Below are positions 1 through 64,000 of a stretch of 64,000 nucleotides of DNA, piece after piece. This stretch comes from Salipiger pallidus (GTDB taxonomy: Bacteria > Pseudomonadota > Alphaproteobacteria > Rhodobacterales > Rhodobacteraceae), in contig NZ_BMJV01000003.1 in NCBI RefSeq assembly GCF_014643635.1, forward strand, positions 62,001 to 126,000. Direction: 5' to 3'. The translations under genes and the position numbers were made by a program. Within the stretch, counting starts at the first letter, position 1; each line of letters opens with the position of its first letter. The notes beneath the pieces were generated by a model. That model saw only the letters and a list, made by a program, of their open reading frames with translations. It made no database searches and was not told where the DNA came from.

Positions 1-78
1 TAACGCTCGCAGCATCTTGCGGCATTTCCTGCCCTCCGGTCTTATGCGCGAGATTTTCGCGAAACGGAGGAAAACGCC

Positions 79-483
79 ATGATCGGACGCCTGAACCACG
101 TAGCCATCGCGGTGCCGGATCTTGATGCGGCGGCCGCAAGCTACCGTGACACGCTGGGGGCAAAGGTGGGTGCGCCGCAGGACGAACCCGATCACGGCGT
201 CACCGTCATCTTCATCGAGTTGCCGAACACCAAGATCGAACTGCTCTATCCCTTGGGCGACGACTCCCCGATCCGCGGCTTTCTGGACAAGAACCCGGCG
301 GGTGGCATCCACCACATCTGTTACGAGGTGGACGACATCCTTGCCGCGCGCGACAAGTTGCTGGACACCGGCGCACGCGTTCTGGGCAGCGGCGAGCCGA
401 AGATCGGCGCCCATGGCAAGCCGGTGCTGTTCCTGCACCCGAAGGACTTCCAGGGCACGCTGGTGGAACTGGAACAGGTCTGA
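79..483 (+). CDS. mce: Methylmalonyl-CoA epimerase
   Basis: 134 aa, the usual length for this vicinal-oxygen-chelate fold enzyme, which interconverts (R)- and (S)-methylmalonyl-CoA in the propionyl-CoA to succinyl-CoA route. The N-terminal LNHVAIAVPDL opens the first beta-alpha module. Candidate metal ligands are H7, H78/H79 (motif GGIHHICYEVDD) and E130 (GTLVELEQV). The start is set by GGAGGAAA about 6 nt upstream. DUF1467 follows 45 nt downstream on the same strand, an arrangement I recall as common in Rhodobacterales. The family call is secure; the substrate rests on family resemblance because no mutase gene is in view. Confidence 0.93.
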   Translation: MIGRLNHVAIAVPDLDAAAASYRDTLGAKVGAPQDEPDHGVTVIFIELPNTKIELLYPLGDDSPIRGFLDKNPAGGIHHICYEVDDILAARDKLLDTGARVLGSGEPKIGAHGKPVLFLHPKDFQGTLVELEQV

Positions 484-528
484 CAGACGCGGTAGGGTCC
501 CCGCACCCAGCCGACAGAGGAGGCCGAG

Positions 529-816
529 ATGGGCATCGTTTCAGGAATCGTACTCTTTGCAGTGATCTGGTTCATGACCTTCCTGTGCGTGATCCCCGTG
601 CGTCTGGTGACGCAGGGCGATCGAGGAGAGGTGGTCGAAGGCACCCATGCCAGCAGCCCCGAGGTGCACAATCTTCGCAAGAAAGCGCTGATCACCACGG
701 CCATCAGCCTCGTGATCTGGGGCATTGCCGCAGCGGTCATTTTGTCGGGCTGGATCACTGTACGGGACATCGATGCGATGATGTTCAACCGCATGGGCTC
801 GCCTTCGGGCAACTGA
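529..816 (+). CDS. DUF1467 family small membrane protein
   Basis: 95 aa. Two hydrophobic segments are visible, at about residues 5-25 (GIVSGIVLFAVIWFMTFLCV) and 50-72 (ALITTAISLVIWGIAAAVIL). They are joined by a short polar loop containing RLVTQGDRGEVVEGTHASSP. This is the pattern of DUF1467, a two-helix inner-membrane protein common in Alphaproteobacteria with no assigned function. GAGGCCGAG just upstream is a usable ribosome binding site. It is probably co-transcribed with mce. Confidence 0.85.
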   Translation: MGIVSGIVLFAVIWFMTFLCVIPVRLVTQGDRGEVVEGTHASSPEVHNLRKKALITTAISLVIWGIAAAVILSGWITVRDIDAMMFNRMGSPSGN

Positions 817-860
817 AGACGTCAGCGCGCGAACCACGCCAAGCCGCGTGCGAAACAGAC

Positions 861-884
861 GGGGCGGCGCACCTGCGCCGCCCC
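861..884. terminator. Hairpin between convergent genes
   Basis: GGGGCGGCGC, loop acct, GCGCCGCCCC: a perfect 10-bp GC stem between the DUF1467 stop and the EI24 stop. Neither side has a long T tract, so termination efficiency is uncertain. Confidence 0.55.
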
Positions 885-898
885 GCTGCATCGTTGCT

Positions 899-1594
899 TC
901 AGCGTTTGCGGGCCTGAAGCCGGTGGAAGAGGTGGGTGAAGGTTGCCGCGCCAATGATCGGCACCAGCAGGTTTACCAGCGGAATGGTCAGCGGCACCAC
1001 CATCAGGATGCCCGCCAGCCAGATCGTCACGAAATGGCGCTTGCGGATCTGCCGCGCGCCCTCGCGCCCAACCCGGCGCACCGCGGCAAGGGTGATGTAT
1101 TCCCGGCCCAGCAGGAAGCCGTTGAGCCCCCAGAAGATGAACGGCGCCAGCGGTGCGAACATCAGATACAGCACCAGTGCCACGATGTTGGCCAGCACCA
1201 GCACCCCGAGGAAGGCCAGCGAATCGCGGATGTTCTCGGCCAGCGACAGCTCGTCCGCGGGGCCGAGGCTCGGGTAATGCCGGTCCTCTACCGCCTGCGC
1301 CACGTCGTCGAGGAACAGCCCGGTGATGGCCGAGGCCACCGGTACCATGAGAAAGACCGACAGCAGCATCATGAGGGGGATCGCCCCCCAGCTGATCGCG
1401 TCGTCCACCCATGTCACGGTACCGACCCATGGCAACGTCAGGCTGTCCCCGATGACCCAGCCCACGCCGGTCACGAAGACGAAGTAGACCGCAACGAAGA
1501 TCGCGATGGTGATCGCAAGCCCCTTCAGGAGCACCCACTGGAAGCGCCGGTCGCCCAGCTGGCCGATGGCGGCAAGGAAGGACGCAGGGATCAT
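899..1594 (-). CDS. EI24 domain (CysZ-like) integral membrane protein
   Basis: 231 aa with several long hydrophobic stretches (about residues 25-50, 70-100, 125-165 and 195-220) and conserved features of the EI24/CysZ family (FLAAIGQLGDRRF near the N terminus, then a LFLDDVAQAVEDRHYP segment). CysZ members are sulfate transporters, but most alphaproteobacterial EI24 proteins are unassigned, so I do not claim sulfate transport. Its ATG overlaps the TGA of the upstream nitroreductase by 4 nt (ATGA at 1591-1594), so the two genes are translationally coupled. Confidence 0.85.
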   Translation of the reverse strand: MIPASFLAAIGQLGDRRFQWVLLKGLAITIAIFVAVYFVFVTGVGWVIGDSLTLPWVGTVTWVDDAISWGAIPLMMLLSVFLMVPVASAITGLFLDDVAQAVEDRHYPSLGPADELSLAENIRDSLAFLGVLVLANIVALVLYLMFAPLAPFIFWGLNGFLLGREYITLAAVRRVGREGARQIRKRHFVTIWLAGILMVVPLTIPLVNLLVPIIGAATFTHLFHRLQARKR

Positions 1595-2169
1595 TCGCTC
1601 ACCCAGGTGGTGATCGCGGAGAGGTCCGGGCGCGGGCGATCTGGTGGGGCGGAGGTTTCGGTGCCGATGTGGATGAAGCCAGCGATGCGTTCATGTGGGG
1701 CAAGGCCCAGCGTGTCCTCGACGAAGGGCCGGTCCTCGGCAATCCAGCCGGTCAGCCAGTTGGCGCCCCAGCCGCTGGCCAGCGCGGCGTTGAGCAGCGC
1801 CAGACATACGGCACCGGCAGAGTAGGTCTGTTCGATGGCTGGGATCTTGGCGCTGTCCTTTGGCGACTCGACCACCGCCACGCAAAGATGGCTGTCGGAA
1901 AATTGTTTGCGCCCCTTGCCGGCGTTGCCCTCATCGAGCTCCAGCGCCTCGCCGCGCGCGCCCGCCGCTTCCGAGAGGCGGGCCAATCCCGCGCCTTCGA
2001 TGACGATGAAGCGCCATGGCTCGAGCTTGCCGTGGTCCGGCGTGCGGGCCGCCGCGGTCAGGATCGGCTCGAGCGCGGCGCGGTCCGGCGCGGGGCCGGT
2101 CAGCGTCTTGGCAGGGCGCGACCGGCGGCCAAGCAGGAACTCCATCGCGGCGGTGTTGGGGGTGGGCAT
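1591..2169 (-). CDS. Nitroreductase family protein (YdjA-like)
   Basis: 192 aa, the size of single-domain FMN-dependent nitroreductases of the YdjA/TdsD type. The N terminus carries the FMN-phosphate-binding LGRRSRPAKTL segment, followed by AARTPDHGKLEPWRFIVIEG, typical of the YdjA subgroup. A glycine-rich WGANWLTGW segment lies in the C-terminal half. It would reduce nitro- or quinone-type substrates with NAD(P)H; the natural substrate is unknown. It is first in a two-gene unit with the EI24 protein and is transcribed away from the heptanucleotide repeat. Confidence 0.9.
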   Translation of the reverse strand: MPTPNTAAMEFLLGRRSRPAKTLTGPAPDRAALEPILTAAARTPDHGKLEPWRFIVIEGAGLARLSEAAGARGEALELDEGNAGKGRKQFSDSHLCVAVVESPKDSAKIPAIEQTYSAGAVCLALLNAALASGWGANWLTGWIAEDRPFVEDTLGLAPHERIAGFIHIGTETSAPPDRPRPDLSAITTWVSE

Positions 2170-2469
2170 CGGCGTCTCCTTCGCTGGTCCGCCTCTATGT
2201 CAGCCTTTCTGCCCCGTCTTTCAACCATCGGCGTTGCGGCGATGGGGCAGTGTTTGCCGCCTGTTCTTGACGGCACTGCGACGGGCGCGCGCCCACTCCA
2301 AGCGGGAGGCGGGAGGCGGGAGGCGGGAGGCGGGAGGCGGGAGGCGGGAGGCGGGAGGCGGGAGGCGGGAAGCGGGAAGCGGGAAGAAGTCTGGCGCGCA
2401 GCCCGGAGAGGTTGCCGCAGGATCACGCCAACGCTATCGAGTGGCGCAGCAGCGAAAAGGACAAACGCC
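2170..2469. other. Intergenic region holding the heptamer array
   Basis: Three hundred bases between divergent genes. Apart from the 84-bp repeat I see no convincing gene. Reading frames across it are products of the repeat and the GC bias. No clear -35/-10 pair was recognised. Confidence 0.6.
2302..2385 (+). repeat. Heptanucleotide tandem repeat, 12 copies
   Basis: Twelve uninterrupted 7-bp units: nine GCGGGAG followed by three GCGGGAA. All lie in the intergenic space between the divergent nitroreductase start (2169) and the DUF167 start (2470). The + strand has regularly spaced GGG runs with 4-nt linkers, so it satisfies the G-quadruplex pattern. The unit length is not a multiple of three, and the array is perfect enough to slip during replication. 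Confidence 0.97.
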
Positions 2470-2727
2470 ATGGCTAAGGCGGCCCTCGCCCATCTCGCGC
2501 AGCCCGGCGCCCGGTTTGAGCTGCGGGTGACCCCCAAGTCCCGCCGCAACGAGATTCGCGAAGACGGCAGCCTTCTGCGCGTCGCCGTCACTGCCGCGCC
2601 CGAGGACGGCAAGGCCAATGCCGCCGTCCAGAAGCTTCTGGCAAAGGCGCTCGGCGTGCCGAAATCCCGGCTGGAACTGGTGCGGGGCGCGACCTCGCGG
2701 GACAAACTTTTCCGGCTCGAGGAGTGA
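2470..2727 (+). CDS. DUF167 (YggU family) protein
   Basis: 85 aa. The sequence matches the small DUF167/YggU fold: FELRVTPKSRRNEI, then LRVAVTAAPEDGKANAAVQK and a C-terminal SRLELVRGATSRDKLFRL. The core A(P)E(D)GKANA motif is diagnostic. The biochemical function of the family is not established. I chose the ATG at 2470 because the protein then has the usual length; the open frame upstream runs through the heptamer array and is not conserved-looking. Confidence 0.9.
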   Translation: MAKAALAHLAQPGARFELRVTPKSRRNEIREDGSLLRVAVTAAPEDGKANAAVQKLLAKALGVPKSRLELVRGATSRDKLFRLEE

Positions 2728-2790
2728 GCGGCTTTTCGTCTTGGGTATTGCCGTCCGAGACGGATCGGAACGATGGTTCGGCCCCGGGGG

Positions 2791-3024
2791 TCAGTCCTTG
2801 TCGCGCACGTAGACCCCTTCGGGCAGCGACAGTGCCGCGGCGAGGTCGCGCATCTGGGTCATAGACAGGGTGATGCGATACACCTGATCGGTGCGTGGAT
2901 CGTATTGCTCGACCGTGACGCATTCCTCGAACCCGGAAACGATGACGTCTTCCTGGAGGTGTGTGGAGCCCTCGTCCACAAGGGTGACGACCGTGGCGTC
3001 AAATTCGTGCTCTATGCTGAACAT
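2791..3024 (-). CDS. Conserved hypothetical protein, 77 aa
   Basis: 77 aa, acidic, rich in beta-type alternation (FDATVVTLVDEG, EECVTVEQYD, QVYRITLSMTQMRDLAAAL), with no signal peptide or membrane segment. I do not recognise a named domain. It is divergent from the M48 lipoprotein gene and convergent with DUF167. Its normal codon use and a plausible start make it a real gene rather than a shadow. Confidence 0.7.
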   Translation of the reverse strand: MFSIEHEFDATVVTLVDEGSTHLQEDVIVSGFEECVTVEQYDPRTDQVYRITLSMTQMRDLAAALSLPEGVYVRDKD

Positions 3025-3170
3025 GAAACCAGCCTATCCCGGCCACCGCCCGGCGCAAGACCTGAAAAGCACGCCCCGCCGCGAACATCGCCTTCTGCGT
3101 GGCAATGCTGGTACAGCAGCGCCATGGCTTCTATGCTGGAGTGACGATCTGCCCGAACCCCGGAGCCTTC

Positions 3171-3881
3171 ATGCGCCGTCTTCTTCCCCTCCTCCTCGTC
3201 TTCCTCGCCGCTTGTGAGGTCATGCCCACGGTCGATACCCCGCCGGGCACCGGCAGCGCGCGCCCGGTCGAGACGCAGGCTGAAATGGCGACCCGGCGCT
3301 TCGTCGAGGTGGCAAGCCGGATCGAGCCCATTGCCGAATCGCAGTGTGATCGACTGACCCGCGGGCAGAACTGTGATTATCTCATCGTGGTCGATGACCG
3401 GCCGGGGCAGGAAGCCAACGCCTTCCAGACGCTGGATGCACAGGGCCGTCCCATCATTGCCTTCAACCTCGCACTCATCGCGTCCGTGCAGAATGCCGAC
3501 GAGCTGGCCTTTGTCATGGCGCATGAATCGGCGCACCACATCCTCGGACACCTTGCCAAGGTCGAAGAGGATGCCGCCATCGCCGCGGTGATCTTCTCGG
3601 GTGTCGCCGAGATGTCGGGGGCAAGCGCCGCCGATGTTCGCTCGGCGCAGGAGCTGGGGGCAAGCGTGGGCGCGCGGACCTTTTCCAAGGAATACGAGCT
3701 GGAGGCCGACCAGATGGGCACGGTCCTGACCATCATGGCCGGCTATGATCCGGTGCGGGGCGCGGATTTCTTCCTGCGTCTGCCCGATCCGGGTGACCGT
3801 TTCATGGGTTCGCACCCGTCGAACGCCGCGCGCCGGACCATCGTTCAGCGCACTGCGGCCGCCTACCGCGCCACCAACTGA
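3171..3881 (+). CDS. M48 family metalloprotease, predicted lipoprotein
   Basis: 236 aa. A lipoprotein signal (MRRLLPLLLVFLAACEVMP, lipobox LAAC with Cys15) indicates export and lipidation. The zinc-protease motif HESAH lies in VMAHESAHHILGH, and the third ligand is expected in the ELEADQMG segment (YELEADQMGTVL), so all catalytic elements of a BepA/LoiP-like M48 peptidase are present. The likely role is outer-membrane protein quality control. ATG 3171 was chosen over an upstream in-frame ATG at 3099 because only the shorter form begins with a signal peptide. Confidence 0.9.
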   Translation: MRRLLPLLLVFLAACEVMPTVDTPPGTGSARPVETQAEMATRRFVEVASRIEPIAESQCDRLTRGQNCDYLIVVDDRPGQEANAFQTLDAQGRPIIAFNLALIASVQNADELAFVMAHESAHHILGHLAKVEEDAAIAAVIFSGVAEMSGASAADVRSAQELGASVGARTFSKEYELEADQMGTVLTIMAGYDPVRGADFFLRLPDPGDRFMGSHPSNAARRTIVQRTAAAYRATN

Positions 3882-3892
3882 CCCGCCAAGGC

Positions 3893-3916
3893 CCCTCTTG
3901 ACCTGAATCAAGGGGG
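3893..3916 (+). promoter_or_regulatory. FNR/FnrL-type box and -10 upstream of the DUF6455 cluster
   Basis: TTGACCTGAATCAA at 3898-3911 matches the Crp/Fnr oxygen-sensor consensus TTGAY-N4-RTCAA. It sits in a larger dyad, CCC.CTTGA-N6-TCAAG.GGG. A possible -10 (TGCTAG, 3931-3936) places the box centre close to -40 relative to a start near 3942, the class II activator position. The first DUF6455 ATG is at 3975. Regulation by FnrL or a paralogue is inferred from the site alone. Confidence 0.75.
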
Positions 3917-3974
3917 GATTGCCGACGGTTTGCTAGCCTCTCTCCTGTCCCCAACCCCGACAGGAGAGACTGCC

Positions 3975-4244
3975 ATGCCGACCAATACCAACTACGCCCG
4001 ACACGCGCGACTGGTGGATCACATGGCCTCGGCCGTGGGTGTCGACATTGCCGAGGAAATGATCCGCGGGAGACTGACCTTCGATGGTTTCGATCACGCA
4101 GTGCTGTCGTGCACCGGCTGCACCCAGCCCTGCGCCTGCGCCGGCTGGCTGGAGCAGCGCGAGCAGCAGCAAGCCGGCCCTGCCGACACCACTCCCGATT
4201 TCTGTCGCAACACGGCGCTGTTCCAGCAGCTTCGCGACGCCTGA
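3975..4244 (+). CDS. DUF6455 family cysteine-rich protein, copy 1
   Basis: 89 aa. The N-terminal helix (HARLVDHMASAVGVDIAEEM) is followed by the cysteine motif CTGCTQPCACAGWL and a distal FCRN. It shares C-x2-C-x5-C-x2-W-L then C-x-N with the next two genes and has one extra Cys within the motif. The spacing suggests a metal or Fe-S ligand set, but no function is established. The start is preceded by CAGGAGAG 5 nt upstream. It is first in a three-gene run behind an FNR-type box. Confidence 0.85.
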   Translation: MPTNTNYARHARLVDHMASAVGVDIAEEMIRGRLTFDGFDHAVLSCTGCTQPCACAGWLEQREQQQAGPADTTPDFCRNTALFQQLRDA

Positions 4245-4276
4245 GCGGCATGAGGCAAGAAGCAGACGAGGAAGCG

Positions 4277-4588
4277 ATGCTTGACGCCACCCCGTTCCGA
4301 CCGCTCGGCGATGAGACCGAGCATTACTGGCTTGTTCAGCGCATGGCCCGTGCCAGCGGCACCGACCTTGTGGAAGCCTCTGACACCGGGGCGCTCACTC
4401 AGGCGGAATGGGCCGGCATGGTTCACCGCTGCCGTACCTGCGCCTGGGCCGACGGCTGCCAGCGCTGGCTGTCGCAGCCGGTGGATGCGCTGCGCGAGGC
4501 TCCGGCGGATTGCCTCAACCGTGACTGGTTCGCGGCGTTGCAGGCAGGGCCGGGCATGGCCTCGGGCACAGAGAAGAACCGGCGGTGA
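4277..4588 (+). CDS. DUF6455 family cysteine-rich protein, copy 2
   Basis: 103 aa, a paralogue of its neighbours: YWLVQRMARASGTDLVEA helix, CRTCAWADGCQRWL motif, then DCLNRDWFAAL. I chose ATG 4277, preceded by GAGGAAG at 5-nt spacing; an in-frame ATG at 4250 would add nine residues and lacks a comparable ribosome binding site. The start lies 32 nt after copy 1. No signal peptide or membrane segment, so cytoplasmic. Function unknown. Confidence 0.82.
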   Translation: MLDATPFRPLGDETEHYWLVQRMARASGTDLVEASDTGALTQAEWAGMVHRCRTCAWADGCQRWLSQPVDALREAPADCLNRDWFAALQAGPGMASGTEKNRR

Positions 4589-4592
4589 TTCC

Positions 4593-4856
4593 ATGGCACA
4601 CCTGCTCGGGGATCCCGCGCTCCATTTCTGGTTGACGCGCAGCGTGGCCCGGGTGATGGGCCTCAGCCTTTATGACGAAATGCAGGAGGGCTCGCTGTCT
4701 TCCGCCGACTATGCGCAGATGGTGACGCGGTGCCGTGGCTGCGCTCTGGTCGAGGCTTGCGAGCGCTGGCTGGCGTCCTCAGCCCCCGGTGCGGGGCAGC
4801 CGCCTCCGGGGTGCCCTAATGCCGAGCGGTTGCATGCGCTGAAGCGGAGGCACTGA
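4593..4856 (+). CDS. DUF6455 family cysteine-rich protein, copy 3
   Basis: 87 aa, beginning 4 nt after the stop of copy 2, so very probably co-transcribed. FWLTRSVARVMGLSLYDEM, CRGCALVEACERWL and GCPNAERLHAL align with the two upstream paralogues; the four cysteines C-x2-C-x5-C...C-x-N are kept while most other positions differ. Divergence with retained cysteines argues for separate roles or a hetero-oligomer. Function unknown. Confidence 0.82.
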   Translation: MAHLLGDPALHFWLTRSVARVMGLSLYDEMQEGSLSSADYAQMVTRCRGCALVEACERWLASSAPGAGQPPPGCPNAERLHALKRRH

Positions 4857-4931
4857 CGTCCGGTTGGGAATACCGTTGGCCTGCCATAAAGGCGTCAAGG
4901 GTACCGGGAACGGCAAATCGCAGCAGAAGAG

Positions 4932-4970
4932 AAAAGGCGGCCACCCCGGCGAAGGGGTGACCGCCTTTTT
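4932..4970. terminator. Bidirectional intrinsic terminator
   Basis: AAAAGGCGGCCACCCC, loop ggcgaa, GGGGTGACCGCCTTTTT, with one internal mismatch. T tracts are present in both directions, as expected between the convergent DUF6455 cluster and the NDUFA9-like gene. Confidence 0.92.
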
Positions 4971-5020
4971 CGAGACCTGGTTCAGGCCACGCAGAGGGCG
5001 CTGAACAGGGCTTCGGGCGG

Positions 5021-6001
5021 TTACTCGGGCCGCAGGCCGCGCGCCGATTCCTTGATGGCGTCGTATTGGCCCGAGGGGCGGAAGCGCCAAAGGTAGTCAG
5101 GCAACACCGCCTCGGCGACCGTGGGGGAAATTCCCAGATCAGCCAGGCCTTTGGCCCCGTCGCTGACGATGTTGTCGCTGCCCAGCTGCTTGACCTGGTC
5201 ACGGGTGATCTGCGCCTTGAAGAGACCACCGGTCAGCTTCTGCACCGTCTCGAAGCCCGATCCCATCACCGAGGCCATTCCGAAGGGGATGTTGGCGGTA
5301 AAGCGGCGGCGGCGGATGATGGCCAGCATCTCCTCGATCCATTCGCGGAAGGTCTTCACCTCGGGGCCGCCCAGCTCGTAGATGCCGGTGGCTTGGCCAG
5401 TGATCCCAAGGACGGCGGCCTGTGCCACGTCATCCACGTAGACCGGCTGGAACTTCGTTTCGGCGCCGACCAGCGGCAGAACCGGGCCCATGCGGGACAT
5501 GCCGGCGAAGCGGTTGAAGAACGCATCCCCCGGGCCGAAGATCACCGATGGCCGCAGGATCAGCGCGCCGGGCATGTGCTTCAGAACGGCCTCTTCGCCC
5601 AGTCCCTTGGTGCGGGCATAGTCGCTGGCGCTGCTGCTGTCGGCGCCAATGGCGGACAGCTGCACCATGTGCGCGACGCCCAGTTCAGCGGCGATGCGGG
5701 CAACGCGTTCCGCGCCGTCCGACTGGATGGCGTCGAAGTTGTTCTTGCCCTTGGCGTCGAAGGTGCCGACGCAGTTCACGACCGCATCCGCGCCCTTCAT
5801 CACATCGCGCACGGAGGCATCGTCGCGGATGTTGCAGAACACCGGTTCGACTTGGCCGACGACGCCGTAAGCGCGCACGAAGATCGCTTCGTTGGGGCGC
5901 CGCACGGCCACACGCACCCGCCAGCCAAGCTTGGCCATACGGCGTGCTATGTAACGGCCAACAAAGCCGGATCCCCCGTAGATGGTGACGAGTTTGCTCA
6001 T
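5021..6001 (-). CDS. Complex I NDUFA9 subunit family / NAD(P)H-binding atypical SDR
   Basis: 326 aa. The N-terminal Rossmann motif [15 protein letters not shown] (G-x2-G-x2-G) and the following basic VRVAVRRP indicate NAD(P)H binding. VVNCVGTF and a [10 protein letters not shown] segment follow the extended atypical SDR pattern, as in NDUFA9-like proteins. In mitochondria NDUFA9 is a complex I accessory subunit; bacterial homologues are often only annotated by analogy. ATG 6001 was chosen because the Rossmann strand starts at once; the open frame upstream runs into the tRNA-Leu promoter. Confidence 0.88.
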
Positions 6002-6104
6002 TGGGCCTGCTCCTGATGCCAGGTTTCGATCACTGGATACCCATTGCAGGTGCGTCCAGCAAGGTGCGCAGAGAGGAGATGGAAAACAAATCGAAAAAAG
6101 GTCG

Positions 6105-6133
6105 TTGACACTCCTGCGCACTCCCCGTAAACG
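6105..6133 (+). promoter_or_regulatory. Sigma-70 promoter of tRNA-Leu
   Basis: TTGACA (6105-6110), 17-nt spacer, TAAACG (6128-6133). The predicted start near 6140 is about 14 nt before the mature tRNA end at 6154. This is the strongest housekeeping promoter seen in the window. Confidence 0.85.
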
Positions 6134-6153
6134 CTCGCCACACACCACCTAGT

Positions 6154-6239
<86 letters not shown>

Positions 6240-6254
6240 TTGGTGTACTGCACC

Positions 6255-6290
6255 AAAGACCCTGGAAACCGCTGGTTTCCGGGGTCTTTT
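6255..6290 (+). terminator. Terminator of tRNA-Leu
   Basis: AAAGACCCTGGAAACC, loop gct, GGTTTCCGGGGTCTTTT: a long stem with a T run, 16 nt after the tRNA CCA. Confidence 0.93.
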
Positions 6291-6653
6291 GCATTTCAGG
6301 CGGGCTCCTTGTCTTGATGACCCTGGCCTGACGATCAGGGCGGTGTCTGGGGCCGGATGTCAGAGCCGCAAGTTCAGGGCGATCCTCAAAGCGGTATGTC
6401 GAGACCAGCCGATCCGCAGCCGGTCGAGTTGATGCCAGTCTGGTCGATGCCTGTCGAAAAGGCCCGGTCATACAGGCCCAAGGGAGCCCGGATGATCTTT
6501 CAGCCTTGCGTTGACGCCCCTCACCAGCACCCGGAGACGGCATTAGTTGTTCGGGCCCTGTCTCAGACGTTCTGGTCGGGCATCTGCCGTTCAGGGTGGA
6601 AGGCCGTGCCGGAGGTCAAAGCCGATGGCCCCGGAAGGCCAGCCCCGACCCTC
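6291..6653. other. Non-coding stretch after tRNA-Leu
   Basis: About 360 bases between the tRNA terminator and the DddQ-like stop. No convincing gene, integrase fragment or tRNA 3'-end duplication was found, so I see no sign of an integrated element at this tRNA. Confidence 0.6.
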
Positions 6654-7232
6654 TCAGGCCTTCAGCATCCACAGGGCCAGAAGCGGTTCTTCCCCACTGC
6701 GCATGGCGTGCTCGTATCCCGGCGGGACGTAGAAGCTGCCTCCGGGGCCGGGGGTGAACCAGTCCGGAGTGCCGACTCGGAATTCGCCACCCGACAGCAC
6801 GAGGTAGGTTTCCTCGGGCGCATGGTCATGGTCGGGATAGCGCAGGTCCGGGGCCAGAAGGCTCAGGCCGATCCACACGTCGGGGCGGTTCTCCCAGCCG
6901 CCGGGGCCGACGAGCATGGCGTTGGCATGCCGCTCGCGCACCTCTTCGCTGGCCGAAGGTTTCGGAGACCAGCGCAATTCCGGCGCGATATGGCGAATCG
7001 CCTGCAGCAGCGGCGCAAGCCGGGGCGCCTGCGGCGCGTTCCGCAGCGCCGGGCCAAGCCATTGCGACACCACGGGGGGCATCTCGGCATCGGCGGCATG
7101 TTCGCCGGGAGGAATGTCCGACAGCCGCTCGCGGATCATTGCAAGGGACGCGCGCGAGCGGTCGTCGGTGGCGTGATGCTCCGCCGCGTCCAGCGCGACG
7201 GAGAGGAAGGTTTCGAGCGTGTCCGCTCTCAT
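6654..7232 (-). CDS. dddQ: Cupin DMSP lyase, DddQ type
   Basis: 192 aa, the length of DddQ. DddQ cleaves dimethylsulfoniopropionate to dimethyl sulfide and acrylate in roseobacters. The cupin metal site is readable: H137, E141 and Y143 in YPDHDHAPEETYLVLSGGEF and H175 in VPPGYEHAM. These fall at a constant +12 offset from the H125/E129/Y131/H163 set I recall for characterised DddQ. The N-terminal helical half (LETFLSVALDAAEHH) also fits. It lies 14 nt after the TMADH-like gene on the same strand, so the two form one unit. DddW or another cupin lyase is less likely given length and motif. Confidence 0.87.
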   Translation of the reverse strand: MRADTLETFLSVALDAAEHHATDDRSRASLAMIRERLSDIPPGEHAADAEMPPVVSQWLGPALRNAPQAPRLAPLLQAIRHIAPELRWSPKPSASEEVRERHANAMLVGPGGWENRPDVWIGLSLLAPDLRYPDHDHAPEETYLVLSGGEFRVGTPDWFTPGPGGSFYVPPGYEHAMRSGEEPLLALWMLKA

Positions 7233-7246
7233 AGGCTCTCCTTGGG

Positions 7247-9283
7247 TCAGAGCGACCGGGTCAGCCGCAGTCCGTCGTAGATTGCCGCGTGGGTGTTGCG
7301 CGATGCAACCGCGTCGCCGATGCGGAACAGCCGGAAAGCGCCATCGGGGTTCGCATTGACTGTTTGCGCGCCACCCGTGGCCAGCGCGTCGTAATCCACC
7401 TCGCCCAGGTTGCGCGACAGCGGCTTCAGCTCGAAGTAGAGATCATCGAGCGGGCGGGTGCCGTGGTTGACCACCACCTGGTCCACCTCGCGCGTCCGGC
7501 TGAAGGCGCCGTAATCCGAGCCAAGCACCGCTTTCAGCATGTTGCCACTGCGTTCGACCGAGGCGAGCCGCCATGTCACCGTGAAGGTGGTGTCACGCTG
7601 CTGCAGATTGCGCATGTATGGCACGAGGTTCATCGCCATGACCTCGGGGGCGAAGCTGCGGTCAGGGGTGACGATCTCGACCGACGCGCCGGTCTCCGAG
7701 ATCATGTCCGCCGCCTGAAGCCCCGCGTGATCGCCCGCGTCGTCATAGACCAGTACGTTGCGCCCCGGCTTCACGTCACCTGACAGGATGTCCCATGCGG
7801 AGACGACCAGATCGTTGCCGTCGGGCAGTACCTCGGTGTGGGGCATGCCGCCGGTGGCGATGATGACCTCGTCGGGGGTGGTGGCAATGATGTCGGCGGC
7901 TTCGGCGAAGGTGTTGAAGTTGAAGGTCACGCCCAGCTTCTCGCACTGATCAAATCGCCATGCGATGATCGAGGACATTTCGCGCCGCCGTTCCTGCAGG
8001 GCGGTCAGGCGGATCTGCCCGCCGGGCTGGTCGGCGGCCTCGAAGACGGTCACCGCGTGGCCGCGTTCGGCCGCGGCGCGCGCCGCTTCCATGCCGGCGG
8101 GGCCAGCGCCCACGATGGTCACGCGCTTGGGGGTTTCCGCCTTGGCGATGGTGTGGGGCTGCTCGATTTCACGCCCCGTGGAGGGATTGTGCAGGCAAAG
8201 CGCCATCCCGCCCTGATAAATGCGGTCGAGGCAATAGTTGGCTCCGACGCAGGGGCGGATGTCATCCTCTCGTCCTTGGGTGATCTTGCGCACAAGGTGC
8301 GGGTCGGCGATGTGCGCGCGGGTCATGCCGACCATGTCCACCTTGCCGCTGGCGATGGCATGGCGGGCGGTGGCCACGTCGGGAATCTTGGCGGCGTGGA
8401 AGGTGGGGAAATCGGTGGCCTTGCGGATCTCGCCCGCGAAATCGAGATGCGGCGCGTTCTTCATCCCCTGCACCGGGATCACGTCTGTCAGGCCTGCATC
8501 GGTGTCGATATGGCCCTTCACCACGTTGAGGAAGTCGACCAGCCCGCTGTCCTTTAGCTTGCGCGAAATTTCAAGGCCGTCCTGGGCGTCGAAACCGCCG
8601 GGCAGATCCTCGTCCCCTGTGTAGCGTACCCCCAGCAGGAAATTTTCGCCGCAGCGCTCGCGGATGCCTCGCAGCACGTCGAAAGTAAACCGCAGGCGGT
8701 TGTCGAGGCTGCCGCCGTATGGACCATCAAGGTCGTTGGTCAGTGGCGACCAGAACTGGTCTGCCAAATGGCCGTAGGCTTGAATCTCAAGCCCATCGAG
8801 CCCCGCCGCCTTCATACGCTCTGCGGCGCCGATGTAATCCTCGATGATGCGGGCGATGTCCCAGTCTTCCATTTTTTTCGGAAAGGCGCGGTGCGATGCC
8901 TCGCGTTCATGGCCGGGCGAGACGACGGGCAGCCAGTCGGCCTTGTCCCAGCGGGTGCGGCGGCCCAGGTGGGTGAGCTGTATCATCACCGCACAGCCCT
9001 CGTCGTGGCATTCCTGCGCCAGCTTGGCCATGTGGCCGACCACCTCGTCCTTCCAAGCAAGGATGTTGTTGAACACCGGCGGGCTGTCCCGCGACACGCT
9101 GGCCGATCCTGCGGTCATGGTCATCGCCACACCGGCCTTGGCGCGCTCCACGTGGTAGGCGCGGTAGCGGTCCTTGGGCATGCCGTCCTCGGGGTAGGCT
9201 GGTTCATGGCTGGTGATCATGATGCGGTTCTTCAGCGTCAGATGCTTGAGCTGGTACGGCTGGAGAAGCGGGTCGTTCGACAT
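7247..9283 (-). CDS. TMADH-family FMN/Fe-S/FAD oxidoreductase (DgcA or N-methylproline demethylase-like)
   Basis: 678 aa, three modules. Residues ~1-340 are an old-yellow-enzyme TIM barrel (LKNRIMITSHEP, MIQLTHLGRR, PYGGSLDNRLRF). An Fe-S segment CVGANYCLDRIYQGG...C follows. The C-terminal half is FAD/NAD-binding (VTIVGAGPAGMEAARAAAERG). Relatives demethylate small N-methyl compounds such as trimethylamine, dimethylglycine or N-methylproline; the substrate here is not shown. The Fe-S motif has Ala where TMADH has its second Cys, which I recall as a feature of the N-methylproline demethylase subgroup. It is first in the unit with dddQ and divergent from a TetR gene. Confidence 0.85.
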   Translation of the reverse strand: MSNDPLLQPYQLKHLTLKNRIMITSHEPAYPEDGMPKDRYRAYHVERAKAGVAMTMTAGSASVSRDSPPVFNNILAWKDEVVGHMAKLAQECHDEGCAVMIQLTHLGRRTRWDKADWLPVVSPGHEREASHRAFPKKMEDWDIARIIEDYIGAAERMKAAGLDGLEIQAYGHLADQFWSPLTNDLDGPYGGSLDNRLRFTFDVLRGIRERCGENFLLGVRYTGDEDLPGGFDAQDGLEISRKLKDSGLVDFLNVVKGHIDTDAGLTDVIPVQGMKNAPHLDFAGEIRKATDFPTFHAAKIPDVATARHAIASGKVDMVGMTRAHIADPHLVRKITQGREDDIRPCVGANYCLDRIYQGGMALCLHNPSTGREIEQPHTIAKAETPKRVTIVGAGPAGMEAARAAAERGHAVTVFEAADQPGGQIRLTALQERRREMSSIIAWRFDQCEKLGVTFNFNTFAEAADIIATTPDEVIIATGGMPHTEVLPDGNDLVVSAWDILSGDVKPGRNVLVYDDAGDHAGLQAADMISETGASVEIVTPDRSFAPEVMAMNLVPYMRNLQQRDTTFTVTWRLASVERSGNMLKAVLGSDYGAFSRTREVDQVVVNHGTRPLDDLYFELKPLSRNLGEVDYDALATGGAQTVNANPDGAFRLFRIGDAVASRNTHAAIYDGLRLTRSL

Positions 9284-9319
9284 GGGGGCCTCTTCGTCTT
9301 GCTGAGGGAACTGCGACGA

Positions 9320-9348
9320 CGATTTTCCAAAATGTACATATGTGTCAA
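9320..9348 (-). promoter_or_regulatory. Candidate promoter/operator of the TMADH-like/dddQ unit
   Basis: On the minus strand TTGACA (9343-9348) is followed after about 16 nt by the A/T-rich AAAATC as a weak -10. The spacer contains the 8-bp palindrome ACATATGT (9336-9343), a plausible site for the divergent TetR regulator. A half-site-like GTACAT recurs at about 9472, near the tetR start. The match is modest. Confidence 0.4.
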
Positions 9349-9496
9349 TAAATTTCGCAATCGTGCGAGGTGGTGGCTGGCCCTGATATTAGGGGTGCAC
9401 GATATGTGGTGACTGTTTGGTCTCTGATATCAACATACACGCCAACGCCGCTGCTGAAAACTGGACATAACCGTACATTCAGGCGACACTGACTCC

Positions 9497-10138
9497 ATGA
9501 CCGACACCCCTCAGACCGACCTTGACCTTCCCGAACGTGGCTGGCGCGGCTCGCCCGAGCTGTGGCTTGATGCCGCCTACGAGGCGCTGGTGACCGGGGG
9601 CGTGGACGCGGTGAAGATCATGCCGCTCGCCACCTCGCTGAAGCTGTCGCGCACCAGTTTCTACTGGTTCTTCAAGGATCGCCGCCAGCTTCTGGCCGCG
9701 CTTCTGAACCGCTGGGAAGACACGACCACCGAGGCGCTCATCGCTGCCACCGTCGCCTATGCCGCGACTGAGACCGAGGCGATGCTCAACGTCGTCTCAG
9801 TGTTCCTGTCGGACGCGCGATTCGACACGCGGCTGGAATTGGCGGTCCGGTCCTGGGCGCAGCAGGACGAAGAGGTGCTTTCCCGTCTGAGGCAGGCGGA
9901 CACGCGCCGGCTTGCCGCTCTGCGTGAGATGCTGGAAGGCTGGGGCCATGATGTGGCGGATGCGGATGTGCGGGCACGGACGATCTACCTCGTGCAGATC
10001 GGCTACATCTCCATGCGGGTGGTCGAGGGGCTCGAAGAGCGGCTTCAGCGCTTCCCCAACTACGTGGAGATCTACACCGGCAAGCGCCCCACCGAGGCCG
10101 AGATGGCGCGCTTTACCGCTGGGCTCGGGCTGGGCTAA
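9497..10138 (+). CDS. TetR/AcrR family transcriptional regulator
   Basis: 213 aa. The N-terminal helix-turn-helix is visible as EALVTGGVDAVKIMPLATSLKLSRTSFYWFFKDRRQLLAALL written in parts: VDAVKIMPLATSLKLSR and TSFYWFFKDRRQL, the canonical F-Y-x-F-F/H-K recognition-helix pattern. The C-terminal ligand domain is helical and unassigned. It is divergent from the TMADH-like/dddQ unit across a 213-bp, relatively AT-rich gap, so it probably controls that unit and possibly itself. The inducer is unknown; DMSP, acrylate or a methylamine are guesses. Confidence 0.9.
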   Translation: MTDTPQTDLDLPERGWRGSPELWLDAAYEALVTGGVDAVKIMPLATSLKLSRTSFYWFFKDRRQLLAALLNRWEDTTTEALIAATVAYAATETEAMLNVVSVFLSDARFDTRLELAVRSWAQQDEEVLSRLRQADTRRLAALREMLEGWGHDVADADVRARTIYLVQIGYISMRVVEGLEERLQRFPNYVEIYTGKRPTEAEMARFTAGLGLG

Positions 10139-10192
10139 ACCTCGACGTTTCGCGCGCCCATTTTTCCACGTCCCAGTGCAGGAAGTTACCGC

Positions 10193-10777
10193 ATGAGCAC
10201 CGAGATCCCCCCGAGTGGAGAGCTGATCCTTGTCCGTCATGCCCCGGTGGTCGAACCGGGCTGCCTGTTCGGACGCACCGACGTGGCCGCGCGGGTAGAT
10301 CCTGTGGCGGCCCAAGCGCTGCGTGAGGCGCTGCCCCGGCCCGCGCGACTGGTAAGCAGCCCGGCCCGCCGCTGCCGCGAGACGGCTGCCGCGGTCTGGC
10401 CGGACCTTTCACCCGAAACCGATGCCCGCCTGTGGGAGCAGGATTTCGGCGACCACGACGGGCTGCCCTTTGCCGAGATACCCGACATCGGCCCGCTGTC
10501 CGGCCCGGATCTTGCACGCTGGGCGCCGCCCGGAGGCGAAAGCTTTGCCGATGTCTGCGCGCGCACCACGCCCGCGCTGGCCGAACATGGCGCAGCGGCC
10601 TGTGAGGCCGGGCCGGTGGTGCTGGTGGTCCATGCGGGAGTTATCCGGTCGGCTCTGTCACAGGTGACGGGGGTGATACATGCGGGGCTGGCCTTTGAAG
10701 TTGCCAATCTTTCGATCACCCGCCTGCGGTGCGGCGCGAAGGGACCGCTTTCGGTGATGGCGGTGAACCATGCCTGA
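10193..10777 (+). CDS. Histidine phosphatase family protein
   Basis: 194 aa. The phosphohistidine motif appears as LVRHAPV (canonical R-H-G with G to A), with the RxRCRET-type arginine segment (SSPARRCRETAA) and the second catalytic histidine in LVVHAGVIRSAL. It resembles CobC-like alpha-ribazole phosphatases, and the RHAP variant is familiar in that group. No cobalamin genes are nearby, so the substrate is open. The gene lies 54 nt downstream of the TetR gene and could be co-transcribed. Confidence 0.85.
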   Translation: MSTEIPPSGELILVRHAPVVEPGCLFGRTDVAARVDPVAAQALREALPRPARLVSSPARRCRETAAAVWPDLSPETDARLWEQDFGDHDGLPFAEIPDIGPLSGPDLARWAPPGGESFADVCARTTPALAEHGAAACEAGPVVLVVHAGVIRSALSQVTGVIHAGLAFEVANLSITRLRCGAKGPLSVMAVNHA

Positions 10778-10880
10778 CAGGTGGATTGAGTTCCGCTAAA
10801 CCGGAAACCAGTGGACTCATCTGTTCAGCCACGGGGGCCGCACCGCATACTGCCCCAAACGCGCAACAGGGATTTTTGAC

Positions 10881-12236
10881 ATGGCACGCGACGACAAGCT
10901 CAAGCTGGGTACCTTCGTCTACACCTTCGGCTTCCACCCGGCGGCCTGGCTGCATCCGGAGTCGGACGTGAACGGCGCCAACGACATCGCGCATCTGGCG
11001 AACGTGGCGAAGATCTCGGAGGCGGCGAAGCTGGACTTCATGTTCTTCGCCGACAGTCCGGCCGCCGCCATCGGCCATCCCGACGCGCTGGCCCGCCAGC
11101 CCACGAAGATGAACCGCTTCGAGCCGATCACCGCGATCACCGCGCTGTCCATGGTAACCGAGAAGCTGGGCTTTGTCGCCACCGCCTCGACCTCGTATTA
11201 CGAGCCTTACAACATCGCGCGACTCTACGCCTCGGCGGACCATATCTCGGGCGGGCGGATGTGCTGGAACGTGGTCACCTCGGACCATGACGAGACCGGG
11301 TACAACTACAACCGCGAGGGGCTGGATCCGCACGCAGACCGCTATGCGCGCGGCGAGGAGTTCCTCGACGTGGTGTTCGGGCTGTGGGACTCCTTCGAGG
11401 ACGATGCGCTGCTGCTGGATCGTGAGAACGGCGTCTACCACGACAAGGACAAGCTGCATCAGCTGGACCACAAGGGCGAACACTTCCAGGTGCGCGGGCC
11501 GCTGAACATCGCCCGCACGCCGCAGGGGCGCCCGGTGATCGCGCAGGCCGGAGGGTCCGAGCGGGGCCGCGAACTGGCGGCACGGACCGCCGAGATCGCG
11601 TTTTCGCTGGCGTCGAACATCGACAAGAACGCCGCCTTCTACGCGGATGTGAAGGGGCGCATGGCCAAGTACGGGCGCAATCCCGACGACCTGAAGATCA
11701 TGCCCGGCATCGTGGTCAACGTGGGCCGCACCCGCGAAGAGGCAGAGGCCCGCGCGCAGGAGATGGTCGATCACATGCACCCCGAGGTGGGGCTTCTGAT
11801 GCTTCAGGAATTCCTCGAGACCGACCTGCATGGTGCCGACCTCGACGCGCCGTTCCCGATGGACCGCATGCCGGCCAAGGCCAAGGGGTCCGAGGCGATG
11901 TTCGCCGAGGTGAAGGAGTTCGTGGAACAGGGCCACACCCTGCGCGACCTCATCACGCATTACGCCCGCAAGCACACCGGCAACGGGCTGACGGGGTCGT
12001 ACATGGAGGTGGCCGACTACATGCAGGAGTGGTTCGAGGCACGGGCCGCCGACGGGTTCATCCTGATGTTCCCCACCCTGCCTGCCTCGCTGCGCGATTT
12101 CGCCGAGCTGGTGGTGCCGGAACTGCAGCGCCGTGGGATCTTCCGCGAGGAGTACGAGGGCAGCACCCTGCGCGAGAACCTTGGGTTGAGCTGGCCTGAG
12201 AACCGCTACACGTTGGCGCGCAGCGCGGCGGAGTAG
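10881..12236 (+). CDS. LLM flavin-dependent monooxygenase, NtaA/SnaA/DszA/DmoA group
   Basis: 451 aa, the size of NTA-monooxygenase-type bacterial luciferase-like enzymes, which use FMNH2 from a separate reductase. Visible family segments are AAKLDFMFFADSPAA, FEPITAITALSMVTEKLGF, TASTSYYEPYNIAR, GRMCWNVVTS and the C-terminal DGFILMFPTLPASLRDFAE. Members desulfurise or oxidise thioethers and sulfones (DszA, DmoA) or oxidise aminopolycarboxylates (NtaA). The substrate cannot be assigned. Its location 3.6 kb from a DMSP lyase gene makes dimethyl sulfide an attractive guess. No flavin reductase gene is adjacent. Confidence 0.9.
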   Translation: MARDDKLKLGTFVYTFGFHPAAWLHPESDVNGANDIAHLANVAKISEAAKLDFMFFADSPAAAIGHPDALARQPTKMNRFEPITAITALSMVTEKLGFVATASTSYYEPYNIARLYASADHISGGRMCWNVVTSDHDETGYNYNREGLDPHADRYARGEEFLDVVFGLWDSFEDDALLLDRENGVYHDKDKLHQLDHKGEHFQVRGPLNIARTPQGRPVIAQAGGSERGRELAARTAEIAFSLASNIDKNAAFYADVKGRMAKYGRNPDDLKIMPGIVVNVGRTREEAEARAQEMVDHMHPEVGLLMLQEFLETDLHGADLDAPFPMDRMPAKAKGSEAMFAEVKEFVEQGHTLRDLITHYARKHTGNGLTGSYMEVADYMQEWFEARAADGFILMFPTLPASLRDFAELVVPELQRRGIFREEYEGSTLRENLGLSWPENRYTLARSAAE

Positions 12237-12270
12237 GCGCCGGTTCTAGGCTGCAAGAACGGCGGGCGTT

Positions 12271-12298
12271 GCATCTGGCGGCGCCCGTCCGCATTTTG
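12271..12298 (+). terminator. Possible weak hairpin after the LLM monooxygenase gene
   Basis: CGGGCG and CGCCCG flank a 13-nt loop, followed by cattttgcg. The stem is short and the T run is only four bases. Confidence 0.35.
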
Positions 12299-12321
12299 CG
12301 TATTTGGAAAGAGAAGAAGGG
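12299..12321 (+). repeat. Recurrent intergenic element (CGTATTT...AAAGAGAAGAAGG), copy 1
   Basis: CGTATTTGGAAAGAGAAGAAGG at 12299-12320 closely resembles the segments at 31161-31190 and 60505-60535. Here its purine-rich 3' end (AAGAAGG) sits 8 nt before the ATG at 12329 and probably also serves as the ribosome binding site. Confidence 0.7.
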
Positions 12322-12328
12322 TCTGTCG

Positions 12329-13705
12329 ATGAATGGGGCGATGAGCGAAGCGGCACTCGAGGCGCTGGTGGCGCGGTTCGGAACACGGATCGAGACGGGT
12401 GAGGCGGTGCGCGCCCAGCATGGTGCCGGGGACAGCTGGCACGCGGCGGCGGCGCCGGATGCGGTGCTGTTCGTGGACAGCACGGCGGAGGTGTCGCAGG
12501 CGCTGGCGATCTGCCACGAGCATGGCGTGCCGGTGGTGGCCTTTGGGCACGGATCGTCGCTCGAGGGGCAGGTGCAGGCGGTGCGCGGTGGGCTTTGCCT
12601 AGACCTCTCGCGCATGGACAAGGTGCTTCGGGTGTCGCAGGGCGATATGGACTGCAGCGTTGAGTGCGGCGTCACCCGGCAGGCGCTGAACGAGGATCTC
12701 CGGGCCACGGGGCTGTTCCTGCCCATCGACCTTGGCGCACATGCGACTGTGGGGGGCATGGCCTCGACCCGCGCCTCGGGGACGATGACCGTGCGCCACG
12801 GCACCATGCGTGATCTGGTCATGGGCCTGACCGTGGTGCTCCCCGATGGCGAGGTCGTGCAAACTGGGGGGCGGGCGCGCAAATCCTCGGCCGGGTATGA
12901 CCTGACTGGGCTGTTCATCGGTGCCGAGGGCACGCTTGGCATCATCACTGAACTGACGCTGAAGCTGGCTGGCATCCCCGAGACGGCGAAGGCGGGGATG
13001 TACGCCTTTGCGAGCGTGGATGAGGCCACCGCCTGCGTGGTGGAAGCATTGCAGTGTGGGCTCTGCCTGAACCGGATCGAGCTTCTGGACGGCTTGCAGA
13101 TGGCGGCGATCAACGCCTGGAATGGCACCGCCCATGCTGAAACCGCGACGCTGATGGTGGATCTTGCGGGCGGCGAGGTGCAGGTGGAGACCGACCTTGA
13201 GATGTTCGGGGCGCTGGCCGAGGGTCATGGTGCCACCGCCCATCCCTGCGAGACGCCCGAGGCGTATAGCGCCATGTGGGCGCTGCGGCATTCAGCGCTT
13301 TATGCGGCGCGGGGGCTGCGGCCCGGCTGCAAGAGCCTGTCCACGGACGTTTGCGTGCCGGTGACCGAGCTGCCCACGATCATCGCCGCGATCGGGGCCG
13401 AGATCGAGGCGGCGGGCATCGTCGCCCCCATGCATGGTCACGTGGGCGACGGTAACTTCCACCTTGTCATGCTGTTTGACCCCGAGGAGCCTGAAGAGCA
13501 GGAAACCGTGCGCGCCCTCAATCACCGTCTTGTCTCCATGGCGCTGGAACATGGCGGCACCGCTACGGGCGAGCATGGCGTGGGGCTGGGCAAGAAGGTG
13601 TTCATGGAGGCGCAGCACGGGCCGGCGCTGGGCCTCATGAAGCGCATCAAGCAGGCGGTGGACCCGAAGGGCATCCTTAACCCCGGCAAGATCTTCGACC
13701 TCTGA
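12329..13705 (+). CDS. FAD-binding oxidoreductase, D-lactate dehydrogenase (cytochrome)-like
   Basis: 458 aa. FAD_binding_4 domain at about residues 40-180: VVAFGHGSSLEGQV, then GLFLPIDLGAHATVGGMAST and the GYDLTGLFIGAEGTLGIITE signature. The C-terminal FAD-oxidase domain ends with HGHVGDGNFHLVMLFDP, EHGGTATGEHGVGLGKK and VDPKGILNPGKIF, typical of Dld/GlcD proteins. These oxidise 2-hydroxy acids such as D-lactate or glycolate, passing electrons to a cytochrome or the quinone pool. The start is ATG 12329; an upstream in-frame ATG is in the repeat region. Substrate is inferred only to class level. Confidence 0.9.
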   Translation: MNGAMSEAALEALVARFGTRIETGEAVRAQHGAGDSWHAAAAPDAVLFVDSTAEVSQALAICHEHGVPVVAFGHGSSLEGQVQAVRGGLCLDLSRMDKVLRVSQGDMDCSVECGVTRQALNEDLRATGLFLPIDLGAHATVGGMASTRASGTMTVRHGTMRDLVMGLTVVLPDGEVVQTGGRARKSSAGYDLTGLFIGAEGTLGIITELTLKLAGIPETAKAGMYAFASVDEATACVVEALQCGLCLNRIELLDGLQMAAINAWNGTAHAETATLMVDLAGGEVQVETDLEMFGALAEGHGATAHPCETPEAYSAMWALRHSALYAARGLRPGCKSLSTDVCVPVTELPTIIAAIGAEIEAAGIVAPMHGHVGDGNFHLVMLFDPEEPEEQETVRALNHRLVSMALEHGGTATGEHGVGLGKKVFMEAQHGPALGLMKRIKQAVDPKGILNPGKIFDL

Positions 13706-13954
13706 GCTCCCCCTGCTTTCATGAACACCCATGGCGGTGGCGGAAAACAGCGCCTGTTTTTTAGGCGTTGCCTTGCGTGTGGCGTGGGGGCATGAAAAGG
13801 AAATCCGGCGCTGGCGACTTTTCCCCTGTCCATGCGGCTCCTTTTTATTTTGTATATGCAAATGGGCTGCCGGGTGCTGGAGATCAGAATCGTGGGCCAG
13901 CCCGAGAGATATGCAACGACAAGGCCCGGAACGGGCCGCACAGGGAGAACTTCT

Positions 13955-14776
13955 ATGCGCAAGCATTTCCTTGCCGCCCTCGCAGGGGCGGCCGTGACCC
14001 TCGGCTCCACCGTGGTCGCCCAGGCCGATGCCCTTGACGACGTGATGGAGGCAGGTGTCCTCCGCGTCGGCACCGAGACCGCCTTCGCGCCCTTCGATTT
14101 CATCGACGCAGGCACCCACACCGGCCTCAACACCGATGTCTTCGCCGCCATTGGTGAGGAAATGGGCGTCGAAATCGAGTGGATCACTCTTGACTGGACC
14201 GGCGTTCTGCCCGGCCTCGAGGCGGGGCGCTTCGACGTGGTCGCCGGCCCTGCGACCATCACCAAGGAACGTGCCGAGCGCTACCGCTTCTCGTCGCCTA
14301 TCGCCGAGGCGACCGTGGCGATCCTTGCCTGCGCTGATTGCGACATCGAGGCCCCCGAGGACATCGCCGGCAAGCCCATCGGGTCTGCCACGGGCACCGC
14401 GCAGCTCAAGCAGCTGCAGGAGTTCGCCAGCACTCTCGACACCCCGCCGACCGAGATCAACGAGTACGTGTCGTTCAACGAAAGCTACGCGGACATCGCT
14501 GCGGGCCGGATCGAGGCAGTTGCCAACTCGCTGCCCAACATCGCCTTCGTGGCGCAGCAGCGTCCCGAGGTCTTCAAGGTCGTGACCCCCGCCTTCGGCA
14601 CCCCGACCTACTTCGGCTACCCGGGCCGCATCGAGCCCGAGTTCGCGACCCTCATGGACAAGATCGACGAGATCCTGCTCGCCATGAAGGAAGACGGTCG
14701 CATGGCCGAGCTTCAGGAAAAGTGGTTTGGCACCACCTTCGACATGCCCGACTACGTCACTGAACCCAACATCTGA
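13955..14776 (+). CDS. Polar amino acid ABC transporter, substrate-binding protein
   Basis: 273 aa. A signal peptide (MRKHFLAALAGAAVTLGS, cleavage after AQA) directs it to the periplasm. The SBP_bac_3 domain follows: GVLRVGTETAFAPFDFID, GLEAGRFDVVAGPATIT, KERAERYRFSSPI and IGSATGTAQLKQL. ATG 13955 was chosen for the signal peptide and the CAGGGAGAA ribosome binding site. It heads a four-gene operon with two permeases and an ATPase. Ligand unknown; polar amino acids or opine-like compounds are typical. Confidence 0.92.
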   Translation: MRKHFLAALAGAAVTLGSTVVAQADALDDVMEAGVLRVGTETAFAPFDFIDAGTHTGLNTDVFAAIGEEMGVEIEWITLDWTGVLPGLEAGRFDVVAGPATITKERAERYRFSSPIAEATVAILACADCDIEAPEDIAGKPIGSATGTAQLKQLQEFASTLDTPPTEINEYVSFNESYADIAAGRIEAVANSLPNIAFVAQQRPEVFKVVTPAFGTPTYFGYPGRIEPEFATLMDKIDEILLAMKEDGRMAELQEKWFGTTFDMPDYVTEPNI

Positions 14777-14830
14777 TGACCATCGGCGGTGCGGGGGCGA
14801 ACCCCGCGCCGCCAAGCAGAACGGGCCCTC

Positions 14831-15475
14831 ATGACCTGGAAACTCTTCTCCCTGCTGCTCGAAGCGTCGCTGATGACGCTTCTTGTAAGCTCGATTTCCA
14901 TCCTTGTGGGGCTTGGTATCGCCATCGTGCTGTCGGGCATGCGCATGTCGGGAAACCGCGCGCTGTTCGCCATCACCGGCGTCTTCATCTCGTTCTTCCG
15001 CGGTGTGCCGCTGCTTGTGCAGCTTCTGCTGATCTACAACCTGTTGCCCGTGCTTGGCCTCACCCTGCCCAGCCTTGCCACTGCGATCATCGGCCTGTCG
15101 CTGTGTACCGCCGCCTACCAGGCCGAGAACCTGCGCGGCGGCTTCGAAGGGGTGCCCAAGGGGCTGGTCGAATCCGCCGAGATGGCCGGGTTCTCGCCTG
15201 TGCAGACGTTCATCCACATCCGCACGCCCATCGCCCTGCGCATGACCTTCCCGGCGCTGGTGAACGAGGCGATCCTGATCCTGAAATCGTCCTCGCTGGT
15301 GTCGGCCATCGGCCTGATCGAGCTCACCAAGATGGCGCAGAACCTTGCCGCCTCGACGTACATGCCGCTGCCGATCTTCGCTTCCGCTGGCGTGATCTAC
15401 CTTGCCATCAACCTTGTCGTGGCCTGGCTTGGCCGCCGCGCCGAGAACGCGCTGCCCGGACTGCCGACCAAATGA
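14831..15475 (+). CDS. Amino acid ABC transporter permease 1 (HisM/GlnP type)
   Basis: 214 aa. Membrane segments include LLVSSISILVGLGIAIVLSG and VPLLVQLLLIYNLLPVLGL. The EAA-type loop contacting the ATPase is readable as VPKGLVESAEMAGFSPVQTF. The family FFRGVPLLVQ signature is present. Start ATG 14831, 54 nt after the binding protein stop. Its TGA overlaps the next ATG (ATGA), so it is translationally coupled with the second permease, with which it should form a heterodimeric channel. Confidence 0.93.
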   Translation: MTWKLFSLLLEASLMTLLVSSISILVGLGIAIVLSGMRMSGNRALFAITGVFISFFRGVPLLVQLLLIYNLLPVLGLTLPSLATAIIGLSLCTAAYQAENLRGGFEGVPKGLVESAEMAGFSPVQTFIHIRTPIALRMTFPALVNEAILILKSSSLVSAIGLIELTKMAQNLAASTYMPLPIFASAGVIYLAINLVVAWLGRRAENALPGLPTK

Positions 15476-16131
15476 GCTTTGATTTCGCCGTCATCCTTGC
15501 CCAGGGGCCAAAGATCCTTTCGGGGATTGTCGTCACCATCCTGATCTGGGTGGGCGGCAATGTCGCCGCCGCCGTGCTGGGATTCCTCATCGCCACGCTG
15601 CGCCGCTTTGGCGGGCGGGGCGTGGATGTCCTGCTGCAGGTGCCGATCGAGGTGATCCGGGGCACGCCCTTCCTCGTGCAGATCTTCTTGCTGTATTTCG
15701 GCGGTCCCTACATCGGGCTGCGGCTGGATCCGATCACCGCGGGCTTCATCGGCATATCGGTCTACGGTGCCGCGTACTACGCCGAGATTTTCCGTGCCGG
15801 GTATCGGTCGGTGCCCGTGGGCCACGTCGAGGCCGCCGAATGCGTCGGCTTCAGCCGCAACCAGATCATCCGCTTTGTCCTTCTGCCCGAGATGGCGCTG
15901 CTCGTGCTGCCGCCGTCGATCAACATGGCGATCATCCTGCTCAAGGAAACCGCGCTGCTCTCGCTCATAACCGTGCCCGAAATGACCATGACCGTGAGCG
16001 CCATCGGCTCGCAGCAATATGCCTTCGTAGAGGCGCTGGTGGTGCTGGCGCTGGTCTACTGGGCGCTGGTCGAGGTCGCCAACTGGCTGGGCCGCATCGC
16101 CGAACGCAAACTCTCGAAACTGAGTGCCTGA
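15472..16131 (+). CDS. Amino acid ABC transporter permease 2 (HisQ/GlnP type)
   Basis: 219 aa, second inner-membrane subunit. Signatures: IEVIRGTPFLVQIFLLYFGG and EAA loop VPVGHVEAAECVGFSRNQ, followed by ALLVLPPSINMAIILLKETA and LITVPEMT. It begins within the stop codon of permease 1 and ends 1 nt before the ATPase start, the tight packing of a single transcript. Confidence 0.93.
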   Translation: MSFDFAVILAQGPKILSGIVVTILIWVGGNVAAAVLGFLIATLRRFGGRGVDVLLQVPIEVIRGTPFLVQIFLLYFGGPYIGLRLDPITAGFIGISVYGAAYYAEIFRAGYRSVPVGHVEAAECVGFSRNQIIRFVLLPEMALLVLPPSINMAIILLKETALLSLITVPEMTMTVSAIGSQQYAFVEALVVLALVYWALVEVANWLGRIAERKLSKLSA

Positions 16132-16132
16132 C

Positions 16133-16921
16133 ATGACCGACCACGCAATCGTCGCCACCCACGTGTCGAAGCAGTTCGGCGACACCGTCGTCCTGCGCGA
16201 CATCAACATGGAGGTCGAGCGGGGCAAGGTGTCCTGCCTCATCGGCCCCTCCGGCTCGGGCAAGTCGACGCTGCTGCGCTGCATTGCCTTCCTCGAGCAG
16301 GCCACCAGCGGCACGATCCTTGTCGAAGGTCAGCCGCTGGGCTTCGTGGGGGACGGCAAGGACCGCCGCCGCCAATCCCCGGCTGAACTACGCAAGGTGC
16401 GCTCCAAGATCGGGATGGTGTTCCAGCAGTTCAACCTTTGGCCCCACATGACCGCGCTTGGCAACGTGTCGGCTGCACTGCGCCGGGTGCGCGGCATGTC
16501 CCGCTCCGAGGCCGAGGACCGCGCCATGCGCCAGCTAGACCACGTGGGCCTCAAGGAGCGGGCGGGGCACTACCCCAGCCAGCTGTCCGGCGGCCAGCAG
16601 CAGCGCGTCGCCATCGCCCGTGCGCTGGCGCTGGATCCGACGATCATGCTCTTTGACGAGCCGACGTCGGCGCTTGATCCCGAGCTGACCGGCGAGGTGC
16701 TGAGCGTGATGCGCGAGCTTGCCGCCGAGGGCATGACCATGGTCGTCGTGACTCACGAGATCGGCTTTGCCGCGTCGGTCGGGCACAAGGTGGCCTTCCT
16801 CGACGGGGGCAAGCTGCTGTTCCACGACACCCCCGAGGCGGTGTTCCAGAAACCTCGCGAGCCCCGGCTCGAGCAGTTCCTCGACACCTATCTCGATCGC
16901 GGCGCGGCGATGCTCAAATGA
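16133..16921 (+). CDS. Amino acid ABC transporter ATP-binding protein (GlnQ-like)
   Basis: 262 aa. Walker [11 protein letters not shown]-loop [13 protein letters not shown], signature [15 protein letters not shown], Walker [15 protein letters not shown] and switch histidine VVVTHEIGF are all intact. It powers the importer encoded by the three preceding genes. I use ATG 16133; a GTG three codons upstream overlaps permease 2 and is less likely. The insertion [14 protein letters not shown] near residue 75 is typical of this subfamily. Confidence 0.95.
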
Positions 16922-16990
16922 CGCCCCTCTTGGGGGATGTGGAAATGGCGCCCCTCCGGGGCGAGTCCCAAATCGCAGCATGGGCCTGAC

Positions 16991-17890
16991 ATGGCCCGTC
17001 TGCCCCAGCTTCGCGCAATGGAGAGCTTTGAGGCGGTGGGGCGGCTTGGGTCCGTCGCCGCGGCGGCGGCCGAGCTGGGCGTGACCGCCGGTGCCGTGAG
17101 CCAGCAGGTCCGTCGGCTCGAGGCGCATCTCGGGGTCACTCTTCTGGAACGGCAGGGGCGTGGGCTGGAGCTGACCCGTTGGGGCAGGCTCTACCATGCG
17201 GGCCTCGCGGACGGGTTCGCCCGGCTGGCTGAGGCTGAACGCCCTCTGCGCGCCGCCATGGAGGGCGCACCGCTGGTGGTCAGCGGGTTGCCCACAGTGG
17301 CGGCGAAGTGGCTGGGGCGTGTCCTTTACGACTGGGCGCGGGCTCATCCCGAATGGCCGGTGCGCTTGATCTCTGAAGACGATCCCCGTGCCGGAGCGGG
17401 CGTGGACTTCGCCATGTGCTTCGGCGCGCCCGAGGGGCAGGGGGCCACGCTTTTCACCGACGAGGCGGTGCCGGCCTGCGCTCCCGCGCTGCTGGCTGCT
17501 CATGCGCCCGTTGGCCCGGAGGAGCTGCTGGACATGCCACTTCTGCGCATCGACTGGAGCGCGCAGTACGATCGCTTCACACCGCCGGGGTGGGAGCCAT
17601 GGGCCGCGCTCAACGGATTGCCCCCACCGCAGGCCACGCCGGTGATGAGCTTTGCGCAGACTGCGGCTGCCATCGACGCGGCGGTGGCGGGGCAGGGGGT
17701 GGTGCTGGGCCAGCGGGCGATGATGCACGAAGCGCTGGTGACCGGGCAGCTGGTGGTGCCCTTTGACCTCGGGTTGCCGTTGTCGCAGCCCTATTCGCTG
17801 GGCTGGTCTCGCGAGGCACTGGAAAAGCCCGGCGGCACCGCGCTGCGCGACTGGCTGGTGGCGCGGGGGCGCGAGGAGCGCAAGGCTTAG
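16991..17890 (+). CDS. LysR family transcriptional regulator (GcvA-like)
   Basis: 299 aa. N-terminal winged HTH: LRAMESFEAVGRLGSVAAAAAELG in two parts, then TAGAVSQQVRRLEAHLGVTL and LLERQGRGLELT, the classic LysR pattern. The C-terminal effector domain resembles the GcvA/AmpR group. It follows the ABC importer genes by 69 nt on the same strand and probably controls them in response to the imported solute. The start at 16991 is set by homology-like beginning MARLPQL; an upstream ATG gives an atypical extension. Confidence 0.9.
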   Translation: MARLPQLRAMESFEAVGRLGSVAAAAAELGVTAGAVSQQVRRLEAHLGVTLLERQGRGLELTRWGRLYHAGLADGFARLAEAERPLRAAMEGAPLVVSGLPTVAAKWLGRVLYDWARAHPEWPVRLISEDDPRAGAGVDFAMCFGAPEGQGATLFTDEAVPACAPALLAAHAPVGPEELLDMPLLRIDWSAQYDRFTPPGWEPWAALNGLPPPQATPVMSFAQTAAAIDAAVAGQGVVLGQRAMMHEALVTGQLVVPFDLGLPLSQPYSLGWSREALEKPGGTALRDWLVARGREERKA

Positions 17891-18157
17891 GCCGGGCAGG
17901 GGCGTTGCGTGACCGGATGGCGGACTCTGAGGGGCGAGCGAGCCGCATGCTGCCTGTATGTGGGCCTGAACGCGAAGCAGCGCAGCGTCGGGCCGCGGAC
18001 TGGCGATCCGCCTGCGGAATCCCTCGGTTTACCGTCGCCAGATCCGAAGGCCCTCGCAGCTTAGCGCTTGTGTCGACAAATCGCCGGGCCGGGGGGCGGC
18101 CCGACGATGCGCGGCGGCCTACAGCCTTGTTTCCGCGCGAGGGCAGACGGCAAACGG
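17891..18157. other. Non-coding interval between lysR and the aspS terminator
   Basis: About 270 bases of ordinary GC-rich sequence with no gene or promoter that I can support. Confidence 0.6.
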
Positions 18158-18184
18158 AAAAAGGGCGCCCCGAGGGACGCCCTT
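18158..18184 (-). terminator. Terminator of aspS
   Basis: On the minus strand AAGGGCGTCC, loop ctcg, GGGCGCCCTTTTTCC: a GC stem with one bulged pair, followed by a T run just after the aspS stop. Confidence 0.88.
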
Positions 18185-18209
18185 CCTTGATCTCGAACGC
18201 TGAGCGATC

Positions 18210-19991
18210 TCACTCCTGCGGAATGACACGCAGGGACAGTTCCATGAGCTGGTCCGAGGTCGCATCGGACGGCGCGGCCATCATCAGATCCTCGGCGCGT
18301 TGGTTCATCGGGAACATGATGACCTCGCGGATGTTCGAGGTGCCGGCCAGCAGCATCACGATGCGGTCGATCCCGGCGGCGCAGCCACCGTGCGGCGGGG
18401 CACCGTACTGGAACGCGTTGTAGAGGCCCTGGAAGCGCTTCTTCACCTCGTCCTCGCCGTAGCCCGCGATCTCAAAGGCCTTGAGCATCAGCTCGGGCTT
18501 GTGGTTCCGGATTGCGCCCGACACCAGCTCGTAGCCGTTGCACGCCAGATCGTACTGGAAGCCTTTCACCGCCAGCGGATCGCCTTCCAGCGCCGCCATG
18601 CCGCCCTGCGGCATCGAGAACGGGTTATGCTCGAAGTCGATCTTGCCGGTTTCCTCGTCCTTCTCGTAGATCGGGAAATCCACGATCCACGCAAAGGCAA
18701 AGCGGTTCTTGTCGGTCAGGCCAAGTTCTTCGCCGATGACGTCACGCGCCTTGCCCGCAACGCGCTGGAAGCTCGCGGGCTTGCCGCCAAGGAAGAACGC
18801 CGCGTCGCCGACGCCAAGGCCCAGCTGCTCACGGATCGCCTCGGTGCGCTCGGGGCCGATGTTCTTGGCCAGCGGGCCTGCGGCCTCGAGGCCTTCGCCC
18901 TGATCACGCCAGAAGATGTAGCCCATGCCCGGAAGACCTTCCTTCTGGGCAAACGCATTCATCCGGTCGCAGAATTTGCGCGACCCGCCGGTCGGCGCCG
19001 GAATCGCGCGGATCTCGGTGCCCTCCTGCTCGAGCAGCTTGGCGAAGATCGCAAAGCCCGAGCCGCGGAAATGCTCGGAGACGTCCTGCATCTCGATCGG
19101 GTTGCGCAGGTCCGGCTTGTCGGTGCCGTACTTGAGCGCCGCTTCCTTGTAGGGGATCTGCGGCCAGGAGGCGGGATCGTCGACCTTTGCACCCTCGCCG
19201 AATTCCTCGAACACGCCCGCGATCACCGGGGAGATGGTGTCGAACACGTCCTGCTGCTCGACAAAGCTCATCTCGAGGTCGAGCTGGTAGAAATCGGTGG
19301 GCGAGCGGTCGGCGCGGGGGTCCTCGTCGCGGAAGCAGGGCGCGATCTGGAAATACTTGTCGTAGCCCGACATCATGATCAGCTGCTTGAACTGCTGCGG
19401 CGCCTGCGGCAGGGCGTAGAACTTGCCCGGGTGCAGACGGGACGGCACGAGGAAGTCGCGCGCGCCTTCAGGAGACGACGCGGTGATGATCGGCGTCTGG
19501 TATTCGCGGAAGTTCAGATCCCACATGCGCTTGCGCATGGACGACACCACGTCCGAGCGCAGGGTCATGTTCTTCTGCATCGCCTCGCGGCGCAGGTCGA
19601 GGTAGCGGTACCGCAGGCGGGTTTCCTCGGGGTATTCCTGATCGCCGAAGACCATCAGCGGCAGCTCGGCGGACTGGCCCAGCACCTCGATCTCGCGCAC
19701 GAAGACCTCGATCTCGCCGGTGGGCAGCTTGGGGTTCACGAGGCTCTCGTCGCGGGCCTTCACGGTGCCGTCGATGCGGATGCACCATTCGCTGCGCACC
19801 TTCTCGACCTCGGCGAAGGCCGGGCTGTCGGGATCGCACAGCACCTGCGTGACACCGTAATGGTCGCGCAGGTCGATGAACAGGATGCCGCCATGGTCAC
19901 GGATCCGGTGGACCCAGCCGGACAGGCGGACGGTGTCCCCCACGTTCTGCTTGGTAAGCTCGGCACAGGTGTGCGTGCGATAGGCGTGCAT
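18210..19991 (-). CDS. aspS: Aspartyl-tRNA synthetase
   Basis: 593 aa, the bacterial-type length with the GAD insertion. N-terminal OB-fold anticodon-binding domain ([19 protein letters not shown]). Class II motif 2 [19 protein letters not shown]; motif 3 [17 protein letters not shown]. The tRNA-binding flipping-loop and the catalytic QSPQQFKQ-equivalent [16 protein letters not shown] are present. It charges tRNA-Asp; alphaproteobacterial enzymes are often non-discriminating and also charge tRNA-Asn, which I cannot tell here. Start MHAYRTHTC at 19991 is the conserved N terminus; the frame is open further upstream. Confidence 0.97.
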
Positions 19992-20096
19992 GGGTACGGG
20001 CCCCTTGAAAGCTGCTGGAAAGTTAGGCGCCGATACAGCCTGCACAGCCCCGGAAGTCAAGGGAACAGGGCGCAAACTTGCCGAAAAGGGCGCCTG

Positions 20097-20114
20097 TATT
20101 AATGTTTATTAATG
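20097..20114 (+). repeat. Short direct repeat TATTAATG in the aspS-cfa gap
   Basis: TATTAATG occurs at 20097-20104 and again at 20107-20114, a 10-bp period (one helical turn), 63 nt before the cfa start. It is the most AT-rich part of this divergent region and may be a regulator or promoter site. Confidence 0.45.
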
Positions 20115-20176
20115 CCCCCCGCGACCATTGCCGCGCCGGGCGAAGATGAAAAGCTCACAGATTGGAGGTCTTTGCC

Positions 20177-21409
20177 ATGTGGAAGACCGTACTCGACAGG
20201 ATGTTGAGAAAGCTCGTGGTGACGGGCGAGCTGACCGTTACATGGCCGGATGGAATGAGCGATGCCTATGGCCCCGGAGGTGGCCCGACCGCCGATGTGC
20301 GGCTCACCGATGACAGCATCGTCAAGGAACTGGGCCAGCGACCGGTACTTGCCCTTGGCGAGGGGTACATGGACGGTCGCATCGATGTGGCACCGGACCG
20401 GGTCTATGACCTGCTCGCCCTGTTGATCCGCTGCCAGCAGCAGGGGGCCATGCCCAAGTGGTTCAACGCGGTGCAGGCGGTGCGCGGCTGGACCCGCGGC
20501 ATCGAGCAGCGCAACAACCCGCTGCGCAGTGCAAGGAACGTGCAGCATCACTACGACATCTCGGATGATCTCTACCGGCTCTTCCTTGATGACGACATGC
20601 AGTATTCCTGCGCCTACTTCGCCCGGCCCGACATGACCCTGGACGAGGCCCAGGCAGCCAAGAAGGCGCATATCGCCCAGAAGCTGCAGCTGAAACCGGG
20701 GATGACCGTGCTTGATATCGGCTGCGGTTGGGGCGGCATGGCGCTGACTCTGGCGCGCGATTACGGGGTAAAGGTCACCGGGGTGACCCTGTCGGAAAAC
20801 CAGCTTGCCACGGCGCAGGCGCGGGCGAAGGAGATGGGGCTCGAGGATCGGGTCGAATTCCTGCTGCGAGACTACCGCAAGGTGGAGCGGCATTTCGACC
20901 GGATCGTCAGCGTGGGGATGCTCGAACACGTGGGCTACCCGCATCTCGACAGCTATTTCGCCAAGGTCGATGACCTGCTGGCCCCCGATGGCGTGGCGCT
21001 GATCCACTCCATTGGCCACGTGTCGCCGTCGACCGCCACCTCCACCTGGATCGACAAGTATATCTTCCCCGGCGGCTATATCCCGTCGCTGTCCGAAGTG
21101 TCCCAGTCCATCGAGAAGACCGGCCTCTGGGCCGCCGACGTTGAGATCCTGCGCGGCCATTACGGCCCAACGCTGAACCACTGGCGGCAGCGCTTCGAGG
21201 CGCGGCTGGACGAGGTGCGCGCCATGTACGATGAGACCTTCGTGCGCATGTGGCGCTTCTACCTCGCGGTCTGCGAGGCGGCGTTCGAGGAAACCCGGCA
21301 GGGGGTGTTCCACCTGCAGCTGTCGCACGGGCAATACGCGGTGCCGCGCACCCGCGATTACCTTTACGCGGCCAAGCCACAGGACGAGATGAGGCACGCG
21401 GCCCAGTAA
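20177..21409 (+). CDS. cfa: Cyclopropane-fatty-acyl-phospholipid synthase family methyltransferase
   Basis: 410 aa. The SAM-binding motif VLDIGCGWGGMALTLARDYG is preceded by HHYDISDDLYRLFLDDDMQYSCAYF, both diagnostic of the CFA synthase family. Further conserved parts are VGMLEHVGYPHLDSYF, IDKYIFPGGYIPSLSE and HYGPTLNHWRQRF. The enzyme methylenates unsaturated acyl chains of membrane phospholipids, hardening the membrane to stress. ATG 20177 has GGAGGT 7 nt upstream. Convergent with the ProC-like gene. Confidence 0.93.
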   Translation: MWKTVLDRMLRKLVVTGELTVTWPDGMSDAYGPGGGPTADVRLTDDSIVKELGQRPVLALGEGYMDGRIDVAPDRVYDLLALLIRCQQQGAMPKWFNAVQAVRGWTRGIEQRNNPLRSARNVQHHYDISDDLYRLFLDDDMQYSCAYFARPDMTLDEAQAAKKAHIAQKLQLKPGMTVLDIGCGWGGMALTLARDYGVKVTGVTLSENQLATAQARAKEMGLEDRVEFLLRDYRKVERHFDRIVSVGMLEHVGYPHLDSYFAKVDDLLAPDGVALIHSIGHVSPSTATSTWIDKYIFPGGYIPSLSEVSQSIEKTGLWAADVEILRGHYGPTLNHWRQRFEARLDEVRAMYDETFVRMWRFYLAVCEAAFEETRQGVFHLQLSHGQYAVPRTRDYLYAAKPQDEMRHAAQ

Positions 21410-21413
21410 GGGA

Positions 21414-21440
21414 CGCCCACCGGCACCGGCTGGGCGAGTT
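21414..21440. terminator. Hairpin between cfa and the ProC-like gene
   Basis: CGCCCA...TGGGCG with inner CCGG pairing, followed by agtttcag. The stem is fair and the T run is poor. Confidence 0.45.
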
Positions 21441-22163
21441 TCAGAGCGCGTCCAGCCCGGATTTCAGCGCATCGCCCATGCCGCTGTCTTCCATGTGGAC
21501 CCGAAGCCGCTGGTTGTAGCCGCCTTCGGTGTTCAGCGCCGCGATCAGCGTGGTGCAGTCGCTTCCCGCAAGGCTGGACGCGACGAGCATGCGCAGGAAG
21601 GCCTCGCCCTGCGCGGTGTCCTCGACCTTGTCGCCCAGCCAGTCCGCAGCGTCCGCGACCATCCGTGCCGCCGGGGACAGCACCGCCTGCGCCGACAGGT
21701 AGGCCGACAGCTCCGCCTCGTCCTTCAGCGGGAAGAGCGTATTCTTCGCCCCGAAGAGGTCGCCCACCAGCGCCTCGTCGCCCAGCATCATCAGCGGCGT
21801 GCCGCCGGTTGCAATGCCGGGGAAGGGCATCATCACCGCCGCCGCCCGGGCCGGGGCCACCAGTGCGGCCACGTCACCAAGCCCGGCCCCGGCCATGAAG
21901 CTGATGACGTTCTGTCCCTCGCGGAAGGGCAGCCCGCCGAGGATGCCCGGCGCGTGCTCAGCCATGAGCCCAAGGAAGACGACGTCGCAGGCTGCCACGA
22001 TGGCCGCTGCCTCGGCGATCTCCACGTTCTCGTGCGCCGCTGCCAGCCGCGACGCATGCGCCTTGCTGCGCGGGGTTACAAGGATGCGGTGGCCGTCAGG
22101 CGCGAGGCCCTCCACCACTGCCGATGCGATGGTGCCGCAGCCGATGAAGCCGATTGTCGCCAT
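21441..22163 (-). CDS. Pyrroline-5-carboxylate reductase-like NAD(P)-binding protein
   Basis: 240 aa. Begins MATIGFIGCGTIASAVVEGL, the ProC-type Rossmann motif. Then VVFLGLMAEHAPGIL and NVISFMAGAGLGDVAAL, and a C-terminal dimerisation-like domain with AFLRMLVASSLAGSD. It is about 30 residues shorter than standard ProC, and the C-terminal proline-binding signature is not clear to me, so I call it ProC-like rather than proC. It would oxidise or reduce an imino-acid type substrate. Start ATG 22163 begins directly at the nucleotide-binding strand. Confidence 0.8.
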   Translation of the reverse strand: MATIGFIGCGTIASAVVEGLAPDGHRILVTPRSKAHASRLAAAHENVEIAEAAAIVAACDVVFLGLMAEHAPGILGGLPFREGQNVISFMAGAGLGDVAALVAPARAAAVMMPFPGIATGGTPLMMLGDEALVGDLFGAKNTLFPLKDEAELSAYLSAQAVLSPAARMVADAADWLGDKVEDTAQGEAFLRMLVASSLAGSDCTTLIAALNTEGGYNQRLRVHMEDSGMGDALKSGLDAL

Positions 22164-22413
22164 GGTATGTCCCCCGTATTGGCCCTGTCTTGGTCCCTGT
22201 CTTGCGTTGCTGTGACCCTGCCCCGCGATCCTCTCGGGGTGCAAGGGGCAGGGCCCGTGCAGGACGCCGCAGACGTGACGCTGATCGGGGGTTGCACGGG
22301 ACAGCGGCATGTCTATAACGCACGACAATTTGCGGGCAGCAGCGACTCTCCCCCGCCGCTTTGCCGTGCCTGCCGAAAATTGCCCCGAATACGTCCAAGC
22401 CAGAGGTCGAGAC

Positions 22414-25746
<3,333 letters not shown>

Positions 25747-25771
25747 GGCCCTTCGCGCAGATGAACACAGG

Positions 25772-25799
25772 AAAGCGGGGCGGAAACGTCCCGCTTTTT
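25772..25799 (+). terminator. Terminator of carB
   Basis: AAAGCGGG, loop gcggaaacgt, CCCGCTTTTT, 25 nt after the carB stop. Confidence 0.9.
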
Positions 25800-26120
25800 C
25801 CGTTTGAGCCGAGGCCCTCAGCGCGGAATCAAGGCCGCAGGCCGCCGCGCAAGCGCCGGACCGTCCCGGCGGTCTGGCGCTCTGGTGATGTCCGTGCATC
25901 GTGTCGAGGTTCTTCGGACGTGGCCGGGATAAATCGAGAGGATCGACCATTTCAGCGCCAGCCCATGGTCCGGCGCTGGCGCGGCTCCACACTGAGGCGA
26001 CAACCAAATCGGCGCCAACGGGAATTCCCGCAGCTTGCGCAGCCGAACCCGATGCATCCCCTTCCCCCTCCCCGGGAAACCCTGCTAAGCCTCACCTGAC
26101 CGCAGAAGGAGGCCCATCCC
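25800..26120. other. Interval between carB terminator and gpmI
   Basis: About 320 bases. No gene is supported; the open frames here lack protein-like composition. The last bases hold the gpmI ribosome binding site (AAGGAGG). Confidence 0.6.
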
Positions 26121-27638
26121 ATGACCACGCCGAAACCCGTTGTCCTGACCATTCTCGACGGATGGGGCCTGCGCGACGAAGAAGCCTTCAACGCCCCCAA
26201 GCTCGCCCGCACCCCCAACATGGACAGGCTCTACGAAAGCTGCCCCAACGCCACCCTCGTGACCTACGGCCCCGAGGTCGGGCTGCCGTCCGGGCAGATG
26301 GGCAACTCCGAAGTGGGGCATACCAACATCGGCGCAGGCCGCGTGGTGGCGATGGATCTCGGGCAGATCGACCTTGCCATCGAGGACGGCAGCTTTTTCG
26401 ACAATGACGCCATCAAGGACTACGCCGCCAGGGTGAAGGATGCCGGGGGCCGCGCGCATGTCATGGGCGTGATTTCGGACGGGGGCGTGCACGGGCATAT
26501 CGACCACGTGAAGGCCGCGGTGAAGATGCTCACCGATCTGGGCTGCCAGGTGGTTATCCACGCCATCACCGATGGCCGCGACGTGGCACCGAAATCGGGT
26601 GAAGGCTTTGTGACCGACCTTGCGGGCAATCTGCCCGCAGGCGCGACCATCGGCACCGTCATCGGGCGCTACTACGCCATGGACCGCGACAACCGCTGGG
26701 AGCGGGTAGAACAGGCCTATAACGCGATGATCCTCGGGCAGGGCGACACCGCGCCCGACGCGCCCACCGCAGTCTGCCAGAGCTACGCCAGGGAGAAGAC
26801 CGACGAGTTCATTCCCGCCACCGTCATCGATGGCTATGACGGCCTGAAGGACGGTGACGGCCTCTTCTGCATGAACTTCCGCGCAGACCGCGCGCGTGAA
26901 ATTCTGAAAGCCATCGGTGACAAGGATTTCGACGGGTTCGAGCGTGAGATGCCCAAGCTGTCCGCGCTGCTGGGCATGGTGGAGTATTCCGATGCCCACA
27001 ACGCCTATATGACCACCGCCTATCCCAAGCGGAAGATCGTCAACACGCTGGGCGAATGGGTGGCCAAGCACCGGCTGAAGCAGTTCCGCCTCGCCGAGAC
27101 CGAGAAATACCCCCACGTCACCTTCTTCCTCAACGGCGGCAAGGAAGACCCTGAGGAGGGCGAGGACCGGTTCATGCCGCTGTCGCCCAAGGTCGCGACC
27201 TACGACATGCAGCCTGAGATGTCCGAACCCGAGGTGGCCGACCGCTTTGTCGCTGCCATCGAAAGCGGCACCTATGATCTCATCGTTACCAACTTCGCCA
27301 ACCCTGACATGGTGGGCCATACCGGTGTTCTCGAAGCGGCCGTCGCCGCCTGCGAGGCGGTGGACCATGGGCTTGGCCGGGTGATCGAGGCGCTGGAGAA
27401 GGCCGGAGGCGCGATGCTGATCATCGCCGACCACGGCAATTGCGAGACCATGTGGGACGAGGCCACCGATGGCCCGCACACGGCGCATACCACCAACCTC
27501 GTGCCGGTGATCCTTTACGGCGGCCCAGAGGGCGCCGAGCTCAAAGCAGGCAAGCTGGGCGACGTGGCTCCGACGCTGCTGCAACTCATGGGCCTCGAGA
27601 AACCCGAAGAGATGACCGGCGAGAGCCTCATCAAGTGA
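26121..27638 (+). CDS. gpmI: 2,3-bisphosphoglycerate-independent phosphoglycerate mutase
   Basis: 505 aa, a manganese-dependent alkaline-phosphatase-superfamily enzyme that interconverts 3- and 2-phosphoglycerate in glycolysis. The first metal motif LTILDGWGLRD, the nucleophile serine in SGQMGNSEVGHTNIGAG, ITDGRDVAPKSG and the C-terminal ADHGNCETM and HTAHTTNLVPVI are intact. Ribosome binding site AAGGAGG. Its TGA overlaps the GTG start of the EnvC-like gene, so the two are coupled, with CtpA next: the gpmI-envC-ctpA order is common in Alphaproteobacteria. Confidence 0.96.
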   Translation: MTTPKPVVLTILDGWGLRDEEAFNAPKLARTPNMDRLYESCPNATLVTYGPEVGLPSGQMGNSEVGHTNIGAGRVVAMDLGQIDLAIEDGSFFDNDAIKDYAARVKDAGGRAHVMGVISDGGVHGHIDHVKAAVKMLTDLGCQVVIHAITDGRDVAPKSGEGFVTDLAGNLPAGATIGTVIGRYYAMDRDNRWERVEQAYNAMILGQGDTAPDAPTAVCQSYAREKTDEFIPATVIDGYDGLKDGDGLFCMNFRADRAREILKAIGDKDFDGFEREMPKLSALLGMVEYSDAHNAYMTTAYPKRKIVNTLGEWVAKHRLKQFRLAETEKYPHVTFFLNGGKEDPEEGEDRFMPLSPKVATYDMQPEMSEPEVADRFVAAIESGTYDLIVTNFANPDMVGHTGVLEAAVAACEAVDHGLGRVIEALEKAGGAMLIIADHGNCETMWDEATDGPHTAHTTNLVPVILYGGPEGAELKAGKLGDVAPTLLQLMGLEKPEEMTGESLIK

Positions 27639-28762
27639 AGCCCCTCGCGCTTGCCCTGCTGCTGCTTGCAGCGCCTGTCGCCGCGCCCGTTGCAGCTCAG
27701 GAGCCGGCAGAAGCCGCGCGCGCGGCGGCAGGGGCGCTCGAGGAGGCATCGGTGCAGCTGGACCGCGCGACAAGCGCGCGCGACCGGGTGGCTGCTCTGA
27801 CCCGCACGGTCAGGGCCTACGAGGCCGGGCTGGCGGCCATGCGCGACGGCCTTCGCGAAGCTGCGATCCGGGAAACCGAACTGTCGCGCCGCCTCGAGGG
27901 GCAAGAGGCCGAGATTGCCCAGCTGCTGGGCGTGCTGTCGAGCATGGGAGGCCGGGCCGAGCCGGGCATCATGCTGCACCCACAGGGGCCCGTGGGCGCC
28001 GCGCGGGCGGGAATGATGCTCGCTTCGGTAACGCCAGGGCTCAATGCCGAGGCGCAGCGCCTGCGCGCCGACCTCATGGAGGTGACAGAGCTGCGTCTGC
28101 TGCAGCAATCCGCTGCCGACACCCTGCGCGAGGGGCTGACCGGCGTGCAGCAGGCCCGCACCGCGCTCAGTCAGGCTGTAGCAGACCGTACTGAATTGCC
28201 GCGCCGCTTCACCGAGGACGAGGTGAAGACCGCGATTCTGATCTCCTCCACCGAAACGCTCGAAGGCTTTGCCAGCGGGCTGTCGCATATCGCGGACAAC
28301 GAGGTGCTGACCGCTCTGCCGCCCATCGACGACCGCAAGGGCGCGCTCGATCTGCCGGTGCAGGGCCAGCTGCTGCGGCGCGCGAACGAAGCCGATGCGG
28401 CCGGCGTCGCTCGCCCAGGTATCGTCCTCGCTACGGCGCCGGAGGCACTGGTCACCACCCCCACGTCGGCCACCGTGCGCTACAGCGGGCCGCTGCTTGA
28501 TTACGGGCTTGTGACCATTCTCGAGCCGCAGCCCGATCTGCTCTTCGTTCTGGCCGGGCTCGACACGACCTATGGCAAGACGGGCGAGGTGCTGCCCGAA
28601 GGCACCCCGATAGGTCTGATGGGTGGCGCGCCGGACGGGGACAATCCGTCACCATCTGTTGAAGGGGGTGGCGCTGGACGCAGTGAAACGCTCTATATAG
28701 AGGTCAGAGAGGGTGACAGGCCCGTGGATCCACTGACGTGGTTCGCAACCGACCAGAACTGA
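27635..28762 (+). CDS. EnvC-like murein hydrolase activator (degenerate M23/LytM domain)
   Basis: 375 aa. Starts with GTG at 27635 inside the gpmI stop (GTGA). Signal peptide VKPLALALLLLAAPVAAPV, then two coiled-coil regions (about residues 25-95 and 130-190), then a C-terminal LytM-like domain. In active M23 peptidases the domain keeps H-x3-D and H-x-H; here the corresponding strand reads LDYGLVTILEPQPDLL and no HxH is present, so it should be a non-catalytic activator of amidases, as EnvC is. Function is by family analogy and gene order. Confidence 0.85.
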   Translation: MKPLALALLLLAAPVAAPVAAQEPAEAARAAAGALEEASVQLDRATSARDRVAALTRTVRAYEAGLAAMRDGLREAAIRETELSRRLEGQEAEIAQLLGVLSSMGGRAEPGIMLHPQGPVGAARAGMMLASVTPGLNAEAQRLRADLMEVTELRLLQQSAADTLREGLTGVQQARTALSQAVADRTELPRRFTEDEVKTAILISSTETLEGFASGLSHIADNEVLTALPPIDDRKGALDLPVQGQLLRRANEADAAGVARPGIVLATAPEALVTTPTSATVRYSGPLLDYGLVTILEPQPDLLFVLAGLDTTYGKTGEVLPEGTPIGLMGGAPDGDNPSPSVEGGGAGRSETLYIEVREGDRPVDPLTWFATDQN

Positions 28763-28792
28763 ACCGGGGATGAACTGAGGGATGAACAGGGC

Positions 28793-30130
<1,338 letters not shown>

Positions 30131-30138
30131 GATTGGAC

Positions 30139-30167
30139 GGGCGGGGATTTCCCCGCCCTTTCCTTTT
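30139..30167 (+). terminator. Terminator between ctpA and rppH
   Basis: GGGCGGGG, loop attt, CCCCGCCC then TTTCCTTTT, 8 nt after the ctpA stop. Some read-through into rppH (start 30182) is likely. Confidence 0.8.
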
Positions 30168-30181
30168 CCGACGAGGCTTCG

Positions 30182-30679
30182 ATGACCAAACCCCTGCTGA
30201 GTGCCGAAGAGATTGCCGCGCTGCCCTACCGCCCCTGCGTGGGCGTCGTGCTGGCCAATGCCGAGGGCAAGGTGTTCGTGGGCCAGCGCATCGACAGCGA
30301 GGTGCCCGCCTGGCAGATGCCGCAGGGCGGCGTCGACGAGGGCGAGGATGCCCGCACCGCAGCCCTGCGCGAGCTCTGGGAAGAAACCGGCGTGACCTCG
30401 GACCTCGTGACCGTCGAGGCGGAAACAGACGAGTGGTTCACCTATGATCTGCCCGACAACCTCGTGGGGCGGATCTGGAAGGGCAAATACCGCGGGCAGG
30501 AACAGAAGTGGTTCCTGCTGCGCTTTGCGGGCAACGATGAGCAGGTGGACATCGCGACCAGCCACCCCGAGTTCTCGGTCTGGCGCTGGCTGCCCATGGA
30601 CGAGGTGGTCGAACAGATCGTGCCCTTCAAGCGCGCGGTCTACAAGCAGGTCCTGAAAGCCTTCGCTGACAAACTCTGA
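30182..30679 (+). CDS. rppH: RNA pyrophosphohydrolase (Nudix)
   Basis: 165 aa. Nudix box [20 protein letters not shown] followed by TGV matches G-x5-E-x7-R-E-x2-E-E-x-G. The start [13 protein letters not shown] and the downstream YDLPDNL...[17 protein letters not shown] signature are those of RppH, which converts 5'-triphosphate mRNA ends to monophosphate and triggers decay. IWKGKYRGQ separates it from generic Nudix proteins. Confidence 0.94.
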
Positions 30680-31303
30680 ACGACGGCTGCAGCTGCTCTT
30701 TCCTACACTCGCCGTGTGGTACGCTCCGCCTCAGGGCATTGCCGTGCCAGCGCTCCTTGAACGTTCTTGCAAGGGACGGGGTGGCTAGCGACACGCCGGA
30801 GACTGCTGTGGGTGGGCTTTGCCCCTTCACGTCAAATCCGGCGTCTCGCGGCCTGCCGCTAACGCGCTTTCCCAACCTGCGCCATGATGAATGAGGCGGT
30901 GCGCTCGCTGGCGCAATCACGGACTGACCAAGGGTCGAGATGGCTCAGGGAGCCGGGCTTTACCGGTATTTTCTAAGCCCCATGCTTCGTCGGGGCTAAC
31001 CTGTGAACCTTAGATTGCGAACGTTTGAAAGGTCGCAGGGGCCCTTCCTTGCCTGCCCCAAAGCGTGACGAAGGCACATCTAGATCCATCGGACCATCAA
31101 CCCGAATGTCATCGAGGTTCGAGATGTGGCAGGGGGCTCTGCCCCCGTCTCCTGCGGAGACTCCCCCGGCGTATTTTCAAAGAGACGAAGAGCAGGCCGC
31201 GCCCGGGCACCTGCCGAAGGACGCCCTGTTTCCTCTTGCCGAAAATATCCCCGCCGGAGGCAGGCCCGGCAGTCGGACCGGGTGCCGAGTGGGGCAAGGG
31301 CAC
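30680..31303. other. 624-bp non-coding interval with an inverted pair of repeat elements
   Basis: No supported gene. A hairpin AGCCCC...GGGGCT lies at 30976-30998. At 31161-31260 two copies of the recurrent TATTTTC-AAAGAG element face each other (separate entry). The region is long for this gene-dense genome. Confidence 0.6.
31161..31260. repeat. Recurrent intergenic element, two inverted copies (2 and 3)
   Basis: Forward copy CCCCCGGCGTATTTTCAAAG with AGACGAAG at 31163-31190. On the opposite strand, facing it, CCGGCGGGGATATTTTCGGC with AAGAGGAAAC at 31228-31258. An adjoining GGGGGCTCTGCCCCC hairpin starts near 31132. This layout is the familiar GC-hairpin plus TATTTT-purine tail that recurs in Rhodobacteraceae intergenic DNA. 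Confidence 0.65.
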
Positions 31304-32572
31304 TCAGCGCAGGGCGTTCAGCACTCGCAGAGAGGCATAGCCATCCGGCACCATGTCGCGGCTTTCCTGATAGCCACGCACGGCGGCGATGGTAAGGGGG
31401 CCGATCCGCCCGTCGAGACCCTTGGGATCGAAGCCCACGTCTTGCAGCCGCTCCTGCAGCTCTAGCCGTTCGTCCAGCGTCAGGGCGCGGTCCTCGCGGG
31501 GCCACTCGGCCTGGATCGCAGGGCCGCCGAGGATACGGTCACCAAGGTGGCCGACCCCGATCACGTAGGCATCGGCGGTGTTGTAGCTTTCGATGACCGA
31601 GAAGTTCTCGAAGATCATGAAGGCCGCGCCCTCGTGCCCGCCGGGTAAGAGGAGCGAGGCGGGTCCATGATCCGGCACCGGATCCCCGGACATGTCGGTG
31701 ACGCCGAGCGCCTCCCAGTCCGTCCCTTGCTTTTCGATCTCACGGTCTGCGAGCGTGTAGTCGAAACCGTCCGGAAGGCGCACTTCCACGCCCCAGGGCT
31801 GACCCTTGGTCCAGCCGTTTTCCGCCAGGTAATTGGCAGCCGAGGCCAGCGCGTCGGCAGGATCGTCGGACCAGATGTCGCGCTTGCCGTCGCCTGTCCA
31901 GTCCACCGCGAGGGAAAGGAAGGACGACGGCATGAACTGCGTGTGCCCCATGGCCCCGGCCCAGGACCCGCGCATGTGCGCAGCGTCAGTGTCGCCGTTC
32001 TGCAGGATGGTCAGCGCGTCGATCAGCTGGCCTTCGAAGAAGGCGCCGCGCCGGCCGTCATAGGCCAGCGTCGCGAGCGAGCGGATCACCGGATCTGAGC
32101 CGCGGAAGGTGCCGAAGGCGCTTTCCAGTCCCCAGATCGCCACCACCGCTTGCTTGTCGACGTTATAGTGGTCCTCGATGCGCTGCAGCAGCTCAGCATG
32201 CTCAGCCAGCGCCTCCTTGCCGGCCTTGATGCGGGCGTCCGAGGCGGCACTGTCGAGATACTCCCAGACCGTCTTGGTGAATTCGTTCTGGTTGCGGTCA
32301 CGCTTGATGACCGCCGGATCGTATTCCACCCCGGAGAAGGCCGCATCGAGCACGTCGTCCCGGATGCCCTGTTCGGCGGCGCGGCTGCGGAAGGCGGCGA
32401 CCCAGTCGATGAACCCGTCCGGACCCTTCACGTCGCTGTCCGCCGGCGGCAGATCGCCTTGCGTCGACAGCACCGGGCGCGCCTCGGGTCGGGTGGATGT
32501 GTTCGGGGCCTCGGCCTGCGCCATTGTGGCGGTGCAGGCGACGAGGGCGATGCTCAGGATCCGCGTTCTCAT
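31304..32572 (-). CDS. Lytic murein transglycosylase, MltB family
   Basis: 422 aa. Signal peptide MRTRILSIALVACTATMAQA (end AQA). SLT_2 domain with catalytic glutamate in AIWGLESAFGTFRG and the GHTQFMPSSF motif. The C-terminal peptidoglycan-binding domain (about residues 360-420) reads LQDVGFDPKGLDGRIGPLT and IAAVRGYQ. It cleaves glycan strands to 1,6-anhydromuropeptides in the periplasm. Not a lipoprotein: no lipobox cysteine after the signal. Confidence 0.93.
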   Translation of the reverse strand: MRTRILSIALVACTATMAQAEAPNTSTRPEARPVLSTQGDLPPADSDVKGPDGFIDWVAAFRSRAAEQGIRDDVLDAAFSGVEYDPAVIKRDRNQNEFTKTVWEYLDSAASDARIKAGKEALAEHAELLQRIEDHYNVDKQAVVAIWGLESAFGTFRGSDPVIRSLATLAYDGRRGAFFEGQLIDALTILQNGDTDAAHMRGSWAGAMGHTQFMPSSFLSLAVDWTGDGKRDIWSDDPADALASAANYLAENGWTKGQPWGVEVRLPDGFDYTLADREIEKQGTDWEALGVTDMSGDPVPDHGPASLLLPGGHEGAAFMIFENFSVIESYNTADAYVIGVGHLGDRILGGPAIQAEWPREDRALTLDERLELQERLQDVGFDPKGLDGRIGPLTIAAVRGYQESRDMVPDGYASLRVLNALR

Positions 32573-32679
32573 GCCGGGTTCTCCCTTATGATGCCTCGGG
32601 GCGCAAACTACAGCCTGAGCGCCCCGCTGCGAAGGGGGATCGCGCGCGGCGGCGGAGTCCCGCCCGCCACTTCGGCTCG

Positions 32680-34977
32680 CTACTTGGACCGACGCTGGCG
32701 GGTGACCTTGCGCTTGGCCTTGGCATCCTTGCGCTTCGCCGCGTTCTCCTTGCGGCGGGGTGGTCCGGAGGGTTTGCCCCGCTTGCCGCCCGGACGGCGC
32801 GAGGGCCGGCCCGTGCCGCGCCCTTCGGGCATCTTGGCATCCTCGAGTTCGATCAGTTCGAGCCCGATGCCGCCGGTGACGGGCACCGCCTCGGCAAGCC
32901 GCACCTTTACCCGCTGGCCAAGGCCGATCACGATGCCGGTGTCGGAGCCCATGAGGGTGCCCGCCTCGCGGTCGAAGTGGAAATACTCGTTGCCTATGTT
33001 GCGGATCGGCACGAGCCCGTCAGCCCCGGTTTCGTCCATGCGTACGAACAGGCCGAACTTGGCGATGCCGCTGATCCGCCCGCCGAACTCCGCGCCGATG
33101 CGGTCGGCAAGATAGGCGGCAAGGTAGCGGTCCGTGGTGTCGCGTTCGGCCATCATCGACCGCCGCTCGGTGTCCGAGATGTGCTGGCCGGTCTGTTCCA
33201 GCCGCTCGATCTCGCCCTCGGTGAGGCCATCGTCGCCCCAGCCATGGGCCGAGATCAGCCCGCGGTGGACGATCAGGTCGGAATAGCGCCGGATCGGCGA
33301 GGTGAAATGGGCGTAATCCTTCAGCGCGAGGCCGAAGTGACCGAAGTTCTTGGGGCCGTAATAGGCCTGCGTCATCGACCGCAGCGTGGCCAGGTTGATC
33401 AGCTCGGCTTCGTCCCGGCCCGCCGCGTCATGCAGCAGCTTGTTGAGATGCGCAGTCTTGAGCACCTGCCCCTTGGCCAGCGACAGCCCGGCGGCATCGG
33501 CGGTCTCGCGCAGTGCCTCGAGCTTGTCCTGCGGCGGCTCCTCGTGGACACGGAACAGCAGGGGGGTGCGCTTGGCGATGAGGGTTTCGGCGGCGGCCAC
33601 GTTGGCCAGCACCATGAACTCCTCGATCAGCTTGTGAGCATCGAGCCGTTCCGAGAACTGCACCGAGGTCACCTTGCCCTCGTCCGAGAGCACGATCTTG
33701 CGCTCGGGCAGGTCGAGATCCAGCGGCTGGCGCCTCTCGCGGGCCGCGCGCAGGGCCTCGTAGGCGGCGTAGAGCGGTTTGATGACCGGCTCCAGAAGCG
33801 GGTCGGTGGCGTCGTCGAGGGTGCCGTCCATGGCCGCCTGCACCTGCTGGTAGCTCAGCGAGGCGGGCGAGCGCATGAGGGCGCGGACGAACTTGTGGCT
33901 CTTCTTATTACCTTCGGCATCGAGCACCATGCGCACGGCGATACAGGCGCGCGGCACGCCTTCGTGCAGCGAACACAGATCGCCCGACAGCCGGTCGGGC
34001 AGCATCGGCACGACGCGATCGGGGAAGTAGCTCGAGTTGCCGCGCTTGCGGGCTTCGATGTCCAGCTTGGATCCGGGCCGCACGTAATGGGCGACGTCGG
34101 CGATGGCGACCCAGACCACGTGGCCGCCCTCGTTGCCGGGATCCTCGTCCGCCTCTGCATAGACCGCATCGTCATGGTCGCGGGCATCGGAGGGGTCGAT
34201 GGTGACCAGCGGCAGCTCGCGCAGATCCGTTCGGCCCTTGAGGCCCGCGGGCTTCATCGCGTCGGCCTCGGCCAGCACATCGGCGGGGAAGTCGTCAGGG
34301 ATGCCGTGCTGGTGGATGGCGATGAGCGATACCGCCTTCGCCTCGGACGGATCGCCCAGGCGTTCGGTGATGCGCGCCTTCGGCCTGCCCATGCGGCCCT
34401 TGGGGCCTGCCTGTTCGGCCTCGACCAGTTCGCCGTCCTGCGCGCCATGGGTGGCATCGGGGCCGACGATCCATTCCTTGTCCGACCCCTTGTCGATGGG
34501 CAGGATGCGGCCGCCCTCGGCGCCCTTGCGGAAGATGCCCACCACCCTGAGCGCGGTCTGGCCGATCCGGCGGATCAGCCGCGCTTCGTAGTTGTGGCTG
34601 TCCTCGTGCACCACCTGCAGCTTGGCAAGGATGCGATCACCCGGTCCAAGCGTGGCATCGGTGGCGCGTGGAACATAGAGCACCACGGGCTCCACGCCTT
34701 CGCCATGCCATTCGAGCGGCTTTGCAAAGAGATCGCCGTTCTCGTCCGGCGCTTCGATCTGCAGCACGGTGACGGGGGGCAGCCGGTCCGGGTCGCGGTA
34801 GGTCTTCTTGCGTTTCTCGAGATGACCCTCGTCCTCGAGTTCTTTGAGAACCCGCTTGAGGTCGATGCGGGCAGCCCCCTTGATGCCGAATGCCTTGGCA
34901 ATGTCGCGCTTGGAGGTGAGGGTCGGGTTCGCGGAGATCCAGTCGAGGACGTCCGCCTTGGTCGGCAATTTGCTCAT
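32680..34977 (-). CDS. rnr: Ribonuclease R
   Basis: 765 aa. N-terminal winged helix (LDWISANPTLTSKRDIAKAF), cold-shock domains, RNB catalytic domain with acidic motif TIDPSDARDHDDAVYAE (three consecutive Asp ligands), S1 domain near the C terminus (FGLFVRMDETGADGLVPI) and a Lys/Arg-rich tail (about residues 725-765). It is a processive 3'-5' exoribonuclease able to degrade structured RNA. No partner gene is coupled to it here. Confidence 0.96.
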   Translation of the reverse strand: MSKLPTKADVLDWISANPTLTSKRDIAKAFGIKGAARIDLKRVLKELEDEGHLEKRKKTYRDPDRLPPVTVLQIEAPDENGDLFAKPLEWHGEGVEPVVLYVPRATDATLGPGDRILAKLQVVHEDSHNYEARLIRRIGQTALRVVGIFRKGAEGGRILPIDKGSDKEWIVGPDATHGAQDGELVEAEQAGPKGRMGRPKARITERLGDPSEAKAVSLIAIHQHGIPDDFPADVLAEADAMKPAGLKGRTDLRELPLVTIDPSDARDHDDAVYAEADEDPGNEGGHVVWVAIADVAHYVRPGSKLDIEARKRGNSSYFPDRVVPMLPDRLSGDLCSLHEGVPRACIAVRMVLDAEGNKKSHKFVRALMRSPASLSYQQVQAAMDGTLDDATDPLLEPVIKPLYAAYEALRAARERRQPLDLDLPERKIVLSDEGKVTSVQFSERLDAHKLIEEFMVLANVAAAETLIAKRTPLLFRVHEEPPQDKLEALRETADAAGLSLAKGQVLKTAHLNKLLHDAAGRDEAELINLATLRSMTQAYYGPKNFGHFGLALKDYAHFTSPIRRYSDLIVHRGLISAHGWGDDGLTEGEIERLEQTGQHISDTERRSMMAERDTTDRYLAAYLADRIGAEFGGRISGIAKFGLFVRMDETGADGLVPIRNIGNEYFHFDREAGTLMGSDTGIVIGLGQRVKVRLAEAVPVTGGIGLELIELEDAKMPEGRGTGRPSRRPGGKRGKPSGPPRRKENAAKRKDAKAKRKVTRQRRSK

Positions 34978-35255
34978 GTCTACGCCGTATCACGCCACCG
35001 CGACGCCGTCATGACGAATCGTGCGGTGTTGGCGGGGCTGGTCATGGGGAAAAAGGGACAGACCCGACCGGTCGGCGGGGCAGGGTGGGAGCAGCGGCTG
35101 CGGCTCCGGGCCAGGGTGCGGATCTGCGCCACTGCTGCGGCGGTCGCCGGGGGACCTGATTGGTCGGTCAGGCTGGCTGTCCGGACAATCGTCGGGTCAG
35201 TTGATATGCCCGCCCCGTGAGTGGCAGCTTTAGAGCCGACCCTGAGGCGGACGGC

Positions 35256-35720
35256 TCAGGCCGCCTGCGAGGATCGGTCTTCGGTCAGTATTGCATAGAG
35301 CGTCGCCGGATCGGGATTGGCCCGCAGCTTGGTGCAAAGGGCCGGATCGCGCAGGGTGCGGGATACGAGGGCCAGCGCCTTGAGATGTTCCACCCCGGCA
35401 TCCTCGGGCGCGAACAGTGCAAGCGCGATGTCCACGGGCTGGCGGTCAACTGATTCGAAGTCCACCGGCTTTTCCAGAAGGATGAACACACCGCGCACCT
35501 CGTCGAGGCCCGAAAGGCGCGAGTGCGGCAGCGCGACACCATGGCCCACACCGGTGGGCCCGAGGCTTTCGCGCTCCATCAGTCCCTCGACGACGCGGGG
35601 TGCCGAGAGCTCGTAAGCGCTCTCGGCCAGTTCGGCGATGTCATGCATCAGCCGCTTCTTGCTGCTGGCAGCCGCGACGACCTTGACCGCCTGCGGTTTG
35701 AGTAGTTCCAGAAAGGTCAT
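35256..35720 (-). CDS. ptsN: PTS IIA-like nitrogen regulatory protein
   Basis: 154 aa. EIIA-Ntr fold with phosphorylatable histidine in GVGHGVALPHSRLSGLDEV. It receives phosphate from the NPr/EI-Ntr chain and modulates potassium, nitrogen and envelope responses. ATG 35720 (MTFLELLKPQAVKVV) is the conserved N terminus. The upstream hpf gene is 55 nt away and the lpt genes lie further upstream: the usual lpt-(rpoN)-hpf-ptsN neighbourhood, here without rpoN. Confidence 0.93.
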   Translation of the reverse strand: MTFLELLKPQAVKVVAAASSKKRLMHDIAELAESAYELSAPRVVEGLMERESLGPTGVGHGVALPHSRLSGLDEVRGVFILLEKPVDFESVDRQPVDIALALFAPEDAGVEHLKALALVSRTLRDPALCTKLRANPDPATLYAILTEDRSSQAA

Positions 35721-35775
35721 GGACCGCCTTTCAGTGTCTGCTCTTTGGGGCAAGCCCGTCGCGGTGCCGATCGTC

Positions 35776-36345
35776 TTACGGATCGATCCAGCCGATATTG
35801 CCGTCTTCACGACGGTAAACGACGTTCACGCCATCCTTCTTTTCATTACGGAACACCAGCACGGGCGCGCCGGCAAGCTCCATCTGCATCACGGCCTCGC
35901 CCACGGAGAGAGAGGGAATCTGGGTTTCCATCTCTGCCACGATGATAGGCTGAAGGCTATCGGGCTCCTCGGCACCAGTGTCCGACTCGCCGGCGAGGAT
36001 ATACGAGGACACCCCGAAGAGTTCAACGGGCTGTGACCGGTCCTTGTGGTGATCCTTCAGACGACGCTTGTAGCGACGCAGCTGCTTGTCGATTTTTTCG
36101 GAGGCTCCCTGGAAGGCGGCGTAGATCTCGGTCGCCTTGTCCTTGGCCGTGCAGTTCAGGCCGGTGGACAGGTGGACCGTGACTTCGCAGACATATTCAT
36201 GCGCACTTTTGGAAAAGGTCACCTGGGCGTCGGTGGGTCTGTTCGAATACTTGTCGAAGATGACGCCCATCTCGTTCTTGACGTGCGTCTGAAGCGCTTC
36301 GCCAATGTCGATCTGCTTACCCGTGATCTGATAGCGCATTTTCAT
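35776..36345 (-). CDS. hpf: Ribosome hibernation promoting factor, long form
   Basis: 189 aa. The N-terminal HPF/YfiA domain (MRYQITGKQIDIGEAL, CEVTVHLSTGLNCTAKD, KIDKQLRRYKRRLKDH) is joined to the C-terminal dimerisation domain ending PVLVFRNEKKDGVNVVYRR. Long HPF joins ribosomes into inactive 100S dimers in stationary phase. Start ATG 36345 is preceded by AGAAGGAATG. The gap of 270 bp to lptB lacks the rpoN gene often found there. Confidence 0.94.
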   Translation of the reverse strand: MKMRYQITGKQIDIGEALQTHVKNEMGVIFDKYSNRPTDAQVTFSKSAHEYVCEVTVHLSTGLNCTAKDKATEIYAAFQGASEKIDKQLRRYKRRLKDHHKDRSQPVELFGVSSYILAGESDTGAEEPDSLQPIIVAEMETQIPSLSVGEAVMQMELAGAPVLVFRNEKKDGVNVVYRREDGNIGWIDP

Positions 36346-36615
36346 TCCTTCTCATCGTTGGATCCGACTTCCACGAATGCCCTCTGGGGCCTTAGGGATG
36401 TGGGGACGGACCGGGGGCGACGCAACCACTTTGCATCCAATGACGTGCCGGCCCTCTCCCTGGGGTGGCGCTTGGTCTGGCATGCAAGATCACGTTGCGT
36501 CATGGGGTATATTTGACGCGAGGAACGCAGAGTCTGTCAATGATCTGTCACAAGGCGAAGCGGGTTGCGGCCTGCCAGCCTGAACGATTGGTAAAGCCGC
36601 GTCGCGGCATGACCA

Positions 36616-37374
36616 TCAGTCGATTCGGAAGTTCTCGCCCAAGTAGACGCGGCGCACGTTCTCGTTCTGGACGACTTCGGCGGGGGTGCCGTGCATCAGC
36701 ACCTTACCGTCGTGCAGGATGTAGGCACGGTCGACGATTTCCAGCGTTTCCCTCACGTTGTGGTCTGTGATGAGCACGCCGATGCCGCGGCTTTTCAGGT
36801 CCGCGACAAGGTGGCGGATATCGCCGACGCTGATCGGGTCGACCCCGGCGAAGGGCTCGTCCAGCAGCAAATAGCGGGGATTGGCGGCAAGGCAGCGGGC
36901 AATCTCGACCCGGCGGCGTTCACCGCCCGACAGGGCAAGCGCCGGAGCCCGGCGCAGGTGCTCGATCGAGAACTCGCCCAGCAGCTCCTCTAACCGTTCA
37001 CGGCGGCGGTGGCCGTCGCCCTCGGCGATGTCGAGCACGGCCGAGATGTTGTCCTCGACCGACAGGCCGCGAAAGATCGACATCTCCTGCGGCAGGTATC
37101 CGATTCCCAGCCGGGCGCGGCGGTACATGGGCAGCCAGGTGGCGTCACGCCCGTCGATGGTGACCTGCCCGCCTTCGGGGTTCACGAGGCCCGCCACGGC
37201 GTAGAAGGTGGTGGTCTTGCCCGACCCGTTGGGACCGAGCAGGGCGACGACCTCGCCCCGGTTGAGGTCGAGCGTCACGTCGCGGATCACCACGCGCTTG
37301 CGGTAGCTCTTGCGCAGGTGGCGAACGCGAAGGCCGCTGTCGCCTTCGGTGCTGGTCGTGTCGGGGCGGGCCAT
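36616..37374 (-). CDS. lptB: LPS export ABC transporter ATP-binding protein
   Basis: 252 aa. Walker A GPNGSGKTT, signature LSGGERRRVEIARCLA, Walker B YLLLDEPFAGVDP and the H-loop VLITDHNVRETL match LptB; the FAGVDP and DHNVRETL segments are particularly characteristic. It drives the LptFG complex that extracts LPS from the inner membrane. It lies 9 nt after lptA. The first residues carry a short Asp/Thr-rich extension (MARPDTTSTEGD). Confidence 0.95.
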   Translation of the reverse strand: MARPDTTSTEGDSGLRVRHLRKSYRKRVVIRDVTLDLNRGEVVALLGPNGSGKTTTFYAVAGLVNPEGGQVTIDGRDATWLPMYRRARLGIGYLPQEMSIFRGLSVEDNISAVLDIAEGDGHRRRERLEELLGEFSIEHLRRAPALALSGGERRRVEIARCLAANPRYLLLDEPFAGVDPISVGDIRHLVADLKSRGIGVLITDHNVRETLEIVDRAYILHDGKVLMHGTPAEVVQNENVRRVYLGENFRID

Positions 37375-37383
37375 GTCGTCTCT

Positions 37384-37887
37384 TTACTGCTGCGCGGCGT
37401 CGTCGCCCTGGTTGAGCACGGTGCGCACCCGACCGGTCATCTCGGCGGTGCCATCCTCGAGGTTGACGACCATCCGCTCGGAGGTCAGCGCGTTGTTGCC
37501 CTGCGTGAGAAGGACGTTGCCGGTCATCACCACGGTGCCGGTGTCGATGCTGTAATCGGCGCGCTCGGCCTCGGCAGCCTCTTCACCGCTGACTAGCGTG
37601 ACACCGCCCGACGCCTCGAGCCGGTCGATGCGGCCTTGGCCTTCGGTATAGATCACCAGCACGCGCGGCGCGGCGAGGCGCATCTCGCCCTGACCGATGA
37701 CCACGTTGCCGGTATAAAGCGCAGTGCCGTCGGATTGGTTGACCTGAAGCTGGTCGGCGGTCACCTCGACGGGCGCGTCGGTGTCCTGCTGCATGCCTCC
37801 GAAAGCGACCTGCGCCCCCTGCGCCAGCAGCGGACCGGAAACGGCAATGAACGCGGCGGTAAGGGCTGCGGTCGTGAAACGAAGCAT
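37384..37887 (-). CDS. lptA: LPS transport periplasmic protein LptA
   Basis: 167 aa. Signal peptide MLRFTTAALTAAFIAVSG, then an OstA-like beta-jellyroll: VEVTADQLQVNQSDGTALYT, GEMRLAAPRVLVIYT and GNVLLTQGNNALTSERMVVN. It bridges LPS across the periplasm between LptC and LptD. It is between lptC and lptB with 12- and 9-nt gaps, so one transcript. Confidence 0.93.
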   Translation of the reverse strand: MLRFTTAALTAAFIAVSGPLLAQGAQVAFGGMQQDTDAPVEVTADQLQVNQSDGTALYTGNVVIGQGEMRLAAPRVLVIYTEGQGRIDRLEASGGVTLVSGEEAAEAERADYSIDTGTVVMTGNVLLTQGNNALTSERMVVNLEDGTAEMTGRVRTVLNQGDDAAQQ

Positions 37888-37899
37888 CTTGTAGCGTCC

Positions 37900-38502
37900 T
37901 CAAGGATCTTTCGGGTCGTATACCAGCTTTACACCGTCCGTGAACAGCAGTTGCACATCATCGCTGGACTCTTCGCCGGTGATCACCAGCCGTCCGGCGG
38001 TGAACTCCCCCGCTGGCCCCTTGCCCGAAACGGGCGCAAGCGTTTCCGCCTCGATCCGGTCCAGAGCAGTGCGCATGCGCTCCGTGGTCATGACATAGCC
38101 GGTGGTGCTGGTGATTTCCACCGCTCCCTCAAGGTCGGCGCTTCGGGTGTTCTCGTCCACCAGCCCCTCCGCCGAACGCAGGGTCACGCGGCTGCCGTCC
38201 GCCATGTCGAGCGCGGCATCGAGGCTGAAGGCGCGGATCCGGTCCAGTGCGCCGTCTACCGGCTCGGCCCGTTCGGCGGTCAGGCGCAACTGGTCCCCTT
38301 TGGCAGTGGTGCCGGCAAAGTTTGGGCCGACGATCTGTTCGCGCCCCGGCGATCCGCTGCCCTGCATGAAAGGCAGGTCGATGGTGGGCTCCGTGCCACG
38401 CGGCAACAGGAACAGCGTCGAGAGCAAGGCAAGCGCTGCCAGCGGCAAAAGCAGTTTCAGCCAACCGACGAACCGGGAATATGTGTCTCCGCGCGGTGCC
38501 AT
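37900..38502 (-). CDS. lptC: LPS export system protein LptC
   Basis: 200 aa. A single N-terminal transmembrane helix (KLLLPLAALALLSTLFLLP) anchors a periplasmic LptC/YrbK domain (ADGSRVTLRSAEGLVDENT; TSTTGYVMTTERMRTALDR). It takes LPS from LptFG and passes it to LptA. ATG 38502 gives a short cytoplasmic segment before the helix. The preceding rnd-like gene begins the same run and ends 1 nt before this start. Confidence 0.9.
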   Translation of the reverse strand: MAPRGDTYSRFVGWLKLLLPLAALALLSTLFLLPRGTEPTIDLPFMQGSGSPGREQIVGPNFAGTTAKGDQLRLTAERAEPVDGALDRIRAFSLDAALDMADGSRVTLRSAEGLVDENTRSADLEGAVEITSTTGYVMTTERMRTALDRIEAETLAPVSGKGPAGEFTAGRLVITGEESSDDVQLLFTDGVKLVYDPKDP

Positions 38503-38503
38503 G

Positions 38504-39118
38504 TCAGGAATGGGCGAAGATGTCAGTGTCAGCCCAACCCTCAAGGTCGAGCATCGCGCGGGTCGGCAGGAAGTCGAAGCAGTGCTGCGCGATCTCCATC
38601 CGGCCTTCGCGGACCAGCATGGCGTTGAGCGCCTCGCGCAGGTGATGCAGGTGAAGGACGTCCGATGCGGCGTAGTCGATCTGTGCCTTGCTCAGCTCGT
38701 CCGCACCCCAGTCGCTGGATTGCTGCTGCTTGGAGATGTCGACACCCAGAAGCTCTTGGGTGATCGCCTTGAGCCCGTGGCGGTCGGTGTAGGTACGCAC
38801 GAGGCGGCTGGCGATCTTGGTGCAGTAGACCGGCGCGGCCAGTGTGCCGAAAGCATGCTGCATGGCGGCAATGTCGAAGCGCCCGAAGTGGAACAGCTTG
38901 AGCACGTCCGGATCGGCCAGAAGGTTGCACAGGTTCGGCGCGTGGGTCTGGCCTCTGGCCACCTGGACCAGATGCGCGTCACCGTCACCGGAAGACAGCT
39001 GGACGACACACAACCGGTCCCTCTGATGGTCGAGGCCCATGGTCTCGCAGTCGATGGCGACGACCGGGCCGAGGTCGAGGCCGTCCGGCAGATCGCCTTT
39101 GTGCAGATGGTTTGCCAT
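38504..39118 (-). CDS. RNase D-like 3'-5' exonuclease (short, DEDDy)
   Basis: 204 aa, about half the length of E. coli RNase D. Exonuclease motifs are intact: ExoI VVAIDCETMGLD (D and E), ExoII within LCNLLADPDVLKLFHFGRFD, and ExoIII YAASDVLHLHHL (Y-x3-D). The HRDC domains of true RNase D are absent. Such short forms are usual upstream of lptC in Rhodobacterales. It probably trims tRNA or other small RNAs. ATG 39118 was chosen over an in-frame ATG six codons upstream by compactness. Confidence 0.9.
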   Translation of the reverse strand: MANHLHKGDLPDGLDLGPVVAIDCETMGLDHQRDRLCVVQLSSGDGDAHLVQVARGQTHAPNLCNLLADPDVLKLFHFGRFDIAAMQHAFGTLAAPVYCTKIASRLVRTYTDRHGLKAITQELLGVDISKQQQSSDWGADELSKAQIDYAASDVLHLHHLREALNAMLVREGRMEIAQHCFDFLPTRAMLDLEGWADTDIFAHS

Positions 39119-40067
39119 GGATCCGACCCCTTTCACAGTCCTGCGGGCAGTGCGCTGGACATAGGCAGAAGCGACCCGGCGCGCAACTGGGGCCGCGTTC
39201 CCAAGCTTGCCACATTTGGTCCGAATGAAGCGGCAAATGTGGTGCGATTCGGCAGGAATGTGGCGTGAAGTGGGCGTCCTCTCTGTGGAGTCCGGAGTAG
39301 ATGATGACGAAAAGTGACAGAATGTAACATTTCGTGATGTCCGGCGTGCACGCTAAGGGTGTGCTTTTTGCGGAGCGAGTAGCTGCGTCGATCCGCCGGC
39401 GTTTGGTCGAGGCAGGCGTGGCTCGGGCGTCGTTTTGTCACGGTCGGCCTGGCTCGGGCCTCAGCACTGTTTCTGGTTTATAATGAGTTCATGACGTCTT
39501 CGTTGTCTCAGTCGAGCCAAAAAATCAATATTCGCAATATGAAATGGAAAGTGGCCCGGATTATCGCGAATTGTTTCCAATATTAATGCCACTTTAAGGC
39601 GAGTTAGTGGCGCATTGTTGATGATCTAATTTGAGGCGTCCGAGGTCTCCGTGTGACATGAATCCCGGTTCATGCTCTCGACTGGTCTGACGATACCGCC
39701 CGCGCGCCGGCCCATCCAAGCGGCATACGCTCGCCTGTCATCAGACGGGGTGAACAACCTATTGGTGTGCATATAAACCACTTGTTGACGTGCCACGGGT
39801 TGGACGCCATATCTCTAAAAGTCGAAGGATGGACACATTCTCGACAAACTACGGCACTGGGGGTTGGTGCTGCCCATTCGGGAGAACAGGGTAAAGTCTG
39901 CTGCGATCCGCTCGGATCTGACATTTGCATCATCTGCCCCGGCATGCCGGGATGGCCCCCCCCTCTGGTCGGACTCTGTCCGACCTCACGGATAGGTCTT
40001 GCCGATATGCAGCCGTCATTCAGACCAACCCAAAGCTTCCGGTAACGCACGCCTCCGGGAGGTTATT
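39119..40067. other. 949-bp low-GC non-coding region
   Basis: Unlike the rest of the window this stretch is AT-rich, notably 39480-39640 (TTTATAATGAG, AAAAAATCAATATTCGCAAT, CCAATATTAATG). It holds the interleaved dyads at 39210-39252, AATGT-A-ACATT at 39321-39331, and AAAGTGGC/GCCACTTT at 39548/39588. No open frame in it looks like a protein. It is probably a large regulatory region for the sugar transferase gene; an sRNA cannot be excluded. Confidence 0.65.
39210..39252. repeat. Interleaved inverted repeats upstream of the RNase D-like gene
   Basis: CCACATTTG (39210-39218) pairs with CAAATGTGG (39234-39242), and CCGAAT (39221-39226) pairs with ATTCGG (39247-39252). The two dyads interlock in H-type pseudoknot order, or form overlapping operator half-sites. 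A third ATGTGG occurs at about 39257-39262. Confidence 0.8.
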
Positions 40068-40757
40068 GTGACACTGCAGATCCGCCAGCCGCTGCCGACG
40101 GCCCAGCTTGAAACGCTGATCGACACCGCGCTTTTCTCGACGCCCCGCTCTGCGTTCTATCGTAATGTCGCCAAGCGTGGTCTTGACATCGCACTGATCG
40201 CGATCGGCGTGCTGCCGGTGATGCTCGTCACTCTTGTCCTTGCCGCCCTCATCGCCTGTGACGGACATTCGCCGATCTACCTGCAGAAACGCGTGGGCCG
40301 GAATGGCCGCGTGTTTCACATGTGGAAGCTGCGCTCGATGGTAAAGGATGCGGACAGCCGGCTCGACGCCTACCTCGCCGCCAATCCCGAAGCCCGGGAG
40401 GAATGGACCCGCACCCAGAAACTGCGCCACGATCCGCGCATCACTCGGATCGGCCGCATCATCCGCAAGACCTCGCTCGACGAACTGCCGCAGCTCTGGA
40501 ACGTGCTGCGCGGCGACATGAGCCTCGTGGGGCCGCGCCCCATGATGGTGGAGCAGCAGGACATCTACCCGGGGACTGCCTATTACGCCCTGCGTCCCGG
40601 CATCACCGGCTTCTGGCAGACCTCGGTCCGCAACGAATCCAGCTTCGCCGAGCGTGCCGGCTTCGACACCGACTATCTGCGTCAACTGTCTCTTAAGGCG
40701 GATATGAAAATACTTTTGAAGACGGTCAAGGTCGTCATCAAAGGCACTGGCTGCTGA
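40068..40757 (+). CDS. Undecaprenyl-phosphate sugar phosphotransferase (ExoY/PssA type)
   Basis: 229 aa. One transmembrane helix (GLDIALIAIGVLPVMLVTLV, about residues 38-60), then the polyprenol phosphotransferase core KRVGRNGRVFHMWKLRSMV, RKTSLDELPQLWNVLRGD with MSLVGPRP, and LRPGITGFWQ. It primes exopolysaccharide or capsule synthesis by moving a hexose-1-phosphate to undecaprenyl phosphate. It lacks the N-terminal four-helix part of WbaP-like proteins. Start is GTG 40068 with GGGAGGT 5 nt upstream. No other polysaccharide genes are adjacent, so it is orphaned. Confidence 0.92.
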   Translation: MTLQIRQPLPTAQLETLIDTALFSTPRSAFYRNVAKRGLDIALIAIGVLPVMLVTLVLAALIACDGHSPIYLQKRVGRNGRVFHMWKLRSMVKDADSRLDAYLAANPEAREEWTRTQKLRHDPRITRIGRIIRKTSLDELPQLWNVLRGDMSLVGPRPMMVEQQDIYPGTAYYALRPGITGFWQTSVRNESSFAERAGFDTDYLRQLSLKADMKILLKTVKVVIKGTGC

Positions 40758-40784
40758 CGCTTCTCTCTCTCTCAAGAAGCTCAC

Positions 40785-40817
40785 GAAAGGCCTCCTCATT
40801 CGAGGGGGCCTTTCTTC
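40785..40817 (+). terminator. Terminator of the sugar transferase gene
   Basis: GAAAGGCCTCCTC, loop att, CGAGGGGGCCTTTC, then TTCTTC, 28 nt after the stop. Confidence 0.85.
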
Positions 40818-40848
40818 TTCTGCGCCTAGGCGGCAGGGCAGAGCCCAT

Positions 40849-40883
40849 GAAAAAGGCGCGCCGCGGGTTCTCCGCAGCGCGCC
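40849..40883 (-). terminator. Terminator of the OmpA-family gene
   Basis: Minus strand: AGGCGCGCTGCGG, loop agaa, CCCGCGGCGCGCCTTTTT. Strong stem with a T5 tract. Confidence 0.9.
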
Positions 40884-40906
40884 TCGCTTCGTCGGCCCTG
40901 ATGGGA

Positions 40907-41587
40907 TCAGGAAGCGTTGGGCAGGATCACGATTTCCACGCGGCGGTTGCGCTGCTTGCCCTCGGCGGTGAGGTTGGAGGCGATCGGCTGGTCTTCGCCG
41001 CGGCCGATGGATTGCACGCGGTAAGACGGCACGCCTTCGGACATCAGCACGCTGGCCACGGCCTGGGCGCGGCGCTGCGACAGGCTTTGGTTATAGGCGG
41101 CTGCGCCGTCACTGTCGGTGTGGCCCACCACCTGAACGGTGGTGTTCGGGTAATCGAGAAGCGACCGGCCGACAGTGCGGATATCGGCGGTCAGGTCGCC
41201 GCGCAGGGTGGCGCTGTCGGTCGCGAACAGGATGTCCTGCGGCATGGTCACGACGAGGCGATCACCGGTGTTGTTGATCGACACGTTGTTGCCAAGCTGC
41301 TGGCGGAGCGCCGCTTCCTGCTTGTCGAGCTGGTTGCCGATCAGGCCACCCGCGACGGCACCGGCAAGGGCGCCCGCGGCGGCGTTCTTGACGCGGTCAT
41401 CGTTGTTGCCGCCGATCGCGCGACCGGCGATAGCACCACCCAGCGCGCCGATGGCGATACCGCGGTTGGTGTTGTTGTTGGGGTTGTTCTCGTTGAACAT
41501 CTGGTTCTCGGCACAGGCGCTGAGCGCCATCGCGGCCGCGAGGGAAACCATAAGGGGGGTTTTGACCCGGATCATCTTGTGCCTCAT
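40907..41587 (-). CDS. OmpA family lipoprotein with glycine-zipper
   Basis: 226 aa. Lipoprotein signal with lipobox LSAC (about Cys25), an Asn-rich linker (NENNPNNNTNRG), a glycine zipper (IGALGGAIAGRAIGGN, AGALAGAVAGGLIGNQ), and a C-terminal OmpA peptidoglycan-binding domain (VQVVGHTDSDGAAAYNQSLS, RRAQAVASVL). It ties the outer membrane to peptidoglycan, similar to YiaD. MIRVK four codons in is an alternative start. It is monocistronic, with its own terminator. Confidence 0.93.
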   Translation of the reverse strand: MRHKMIRVKTPLMVSLAAAMALSACAENQMFNENNPNNNTNRGIAIGALGGAIAGRAIGGNNDDRVKNAAAGALAGAVAGGLIGNQLDKQEAALRQQLGNNVSINNTGDRLVVTMPQDILFATDSATLRGDLTADIRTVGRSLLDYPNTTVQVVGHTDSDGAAAYNQSLSQRRAQAVASVLMSEGVPSYRVQSIGRGEDQPIASNLTAEGKQRNRRVEIVILPNAS

Positions 41588-41704
41588 CTGTCACTCGTCC
41601 CGTTTCAAAGGGCTCTGGCGACGTTATAGCGCGCCGTTTGCTTTCGCCAACCGAACATTCCGTGTGCGGTCGGCAGCCTTCCGCCCAAAATGTAACTCAG
41701 CGTT

Positions 41705-42547
41705 TCAGGCCTCGAGCCGCGCGCTTTCCCACGCGAGGATGGCGCGCTTCACCGGCAGTCCCCAGTGATACCCTCCAAGGCCGCCCGATTTGCGCAGCGC
41801 CCTATGGCAGGGAATCAGCAGTGAGATCGGGTTGCGCCCCACCGCCGTGCCGACCGCCCGCACCGCCTTCGGGCTGCCGATGGCGGCGGCAATGTCGGAA
41901 TAGGTGGTCACATGCCCCGAGGGGATCGACATCAGCGCCTCCCACACCTTGATCTGGAAGGGGGCGCCAATGACGAACAGTGGTACCTCGGCATCGCTGC
42001 GCCCGAAGGCGGCATCGGCCCAGGGGGCAAGCGGCGCGGGTTCTTCGACATAGCGCGCGCCGGGCCAGCGGGCGCAGAGGTCGGCCATTGCAGCCTCCTC
42101 ACCTGCTTCGGCAGTGAAGGCGATGCCGCAGATGCCCCGTTCGGTGCCCATGATGATGGCAGGGCCAAAGGGGCTGTCGAAACGGCCCCAGCGGATCATC
42201 AGCCCGTCACCGCCCTTCGCAAAATCGCCGGGGCTCATGGCCTCCCAGCGCAGGAACAGGTCGTGCAGCCGCCCGCCCCCGGACAGCCCCGCCGCCAGCG
42301 CGGTATCAAGGGTGCTGTGCCGATCTTCCAGCAGGGCCTTGGCGTGGCCGAGGGCAAGGTACTGTTGCAGGCGCTTCGGCGACACCCCGGCCCAGGTCGA
42401 GAACAGGCGCTGGAAATGCGCCGGGCTCATGCCCATGCCGCCGGCGAGCTCGTCGAGCGTGCAGGCGGGGCCGCGTTCGTCCACCAGTTCGATGGCGCGG
42501 CGCATCACCTCGTAATGGTAGCCTGAGGTCTTTTGCATCTGGTTCAT
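41705..42547 (-). CDS. AraC-type HTH / O6-methylguanine-DNA methyltransferase (Ada-like, lacking the N-terminal domain)
   Basis: 280 aa. Residues ~1-110 are an AraC-type double helix-turn-helix (LDELAGGMGMSPAHFQRLFS, then LSGGGRLHDLF). Residues ~180-280 are the MGMT domain with the active cysteine in LLIPCHRALRKSG and the arginine finger region GTAVGRNPIS. The N-terminal Ada phosphotriester-sensing domain with its Cys4 zinc site is missing. It removes O6-alkyl groups from guanine by suicidal transfer; regulation by phosphotriesters is not expected. Confidence 0.9.
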   Translation of the reverse strand: MNQMQKTSGYHYEVMRRAIELVDERGPACTLDELAGGMGMSPAHFQRLFSTWAGVSPKRLQQYLALGHAKALLEDRHSTLDTALAAGLSGGGRLHDLFLRWEAMSPGDFAKGGDGLMIRWGRFDSPFGPAIIMGTERGICGIAFTAEAGEEAAMADLCARWPGARYVEEPAPLAPWADAAFGRSDAEVPLFVIGAPFQIKVWEALMSIPSGHVTTYSDIAAAIGSPKAVRAVGTAVGRNPISLLIPCHRALRKSGGLGGYHWGLPVKRAILAWESARLEA

Positions 42548-42646
42548 GGTCTCGTCTCCGGCCCCGATACCCCATTAGGCGGCAAACGTGGGCCGGATGC
42601 GACCCGAATATTGCGCATCCCGCGCCGCTCGGGCATCAGGGTGGGC

Positions 42647-43291
42647 ATGGCAAAGCAGCTTGATTATCACACCCTGCGCGAGATCTTCACGCGCTTTCAC
42701 GAGGCCGAGCCCGAACCCAAGGGCGAGCTTCACCACGTCAACGCCTTTACCCTCGTGGTGGCAGTGGCGCTTTCGGCGCAGGCGACGGATGCCGGGGTCA
42801 ACAAGGCCACCGCAAAACTCTTCGAAATCGCCGACACCCCCGAGAAGATGCTGGCCTTGGGCGAAGAGGGTGTGACCGATCATATCAAGACCATCGGCCT
42901 TTACCGCAACAAGGCCAAGAACGTCATCAAGCTGTCCCGCATCCTGCACGAGGACTACGGAGGCGAGGTGCCCTGTTCCCGCGCCGCGCTCGAGTCGCTG
43001 CCCGGTGTGGGGCGCAAGACGGCCAACGTTGTATTGAACATGTGGTGGCATTACCCGGCGCAGGCGGTGGACACCCATATCTTCCGTGTCGGCAACCGGT
43101 CGGGGATCTGCCCCGGCAAGGACGTGGTCGCCACCGAGCGCGCCATCGAAGACAACATCCCCGTGGATTTCCAGCAGCATGCGCACCACTGGCTGATCCT
43201 TCACGGGCGCTACACCTGTGTCGCGCGCAAGCCCAAATGCGGGGCCTGCCTGATCCGCGACCTCTGCCAGTTCGAGGAAAAGACCTTATGA
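42647..43291 (+). CDS. nth: Endonuclease III
   Basis: 214 aa. Helix-hairpin-helix LPGVGRKTANVVLN with catalytic lysine, the catalytic Asp in VDTHIFRVGNR, and the C-terminal [4Fe-4S] ligands C-x6-C-x2-C-x5-C (CVARKPKCGACLIRDLC). It removes oxidised pyrimidines and nicks the abasic site. ATG 42647 opens at MAKQLDY; the upstream open frame is read-through of the intergenic region. The stop overlaps the next ATG (ATGA at 43288), so it is coupled with the PfkB kinase. Confidence 0.95.
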   Translation: MAKQLDYHTLREIFTRFHEAEPEPKGELHHVNAFTLVVAVALSAQATDAGVNKATAKLFEIADTPEKMLALGEEGVTDHIKTIGLYRNKAKNVIKLSRILHEDYGGEVPCSRAALESLPGVGRKTANVVLNMWWHYPAQAVDTHIFRVGNRSGICPGKDVVATERAIEDNIPVDFQQHAHHWLILHGRYTCVARKPKCGACLIRDLCQFEEKTL

Positions 43292-44289
43292 CCTCCACCA
43301 AGAAATACCAGGTTGTCGGCATCGGCAACGCCATCGTCGACGTGCTGACCCGCTCGGACGATACCTTCCTCGATCACATGGGGATCGAGAAGGGGATCAT
43401 GCAGCTGGTCGAACGCGAGCGTGCTGAACAGCTGTATGGCGCCATGGAAGGCCGGGTGCAGGCGCCGGGCGGGTCCGTCGCCAACACCATCGCCGGGATT
43501 GGCGCGCTGGGGCTGCGCACCGGCTTCGTGGGCCGGGTGCGCGACGACGCGCTGGGGCGCTTTTACGCCGAGGCAATGGAGAAGGACGGCACCGATTTCG
43601 TCAACCCGCCGGTGGAAGGCGGCGAGCTGCCCAGCTCGCGCTGCATGATCTTCGTGTCCCCCGATGGTGAGCGGTCGATGAACACCTACCTCGGCATCTC
43701 TGCCGAGCTTGGCCCCGAGGACGTCTCGGACGAGGTGGGCGCGCAGGCCGAGATCGTCTTCCTCGAAGGCTATCTCTTCGACAAGCCCAAAGGGAAAGAG
43801 GCTTTCACCCGCATGGCCCGCACCTGCCGCGCGGCAGGTGGCATGGCCGGGATCGCCATTTCCGACCCGTTCTGCGTGGAACGGCACCGGGACGATTTCC
43901 TCAAGCTCATCGCCAATGAAATGGACTACGTCATCGGCAACGAAGCCGAGATCCGGTCGCTTTATCAGGACGATTCGCTTGAGGCCGATCTGGCCCGCGT
44001 GGCCGAGCTGTGCCCGCTGGTGGTCTGCACCCGCTCGGGCGATGGCGTCACGATCATTCACAACGGAGAGCGGACGGACGTGCCGGTGACCAAGGTAGTG
44101 CCGGTTGATGCCACCGGCGCGGGCGATCAGTTCGCCGCCGGGTTCCTCTATGGCCTCGCGACAGGCGCGGACATGGCAACCGCGGGCCGCATGGGCACCG
44201 TTGCCGCGTCCGAGGTCATCGGCCACATGGGCCCGCGCCCCGAAGCCGACATCCGCGCGCTGTTCCGCCGCGAAGGCCTGATCGACTGA
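43288..44289 (+). CDS. PfkB family carbohydrate/nucleoside kinase (adenosine kinase-like)
   Basis: 333 aa. N-terminal VVGIGNAIVDVL, the ribokinase GG motif in APGGSVANTIAGIGALG, and the C-terminal DATGAGDQFAAGFLYGLATG with the catalytic Asp. It is usually annotated as adenosine kinase in Alphaproteobacteria; activity on adenosine or a sugar is not proven from sequence. It overlaps nth by 4 nt and has a strong terminator 9 nt downstream. Confidence 0.92.
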   Translation: MTSTKKYQVVGIGNAIVDVLTRSDDTFLDHMGIEKGIMQLVERERAEQLYGAMEGRVQAPGGSVANTIAGIGALGLRTGFVGRVRDDALGRFYAEAMEKDGTDFVNPPVEGGELPSSRCMIFVSPDGERSMNTYLGISAELGPEDVSDEVGAQAEIVFLEGYLFDKPKGKEAFTRMARTCRAAGGMAGIAISDPFCVERHRDDFLKLIANEMDYVIGNEAEIRSLYQDDSLEADLARVAELCPLVVCTRSGDGVTIIHNGERTDVPVTKVVPVDATGAGDQFAAGFLYGLATGADMATAGRMGTVAASEVIGHMGPRPEADIRALFRREGLID

Positions 44290-44297
44290 TCCGATGC

Positions 44298-44325
44298 GCC
44301 GGGGCGGGCTGCCGCCCCGGCCTTT
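44298..44325 (+). terminator. Terminator of the PfkB kinase gene
   Basis: GCCGGGGCGG, loop gctg, CCGCCCCGGC, then CTTTTC. Confidence 0.85.
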
Positions 44326-44445
44326 TCTGATGGGTCTGCACACTGGCCGTCCCGGCCCTTCGGCCTGCGGCGACGGGCCTGCCGAACCGGCCCTTCCAAC
44401 CTTGCCCCATCCAAGCTGGCCGACCTGATGCCGGTGTGCCGGGCG

Positions 44446-47250
44446 TCAGTGCGCTTCGGCCCAGTTGCGGCCCATTCCTGCATCCACCACCAGAGGCACA
44501 TCGAGCTTCACCACCGGCTCTGCGGCGCCTTCCATCACAGATTTAGCGGCCTTGATCAGGTCGTCCTCGGCGCCGGTCTCCACTTCGAACAGCAGTTCGT
44601 CGTGCACCTGAAGCAGCATCTTCGCGGGCAGCCCGTCGATGGCGTCGGGCATGCGCACCATGGCGCGGCGGATGATGTCGGCAGCGGTGCCTTGGATCGG
44701 CGCGTTGATCGCGGCGCGCTTGGCAAAGCCCGCGCGGGGGCCCTTGGCGGCAATCTCGGGTGTGTTGATGACGCGGCCAAACAGCGTTTCCACCCGCAGG
44801 TGTTCCTTGGCGAAGGCCACGGTGTCGTCCATGTAATCGCGAATGCCGGGGAAGCGCTCGAAGTAGCGGTCGATGAATCCTTGCGCCTCGCCGCGCGGAA
44901 TGCGCAGGTTGCGCGCAAGGCCAAAGCCGGAAATGCCGTAGATTACACCAAAGTTAATCGCCTTGGCCTGCCTGCGGATCTCGGGGGTCATGTCCTCCAT
45001 GGGCACATTGAACATCTCGGAGGCGGTCATGGCGTGGATGTCCTGCCCGTCACGGAATGCCTGCTTGAGCGATCCGATGTCCGCCATATGCGCAAGGATG
45101 CGCAATTCGATCTGGGAATAATCGAGCGCTACCAGCGTCTTACCCTCGGGCGCGACAAAGGCTTCGCGGATGCGGCGGCCTTCTTCGGAACGGATCGGGA
45201 TGTTCTGCAGGTTGGGGTCGGTGGACGACAGCCGCCCGGTCACCGCGCCGGATATGACGTAGGAGGTGTGGACCCTCCCGGTGTCCTTGTTGATATGTTC
45301 CTGCAGGGCGTCGGTGTAGGTGCTTTTGAGCTTGGACAGCTGCCGCCAGTCCAGAACGCGGCCCGGCAGGTCGTGTTCCGTCGCCAGATCCTCGAGCACG
45401 TCGGCCCCGGTGGCATAGGCCCCGGTCTTGCCCTTCTTGCCGCCGGGCAGGGACATCTTGTCGAAGAGGATCTCGCCCAGCTGCTTGGGCGAGCCCACGT
45501 TGAACGTCTCGCCCGCAAGCTCGTGGATTTCCGCCTCGAGCGCGGCCATCTTCTGGGCAAAGGCGCTGGACATGCGCGACAGCGTGGCGCGGTCAACCTC
45601 GACCCCCGCCATCTCCATCTGCGCCAGCACCGGCACCAGCGGACGTTCGAGCCCTTCGTAGACCCGCGTGACCTTCTTGGGGCTGAGCTGCGGCTTGAAG
45701 ATCTGCCATAGGCGCAGGGTGATGTCCGCATCCTCGGCGGCGTATTTCACCGCATCCGCGACGGGCACGCGGTCGAAGGTGATCATGCTCTTGCCCGACC
45801 CCAGCAGCGACTTGATCGGGATCGGCTCGTGCGACAGATACCGTTCGGACAGCGTGTCCATGCCATGCCCGTGCAAACCGCCATGCATGGCGTAGGACAT
45901 CAGCATGGTGTCATCGAAGGGCGCGATATTGATGCCGTAGCGGGCCAGCACCTTCAGGTCATACTTCATGTTCTGACCGATCTTCATCACCGCCGGATCC
46001 TCGAGCAGAGGCTTCAGCAGATCCAGCGCCTCCTGCATGGGGATCTGCCCCTCGGCCAGATCGTCCGACCCGAAAAGGTCATCCGTGGCGGCGCTGCGAT
46101 GGGCCAGCGGGATGTAGCAGGCCTTGCCCGCCGTGGTGCAAAGCGAAACACCTACCAGATCGCAGGCCATCTCGTTGAGGCCGGTGGTTTCGGTGTCCAC
46201 GGCAACCCAGCCGCGCTCGTGCGCTTCGGCGATGAAGGGGGCGAGGTCCTCGGCGGTTTTAACCCAAGTGTAACTTTCGGGGTCGATGGCGGGGAATTCG
46301 GGCGCGGCTGCGGCTTCGGGGGCGGCCTGCGGCGCGGTTTCCGCAATGACCGGCGCGTCTGCGCCAAGGCTGTCAGCGATGCGTTTGGTCAGGCTGCGGA
46401 ATTCCATCTTGGACAGGAAGCCAAGGATGGTGTCCGGATCCGGCTCGCGCACCTCGAGATCGTCGAGCGTGTAGTCCAGCGGCGTATTGCAATCGAGCTG
46501 GACCAGCTTTTTCGACAGCTCGATCTGTTCGCGCTTGTCGATGAGGGTCTGGCGGCGCTTGGGCTGCTTGATCTCCTCGGCGCGGTCGAGCAGCTCTTCG
46601 AGCGAGCCGTATTCGTTGATGAGCAGGGCGGCGGTTTTGATGCCGATGCCGGGCGCGCCGGGCACGTTGTCGACCGAATCTCCCGCAAGCGCCTGCACGT
46701 CCACTACCCGGTCAGGGGCGACGCCGAACTTCTCCATCACGCCCTCGCGGTCGATGCGGCGGTTCTTCATGGCGTCGAACATCTCGACCCCGTCGCCCAC
46801 CAGCTGCATGAGGTCCTTGTCCGAGCTGATGATCGTCACACGCCCGCCGGCCTCGCGGGCCTGGCAGGCGAGGGTGGCGATGATGTCGTCGGCCTCATAG
46901 CCTTCGGTTTCCTTGCAGGCGATGTTGAAGGCGATGGTCGCCTCGCGGGTCAGCGGGATCTGCGGGCGCAGATCCTCGGGCATGGCCTCGCGGTTGGCCT
47001 TGTACTGGTCGTAAAGATCGTTGCGGAAGGTGTGCGAGCCCTTGTCGAAAATCACCGCCACGTGGGTCGGCGCATCGGGGCCTGCGTTGTCCTCGACATA
47101 TTTCTGCAGCATGTTGCAGAAGCCCGAGACCGCCCCGATGGGCATGCCGTCGGATTTCCGCGTCAGCGGCGGCAGCGCGTGGTAGGCGCGGAAGATGAAG
47201 GCCGATCCGTCGATCAGGTGCAGGTGGCAGCCCTTGCCGAACTGGGTCAT
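44446..47250 (-). CDS. polA: DNA polymerase I
   Basis: 934 aa, three domains. N-terminal 5'-3' exonuclease (HLIDGSAFIFRAYHALPP). The 3'-5' proofreading domain is catalytically intact: ExoI VAVDTETTGLNEM and ExoIII YAAEDADITLRLW. Polymerase motifs A (ALDYSQIELRILAH), B (RRQAKAINFGVIYGISGFG) and C (LLQVHDELLFEVETG) are complete. It fills gaps in repair and replaces Okazaki RNA primers. It is last in a run of minus-strand genes. Confidence 0.97.
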   Translation of the reverse strand: MTQFGKGCHLHLIDGSAFIFRAYHALPPLTRKSDGMPIGAVSGFCNMLQKYVEDNAGPDAPTHVAVIFDKGSHTFRNDLYDQYKANREAMPEDLRPQIPLTREATIAFNIACKETEGYEADDIIATLACQAREAGGRVTIISSDKDLMQLVGDGVEMFDAMKNRRIDREGVMEKFGVAPDRVVDVQALAGDSVDNVPGAPGIGIKTAALLINEYGSLEELLDRAEEIKQPKRRQTLIDKREQIELSKKLVQLDCNTPLDYTLDDLEVREPDPDTILGFLSKMEFRSLTKRIADSLGADAPVIAETAPQAAPEAAAAPEFPAIDPESYTWVKTAEDLAPFIAEAHERGWVAVDTETTGLNEMACDLVGVSLCTTAGKACYIPLAHRSAATDDLFGSDDLAEGQIPMQEALDLLKPLLEDPAVMKIGQNMKYDLKVLARYGINIAPFDDTMLMSYAMHGGLHGHGMDTLSERYLSHEPIPIKSLLGSGKSMITFDRVPVADAVKYAAEDADITLRLWQIFKPQLSPKKVTRVYEGLERPLVPVLAQMEMAGVEVDRATLSRMSSAFAQKMAALEAEIHELAGETFNVGSPKQLGEILFDKMSLPGGKKGKTGAYATGADVLEDLATEHDLPGRVLDWRQLSKLKSTYTDALQEHINKDTGRVHTSYVISGAVTGRLSSTDPNLQNIPIRSEEGRRIREAFVAPEGKTLVALDYSQIELRILAHMADIGSLKQAFRDGQDIHAMTASEMFNVPMEDMTPEIRRQAKAINFGVIYGISGFGLARNLRIPRGEAQGFIDRYFERFPGIRDYMDDTVAFAKEHLRVETLFGRVINTPEIAAKGPRAGFAKRAAINAPIQGTAADIIRRAMVRMPDAIDGLPAKMLLQVHDELLFEVETGAEDDLIKAAKSVMEGAAEPVVKLDVPLVVDAGMGRNWAEAH

Positions 47251-47329
47251 GTGTCGCGTCCTTCTTCGCCTAGTCCTTGAGGCGCAGGTGTGCCACGGGC
47301 GCGCCCGCTTCGCCAGTGCGGATACGGGG

Positions 47330-48727
47330 TCAGGCGCCCGATGGCGATCCGCAATCGCGGTCTCCGGGGTGTTGCAGCGGAATTGCCCCGCAAATCTCGC
47401 GCAGTGCGGTCTTGAGCCCCTCTTCCAGAGTGGGATGGTAGATCGGCAGGTCGAGCATGTCTCCGGCGGTCATGCCCTGGGTGATGGCAAGCGCCAGCAG
47501 GTGGGCCATGTGGTCCGCGCCGGGGCAGAAGAGGTCGGCGCCAATGAGCCGTCCTTCACGGTCGGCGTGTAGCCGCGCCAGCCCGGTGGCCCGATCCTCG
47601 ACCTTCGCGCGGCCCTGATCGGTGTAGTCGGCGGTGCCGGTGACGGCGCCCTCGTCCGCAGGTTGGCCCACGGTGACCAGCGGCGGGTCGGTGAAGGTCA
47701 CCGCCAGCGGAACCTTGCGGGTGCCGGGCACGGGGGCGGGGAAGCTCACCGCATTGCGCCCGGCGATGGCACCTTCGTCGCTTGCCTCATGCAGGAGGGG
47801 GCGGTCGGCATCGGCGTCGCCCACCATGAAGATCGGCAGATCACCGCATTGCAGCGTGGCAGGGCAGACCTGCGGCATGCCCTTGTCATCCAGATCGAGG
47901 CCAGTGGCATCGAGCCCCAGCCCCTTGATGTTCGGCGGCCGACCGGTGGCGACGAGCACCTTGTCGAACTCTTCCGATCCGCCCTCCCAGTCGATGCGCA
48001 GACCAACCTCGAGGGCGGTGGGCTGCGGGTCTGTGCCGAGGCGCAGGGTCATCTCGTGGCTCAGCGCGTCGTACAGCGCATCGTGTATGTCCTCGTCCCG
48101 GGTGCCGCCAAGGCTGTCAGACTGATCGAAAAGTGTCACCTTCACCCCGAGCCGTGCCATGGCCTGCGCCAGCTCCATCCCGATGATCCCGCCGCCAATC
48201 ACTGCAAGTCGGCGGGGCAGGTCGGGCAGCTCGAACAGCGTGTCGTTGGTCAGCAGCCGGTCACCCAGATCGCGGTAGGGCGGGGGTACCATGGGGGAAG
48301 AGCCGGTGGCGATGATCACCGCTTTCGCGCTGACACTGCGCCCGTCTTCGAGTTCCAGCGTGGTGGGGCCAGTGAAATGGGCGCGGGACTGGATGCGTAT
48401 CTCGTCCGGCAGGTCCATGATGCTATCACGGGTGGCCCCGGCGAAGTCGTCGCGCAGGCGGCGCAGGCGGGTCATGACCTCGGGGCCGTTCACCGTGACC
48501 TCGCCAGTGTGCACTCCGAAAGTGTCGGTGCCGCGGGCATCATGGGCGCGGTGGGCGGCGGCGATCAGCAGCTTCGAGGGCATGCAGCCCACGGTGGCGC
48601 AGGTGGTGCCGATGAATTCCGGGTCGATGAGAAGGGTGGTCGCGCCATTCTTGCGGGCGCTGCGCTCGGCGGCGAGCCCGGCGGTTCCGGCGCCGATGAT
48701 GGCGACGTCGCAGGTAAGGTCTGTCAT
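47330..48727 (-). CDS. Dihydrolipoyl dehydrogenase-like disulfide oxidoreductase
   Basis: 465 aa. FAD site VAIIGAGTAGLAAERSA, redox disulfide C-x4-C in GTTCATVGCMPSKLL (canonical GGTCLNVGCIPSK), NAD site LAVIGGGIIGMELAQAMARL, FMVGDAD, and the C-terminal proton-relay His/Glu in IYHPTLEEG. All catalytic residues are kept, but it belongs to a divergent clade found outside pyruvate dehydrogenase operons, and no E1 or E2 gene is nearby, so its partner is unknown. A soluble lipoamide-type or related disulfide is likely. Confidence 0.88.
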   Translation of the reverse strand: MTDLTCDVAIIGAGTAGLAAERSARKNGATTLLIDPEFIGTTCATVGCMPSKLLIAAAHRAHDARGTDTFGVHTGEVTVNGPEVMTRLRRLRDDFAGATRDSIMDLPDEIRIQSRAHFTGPTTLELEDGRSVSAKAVIIATGSSPMVPPPYRDLGDRLLTNDTLFELPDLPRRLAVIGGGIIGMELAQAMARLGVKVTLFDQSDSLGGTRDEDIHDALYDALSHEMTLRLGTDPQPTALEVGLRIDWEGGSEEFDKVLVATGRPPNIKGLGLDATGLDLDDKGMPQVCPATLQCGDLPIFMVGDADADRPLLHEASDEGAIAGRNAVSFPAPVPGTRKVPLAVTFTDPPLVTVGQPADEGAVTGTADYTDQGRAKVEDRATGLARLHADREGRLIGADLFCPGADHMAHLLALAITQGMTAGDMLDLPIYHPTLEEGLKTALREICGAIPLQHPGDRDCGSPSGA

Positions 48728-48769
48728 GGGGTCCCTTTCCGCCCGGTCAATCGGGGTCTGGAAGGGAAC

Positions 48770-48807
48770 GGCGGAAGGCCGGGCCGAGTTCCGCCCGGCC
48801 TTCCGCC
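48770..48807 (-). terminator. Hairpin terminator downstream of dapE
   Basis: GGCGGAAGGCCGGGC...GCCCGGCCTTCCGCC, a perfect 15-bp stem directly after the dapE stop. The minus-strand T run is short (gttccctt). Confidence 0.6.
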
Positions 48808-48850
48808 ATCACTCGCAGGCTGTCGGCCCGATGGGGCCAGTCTGCGCTGG

Positions 48851-49993
48851 TCAGTCCGCGAACCAGTCGCGCAGGATGCGGGTGTAGATCGCTTTCAGCT
48901 GGTCGATCTGCTCCACCGGCACGCATTCGTCCACCTGGTGCATGGTCTTGCCCACGAGGCCGAATTCCACCACCGGGCAGTGGGTCTTGACGAAGCGCGC
49001 ATCCGAGGTGCCGCCCGAGGTCGACAGCTCTGGCACCACGCCGGTTTCGGCCTCGACGGCGCGGCCGATGATGTCCGACAGCGCCCCCGGCGGGGTAAGG
49101 AAGCTTTCGCCCGACACCTTGATGCGGATTTCAGTGGTGGTGCCGAAGGCGGTATCCACGGCGGCGGCCTCCTCGCGCAGCCAGTCCGACAGGGATGCGC
49201 CGCTGTGCAGGTCGTTGAAGCGGATGTTGACCGTGGCGCGGGTCTGCGCCGGGATCACGTTGGTGGCCGGGTTGCCGGTGTCGATGGTCACCACCGCAAG
49301 CGTCGAGGCGTCGAAATGGTCCGTACCCTCATCAAGCGTATGGGACGCCAGCCGATCCATCAGCCGCGCCATGGCGGGCATGGGGTTGAGCGCCCGGTGC
49401 GGGTAGGCGGAATGGCCCTGCCGCCCGGTCACGGTGAACCACGCGGACAGGGACCCGCGCCGCCCGATCTTCATCATTTCACCCATCTGCGACGGGCAGG
49501 TCGGCTCGCCCACGAGGCAGACCGTCATCGCCTCGGCCTCGGCGTCCATCCAGTCGAGCAGGGCGATGGTGCCGTCAGTGGCGTCCCCCTCTTCATCACC
49601 GGTGATGGCCAGCACGATGGCACCGTCGGGGGGCGTGTCCCTGACGAAATCCACGGCGGCGGCGGCAAAGGCGGCGACGCCGGATTTCATGTCCGTGGCC
49701 CCGCGCCCGTACATCACGCCGTCCCGGATCTCGGCCCCGAAGGGATCGGCGGTCCAGGCCGCCTCGTCGCCCACTGGCACAACGTCGGTGTGGCCGTTGA
49801 AGCCGAAGGTGCGGGGGTGGCCCTTGTCGCCCCACCGGGCATAAAGGTTCGACGTTCCGTTCCTGTCGACCCGGTAGCAGGTGAAGCCGGCCTCGGTCAG
49901 CAACTCCTGCAACAGCACCAGCGCACCGCCTTCGGCGGGTGTGACCGAGGGGCAGCGGATAAGCCGGGCGGTAAGGTCGACGGGGTCGGTCAT
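48851..49993 (-). CDS. dapE: Succinyl-diaminopimelate desuccinylase
   Basis: 380 aa, M20 metallopeptidase. Zinc ligands and catalytic residues are visible: [27 protein letters not shown], the EE pair in [13 protein letters not shown], and the C-terminal histidine in [13 protein letters not shown]. It releases succinate from N-succinyl-LL-diaminopimelate in lysine and peptidoglycan synthesis. ATG 49993 starts with MTDPVDL. dapD, two steps earlier in the pathway, lies 3 kb upstream on the same strand. Confidence 0.95.
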
Positions 49994-50316
49994 GTCATGG
50001 CTCCTGCGTTTGCGTGCCCTCCGGGCTAGCGCAGCGGCGGACAAAGGGCAAACCTGTAGCATGACGGGCGTGGAGAACGATGGTCCGGTTTCCACGGGCG
50101 TGCCCCTGTTCGGGCAGCAAAATGGTGTGGGTTGATCGACGCCGCGATGCCCCTTGTCATGACCAGATGCCGATGCTTGGAGACGATGGGACTTGTAGCG
50201 GCATGCACGGCCCAAGCCCTTTTCCCAAGCGCATGACTTCCCAAGTGGATGGATGTCCTGGCGGATGGACCAACCGCAGATCTGCCCTCTCAGGGGCCGC
50301 GGGGTGGGTGGTGCCC
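49994..50316. other. Non-coding interval upstream of dapE
   Basis: About 320 bases. The frame of dapE is open through it but has no protein-like content. I see no clear promoter. Confidence 0.55.
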
Positions 50317-50652
50317 TTAGTCCTCGTCGTAGAAGGGCGTGACCTGCGCGACGATGACCGAGTTCTCTTCGAGCGCGCGCTCCATAAGGGCGCGCTCGTC
50401 CTCGTCGATGTCGTGGCCCTGTTCGAGCCGTTCCTCGAGGGTGCCGTAGCCCGTCACGTCCAGCGGGGCGACATCGGCCTGCTTGAGGATCGCGACGGTC
50501 TCGCGCACCGCTTCGGCCTCGTCGACACCGGAGGCATAGCACATCAGCGCGGCGCCGGTAGCCTTGTCGGGTAGCCCGTCACCGGACTTGCGGCCCACGT
50601 CCACCAGAAGCGTGTAGACCTGCTGGCGCGAGGGTTTCTTGGGCTTGTTCAT
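50317..50652 (-). CDS. Conserved hypothetical protein, 111 aa
   Basis: 111 aa. The N terminus is basic ([20 protein letters not shown]), and the rest is acidic and helical ([40 protein letters not shown]). No signal, membrane segment or cysteine motif, so cytoplasmic. I do not recognise a domain. It sits between the CaCA antiporter and dapE, all on the minus strand; codon use is normal. Confidence 0.72.
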
Positions 50653-50805
50653 GACGGACTCCGGCTTGACTGCGCGGGGGGATGCGGCAGCGCCGCGCCC
50701 CTGTCAAGCGGACACTGCGTTTCGCTTGGGGCGCATACTGAATTGCGCCAGCGGCGCATGCTGAACTATTCCAGCGGCACACAGTGGGGAATGCCTGGGG
50801 CGGGC

Positions 50806-51843
<1,038 letters not shown>

Positions 51844-51890
51844 GGGGCTCCGGCGTCTTGGTCAGCTGCGTCGGGGGAGTGGGTGACATG

Positions 51891-51922
51891 AAAAAGGCCG
51901 CGCACCGGGTGGTGCACGGCCC
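51891..51922 (-). terminator. Terminator of the GlsB-like gene
   Basis: Minus strand: GGCCGTGCACC, loop acccg, GGTGCGCGGCCTTTTT, with one mismatch and a T5 run. Confidence 0.88.
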
Positions 51923-51942
51923 AAGGCCTCATGGCCAATGTG

Positions 51943-52197
51943 TCAGGCGCTCCGGCGGAAGGCCCGCGCAATGGCGATCAGAATGCAGGCACCGATGAAG
52001 CCGATGATCAGCTGACCAATCCAGCCACCCAGCGTGCTGCCGACAACAAACATCAGGATGGCGTTCAGCAGGATCGCGCCCACGATGCCGAGAATGATGT
52101 TCATGATGATGCCCATGTTCGACTTCATGAACTGTTCCGCGAGCCAGCCGGCGATCCCGCCGACGATGATGGCTGCAAGCCAACCGAGTCCGGTCAT
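51943..52197 (-). CDS. GlsB/YeaQ/YmgE family stress membrane protein
   Basis: 84 aa with three hydrophobic segments: WLAAIIVGGIAGWLAEQF, MNIILGIVGAILLNAILMFV and WIGQLIIGFIGACILIAIA. The glycine-rich GGIAGWLAEQ...GIVGA pattern is that of the transglycosylase-associated (YeaQ/GlsB) family, linked to stress in other bacteria but of unknown biochemistry. It has its own terminator; AAGGGG lies just upstream of ATG 52197. Confidence 0.9.
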   Translation of the reverse strand: MTGLGWLAAIIVGGIAGWLAEQFMKSNMGIIMNIILGIVGAILLNAILMFVVGSTLGGWIGQLIIGFIGACILIAIARAFRRSA

Positions 52198-52308
52198 TGT
52201 AAAACCCCTTGAATATATGGTGCCGGGGCACGCCCGGCGTCTGAGTTAACAACATCCGAAGGTTTGGATTGGTTCCGCGCCCCTGTAATTTTACGGCCCG
52301 CCACGCGA

Positions 52309-52334
52309 AAGGCCGGAGCAGGTGCCCCGGCCTT
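52309..52334 (-). terminator. Terminator of dapD
   Basis: AAGGCCGG, loop agcaggtgcc, CCGGCCTT, followed on the minus strand by TTTCGCG. Confidence 0.75.
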
Positions 52335-52356
52335 CCACAATAGTCTGCGTCGCGGA

Positions 52357-53184
52357 TCAGTCGCGAAGCAGCTCGTTGATGCCGGTCTTGGAGCGGGTGC
52401 GCTCGTCGACGCGTTTCACGATGACGGCGCAGTAGAGGTGCACGCCGTTCTTCGACGGCATGGTGCCCGACACGACCACCGAGTAGGGCGGCACCTCGCC
52501 GTACATGACTTCGCCGGTCTCGCGGTCGACGATCTTCGTGGACTGGCCGATGTAGACACCCATGCCCAGCACCGAGCCTTCGCGGACGATGACGCCCTCG
52601 ACCACCTCGGAGCGGGCGCCGATGAAGCAGTTGTCCTCGATGATGGTCGGGCCGGCCTGCATGGGCTCCAGCACGCCGCCGATGCCGACGCCACCTGACA
52701 GGTGCACGCCCTTGCCGATCTGTGCGCAGGACCCGACGGTGGCCCAGGTGTCGACCATGGTGCCGGTGTCCACGTAGGCACCGAGGTTCACGAACGACGG
52801 CATCAGCACCACGCCCGGCGCGATGTAGGCCGACCGGCGCACGACGCAGTTCGGCACGGCGCGGAAGCCGGCCTCTTTCCACTCGGCGTCATCCCAGCCT
52901 GCGAACTTGCTGTCGACCTTGTCCCACCAGCCGCTGCCCTGCGGGCCACCGGACTGCAGTTCCATGTCCTTGATGCGGAAGCCCAGCAGCACGGCCTTCT
53001 TGGCCCACTGGTTGACCTGCCAGTCGCCGCTCTCGGTCTTCTCCGCCACGCGCAGCTGCCCGCTGTCGAGCGCGTCGAGCGTGTCCTCGATAGCTTCGCG
53101 GGTTTCGCCGGTGGTGGCGGGGGTGATGGTGTCGCGCGCCTCCCAGGCGGCTTCGATGGCGGCTTCGAGCTGTGCGTTGGACAT
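52357..53184 (-). CDS. dapD: Tetrahydrodipicolinate N-succinyltransferase
   Basis: 275 aa. A left-handed beta-helix of hexapeptide repeats follows the helical N terminus ([18 protein letters not shown]): [40 protein letters not shown] and [20 protein letters not shown]. It transfers succinyl from succinyl-CoA to tetrahydrodipicolinate in lysine and peptidoglycan precursor synthesis. ATG 53184 begins the conserved MSNAQLE; an open frame upstream runs into the divergent glyoxalase promoter. Confidence 0.96.
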
Positions 53185-53259
53185 GTCTGTCTCCTCGTGC
53201 GATCCGGGGTTTGAATTGCCTATAGCGGCCAGATCGCCGCAAGAAAAGGAGCCTCCAGC

Positions 53260-53655
53260 ATGGCCAAAGCCATCCACAGCATGATCCGCGTCCTAGATGA
53301 GGACCGCTCGGTCGCCTTCTACGACACCGCCTTCGGGCTCAAGGTCGCGGAGCGGCTCGATTTCGACAGCTTCACGCTGGTCTACCTGTCGAACCCAGAG
53401 TCGGAGTTCGAGCTGGAGCTGACGGTGAACAAGGACCAGTCCGAACCTTACGATCTGGGCAATGGCTACGGCCATTTCGCCGTGTCGGTCGAGGATGTCG
53501 CCGCCGAGCACGCGCGCTTCACCGAGGCCGGCCTGAACCCCCGCAAGCTGGTGGATTTCGCCCCGGGCGGAGAAGTCATCGCACGGTTCTTCTTCGTGCA
53601 GGACCCTGACGGTTACGAGATCGAGGTGCTGCAGCGGGGCGGACGCTACCTCTGA
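53260..53655 (+). CDS. Glyoxalase I-like VOC superfamily protein (lactoylglutathione lyase-like)
   Basis: 131 aa. VOC beta-alpha modules: [20 protein letters not shown], then [20 protein letters not shown] and a C-terminal [15 protein letters not shown]. Candidate metal ligands are H6, E56 region, H72 and E126. The sequence pattern (MIRV...S..FY....G) is that of gloA-type lactoylglutathione lyase, although true GloA is usually longer. Divergent from dapD with 75 bp between the starts. Confidence 0.85.
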
Positions 53656-53870
53656 GATTCTGCGCGGCGGCCCGGACCCAGCGCCGCAGGTCGCCGCGAC
53701 ATCGCCATACCGGAGACGAGGCTTTGGCTTGGCCGCCTTCAGGCTGGCGACCGGTTGCCTGGCGCCCAAAGGGGCAGGGTCTTGCGGACTTTGCAGGGAC
53801 AAACCGGGAGGTCCGGAGGCCGCTTCGCCAGCCCGGCGGCCGGTGATATGCGGCGACCCACGCTTACCCC

Positions 53871-53899
53871 TTGCGGAATCGCGGTGCGGCGCGTATATC
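53871..53899 (+). promoter_or_regulatory. Promoter of the rimP-nusA-ylxR-infB operon
   Basis: TTGCGG (53871-53876), exactly 17 nt, then TATATC (53894-53899). The predicted start near 53906 gives a leader of about 105 nt before the rimP ATG at 54012. Confidence 0.7.
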
Positions 53900-53954
53900 C
53901 CCCCTCAATAGCGGCGCGTTCGGAGCTTCTCCGGGGCCCACCGGGAAAGATACG

Positions 53955-53977
53955 ACGGGCCGCGCGCCCGTTTTTTT
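53955..53977 (+). terminator. Intrinsic terminator inside the rimP leader (possible attenuator)
   Basis: ACGGGC, loop cgcgc, GCCCGT followed by seven T (53971-53977). It lies 35 nt before the rimP start and downstream of the predicted promoter, so it would cut the operon transcript unless read through. GGCCC at 53935-53939 could pair with GGGCC at 53957-53961, an alternative stem that would break the terminator. Confidence 0.8.
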
Positions 53978-54011
53978 GTGCCGTAATCGGACCTCAACCG
54001 GACCCGGAGAC

Positions 54012-54605
54012 ATGACAGACCTGATCGCCAAGACCTCCATCGACAAGCGCATCGCCGAGATCGTCACCCCCGTCATCGAGGACATGGGGTTCGAGCTTGT
54101 GCGCCTCCGCCTGATGAGCGGCAAGACCGCCACGCTTCAGATCATGGCCGAGCGCCCCGAGGGCGGTGTCGAGATCGACGAGCTGGGCGAAATTTCGACC
54201 GCCATTTCCGCCGTACTTGATGTCGAAGACCCGATCATCGACACCTACGTGCTCGAGGTCGGCAGCCCCGGCGTCGACCGTCCGCTGACGCGGCTCAAGG
54301 ATTTCGAGACTTACGAAGGCTATGACGCCAAGATTCAGACCGAAGAGTTGGTGGATGGGCGCAAGCGCTGGCAGGGCATCCTGGCCGGTGTCGAGGGCGG
54401 CGAAGTGCTGCTCAACATCGAAGAGGATGGCGAGACGCAGACCATCGGCCTGCAGTTTGACTGGTTGGCCGATGCCAAGCTGATCCTGACCGACGACCTC
54501 ATGCGCGAGATGCTCAAAGCCCGCAAGGCGCGCGATGGCAACGACGCGGATGCATCGACTTTCGACGAAATTCAGGCCGACGACGCGGCCACCGACGAGG
54601 AGTAA
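54012..54605 (+). CDS. rimP: Ribosome maturation factor RimP
   Basis: 197 aa. N-terminal DUF150 domain: [18 protein letters not shown]-type start ([16 protein letters not shown]), then [16 protein letters not shown] and [15 protein letters not shown], the family hallmark. The C-terminal SH3-like part is followed by an acidic tail ([20 protein letters not shown]). It assists 30S maturation. It heads the operon; ATG 54012 follows CCGGAGAC. nusA starts 7 nt after its stop. Confidence 0.94.
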
Positions 54606-54612
54606 GACCCCC

Positions 54613-56247
54613 ATGGCAATCACCTCTGCCAACCAGCTCGAGCTGCTTCAGACCGCCGAGGCCGTCGCGCGCGAGAAGATGATCGACCCGGCTCTCGTGA
54701 TCGAGGCTATGGAAGAGTCGCTCGCCCGCGCCGCCAAGAGCCGCTACGGCTCCGAGATGGACATCCGCGTTAAGATCGACCGCAAGACCGGCCGGGCGAC
54801 CTTTACCCGGGTGCGCACCGTGGTCGAAGACGAGCTTCTGGAAAACTACCAGGCCGAGTTCACCGTGAAGCAGGCCAAGCAGTACATGGCCGACCCGCAG
54901 GTGGGCGACACCTACGAAGAAGAAGTTCCGCCTGTGGATCTTGGCCGGATCGCGGCCCAGTCGGCCAAGCAGGTGATCCTGCAAAAGGTCCGCGAAGCCG
55001 AGCGTGATCGCCAGTACGACGAATTCAAGGACCGCAACGGCACCATCATCAACGGTACCGTCAAGCGCGAGGAATACGGCAACGTCATCGTCGACATCGG
55101 CCGTGGCGAGGGCATCCTGCGCCGCAATGACAAGATCGGCCGCGAGGCCTATCGCCCCGGCGATCGCATCCGCTGCTACATCAAGGATGTGCGCCGCGAA
55201 GTGCGCGGCCCGCAGATCTTCCTGTCGCGCACCGCGCCGGAATTCATGGCCGAGCTGTTCAAGATGGAAGTGCCGGAAATCTACGACGGCATCATCGAGA
55301 TCAAGGCTGTGGCCCGTGATCCCGGTTCGCGCGCCAAGATCGGCGTCATCTCCTATGATAATTCCATCGACCCCGTCGGTGCCTGCGTCGGTATGCGCGG
55401 CAGCCGCGTTCAGGCCGTCGTGAACGAGCTTCAGGGCGAGAAAATCGACATCATCCCGTGGAACGAGGATATGCCGACCTTCCTCGTGAACGCCCTGCAG
55501 CCCGCAGAGGTGAGCAAGGTGGTGCTCGACGAGGACGCCGAGCGCATCGAGGTCGTTGTGCCCGACGAGCAGCTGTCGCTGGCGATTGGCCGCCGTGGTC
55601 AGAACGTGCGCCTTGCGTCGCAGCTGACCGGCCTCGACATCGACATCATGACCGAAGAGGAAGAATCGAAGCGCCGTCAGGCCGAGTTCGAGCAGCGCAC
55701 CAAGCTGTTCATGGACACGCTGGATCTCGACGAGTTCTTCGCCCAGCTTCTGGTGTCCGAAGGCTTTACCAACCTCGAGGAAGTGGCCTACGTCGAGCTG
55801 GACGAGCTGCTGGTCATTGACGGTGTCGACGAGGACACCGCGCAGGAACTGCAGACCCGTGCCCGCGAGAACCTCGAGGAACAGGCCCGCAAGGCTCTGG
55901 AACACGCTCGTGAACTGGGTGCAGAGGACAGCCTCATTGACTTCGACGGCCTCACTCCCCAAATGGTAGAGGCACTTGCCGAGGACGGCGTGAAGACCCT
56001 CGAGGACTTCGCGACCTGCGCGGACTGGGAACTGGCCGGCGGCTGGACCGTCGTGGACGGCAAGCGTGTGAAGGACGATGGCCTTCTCGAGACGTTCAAT
56101 GTCGATCTTGCCGAAGCTCAGAACCTCATCATGACCGCACGCGTCATGCTGGGCTGGGTCGATCCGACCGAGCTCGAGGCGGACGAGGAAGAGGGTGACG
56201 ATCTCGAGATCGACGCCGAAGAAGACACCGACGAGGAGCAGGCCTGA
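54613..56247 (+). CDS. nusA: Transcription termination/antitermination factor NusA
   Basis: 544 aa. N-terminal RNAP-binding domain ([20 protein letters not shown]), S1 domain (about residues 135-200; [17 protein letters not shown]), KH1/KH2 ([38 protein letters not shown]) and two C-terminal helix-hairpin-helix regions, ending in an acidic tail. It controls pausing, termination and antitermination, and is a candidate for autoregulating this operon through the leader terminator. Confidence 0.96.
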
Positions 56248-56249
56248 AC

Positions 56250-56912
56250 ATGAGCCGGGGCGGCGCACAGAAAAACCGCGAGGACGGCCCGGAACGCCGC
56301 TGTATCGCCACGGGCGAAACGGAACCGGCGTCCGGACTGATCCGCTTCGTGGTGGGGCCGGAGGGGCAGGTTGTGCCTGACCTCGCCGGCAAGCTGCCCG
56401 GGCGCGGCATCTGGGTGTCTTCGGAGACGAAGGCGCTCGAGACTGCCGAGAAGAAGGGCCTCTTCAAACGGGCCGCGAAGGCTCCGGTCACCGTACCGGA
56501 AAACCTTCCGGTGCTCGTGGAACAGATGTTGGCGCGCAGGGTGGTGGAACTCATCAGCCTCGCACGCAAGTCCGGCGCCGCGGTGGCGGGCTATGAAAAG
56601 GTCAAGGACTGGCTTGGGCGTGAGGACGCCGATGTGCTGATCCAGGCCGAGGACGGGTCGTCTCGCGGCAAGTCCAAATTGTCTACTCCCCCCTGGGGGA
56701 CCTATATCGGTTGGCTCACTGCGGATGAACTTGGGCTGGCCTTCGGTCGTGAAAAGGTGATACATGCCGCGCTTGGCGCTGGCGGACTCACCAAACGTGT
56801 TGTAGAGGAGGCCCGACGACTGAAGGGCCTGCGTGTCGGTGCGTCCGACGCGAAAACGGTGGCAGGGGCCACCGGGGGCGGCAGCGGCCGCCGGAAAGGA
56901 CGAGAGAGCTGA
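56250..56912 (+). CDS. YlxR (DUF448)/L7Ae-like RNA-binding protein
   Basis: 220 aa. N-terminal YlxR segment with RCIATGE and LPGRGIWVS; the middle part (LISLARKSGAAVAGYEKVKD) is L7Ae-like, as in many alphaproteobacterial nusA-infB operons. The C-terminal tail is Gly/Lys-rich (VAGATGGGSGRRKGRES). It is placed directly between nusA (2-nt gap) and infB (no gap), so it is co-transcribed. A role in nusA/infB control or RNA binding is inferred. Confidence 0.9.
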   Translation: MSRGGAQKNREDGPERRCIATGETEPASGLIRFVVGPEGQVVPDLAGKLPGRGIWVSSETKALETAEKKGLFKRAAKAPVTVPENLPVLVEQMLARRVVELISLARKSGAAVAGYEKVKDWLGREDADVLIQAEDGSSRGKSKLSTPPWGTYIGWLTADELGLAFGREKVIHAALGAGGLTKRVVEEARRLKGLRVGASDAKTVAGATGGGSGRRKGRES

Positions 56913-59402
56913 ATGAGCGATAACGACGGCAAGAAGACTTTGGGTGTACGTGGCGGAGGGCCCCGTTCGGGTTCTGTGAAGCAGAGCTTCAGCCACGGGC
57001 GTACGAAGAACGTCGTGGTGGAAACCAAGCGCAAACGCGTCGTGGTGCCCAAGCCCGCAGCGGGTGGTGGCAAAAGCGGTGCGGTTGGCGGCAGTGGCAA
57101 GCGCCCTGCGGGGATCACCGACGCCGAGATGGAGCGCCGCCTGAAGGCGCTTCAGGCTGCCAAGGCGCGCGAGGCTGGTGAAGCCGCGAAGCGCGAGGCC
57201 GAGGAAAAGGCCCGCGCCGAAGAGCGTGCACGCCAGCGCGCCGAGAAGGAACAGAAAGAGCGCGAGCAGCGCGAAGCCGAAGAGCGTCTCAAGGCCAAGG
57301 CCGAAGAAGAGCGCAAGGCTGCCGAGGCCGCCGAGGCTGCGAAGGTTGCCAAGAAGGCCGAGGCATCCGCACCTGCTGCTGCGGCGGCACCGGCCGCGGA
57401 CCGCGCGGCGCCTGCCGGCGCCAAGCCCGCCCCGAGCCCACAACGCAAGGCCGACCGCGAGCGCGAAGAGCGTGGCCGGTCTGCCCGTGGCCGCGATGAT
57501 GGCAACCGCCGCTCCGGCAAGCTGACCCTGAACCAGGCGCTTGGTGGTGAAGGTGGCCGTCAGAAGTCCATGGCCGCGATGAAGCGCAAGCAGGAGCGTG
57601 CGCGTCAGAAGGCGATGGGCGGCAGCCAGCAGCGCGAGAAGATTGTGCGCGACGTTCAGCTGCCCGAGGCCATCACGGTCGCGGAACTGGCGAACCGCAT
57701 GGCGGAACGCGTGGCTGACGTGGTCAAGTCGCTGATGAACAGCGGCATCATGGCGACGCAGAACCAGTCGATCGACGCTGACACCGCGGAACTCATCATC
57801 GAAGAGTTCGGCCACCGTGTGACCCGCGTTTCCGACGCGGACGTTGAAGACGTCATCAAGACAGTTGACGACAAGCCGGAAGATCTGCAGGGCCGCCCGC
57901 CGGTCATCACGATCATGGGTCACGTCGACCACGGCAAGACGTCGCTGCTCGACAAGATTCGCGAAGCCAACGTGACCTCCGGCGAAGCCGGCGGCATCAC
58001 CCAGCACATCGGCGCCTACCAGGTGACGACGAAGGGCGGCGACGTGCTGACCTTCCTCGATACCCCGGGCCACGCCGCCTTCACTTCCATGCGCTCCCGT
58101 GGTGCACAGGTGACGGACATCGTGGTGCTGGTGGTCGCGGCGGATGACGCCGTCATGCCGCAGACGGTCGAAGCCATTGCACACGCCAAGGCGGCGGGTG
58201 TGCCGATGATCGTCGCTATCAACAAGGTCGACAAGCACGAGGCGAACCCGACCAAGGTCCGCACCGATCTGCTGCAGCACGAAGTGGTCGTCGAGGCCAT
58301 GTCGGGCGACGTGCAGGATGTCGAAGTCTCGGCCCACACCGGGCAGGGCCTTGACGAACTGCTCGAAGCTATCGCGCTGCAGGCCGAGGTTCTCGAACTG
58401 AAGGCCAACCCCGACCGCGCCGCCGAAGGTGCCGTGATCGAGGCGCAGCTGGATGTGGGCCGTGGCCCCGTTGCGACCGTTCTCGTTCAGAACGGCACGC
58501 TCAAGCAGGGTGACATCTTCGTCGTGGGCGAGCAGTACGGCAAGGTCCGTGCGCTCATCAACGACAAGGGCGAGCGCGTGAAGGAAGCCGGTCCGTCGGT
58601 TCCGGTCGAGGTGCTTGGTCTCAACGGCACGCCGGAGGCGGGCGACGTTCTCAACGTCACCAGCACCGAGGCACAGGCCCGTGAGATCGCAGAGTACCGT
58701 GAACACGCAGCCAAGGAGAAGCGCGCCGCCGCCGGTGCCGCGACCACCCTTGAGCAGCTGATGAAGAAGGCCAAAGACGACAAGAACGTGTCGGAACTGC
58801 CGGTGGTTGTGAAAGCCGACGTGCAGGGGTCTGCTGAGGCGATCGTTCAGGCGCTCGAGAAGGTCGGCAACGACGAGGTCCGCGTGCGGGTCATCCACTA
58901 CGGTGTGGGTGCCATCACCGAGACCGACATCGGTCTTGCCGAAGCGTCGGGCTGCCCGGTCATCGGCTTCAACGTCCGTGCCAACGCGCCTGCGCGCAAC
59001 AGCGCGAACCAGAAGGGTGTGGAGATCCGCTACTACTCGGTGATCTACGACCTCGTGGACGACGTAAAAGCAGCGGCCTCGGGCCTGCTGTCCAACGAGA
59101 TCCGCGAGAACTTCATCGGTTACGCCGAGATCCGCGAAGTCTTTAAGGTGTCGAACGTTGGCAAGGTTGCCGGCTGTCTCGTTACCGAGGGTGTGGCGCG
59201 TCGTTCCGCAGGTGTCCGCCTGCTGCGCGACAATGTGGTGATCCACGAAGGCACGCTGAAGACGCTCAAGCGCTTCAAGGACGAGGTTCCCGAGGTCCAG
59301 TCCGGCCAGGAATGCGGCATGGCCTTCGAAGCCTACGAGGATGTTCGCCAGGGCGACGTCATCGAGATCTTCGAGCGCGAGGAGGTTGAGCGGTCGCTCT
59401 GA
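56913..59402 (+). CDS. infB: Translation initiation factor IF-2
   Basis: 829 aa. The N-terminal region (about residues 65-200) is a long Ala/Lys/Glu helix ([20 protein letters not shown]) typical of IF-2. GTPase motifs are intact: G1 [18 protein letters not shown], and NKVD in [13 protein letters not shown]. The C-terminal domains with [15 protein letters not shown]-type segments bind initiator tRNA. It ends the operon and is followed by a strong terminator. Confidence 0.97.
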
Positions 59403-59426
59403 TCGTTGCCTGATCCAAAGAATTGA

Positions 59427-59457
59427 AGGGGCGGTACCTGCTGGTGCCGCCCTTTTT
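59427..59457 (+). terminator. Terminator of the rimP-infB operon
   Basis: AGGGGCGGTACC, loop tgct, GGTGCCGCCC, then TTTTT. Confidence 0.93.
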
Positions 59458-59704
59458 CATTGCCGGAAGACCGGACAAGAGCGCGGAATTTGGAGGTAAG
59501 AGCCTGACGAAGCTCCAGCGTGGTGCATGTCACTGCAAATAGTAGAGGCAAGCATCGACTTGGTTACGCGCTGCTGAGCTTGGCATGGAAGCAACTGCAT
59601 TGCAGTTAACCCGAAAGGCCTGTCAGGCAGCGCGTTGCGGGCCCGAAGCCGCCTTGGCATTGGCTTGCGGAGGGGCCTGAGGTTTGTCTGGGGGCCGGAC
59701 AGCG

Positions 59705-59734
59705 AAAAGCCCGGCCGTTTAGGGTCGGGCTTTC
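59705..59734 (-). terminator. Terminator of the 42-residue gene
   Basis: Minus strand AAAGCCCGACCC, loop taaac, GGCCGGGCTTTT (with G-T wobble), 33 nt after the stop at 59767. Confidence 0.72.
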
Positions 59735-59766
59735 GTGGTAATGTTCAAGAGAGCGTTGCGAGCGGT

Positions 59767-59895
59767 TTAGGCTGCGACCGGTGTGCCGGTGAAGACCTGG
59801 GTGCCGACCCGCACAGCGATGCGTCCATCCGGGAGCTTCTGTTCAAGAATGCCCTGGACGGAGACGCAACTGCCAAGAACGATCGTACGCAGCAT
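59767..59895 (-). CDS. Very small conserved-looking protein, 42 aa
   Basis: 42 codons from ATG (complement of 59893-59895) to TAA (59767-59769). It reads MLRTIVLGSCVSVQGILEQK, then a Leu-Pro-Asp-Gly turn, then RIAVRVGTQVFTGTPVAA. The alternating hydrophobic beta pattern with Gly turns looks like a small SH3-like barrel. It ends with a normal stop and an intrinsic terminator 33 nt later, and the upstream 100 bp are AT-rich. It is shorter than usual annotation cut-offs. No signal peptide; function unknown. Confidence 0.65.
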   Translation of the reverse strand: MLRTIVLGSCVSVQGILEQKLPDGRIAVRVGTQVFTGTPVAA

Positions 59896-60054
59896 TTCCA
59901 GTGTTCCCCAATCAGATACAAGAAACTCACGGATATCGGGAAAACGTTAAAATCTCCACAAGAAATAATCGGTACTGCGACTAATTGTTGTGCAATCGTG
60001 AGTATTTCTTAAAATATTCTTGCTGCAGCGCAGAAATTCCTGGACTTCCGGATC

Positions 60055-60456
60055 TCAGAGCCAGTCCCGCAGGATCGGGATCAGCGGCAGGTCCGCGGGG
60101 GGCATGGGGTAATCGCGCAGCTGGTTCGGCCTGACCCATTTCAGCGCCTGACCTTCTTTCGGCTGAGGCGTGCCCTGCCACTTGCGGCAGGCAAACAGCG
60201 GCATCAGCAGGTGGAAATCATCGTAGGCGTGCGAGGCGAAGGTCAGAGGCGCAAGGCAGCTTTCCCAAGTGTCTATGCCCAGCTCTTCTTGCAGTTCGCG
60301 GATCAGGGCATGTTCGGGGCTTTCGCCCGCTTCGACCTTGCCACCGGGGAATTCCCAGAGGCCTGCGAGAGACTTCCCCTCGGGCCGCTGGGCCAGAAGG
60401 ACGCGGCCGTCGGTGTCGATAAGGGCGACGGCGGAAACGAGGACGATATGGGCCAT
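60055..60456 (-). CDS. mutT: Nudix (deoxy)nucleoside triphosphate pyrophosphohydrolase, MutT family
   Basis: 133 aa. Nudix box GGKVEAGESPEHALIREL plus QEELGI matches the consensus; the N-terminal LVSAVALIDTDGRVLLAQRP and the C-terminal LKWVRPNQLRDYPMPPAD are MutT features. It should hydrolyse 8-oxo-dGTP, removing a mutagenic precursor. ATG 60456 was chosen because the conserved fold starts there; upstream sequence contains the repeat element. Confidence 0.9.
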   Translation of the reverse strand: MAHIVLVSAVALIDTDGRVLLAQRPEGKSLAGLWEFPGGKVEAGESPEHALIRELQEELGIDTWESCLAPLTFASHAYDDFHLLMPLFACRKWQGTPQPKEGQALKWVRPNQLRDYPMPPADLPLIPILRDWL

Positions 60457-60504
60457 GCGGAGCTCCTGGCGGCAACGCCGGAGCGAGGGGCCAGCCCCTC
60501 GCGC

Positions 60505-60535
60505 TCCCCGGCATATTTGAAAAGAGAAGAAGGGG
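60505..60535 (+). repeat. Recurrent intergenic element, copy 4
   Basis: TCCCCGGCATATTTGAAAAG plus AGAAGAAGGGG at 60505-60535, between argJ and mutT, matching the elements at 12299 and 31161. A small GGGGcca/gcCCCT hairpin precedes it. Confidence 0.7.
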
Positions 60536-60541
60536 CGGGCG

Positions 60542-61771
60542 TCAGGACCGGTAGTCGGCGTTGATGCTGATGTAGCCGTGGGTGAGATCGCAGGTCCAGA
60601 CGGTAGCCTTGCCACCACCCAAGCCGATGTCGACGTTTATGATGATCTCGGGCTGCTTCATCACGCTCGCGCCGTCGGCCTCCTTGTAGGAGGGAGCGAC
60701 CCAGCCCTTTTCCGCGACGAGGATGTCGCCGAAGCTGATCGACAGCATGTCGCGTTCGGCGGCGGCGCCGGATTTGCCGATGGCCATGACGATGCGGCCC
60801 CAGTTGGGGTCCTCGCCGGCGATCGCGGTCTTGACCAGCGGCGAGTTGGCGATGGCCATGGCATGGGTGCGGGCGTCGGTGTCGGATTCAGCGCCGGTGA
60901 CGTTGACCGTGACAAACTTGGTCGCGCCTTCGCCGTCCTTCACCACCTGGTGGGCGAGGTCGAGGAATACCCCCTCAAGCGCTTCGGCAAAGGCGGCGTC
61001 AGCGGACGTGACCGAGACGCCCGAGGCACCGGTGGCACCCATCAGCAGGCTGTCGGAGGTCGAGGTGTCGCTGTCGACGGTGATGCAGTTGAAGCTGCGA
61101 TCGTTGATTTCCGAGACCATGCGCTGCAGGTCAGCGCGCGAGACCTTCGCGTCAGTGAAGATGTAGACCAGCATCGTCGCCATGTCGGGCGCAATCATCC
61201 CTGAGCCCTTGGCAAAGCCCGCGATCTTCACCGGGCCGCCGGGCAGGTTCACGGTGGCCGAAGCGCCTTTGGGGAAGGTGTCGGTGGTCATGATGGCGCG
61301 GGCGGCTTCCTCGCCCTTGGCGGCATCGAGCGCACCGTTCAGCTCATCCAGCTTGGCGATGATGCGGTCGTGGGGGAGGCGCTCGCCGATCACCCCGGTG
61401 GAACTGGTGAAGACGCGGGCAGCAGGCAGGCCGGTGGCCTCGGCGGTGGCGGCGCAGATCGCCGCGACGGACTCGTCCCCCGCAGCGCCGGTGAAGGCGT
61501 TGGAGTTGCCCGAGTTCACGAGGATCGCCGCGCCTTCGGCACCATCGCCGCCGATCTTGGCCTGGCAATCGCGCACGCAGGCGGACCGGGTCTTGGAGCG
61601 GGTGAAGACCCCGGCAACGGTGCTGCCGGGGGCCAGGAGGGTCAGCATCACGTCCGTGCGTCCCGCGTATCTCACCCCTGCCGCGACGGAGGCGTATCGC
61701 ACCCCGTCAATGACCGGAAGGTCGGGAAAGGCTGCGGGTGCGAGCGGGGAGACAGACGTGATCTTGGCCAA
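60542..61771 (-). CDS. argJ: Bifunctional ornithine acetyltransferase / N-acetylglutamate synthase
   Basis: 409 aa precursor. The autocleavage site is in GSGMIAPDMATMLVYIF (Ala-Thr, the Thr becoming the nucleophile). Other family segments: RSKTRSACVRDCQAKIG, ILVNSGNSNAFTGAAGDE, TSSTGVIGERLP and MTTDTFPKGAS. It recycles the acetyl group of N-acetylornithine to glutamate in arginine synthesis. With carB the window thus holds two arginine-pathway genes, 35 kb apart. Confidence 0.95.
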   Translation of the reverse strand: MAKITSVSPLAPAAFPDLPVIDGVRYASVAAGVRYAGRTDVMLTLLAPGSTVAGVFTRSKTRSACVRDCQAKIGGDGAEGAAILVNSGNSNAFTGAAGDESVAAICAATAEATGLPAARVFTSSTGVIGERLPHDRIIAKLDELNGALDAAKGEEAARAIMTTDTFPKGASATVNLPGGPVKIAGFAKGSGMIAPDMATMLVYIFTDAKVSRADLQRMVSEINDRSFNCITVDSDTSTSDSLLMGATGASGVSVTSADAAFAEALEGVFLDLAHQVVKDGEGATKFVTVNVTGAESDTDARTHAMAIANSPLVKTAIAGEDPNWGRIVMAIGKSGAAAERDMLSISFGDILVAEKGWVAPSYKEADGASVMKQPEIIINVDIGLGGGKATVWTCDLTHGYISINADYRS

Positions 61772-62623
61772 TTATTCCTCCAGGAGTTGCATGTTCGACA
61801 GCGCCGTGGGATCGACTTCGGACGCGTCCTTCCGAGTGATGTCAGCCGAGGACATCTTTTCGTCAATGTAATTCTGCACCGCGGTCTGCTGCAGCTTCAT
61901 CTCGATCTCGCCGCGTACCTCGTCGAGGGCCGGAGCCTCCTGGACGCGGGTCTCATTGAGTTTGATGACATGCCAGCCGAACTGGGTCTGAACCGGCTCG
62001 GATACCTCGCCAACTTCCATCTCGTCGACGGCCGCCTGGAAGGGCTCGACCATCATGCCGGCACCGAACCAGCCAAGCTCGCCGCCGTTGGGGCCGGAGG
62101 GCCCGGTGGATTTCTCGCGCGCCACTTCGGCGAAATCGGCGCCGCCATCGAGCTCTGTGATGATCTCCTGGGCTTCTTCCTCGGTTTCCACGAGGATGTG
62201 CGAGGCGTTGAATTCCTGGCCCATCTCGGCGTCGACGTATTGCTCGTCATAGGCCGCCTGTACTGCCTCGTCGCTCACCGCGCCGTCGGCTATCGTCTTG
62301 ACCACCTCGGCTGCCAGAAGCGAACGGCGCTCGTTGTCGAGCGACAGGGTCACGCGGGCGGTTTCCTCGGCCGCGTCATCCTGTGCCAGAACTTCCTGCT
62401 GGATGATCTGGTCGAGGATGCCGGTCCACAGCACTTCGTCGCCAAGCTGCTGGTATTGATCGGGAAGCGTGGCGCGGACCGACAGCATGTGGCCAAGGGT
62501 GATGTCCGTGTCGCCGACGGTCGCAACCACGGTATCGAGCCCCATGTCGTCCTGTGCGGAGGCGGGCAGCGCCAGGCCGATGGCGAAGGCCGCCGCGGTC
62601 AGGGTGGTAAGGGTCTTGCGCAT
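61772..62623 (-). CDS. Peptidylprolyl isomerase, parvulin type (periplasmic)
   Basis: 283 aa. Signal peptide MRKTLTTLTAAAFAIGLALP, cleavage near ASAQ. An N-terminal helical chaperone part is followed by a parvulin domain (about residues 140-235): FNASHILVETEEEAQEII, GGADFAEVAREKSTGPS, GGELGWFGAGMMVEPF and TQFGWHVIKLNETR. It aids folding of exported and outer-membrane proteins, similar to SurA/PrsA. argJ starts directly upstream of its stop (1-nt gap), and secA is divergent. Confidence 0.93.
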   Translation of the reverse strand: MRKTLTTLTAAAFAIGLALPASAQDDMGLDTVVATVGDTDITLGHMLSVRATLPDQYQQLGDEVLWTGILDQIIQQEVLAQDDAAEETARVTLSLDNERRSLLAAEVVKTIADGAVSDEAVQAAYDEQYVDAEMGQEFNASHILVETEEEAQEIITELDGGADFAEVAREKSTGPSGPNGGELGWFGAGMMVEPFQAAVDEMEVGEVSEPVQTQFGWHVIKLNETRVQEAPALDEVRGEIEMKLQQTAVQNYIDEKMSSADITRKDASEVDPTALSNMQLLEE

Positions 62624-62832
62624 GAGATCAGGTCCTTTCGGGTCCTTGGTATGTCGGTCACGGCAGGAGCATGGCCACCGGGGGCAACGTTGACACTCCC
62701 ACAGCACAGCCTTACATGGCCCAATGGCTCTGCAAGGCCGGTCGTTCTCTCGTGTCATATGGGCTGCGTTCCGGGCGGGCAAGCGGATGCCACCGCAAGA
62801 ACACGGTTTTGTCAGACAGGAAGCAGGCCAGA

Positions 62833-64000
<1,168 letters not shown>

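Follow-up and report, generated by a model that had tools for sequence, protein, structure and literature searches.

A conserved leader with an intrinsic terminator ahead of rimP-nusA-ylxR-infB in the Rhodobacteraceae: a probable transcription attenuator of the rimP-leader kind

Introduction

The locus described here, from Salipiger pallidus, raises the question of whether a hairpin situated between a promoter and rimP-nusA-ylxR-infB belongs to a transcription attenuator and, if so, whether NusA, itself a product of the operon, could be the signal. In the text of Naville and Gautheret (2010; PMC2965389), the rimP-leader is the top-ranked and most frequent attenuator family, its terminator has the form GGGc...gCCC followed by a T stretch, and NusA is proposed as the regulator. 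Most rimP-leaders are presented there as lacking a larger conserved element or a visible antiterminator, while the tandem form of the Gammaproteobacteria has one. With B. subtilis, nusA is autoregulated through NusA-stimulated termination in its leader, as outlined in a review (PMC12288461). With E. coli, two terminators, t1 and t2, are located 5' of rimP and the operon is described as being influenced by NusA (PMC6511841). Within the Rhodobacteraceae, the leader of mraZ in R. sphaeroides was reported to give rise to UpsM, an abundant 206-nt small RNA, with readthrough at about 1 in 100 (PMC5089854); on that account, members of the family do use leader terminators with readthrough.

The literature searched contained nothing on a rimP leader of the Rhodobacteraceae or on its local architecture. 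Alphaproteobacteria are not named in the examined text of PMC2965389, the supplement of which lists rimP-leaders "from other species" and may include members of the Rhodobacteraceae. The examined text of Corbino et al. (2005) does not mention nusA, yhbC or infB, and nusA, rimP, and infB are likewise missing from the main text of a Sinorhizobium small-RNA survey.

Materials and Methods

The window, i.e., the whole stretch of DNA that was analyzed, has a length of 64,000 nt. The family set of 81 leaders comprised that of the window together with 80 loci kept of 539 relatives. For alignment A1, 57 of the 81 leaders were picked by eye to thin near-duplicates, and a covariance model was built from 57 leaders. 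For a set of distinct leaders, 131 of 134 sources passed; the three that were missed (L181, L185, and L186) were read separately. Five leaders (L010, L011, L013, L014, and L033) were taken out because the T run was interrupted or a pattern failed, leaving 114 distinct leaders, and the removal of six more (five in which the 5' element had been misplaced, and L195 without CAG) gave the final 108. The survey of the class covered 56 genomes in which a NusA locus was present; rimP could be placed in 48 of these, and 47 were long enough (L160 was too short). The rule applied to them was strict, requiring a terminator-like hairpin followed by a T run within the 260 nt 5' of rimP.

Results

The window carries the leader and rimP-nusA-ylxR-infB on its + strand. 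The genes, identified by Pfam, are separated by intergenic gaps of 7, 2, and 0 nt, in gene order:

54012-54605, + strand: rimP (PF02576 and PF17384; ATG at 54012)
54613-56247, + strand: nusA, the candidate feedback regulator (PF08529, PF13184)
56250-56912, + strand: ylxR (PF04296)
56913-59402, + strand: infB (PF11987, PF04760)

The host genome is Rhodobacteraceae-like with a size of 4.44 Mb, and the best named relatives of the window RimP are those of Salipiger (85% identity to S. thiooxidans). The upstream neighbor is a gene of the VOC family (53260-53655) on the same strand as the leader hairpin. Downstream of infB, no rbfA-like long ORF is present on the + strand (59403-60100), and the next long ORFs listed lie on the - strand at 60055-61771.

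A preliminary description, made from the sequence alone, had placed a TTGCGG-N17-TATATC promoter and a GC hairpin with seven T in a 105-nt leader of this operon. Each of these parts is present:

53871-53899, + strand: promoter from sequence, TTGCGG (53871-53876), 17-nt spacer, and TATATC (53894-53899); this layout is found in 80 of 81 leaders
53906-53918, + strand: 5' element, (C)AAYAGCGGYGCG, adjoining the predicted start; conservation 0.95
53954-53977, + strand: intrinsic terminator from sequence, hairpin GACGGGC-CGCGC-GCCCGTT (53954-53972) with a run of seven T (53971-53977); found in 81/81 leaders, share 0.96

Transcription is predicted to start at about 53907, which is 105 nt from the rimP ATG. 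As in a rimP-leader, rimP-nusA-infB is headed by an intrinsic terminator that separates the promoter from rimP; its stem reads GGGC-CGCGC-GCCC-GT7, and 34 nt separate the T run from the ATG, within the range of 4 to 130 nt that applies to the distance of rimP-leader terminators from the start of the gene. This gap narrows to as little as 15 nt in three relatives (L020, L027, and L043), where there is consequently no room for a promoter 3' of the hairpin; a start site at such a position, which would have spoken against a leader terminator, is thereby countered.

Taken by itself, the window sequence did not distinguish the leader. A scan of 4 kb returned no E. coli-like promoter and four terminator-like sites against 2.5 (sd 1.6) in shuffles, which is not beyond chance, and the folding energy of the leader gave z = 0.00. 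The only known Rfam family found at gathering threshold in the whole window was one tRNA. At E values up to 10, the leader region matched Bp1_162 (minus strand) and SorX, both at chance level. The Rfam rimP model, RF01770 (gathering threshold 47 bits), had no match at the window leader; above the cut-off it was found in 0 of 21 genomes near the window and 1 of 14 control genomes, and its one weak match in the window's own genome (E 7.55) was on another contig. Clearly, it is the conservation among relatives, and not the window alone, that points to an element.

With relaxed patterns, the terminator and the 5' element were both found in all 81 Rhodobacteraceae leaders (window plus best 80 of 539 relatives); stricter patterns applied earlier to the same leaders had yielded 80 and 75, respectively. 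In this set, TTGNNN-N17-TATA(T/C) with a spacing of 17 nt was found in 80, and the leaders align from the -35 box through the T run. The mean share of the commonest letter per column was highest in the terminator (0.96), the 5' element (0.95), and the -10 box (0.93), followed by the -35 box (0.86), the promoter spacer (0.54), and the DNA upstream of the -35 box (0.46). The 5' element has the consensus AAYAGCGGYG and is near-invariant among family leaders; its AACAGC occurs in 100 of the 108 distinct leaders, and 101 of the 108 have GGGCCGC at the start of the terminator, followed by two variable letters. The -35 box in many relatives is a piece of a longer common word, TTGCAGACTC, that is kept past the hexamer; its counterpart in the window (53871-53880) is TTGCGGAATC.

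The covariance model matched 238 of the 244 genomes of the order and all 100 genera; as read from the table, two matches occurred in each of G541 and G552 and one in every remaining matched genome. In all 34 family loci checked, rimP was directly 3' of the leader. The six genomes without a match all belong to one genus, g294, and 20 rimP loci of that genus, including that of one missed genome (G417, L193), nevertheless carry both 5' element and leader terminator (20/20). Conservation of the hairpin in relatives, a check named in advance by the preliminary description, did not refute its claim of a terminator within this leader. The polarity of the terminator stem is reversed in three of the 20 g294 loci (L181, L185, and L186), where it reads GGCCC...GGGCC, against the GGGc...gCCC rule of rimP-leaders.

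Beyond the family, the whole leader could not be traced by sequence. The leader model R1 matched 6 of 385 genomes of the class; five are of the window's family and the sixth (G368, a weak match of 29.4 bits) was rejected as a homologous leader, rimP being absent from its locus. Class-wide homology of the whole leader was accordingly discarded for this sequence-specific model, which does not reach other families. A terminator-like hairpin as such was found in 31 of the 47 rimP leaders of the class, compared to 29 of 940 shuffles, and in 29 of 45 upon exclusion of two family members. The figure of 31/47 is a low estimate because the rimP start was mis-set in some loci; further hairpins, visible by eye (bulges, mis-set starts), were left out of it. 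Of the 29 class hairpins outside the family, 22 have GTGGGC in the left arm. A terminator that starts with GTGGGC and has variable loops was seen in most non-family rimP leaders (L094-L121, L151-L168), indicating a stem sequence conserved across the class. The class-wide result agrees with the ranking of rimP in first place, and with the conserved GGGc...gCCC terminator, in the text of Naville and Gautheret (PMC2965389).

Three further segments of the leader enter the folds proposed for it:

53912-53943, + strand: hairpin P1, the anti-antiterminator in the model; based on covariation, with its pairing in the window taken from a constrained fold
53911-53919, + strand: proposed 5' strand of the antiterminator, GCGGC-G-CGT; from a fold with enforced core, without covariation
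53955-53963, + strand: proposed 3' strand of the antiterminator, ACG-G-GCCGC, overlapping the terminator in its left arm and loop; core GCGG/CCGC in 105/108 leaders

P1 was found by RNAalifold immediately 3' of the 5' element. In alignment A1, 87.2% of its cells are paired, and 52 cells carry double-sided changes, compared to 18.0 (sd 4.4) in shuffles, none of 500 reaching this number; slid versions of P1 have only 11 to 20. Because relatedness is lost in the shuffles, this covariation, though strong, is not to be read as a probability. In many cases the apical loop of P1 reads GUCCAAAC or a near variant of it within a hairpin that is otherwise variable (e.g., L027, L032, L045, L070, L188-L196), and contact with a protein or RNA at this loop is possible. 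Between P1 and the terminator, CCACCGGGAAA (53936-53953) has a mean commonest-letter share of 0.77, yet it is unpaired in the fold made of P1 and terminator.

The preliminary description had also proposed GGCCC as the strand that competes for the left arm of the terminator. This pentamer does exist in the window (53935-53939) and pairs with the left arm in the predicted minimum-energy fold, but it is not conserved, being found between 5' element and terminator in only 6 of 108 leaders. What is conserved as a partner of the left arm is instead the extreme 5' end of the transcript (53911-53919), where the GCGG of the 5' element is complementary to CCGC of the terminator left arm and loop in 105 of the 108 distinct leaders. 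Each of the seven core pairs can form in 53 to 57 of the 57 leaders of A1. Windows of coding DNA matched the left half of the terminator as well as the 5' element does at a median of 1% (mean 3.6%), and shuffled 5' elements reached equal complementarity in 11% on average. In genus g294, the complement to the 5' element is kept in 20/20 loci notwithstanding shifts of the stem, and in 3/3 of those with an inverted stem. The loops there are CCGCU (16/20), CCGC (3/20), and CCGUUG (one), the last still able to pair with CAGCGG with the help of a G-U pair. Among permuted loops, 4% on average were as complementary.

Covariation was absent from the antiterminator core, with 78.5% of cells paired versus 78.6% in shuffles (344/500; A1). 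The swap test of 5' element against terminator, in which the 3' arm of P1 was cut short in some rows, gave a small gain (-19.02 vs. -18.47; 1/300) that is confounded by relatedness. Folding energies were close for the two enforced states, differing by a mean of 1.2 kcal/mol (sd 3.6) and by no more than 3 kcal/mol in 63 of 105 leaders; the antiterminator state was the better in 31 of 105, including the window, where it was favored by 5.5 kcal/mol (-30.2 vs. -24.7 kcal/mol). The antiterminator core was predicted in 104 of 105 leaders before the right arm of the terminator is made. At equilibrium, the complete leader gave a terminator probability above 0.5 in 49 of 105 leaders and an antiterminator probability above 0.5 in 14, with neither clearly favored. 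Both probabilities are near zero in the window because a third fold, that with the GGCCC pairing, dominates there.

The leader region also contains CUCAAUAG, which resembles the RNA of a mycobacterial NusA structure. As a NusA site this candidate was rejected: CUCAAYAG is absent from the rrn leader of one relative (L090), the only one compared, and CUCA lies 5' of the predicted start. The 16S gene of the window's own genome is cut by a contig start. No NusA site was identified in the leader.

Discussion

The element ahead of rimP, its position and conservation, the covariation of P1, and the complementarity maintained between the 5' end and the terminator are observations. Based on these, the leader is very probably an attenuator. 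Its likeness to the rimP-leader of PMC2965389 lies in a terminator ahead of rimP-nusA-infB with a G-rich 5' arm, a C-rich 3' arm, and a T stretch; compared to the description in that text, the family version adds a near-invariant 5' element, the covarying P1, and a 5' end complementary to the terminator loop. Hence the kind of attenuator is already known, and the version in the Rhodobacteraceae is likely a lineage-specific and more elaborate one that includes a conserved hairpin and probably a counter-structure. The mraZ leader, as reported in PMC5089854, is similar in being a promoter-proximal leader terminator of the same family with partial readthrough into a conserved operon; it differs in the operon concerned and in its candidate alternative fold, which was reported as not conserved in the family.

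The account that we favor, and regard as probable, is that of a transcription attenuator of the rimP-leader kind, built of P1, antiterminator, and terminator, and probably subject to feedback by NusA. The start site, termination, readthrough, switching, and NusA as the signal are each inferred, and the events would be as follows. Polymerase would start at about 53907, and the first 13 nt of the RNA (AAUAGCGGCGCG...) could pair in two exclusive ways, either with the RNA just 3', to form P1, or with the terminator, at its left arm and loop; P1 and antiterminator are mutually exclusive because both use the same 5' strand. If P1 forms first, the terminator would be free to fold, releasing a leader RNA about 71 nt long. 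Were P1 opened or bypassed, the 5' end would capture 53955-53963 and polymerase would read through into rimP-nusA-ylxR-infB.

The two arms of this model differ in their evidence: P1 covaries, while the antiterminator is conserved without covariation and its loop complement is kept through inversion of the stem. The antiterminator as drawn, which may or may not form with about equal chance, is graded in this manner because its conserved complement has to be set against the null covariation, the small swap gain, and the equilibrium folding. Alternatively, the loop and the 5' end may form a pseudoknot that is not a true antiterminator. Tentatively, and with rather less confidence, the leader might be viewed as a three-state, lineage-specific switch in which the first dozen nucleotides serve as the antiterminator strand unless captured by P1, and where NusA, or a factor reading P1 and CCACCGGGAAA, sets the choice; it would then represent an RNA class outside Rfam, present in 238 of 244 genomes.

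As the signal, NusA is the strongest candidate on account of the precedent in B. subtilis, t1 and t2 and the influence of NusA in E. coli, and the proposal in the text of Naville and Gautheret (PMC12288461; PMC6511841; PMC2965389). By analogy, we lean toward feedback by NusA on its own operon. NusA made from the operon would most probably favor the terminator, through pausing and hairpin folding, resulting in negative feedback. Attenuation with such feedback, considered plausible in the preliminary description, is the best-supported reading, by analogy with the systems covered in PMC2965389 and PMC12288461. B. subtilis and the family both have an intrinsic terminator in the nusA operon leader; stimulation by NusA was measured in the former, according to the review, and would be expected in the latter. 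The E. coli metY-rimP-nusA leader also has terminators 5' of rimP and an operon influenced by NusA, and it differs in the presence of metY and several promoters (PMC6511841). The earlier suggestion that the mechanism here would depart from that of E. coli is doubtful in light of t1 and t2 (PMC6511841) and of NusA-stimulated termination in B. subtilis (PMC12288461), as far as these accounts go. NusA is described as assisting hairpins, and pausing at U tracts, that are suboptimal. The GC-rich stem and seven T of the present terminator look near optimal, and dependence on NusA may therefore be weaker than in B. subtilis.

A simpler leader, in which NusA or another elongation factor acts directly on polymerase and hairpin while P1 and the 5' element only fold or stabilize the RNA, would require no RNA switch. 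It would conform with the text of PMC2965389, where no larger conserved element or visible antiterminator is seen for most rimP-leaders, with NusA-stimulated termination as reviewed for B. subtilis (PMC12288461), and with the antiterminator core being devoid of covariation. However, P1 covaries strongly, and the complement of the terminator loop shares nucleotides with the 5' strand of this hairpin. Moreover, the CCGC of the loop is conserved though unpaired in the terminator, with the next two positions variable, and it is kept when the stem is inverted. We thus consider an arrangement without a switch unlikely, although it is the alternative to be taken most seriously. That the leader is mainly a small-RNA gene, its terminated RNA of about 71 nt acting in trans and readthrough merely supplying the operon, appears improbable. 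UpsM provides a precedent in the family (PMC5089854), and the conserved CCACCGGGAAA is explained by neither P1 nor terminator, but the position 5' of rimP is retained in every family locus checked, the element is single-copy in nearly every genome, and rimP leader terminators occur class-wide with other sequences. Finally, the hairpin does lie 3' of the VOC family gene on the same strand, but the notion that it is only the terminator of that gene is refuted as a whole explanation and scarcely credible, given that the hairpin lies beyond a conserved promoter and about 300 nt past the upstream stop, that the leader is kept while conservation is lowest in the DNA upstream, and that L025 has a separate hairpin and T run directly 5' of the promoter.

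That NusA controls the operon encoding it has long been recognized, and the sensing mechanism of the rimP-leader was left open in the published account (PMC2965389, main text). With a leader that is single-copy, near-invariant, and about 71 nt in length, with its candidate elements mapped, and in culturable marine and photosynthetic bacteria, the question becomes testable with few mutations.
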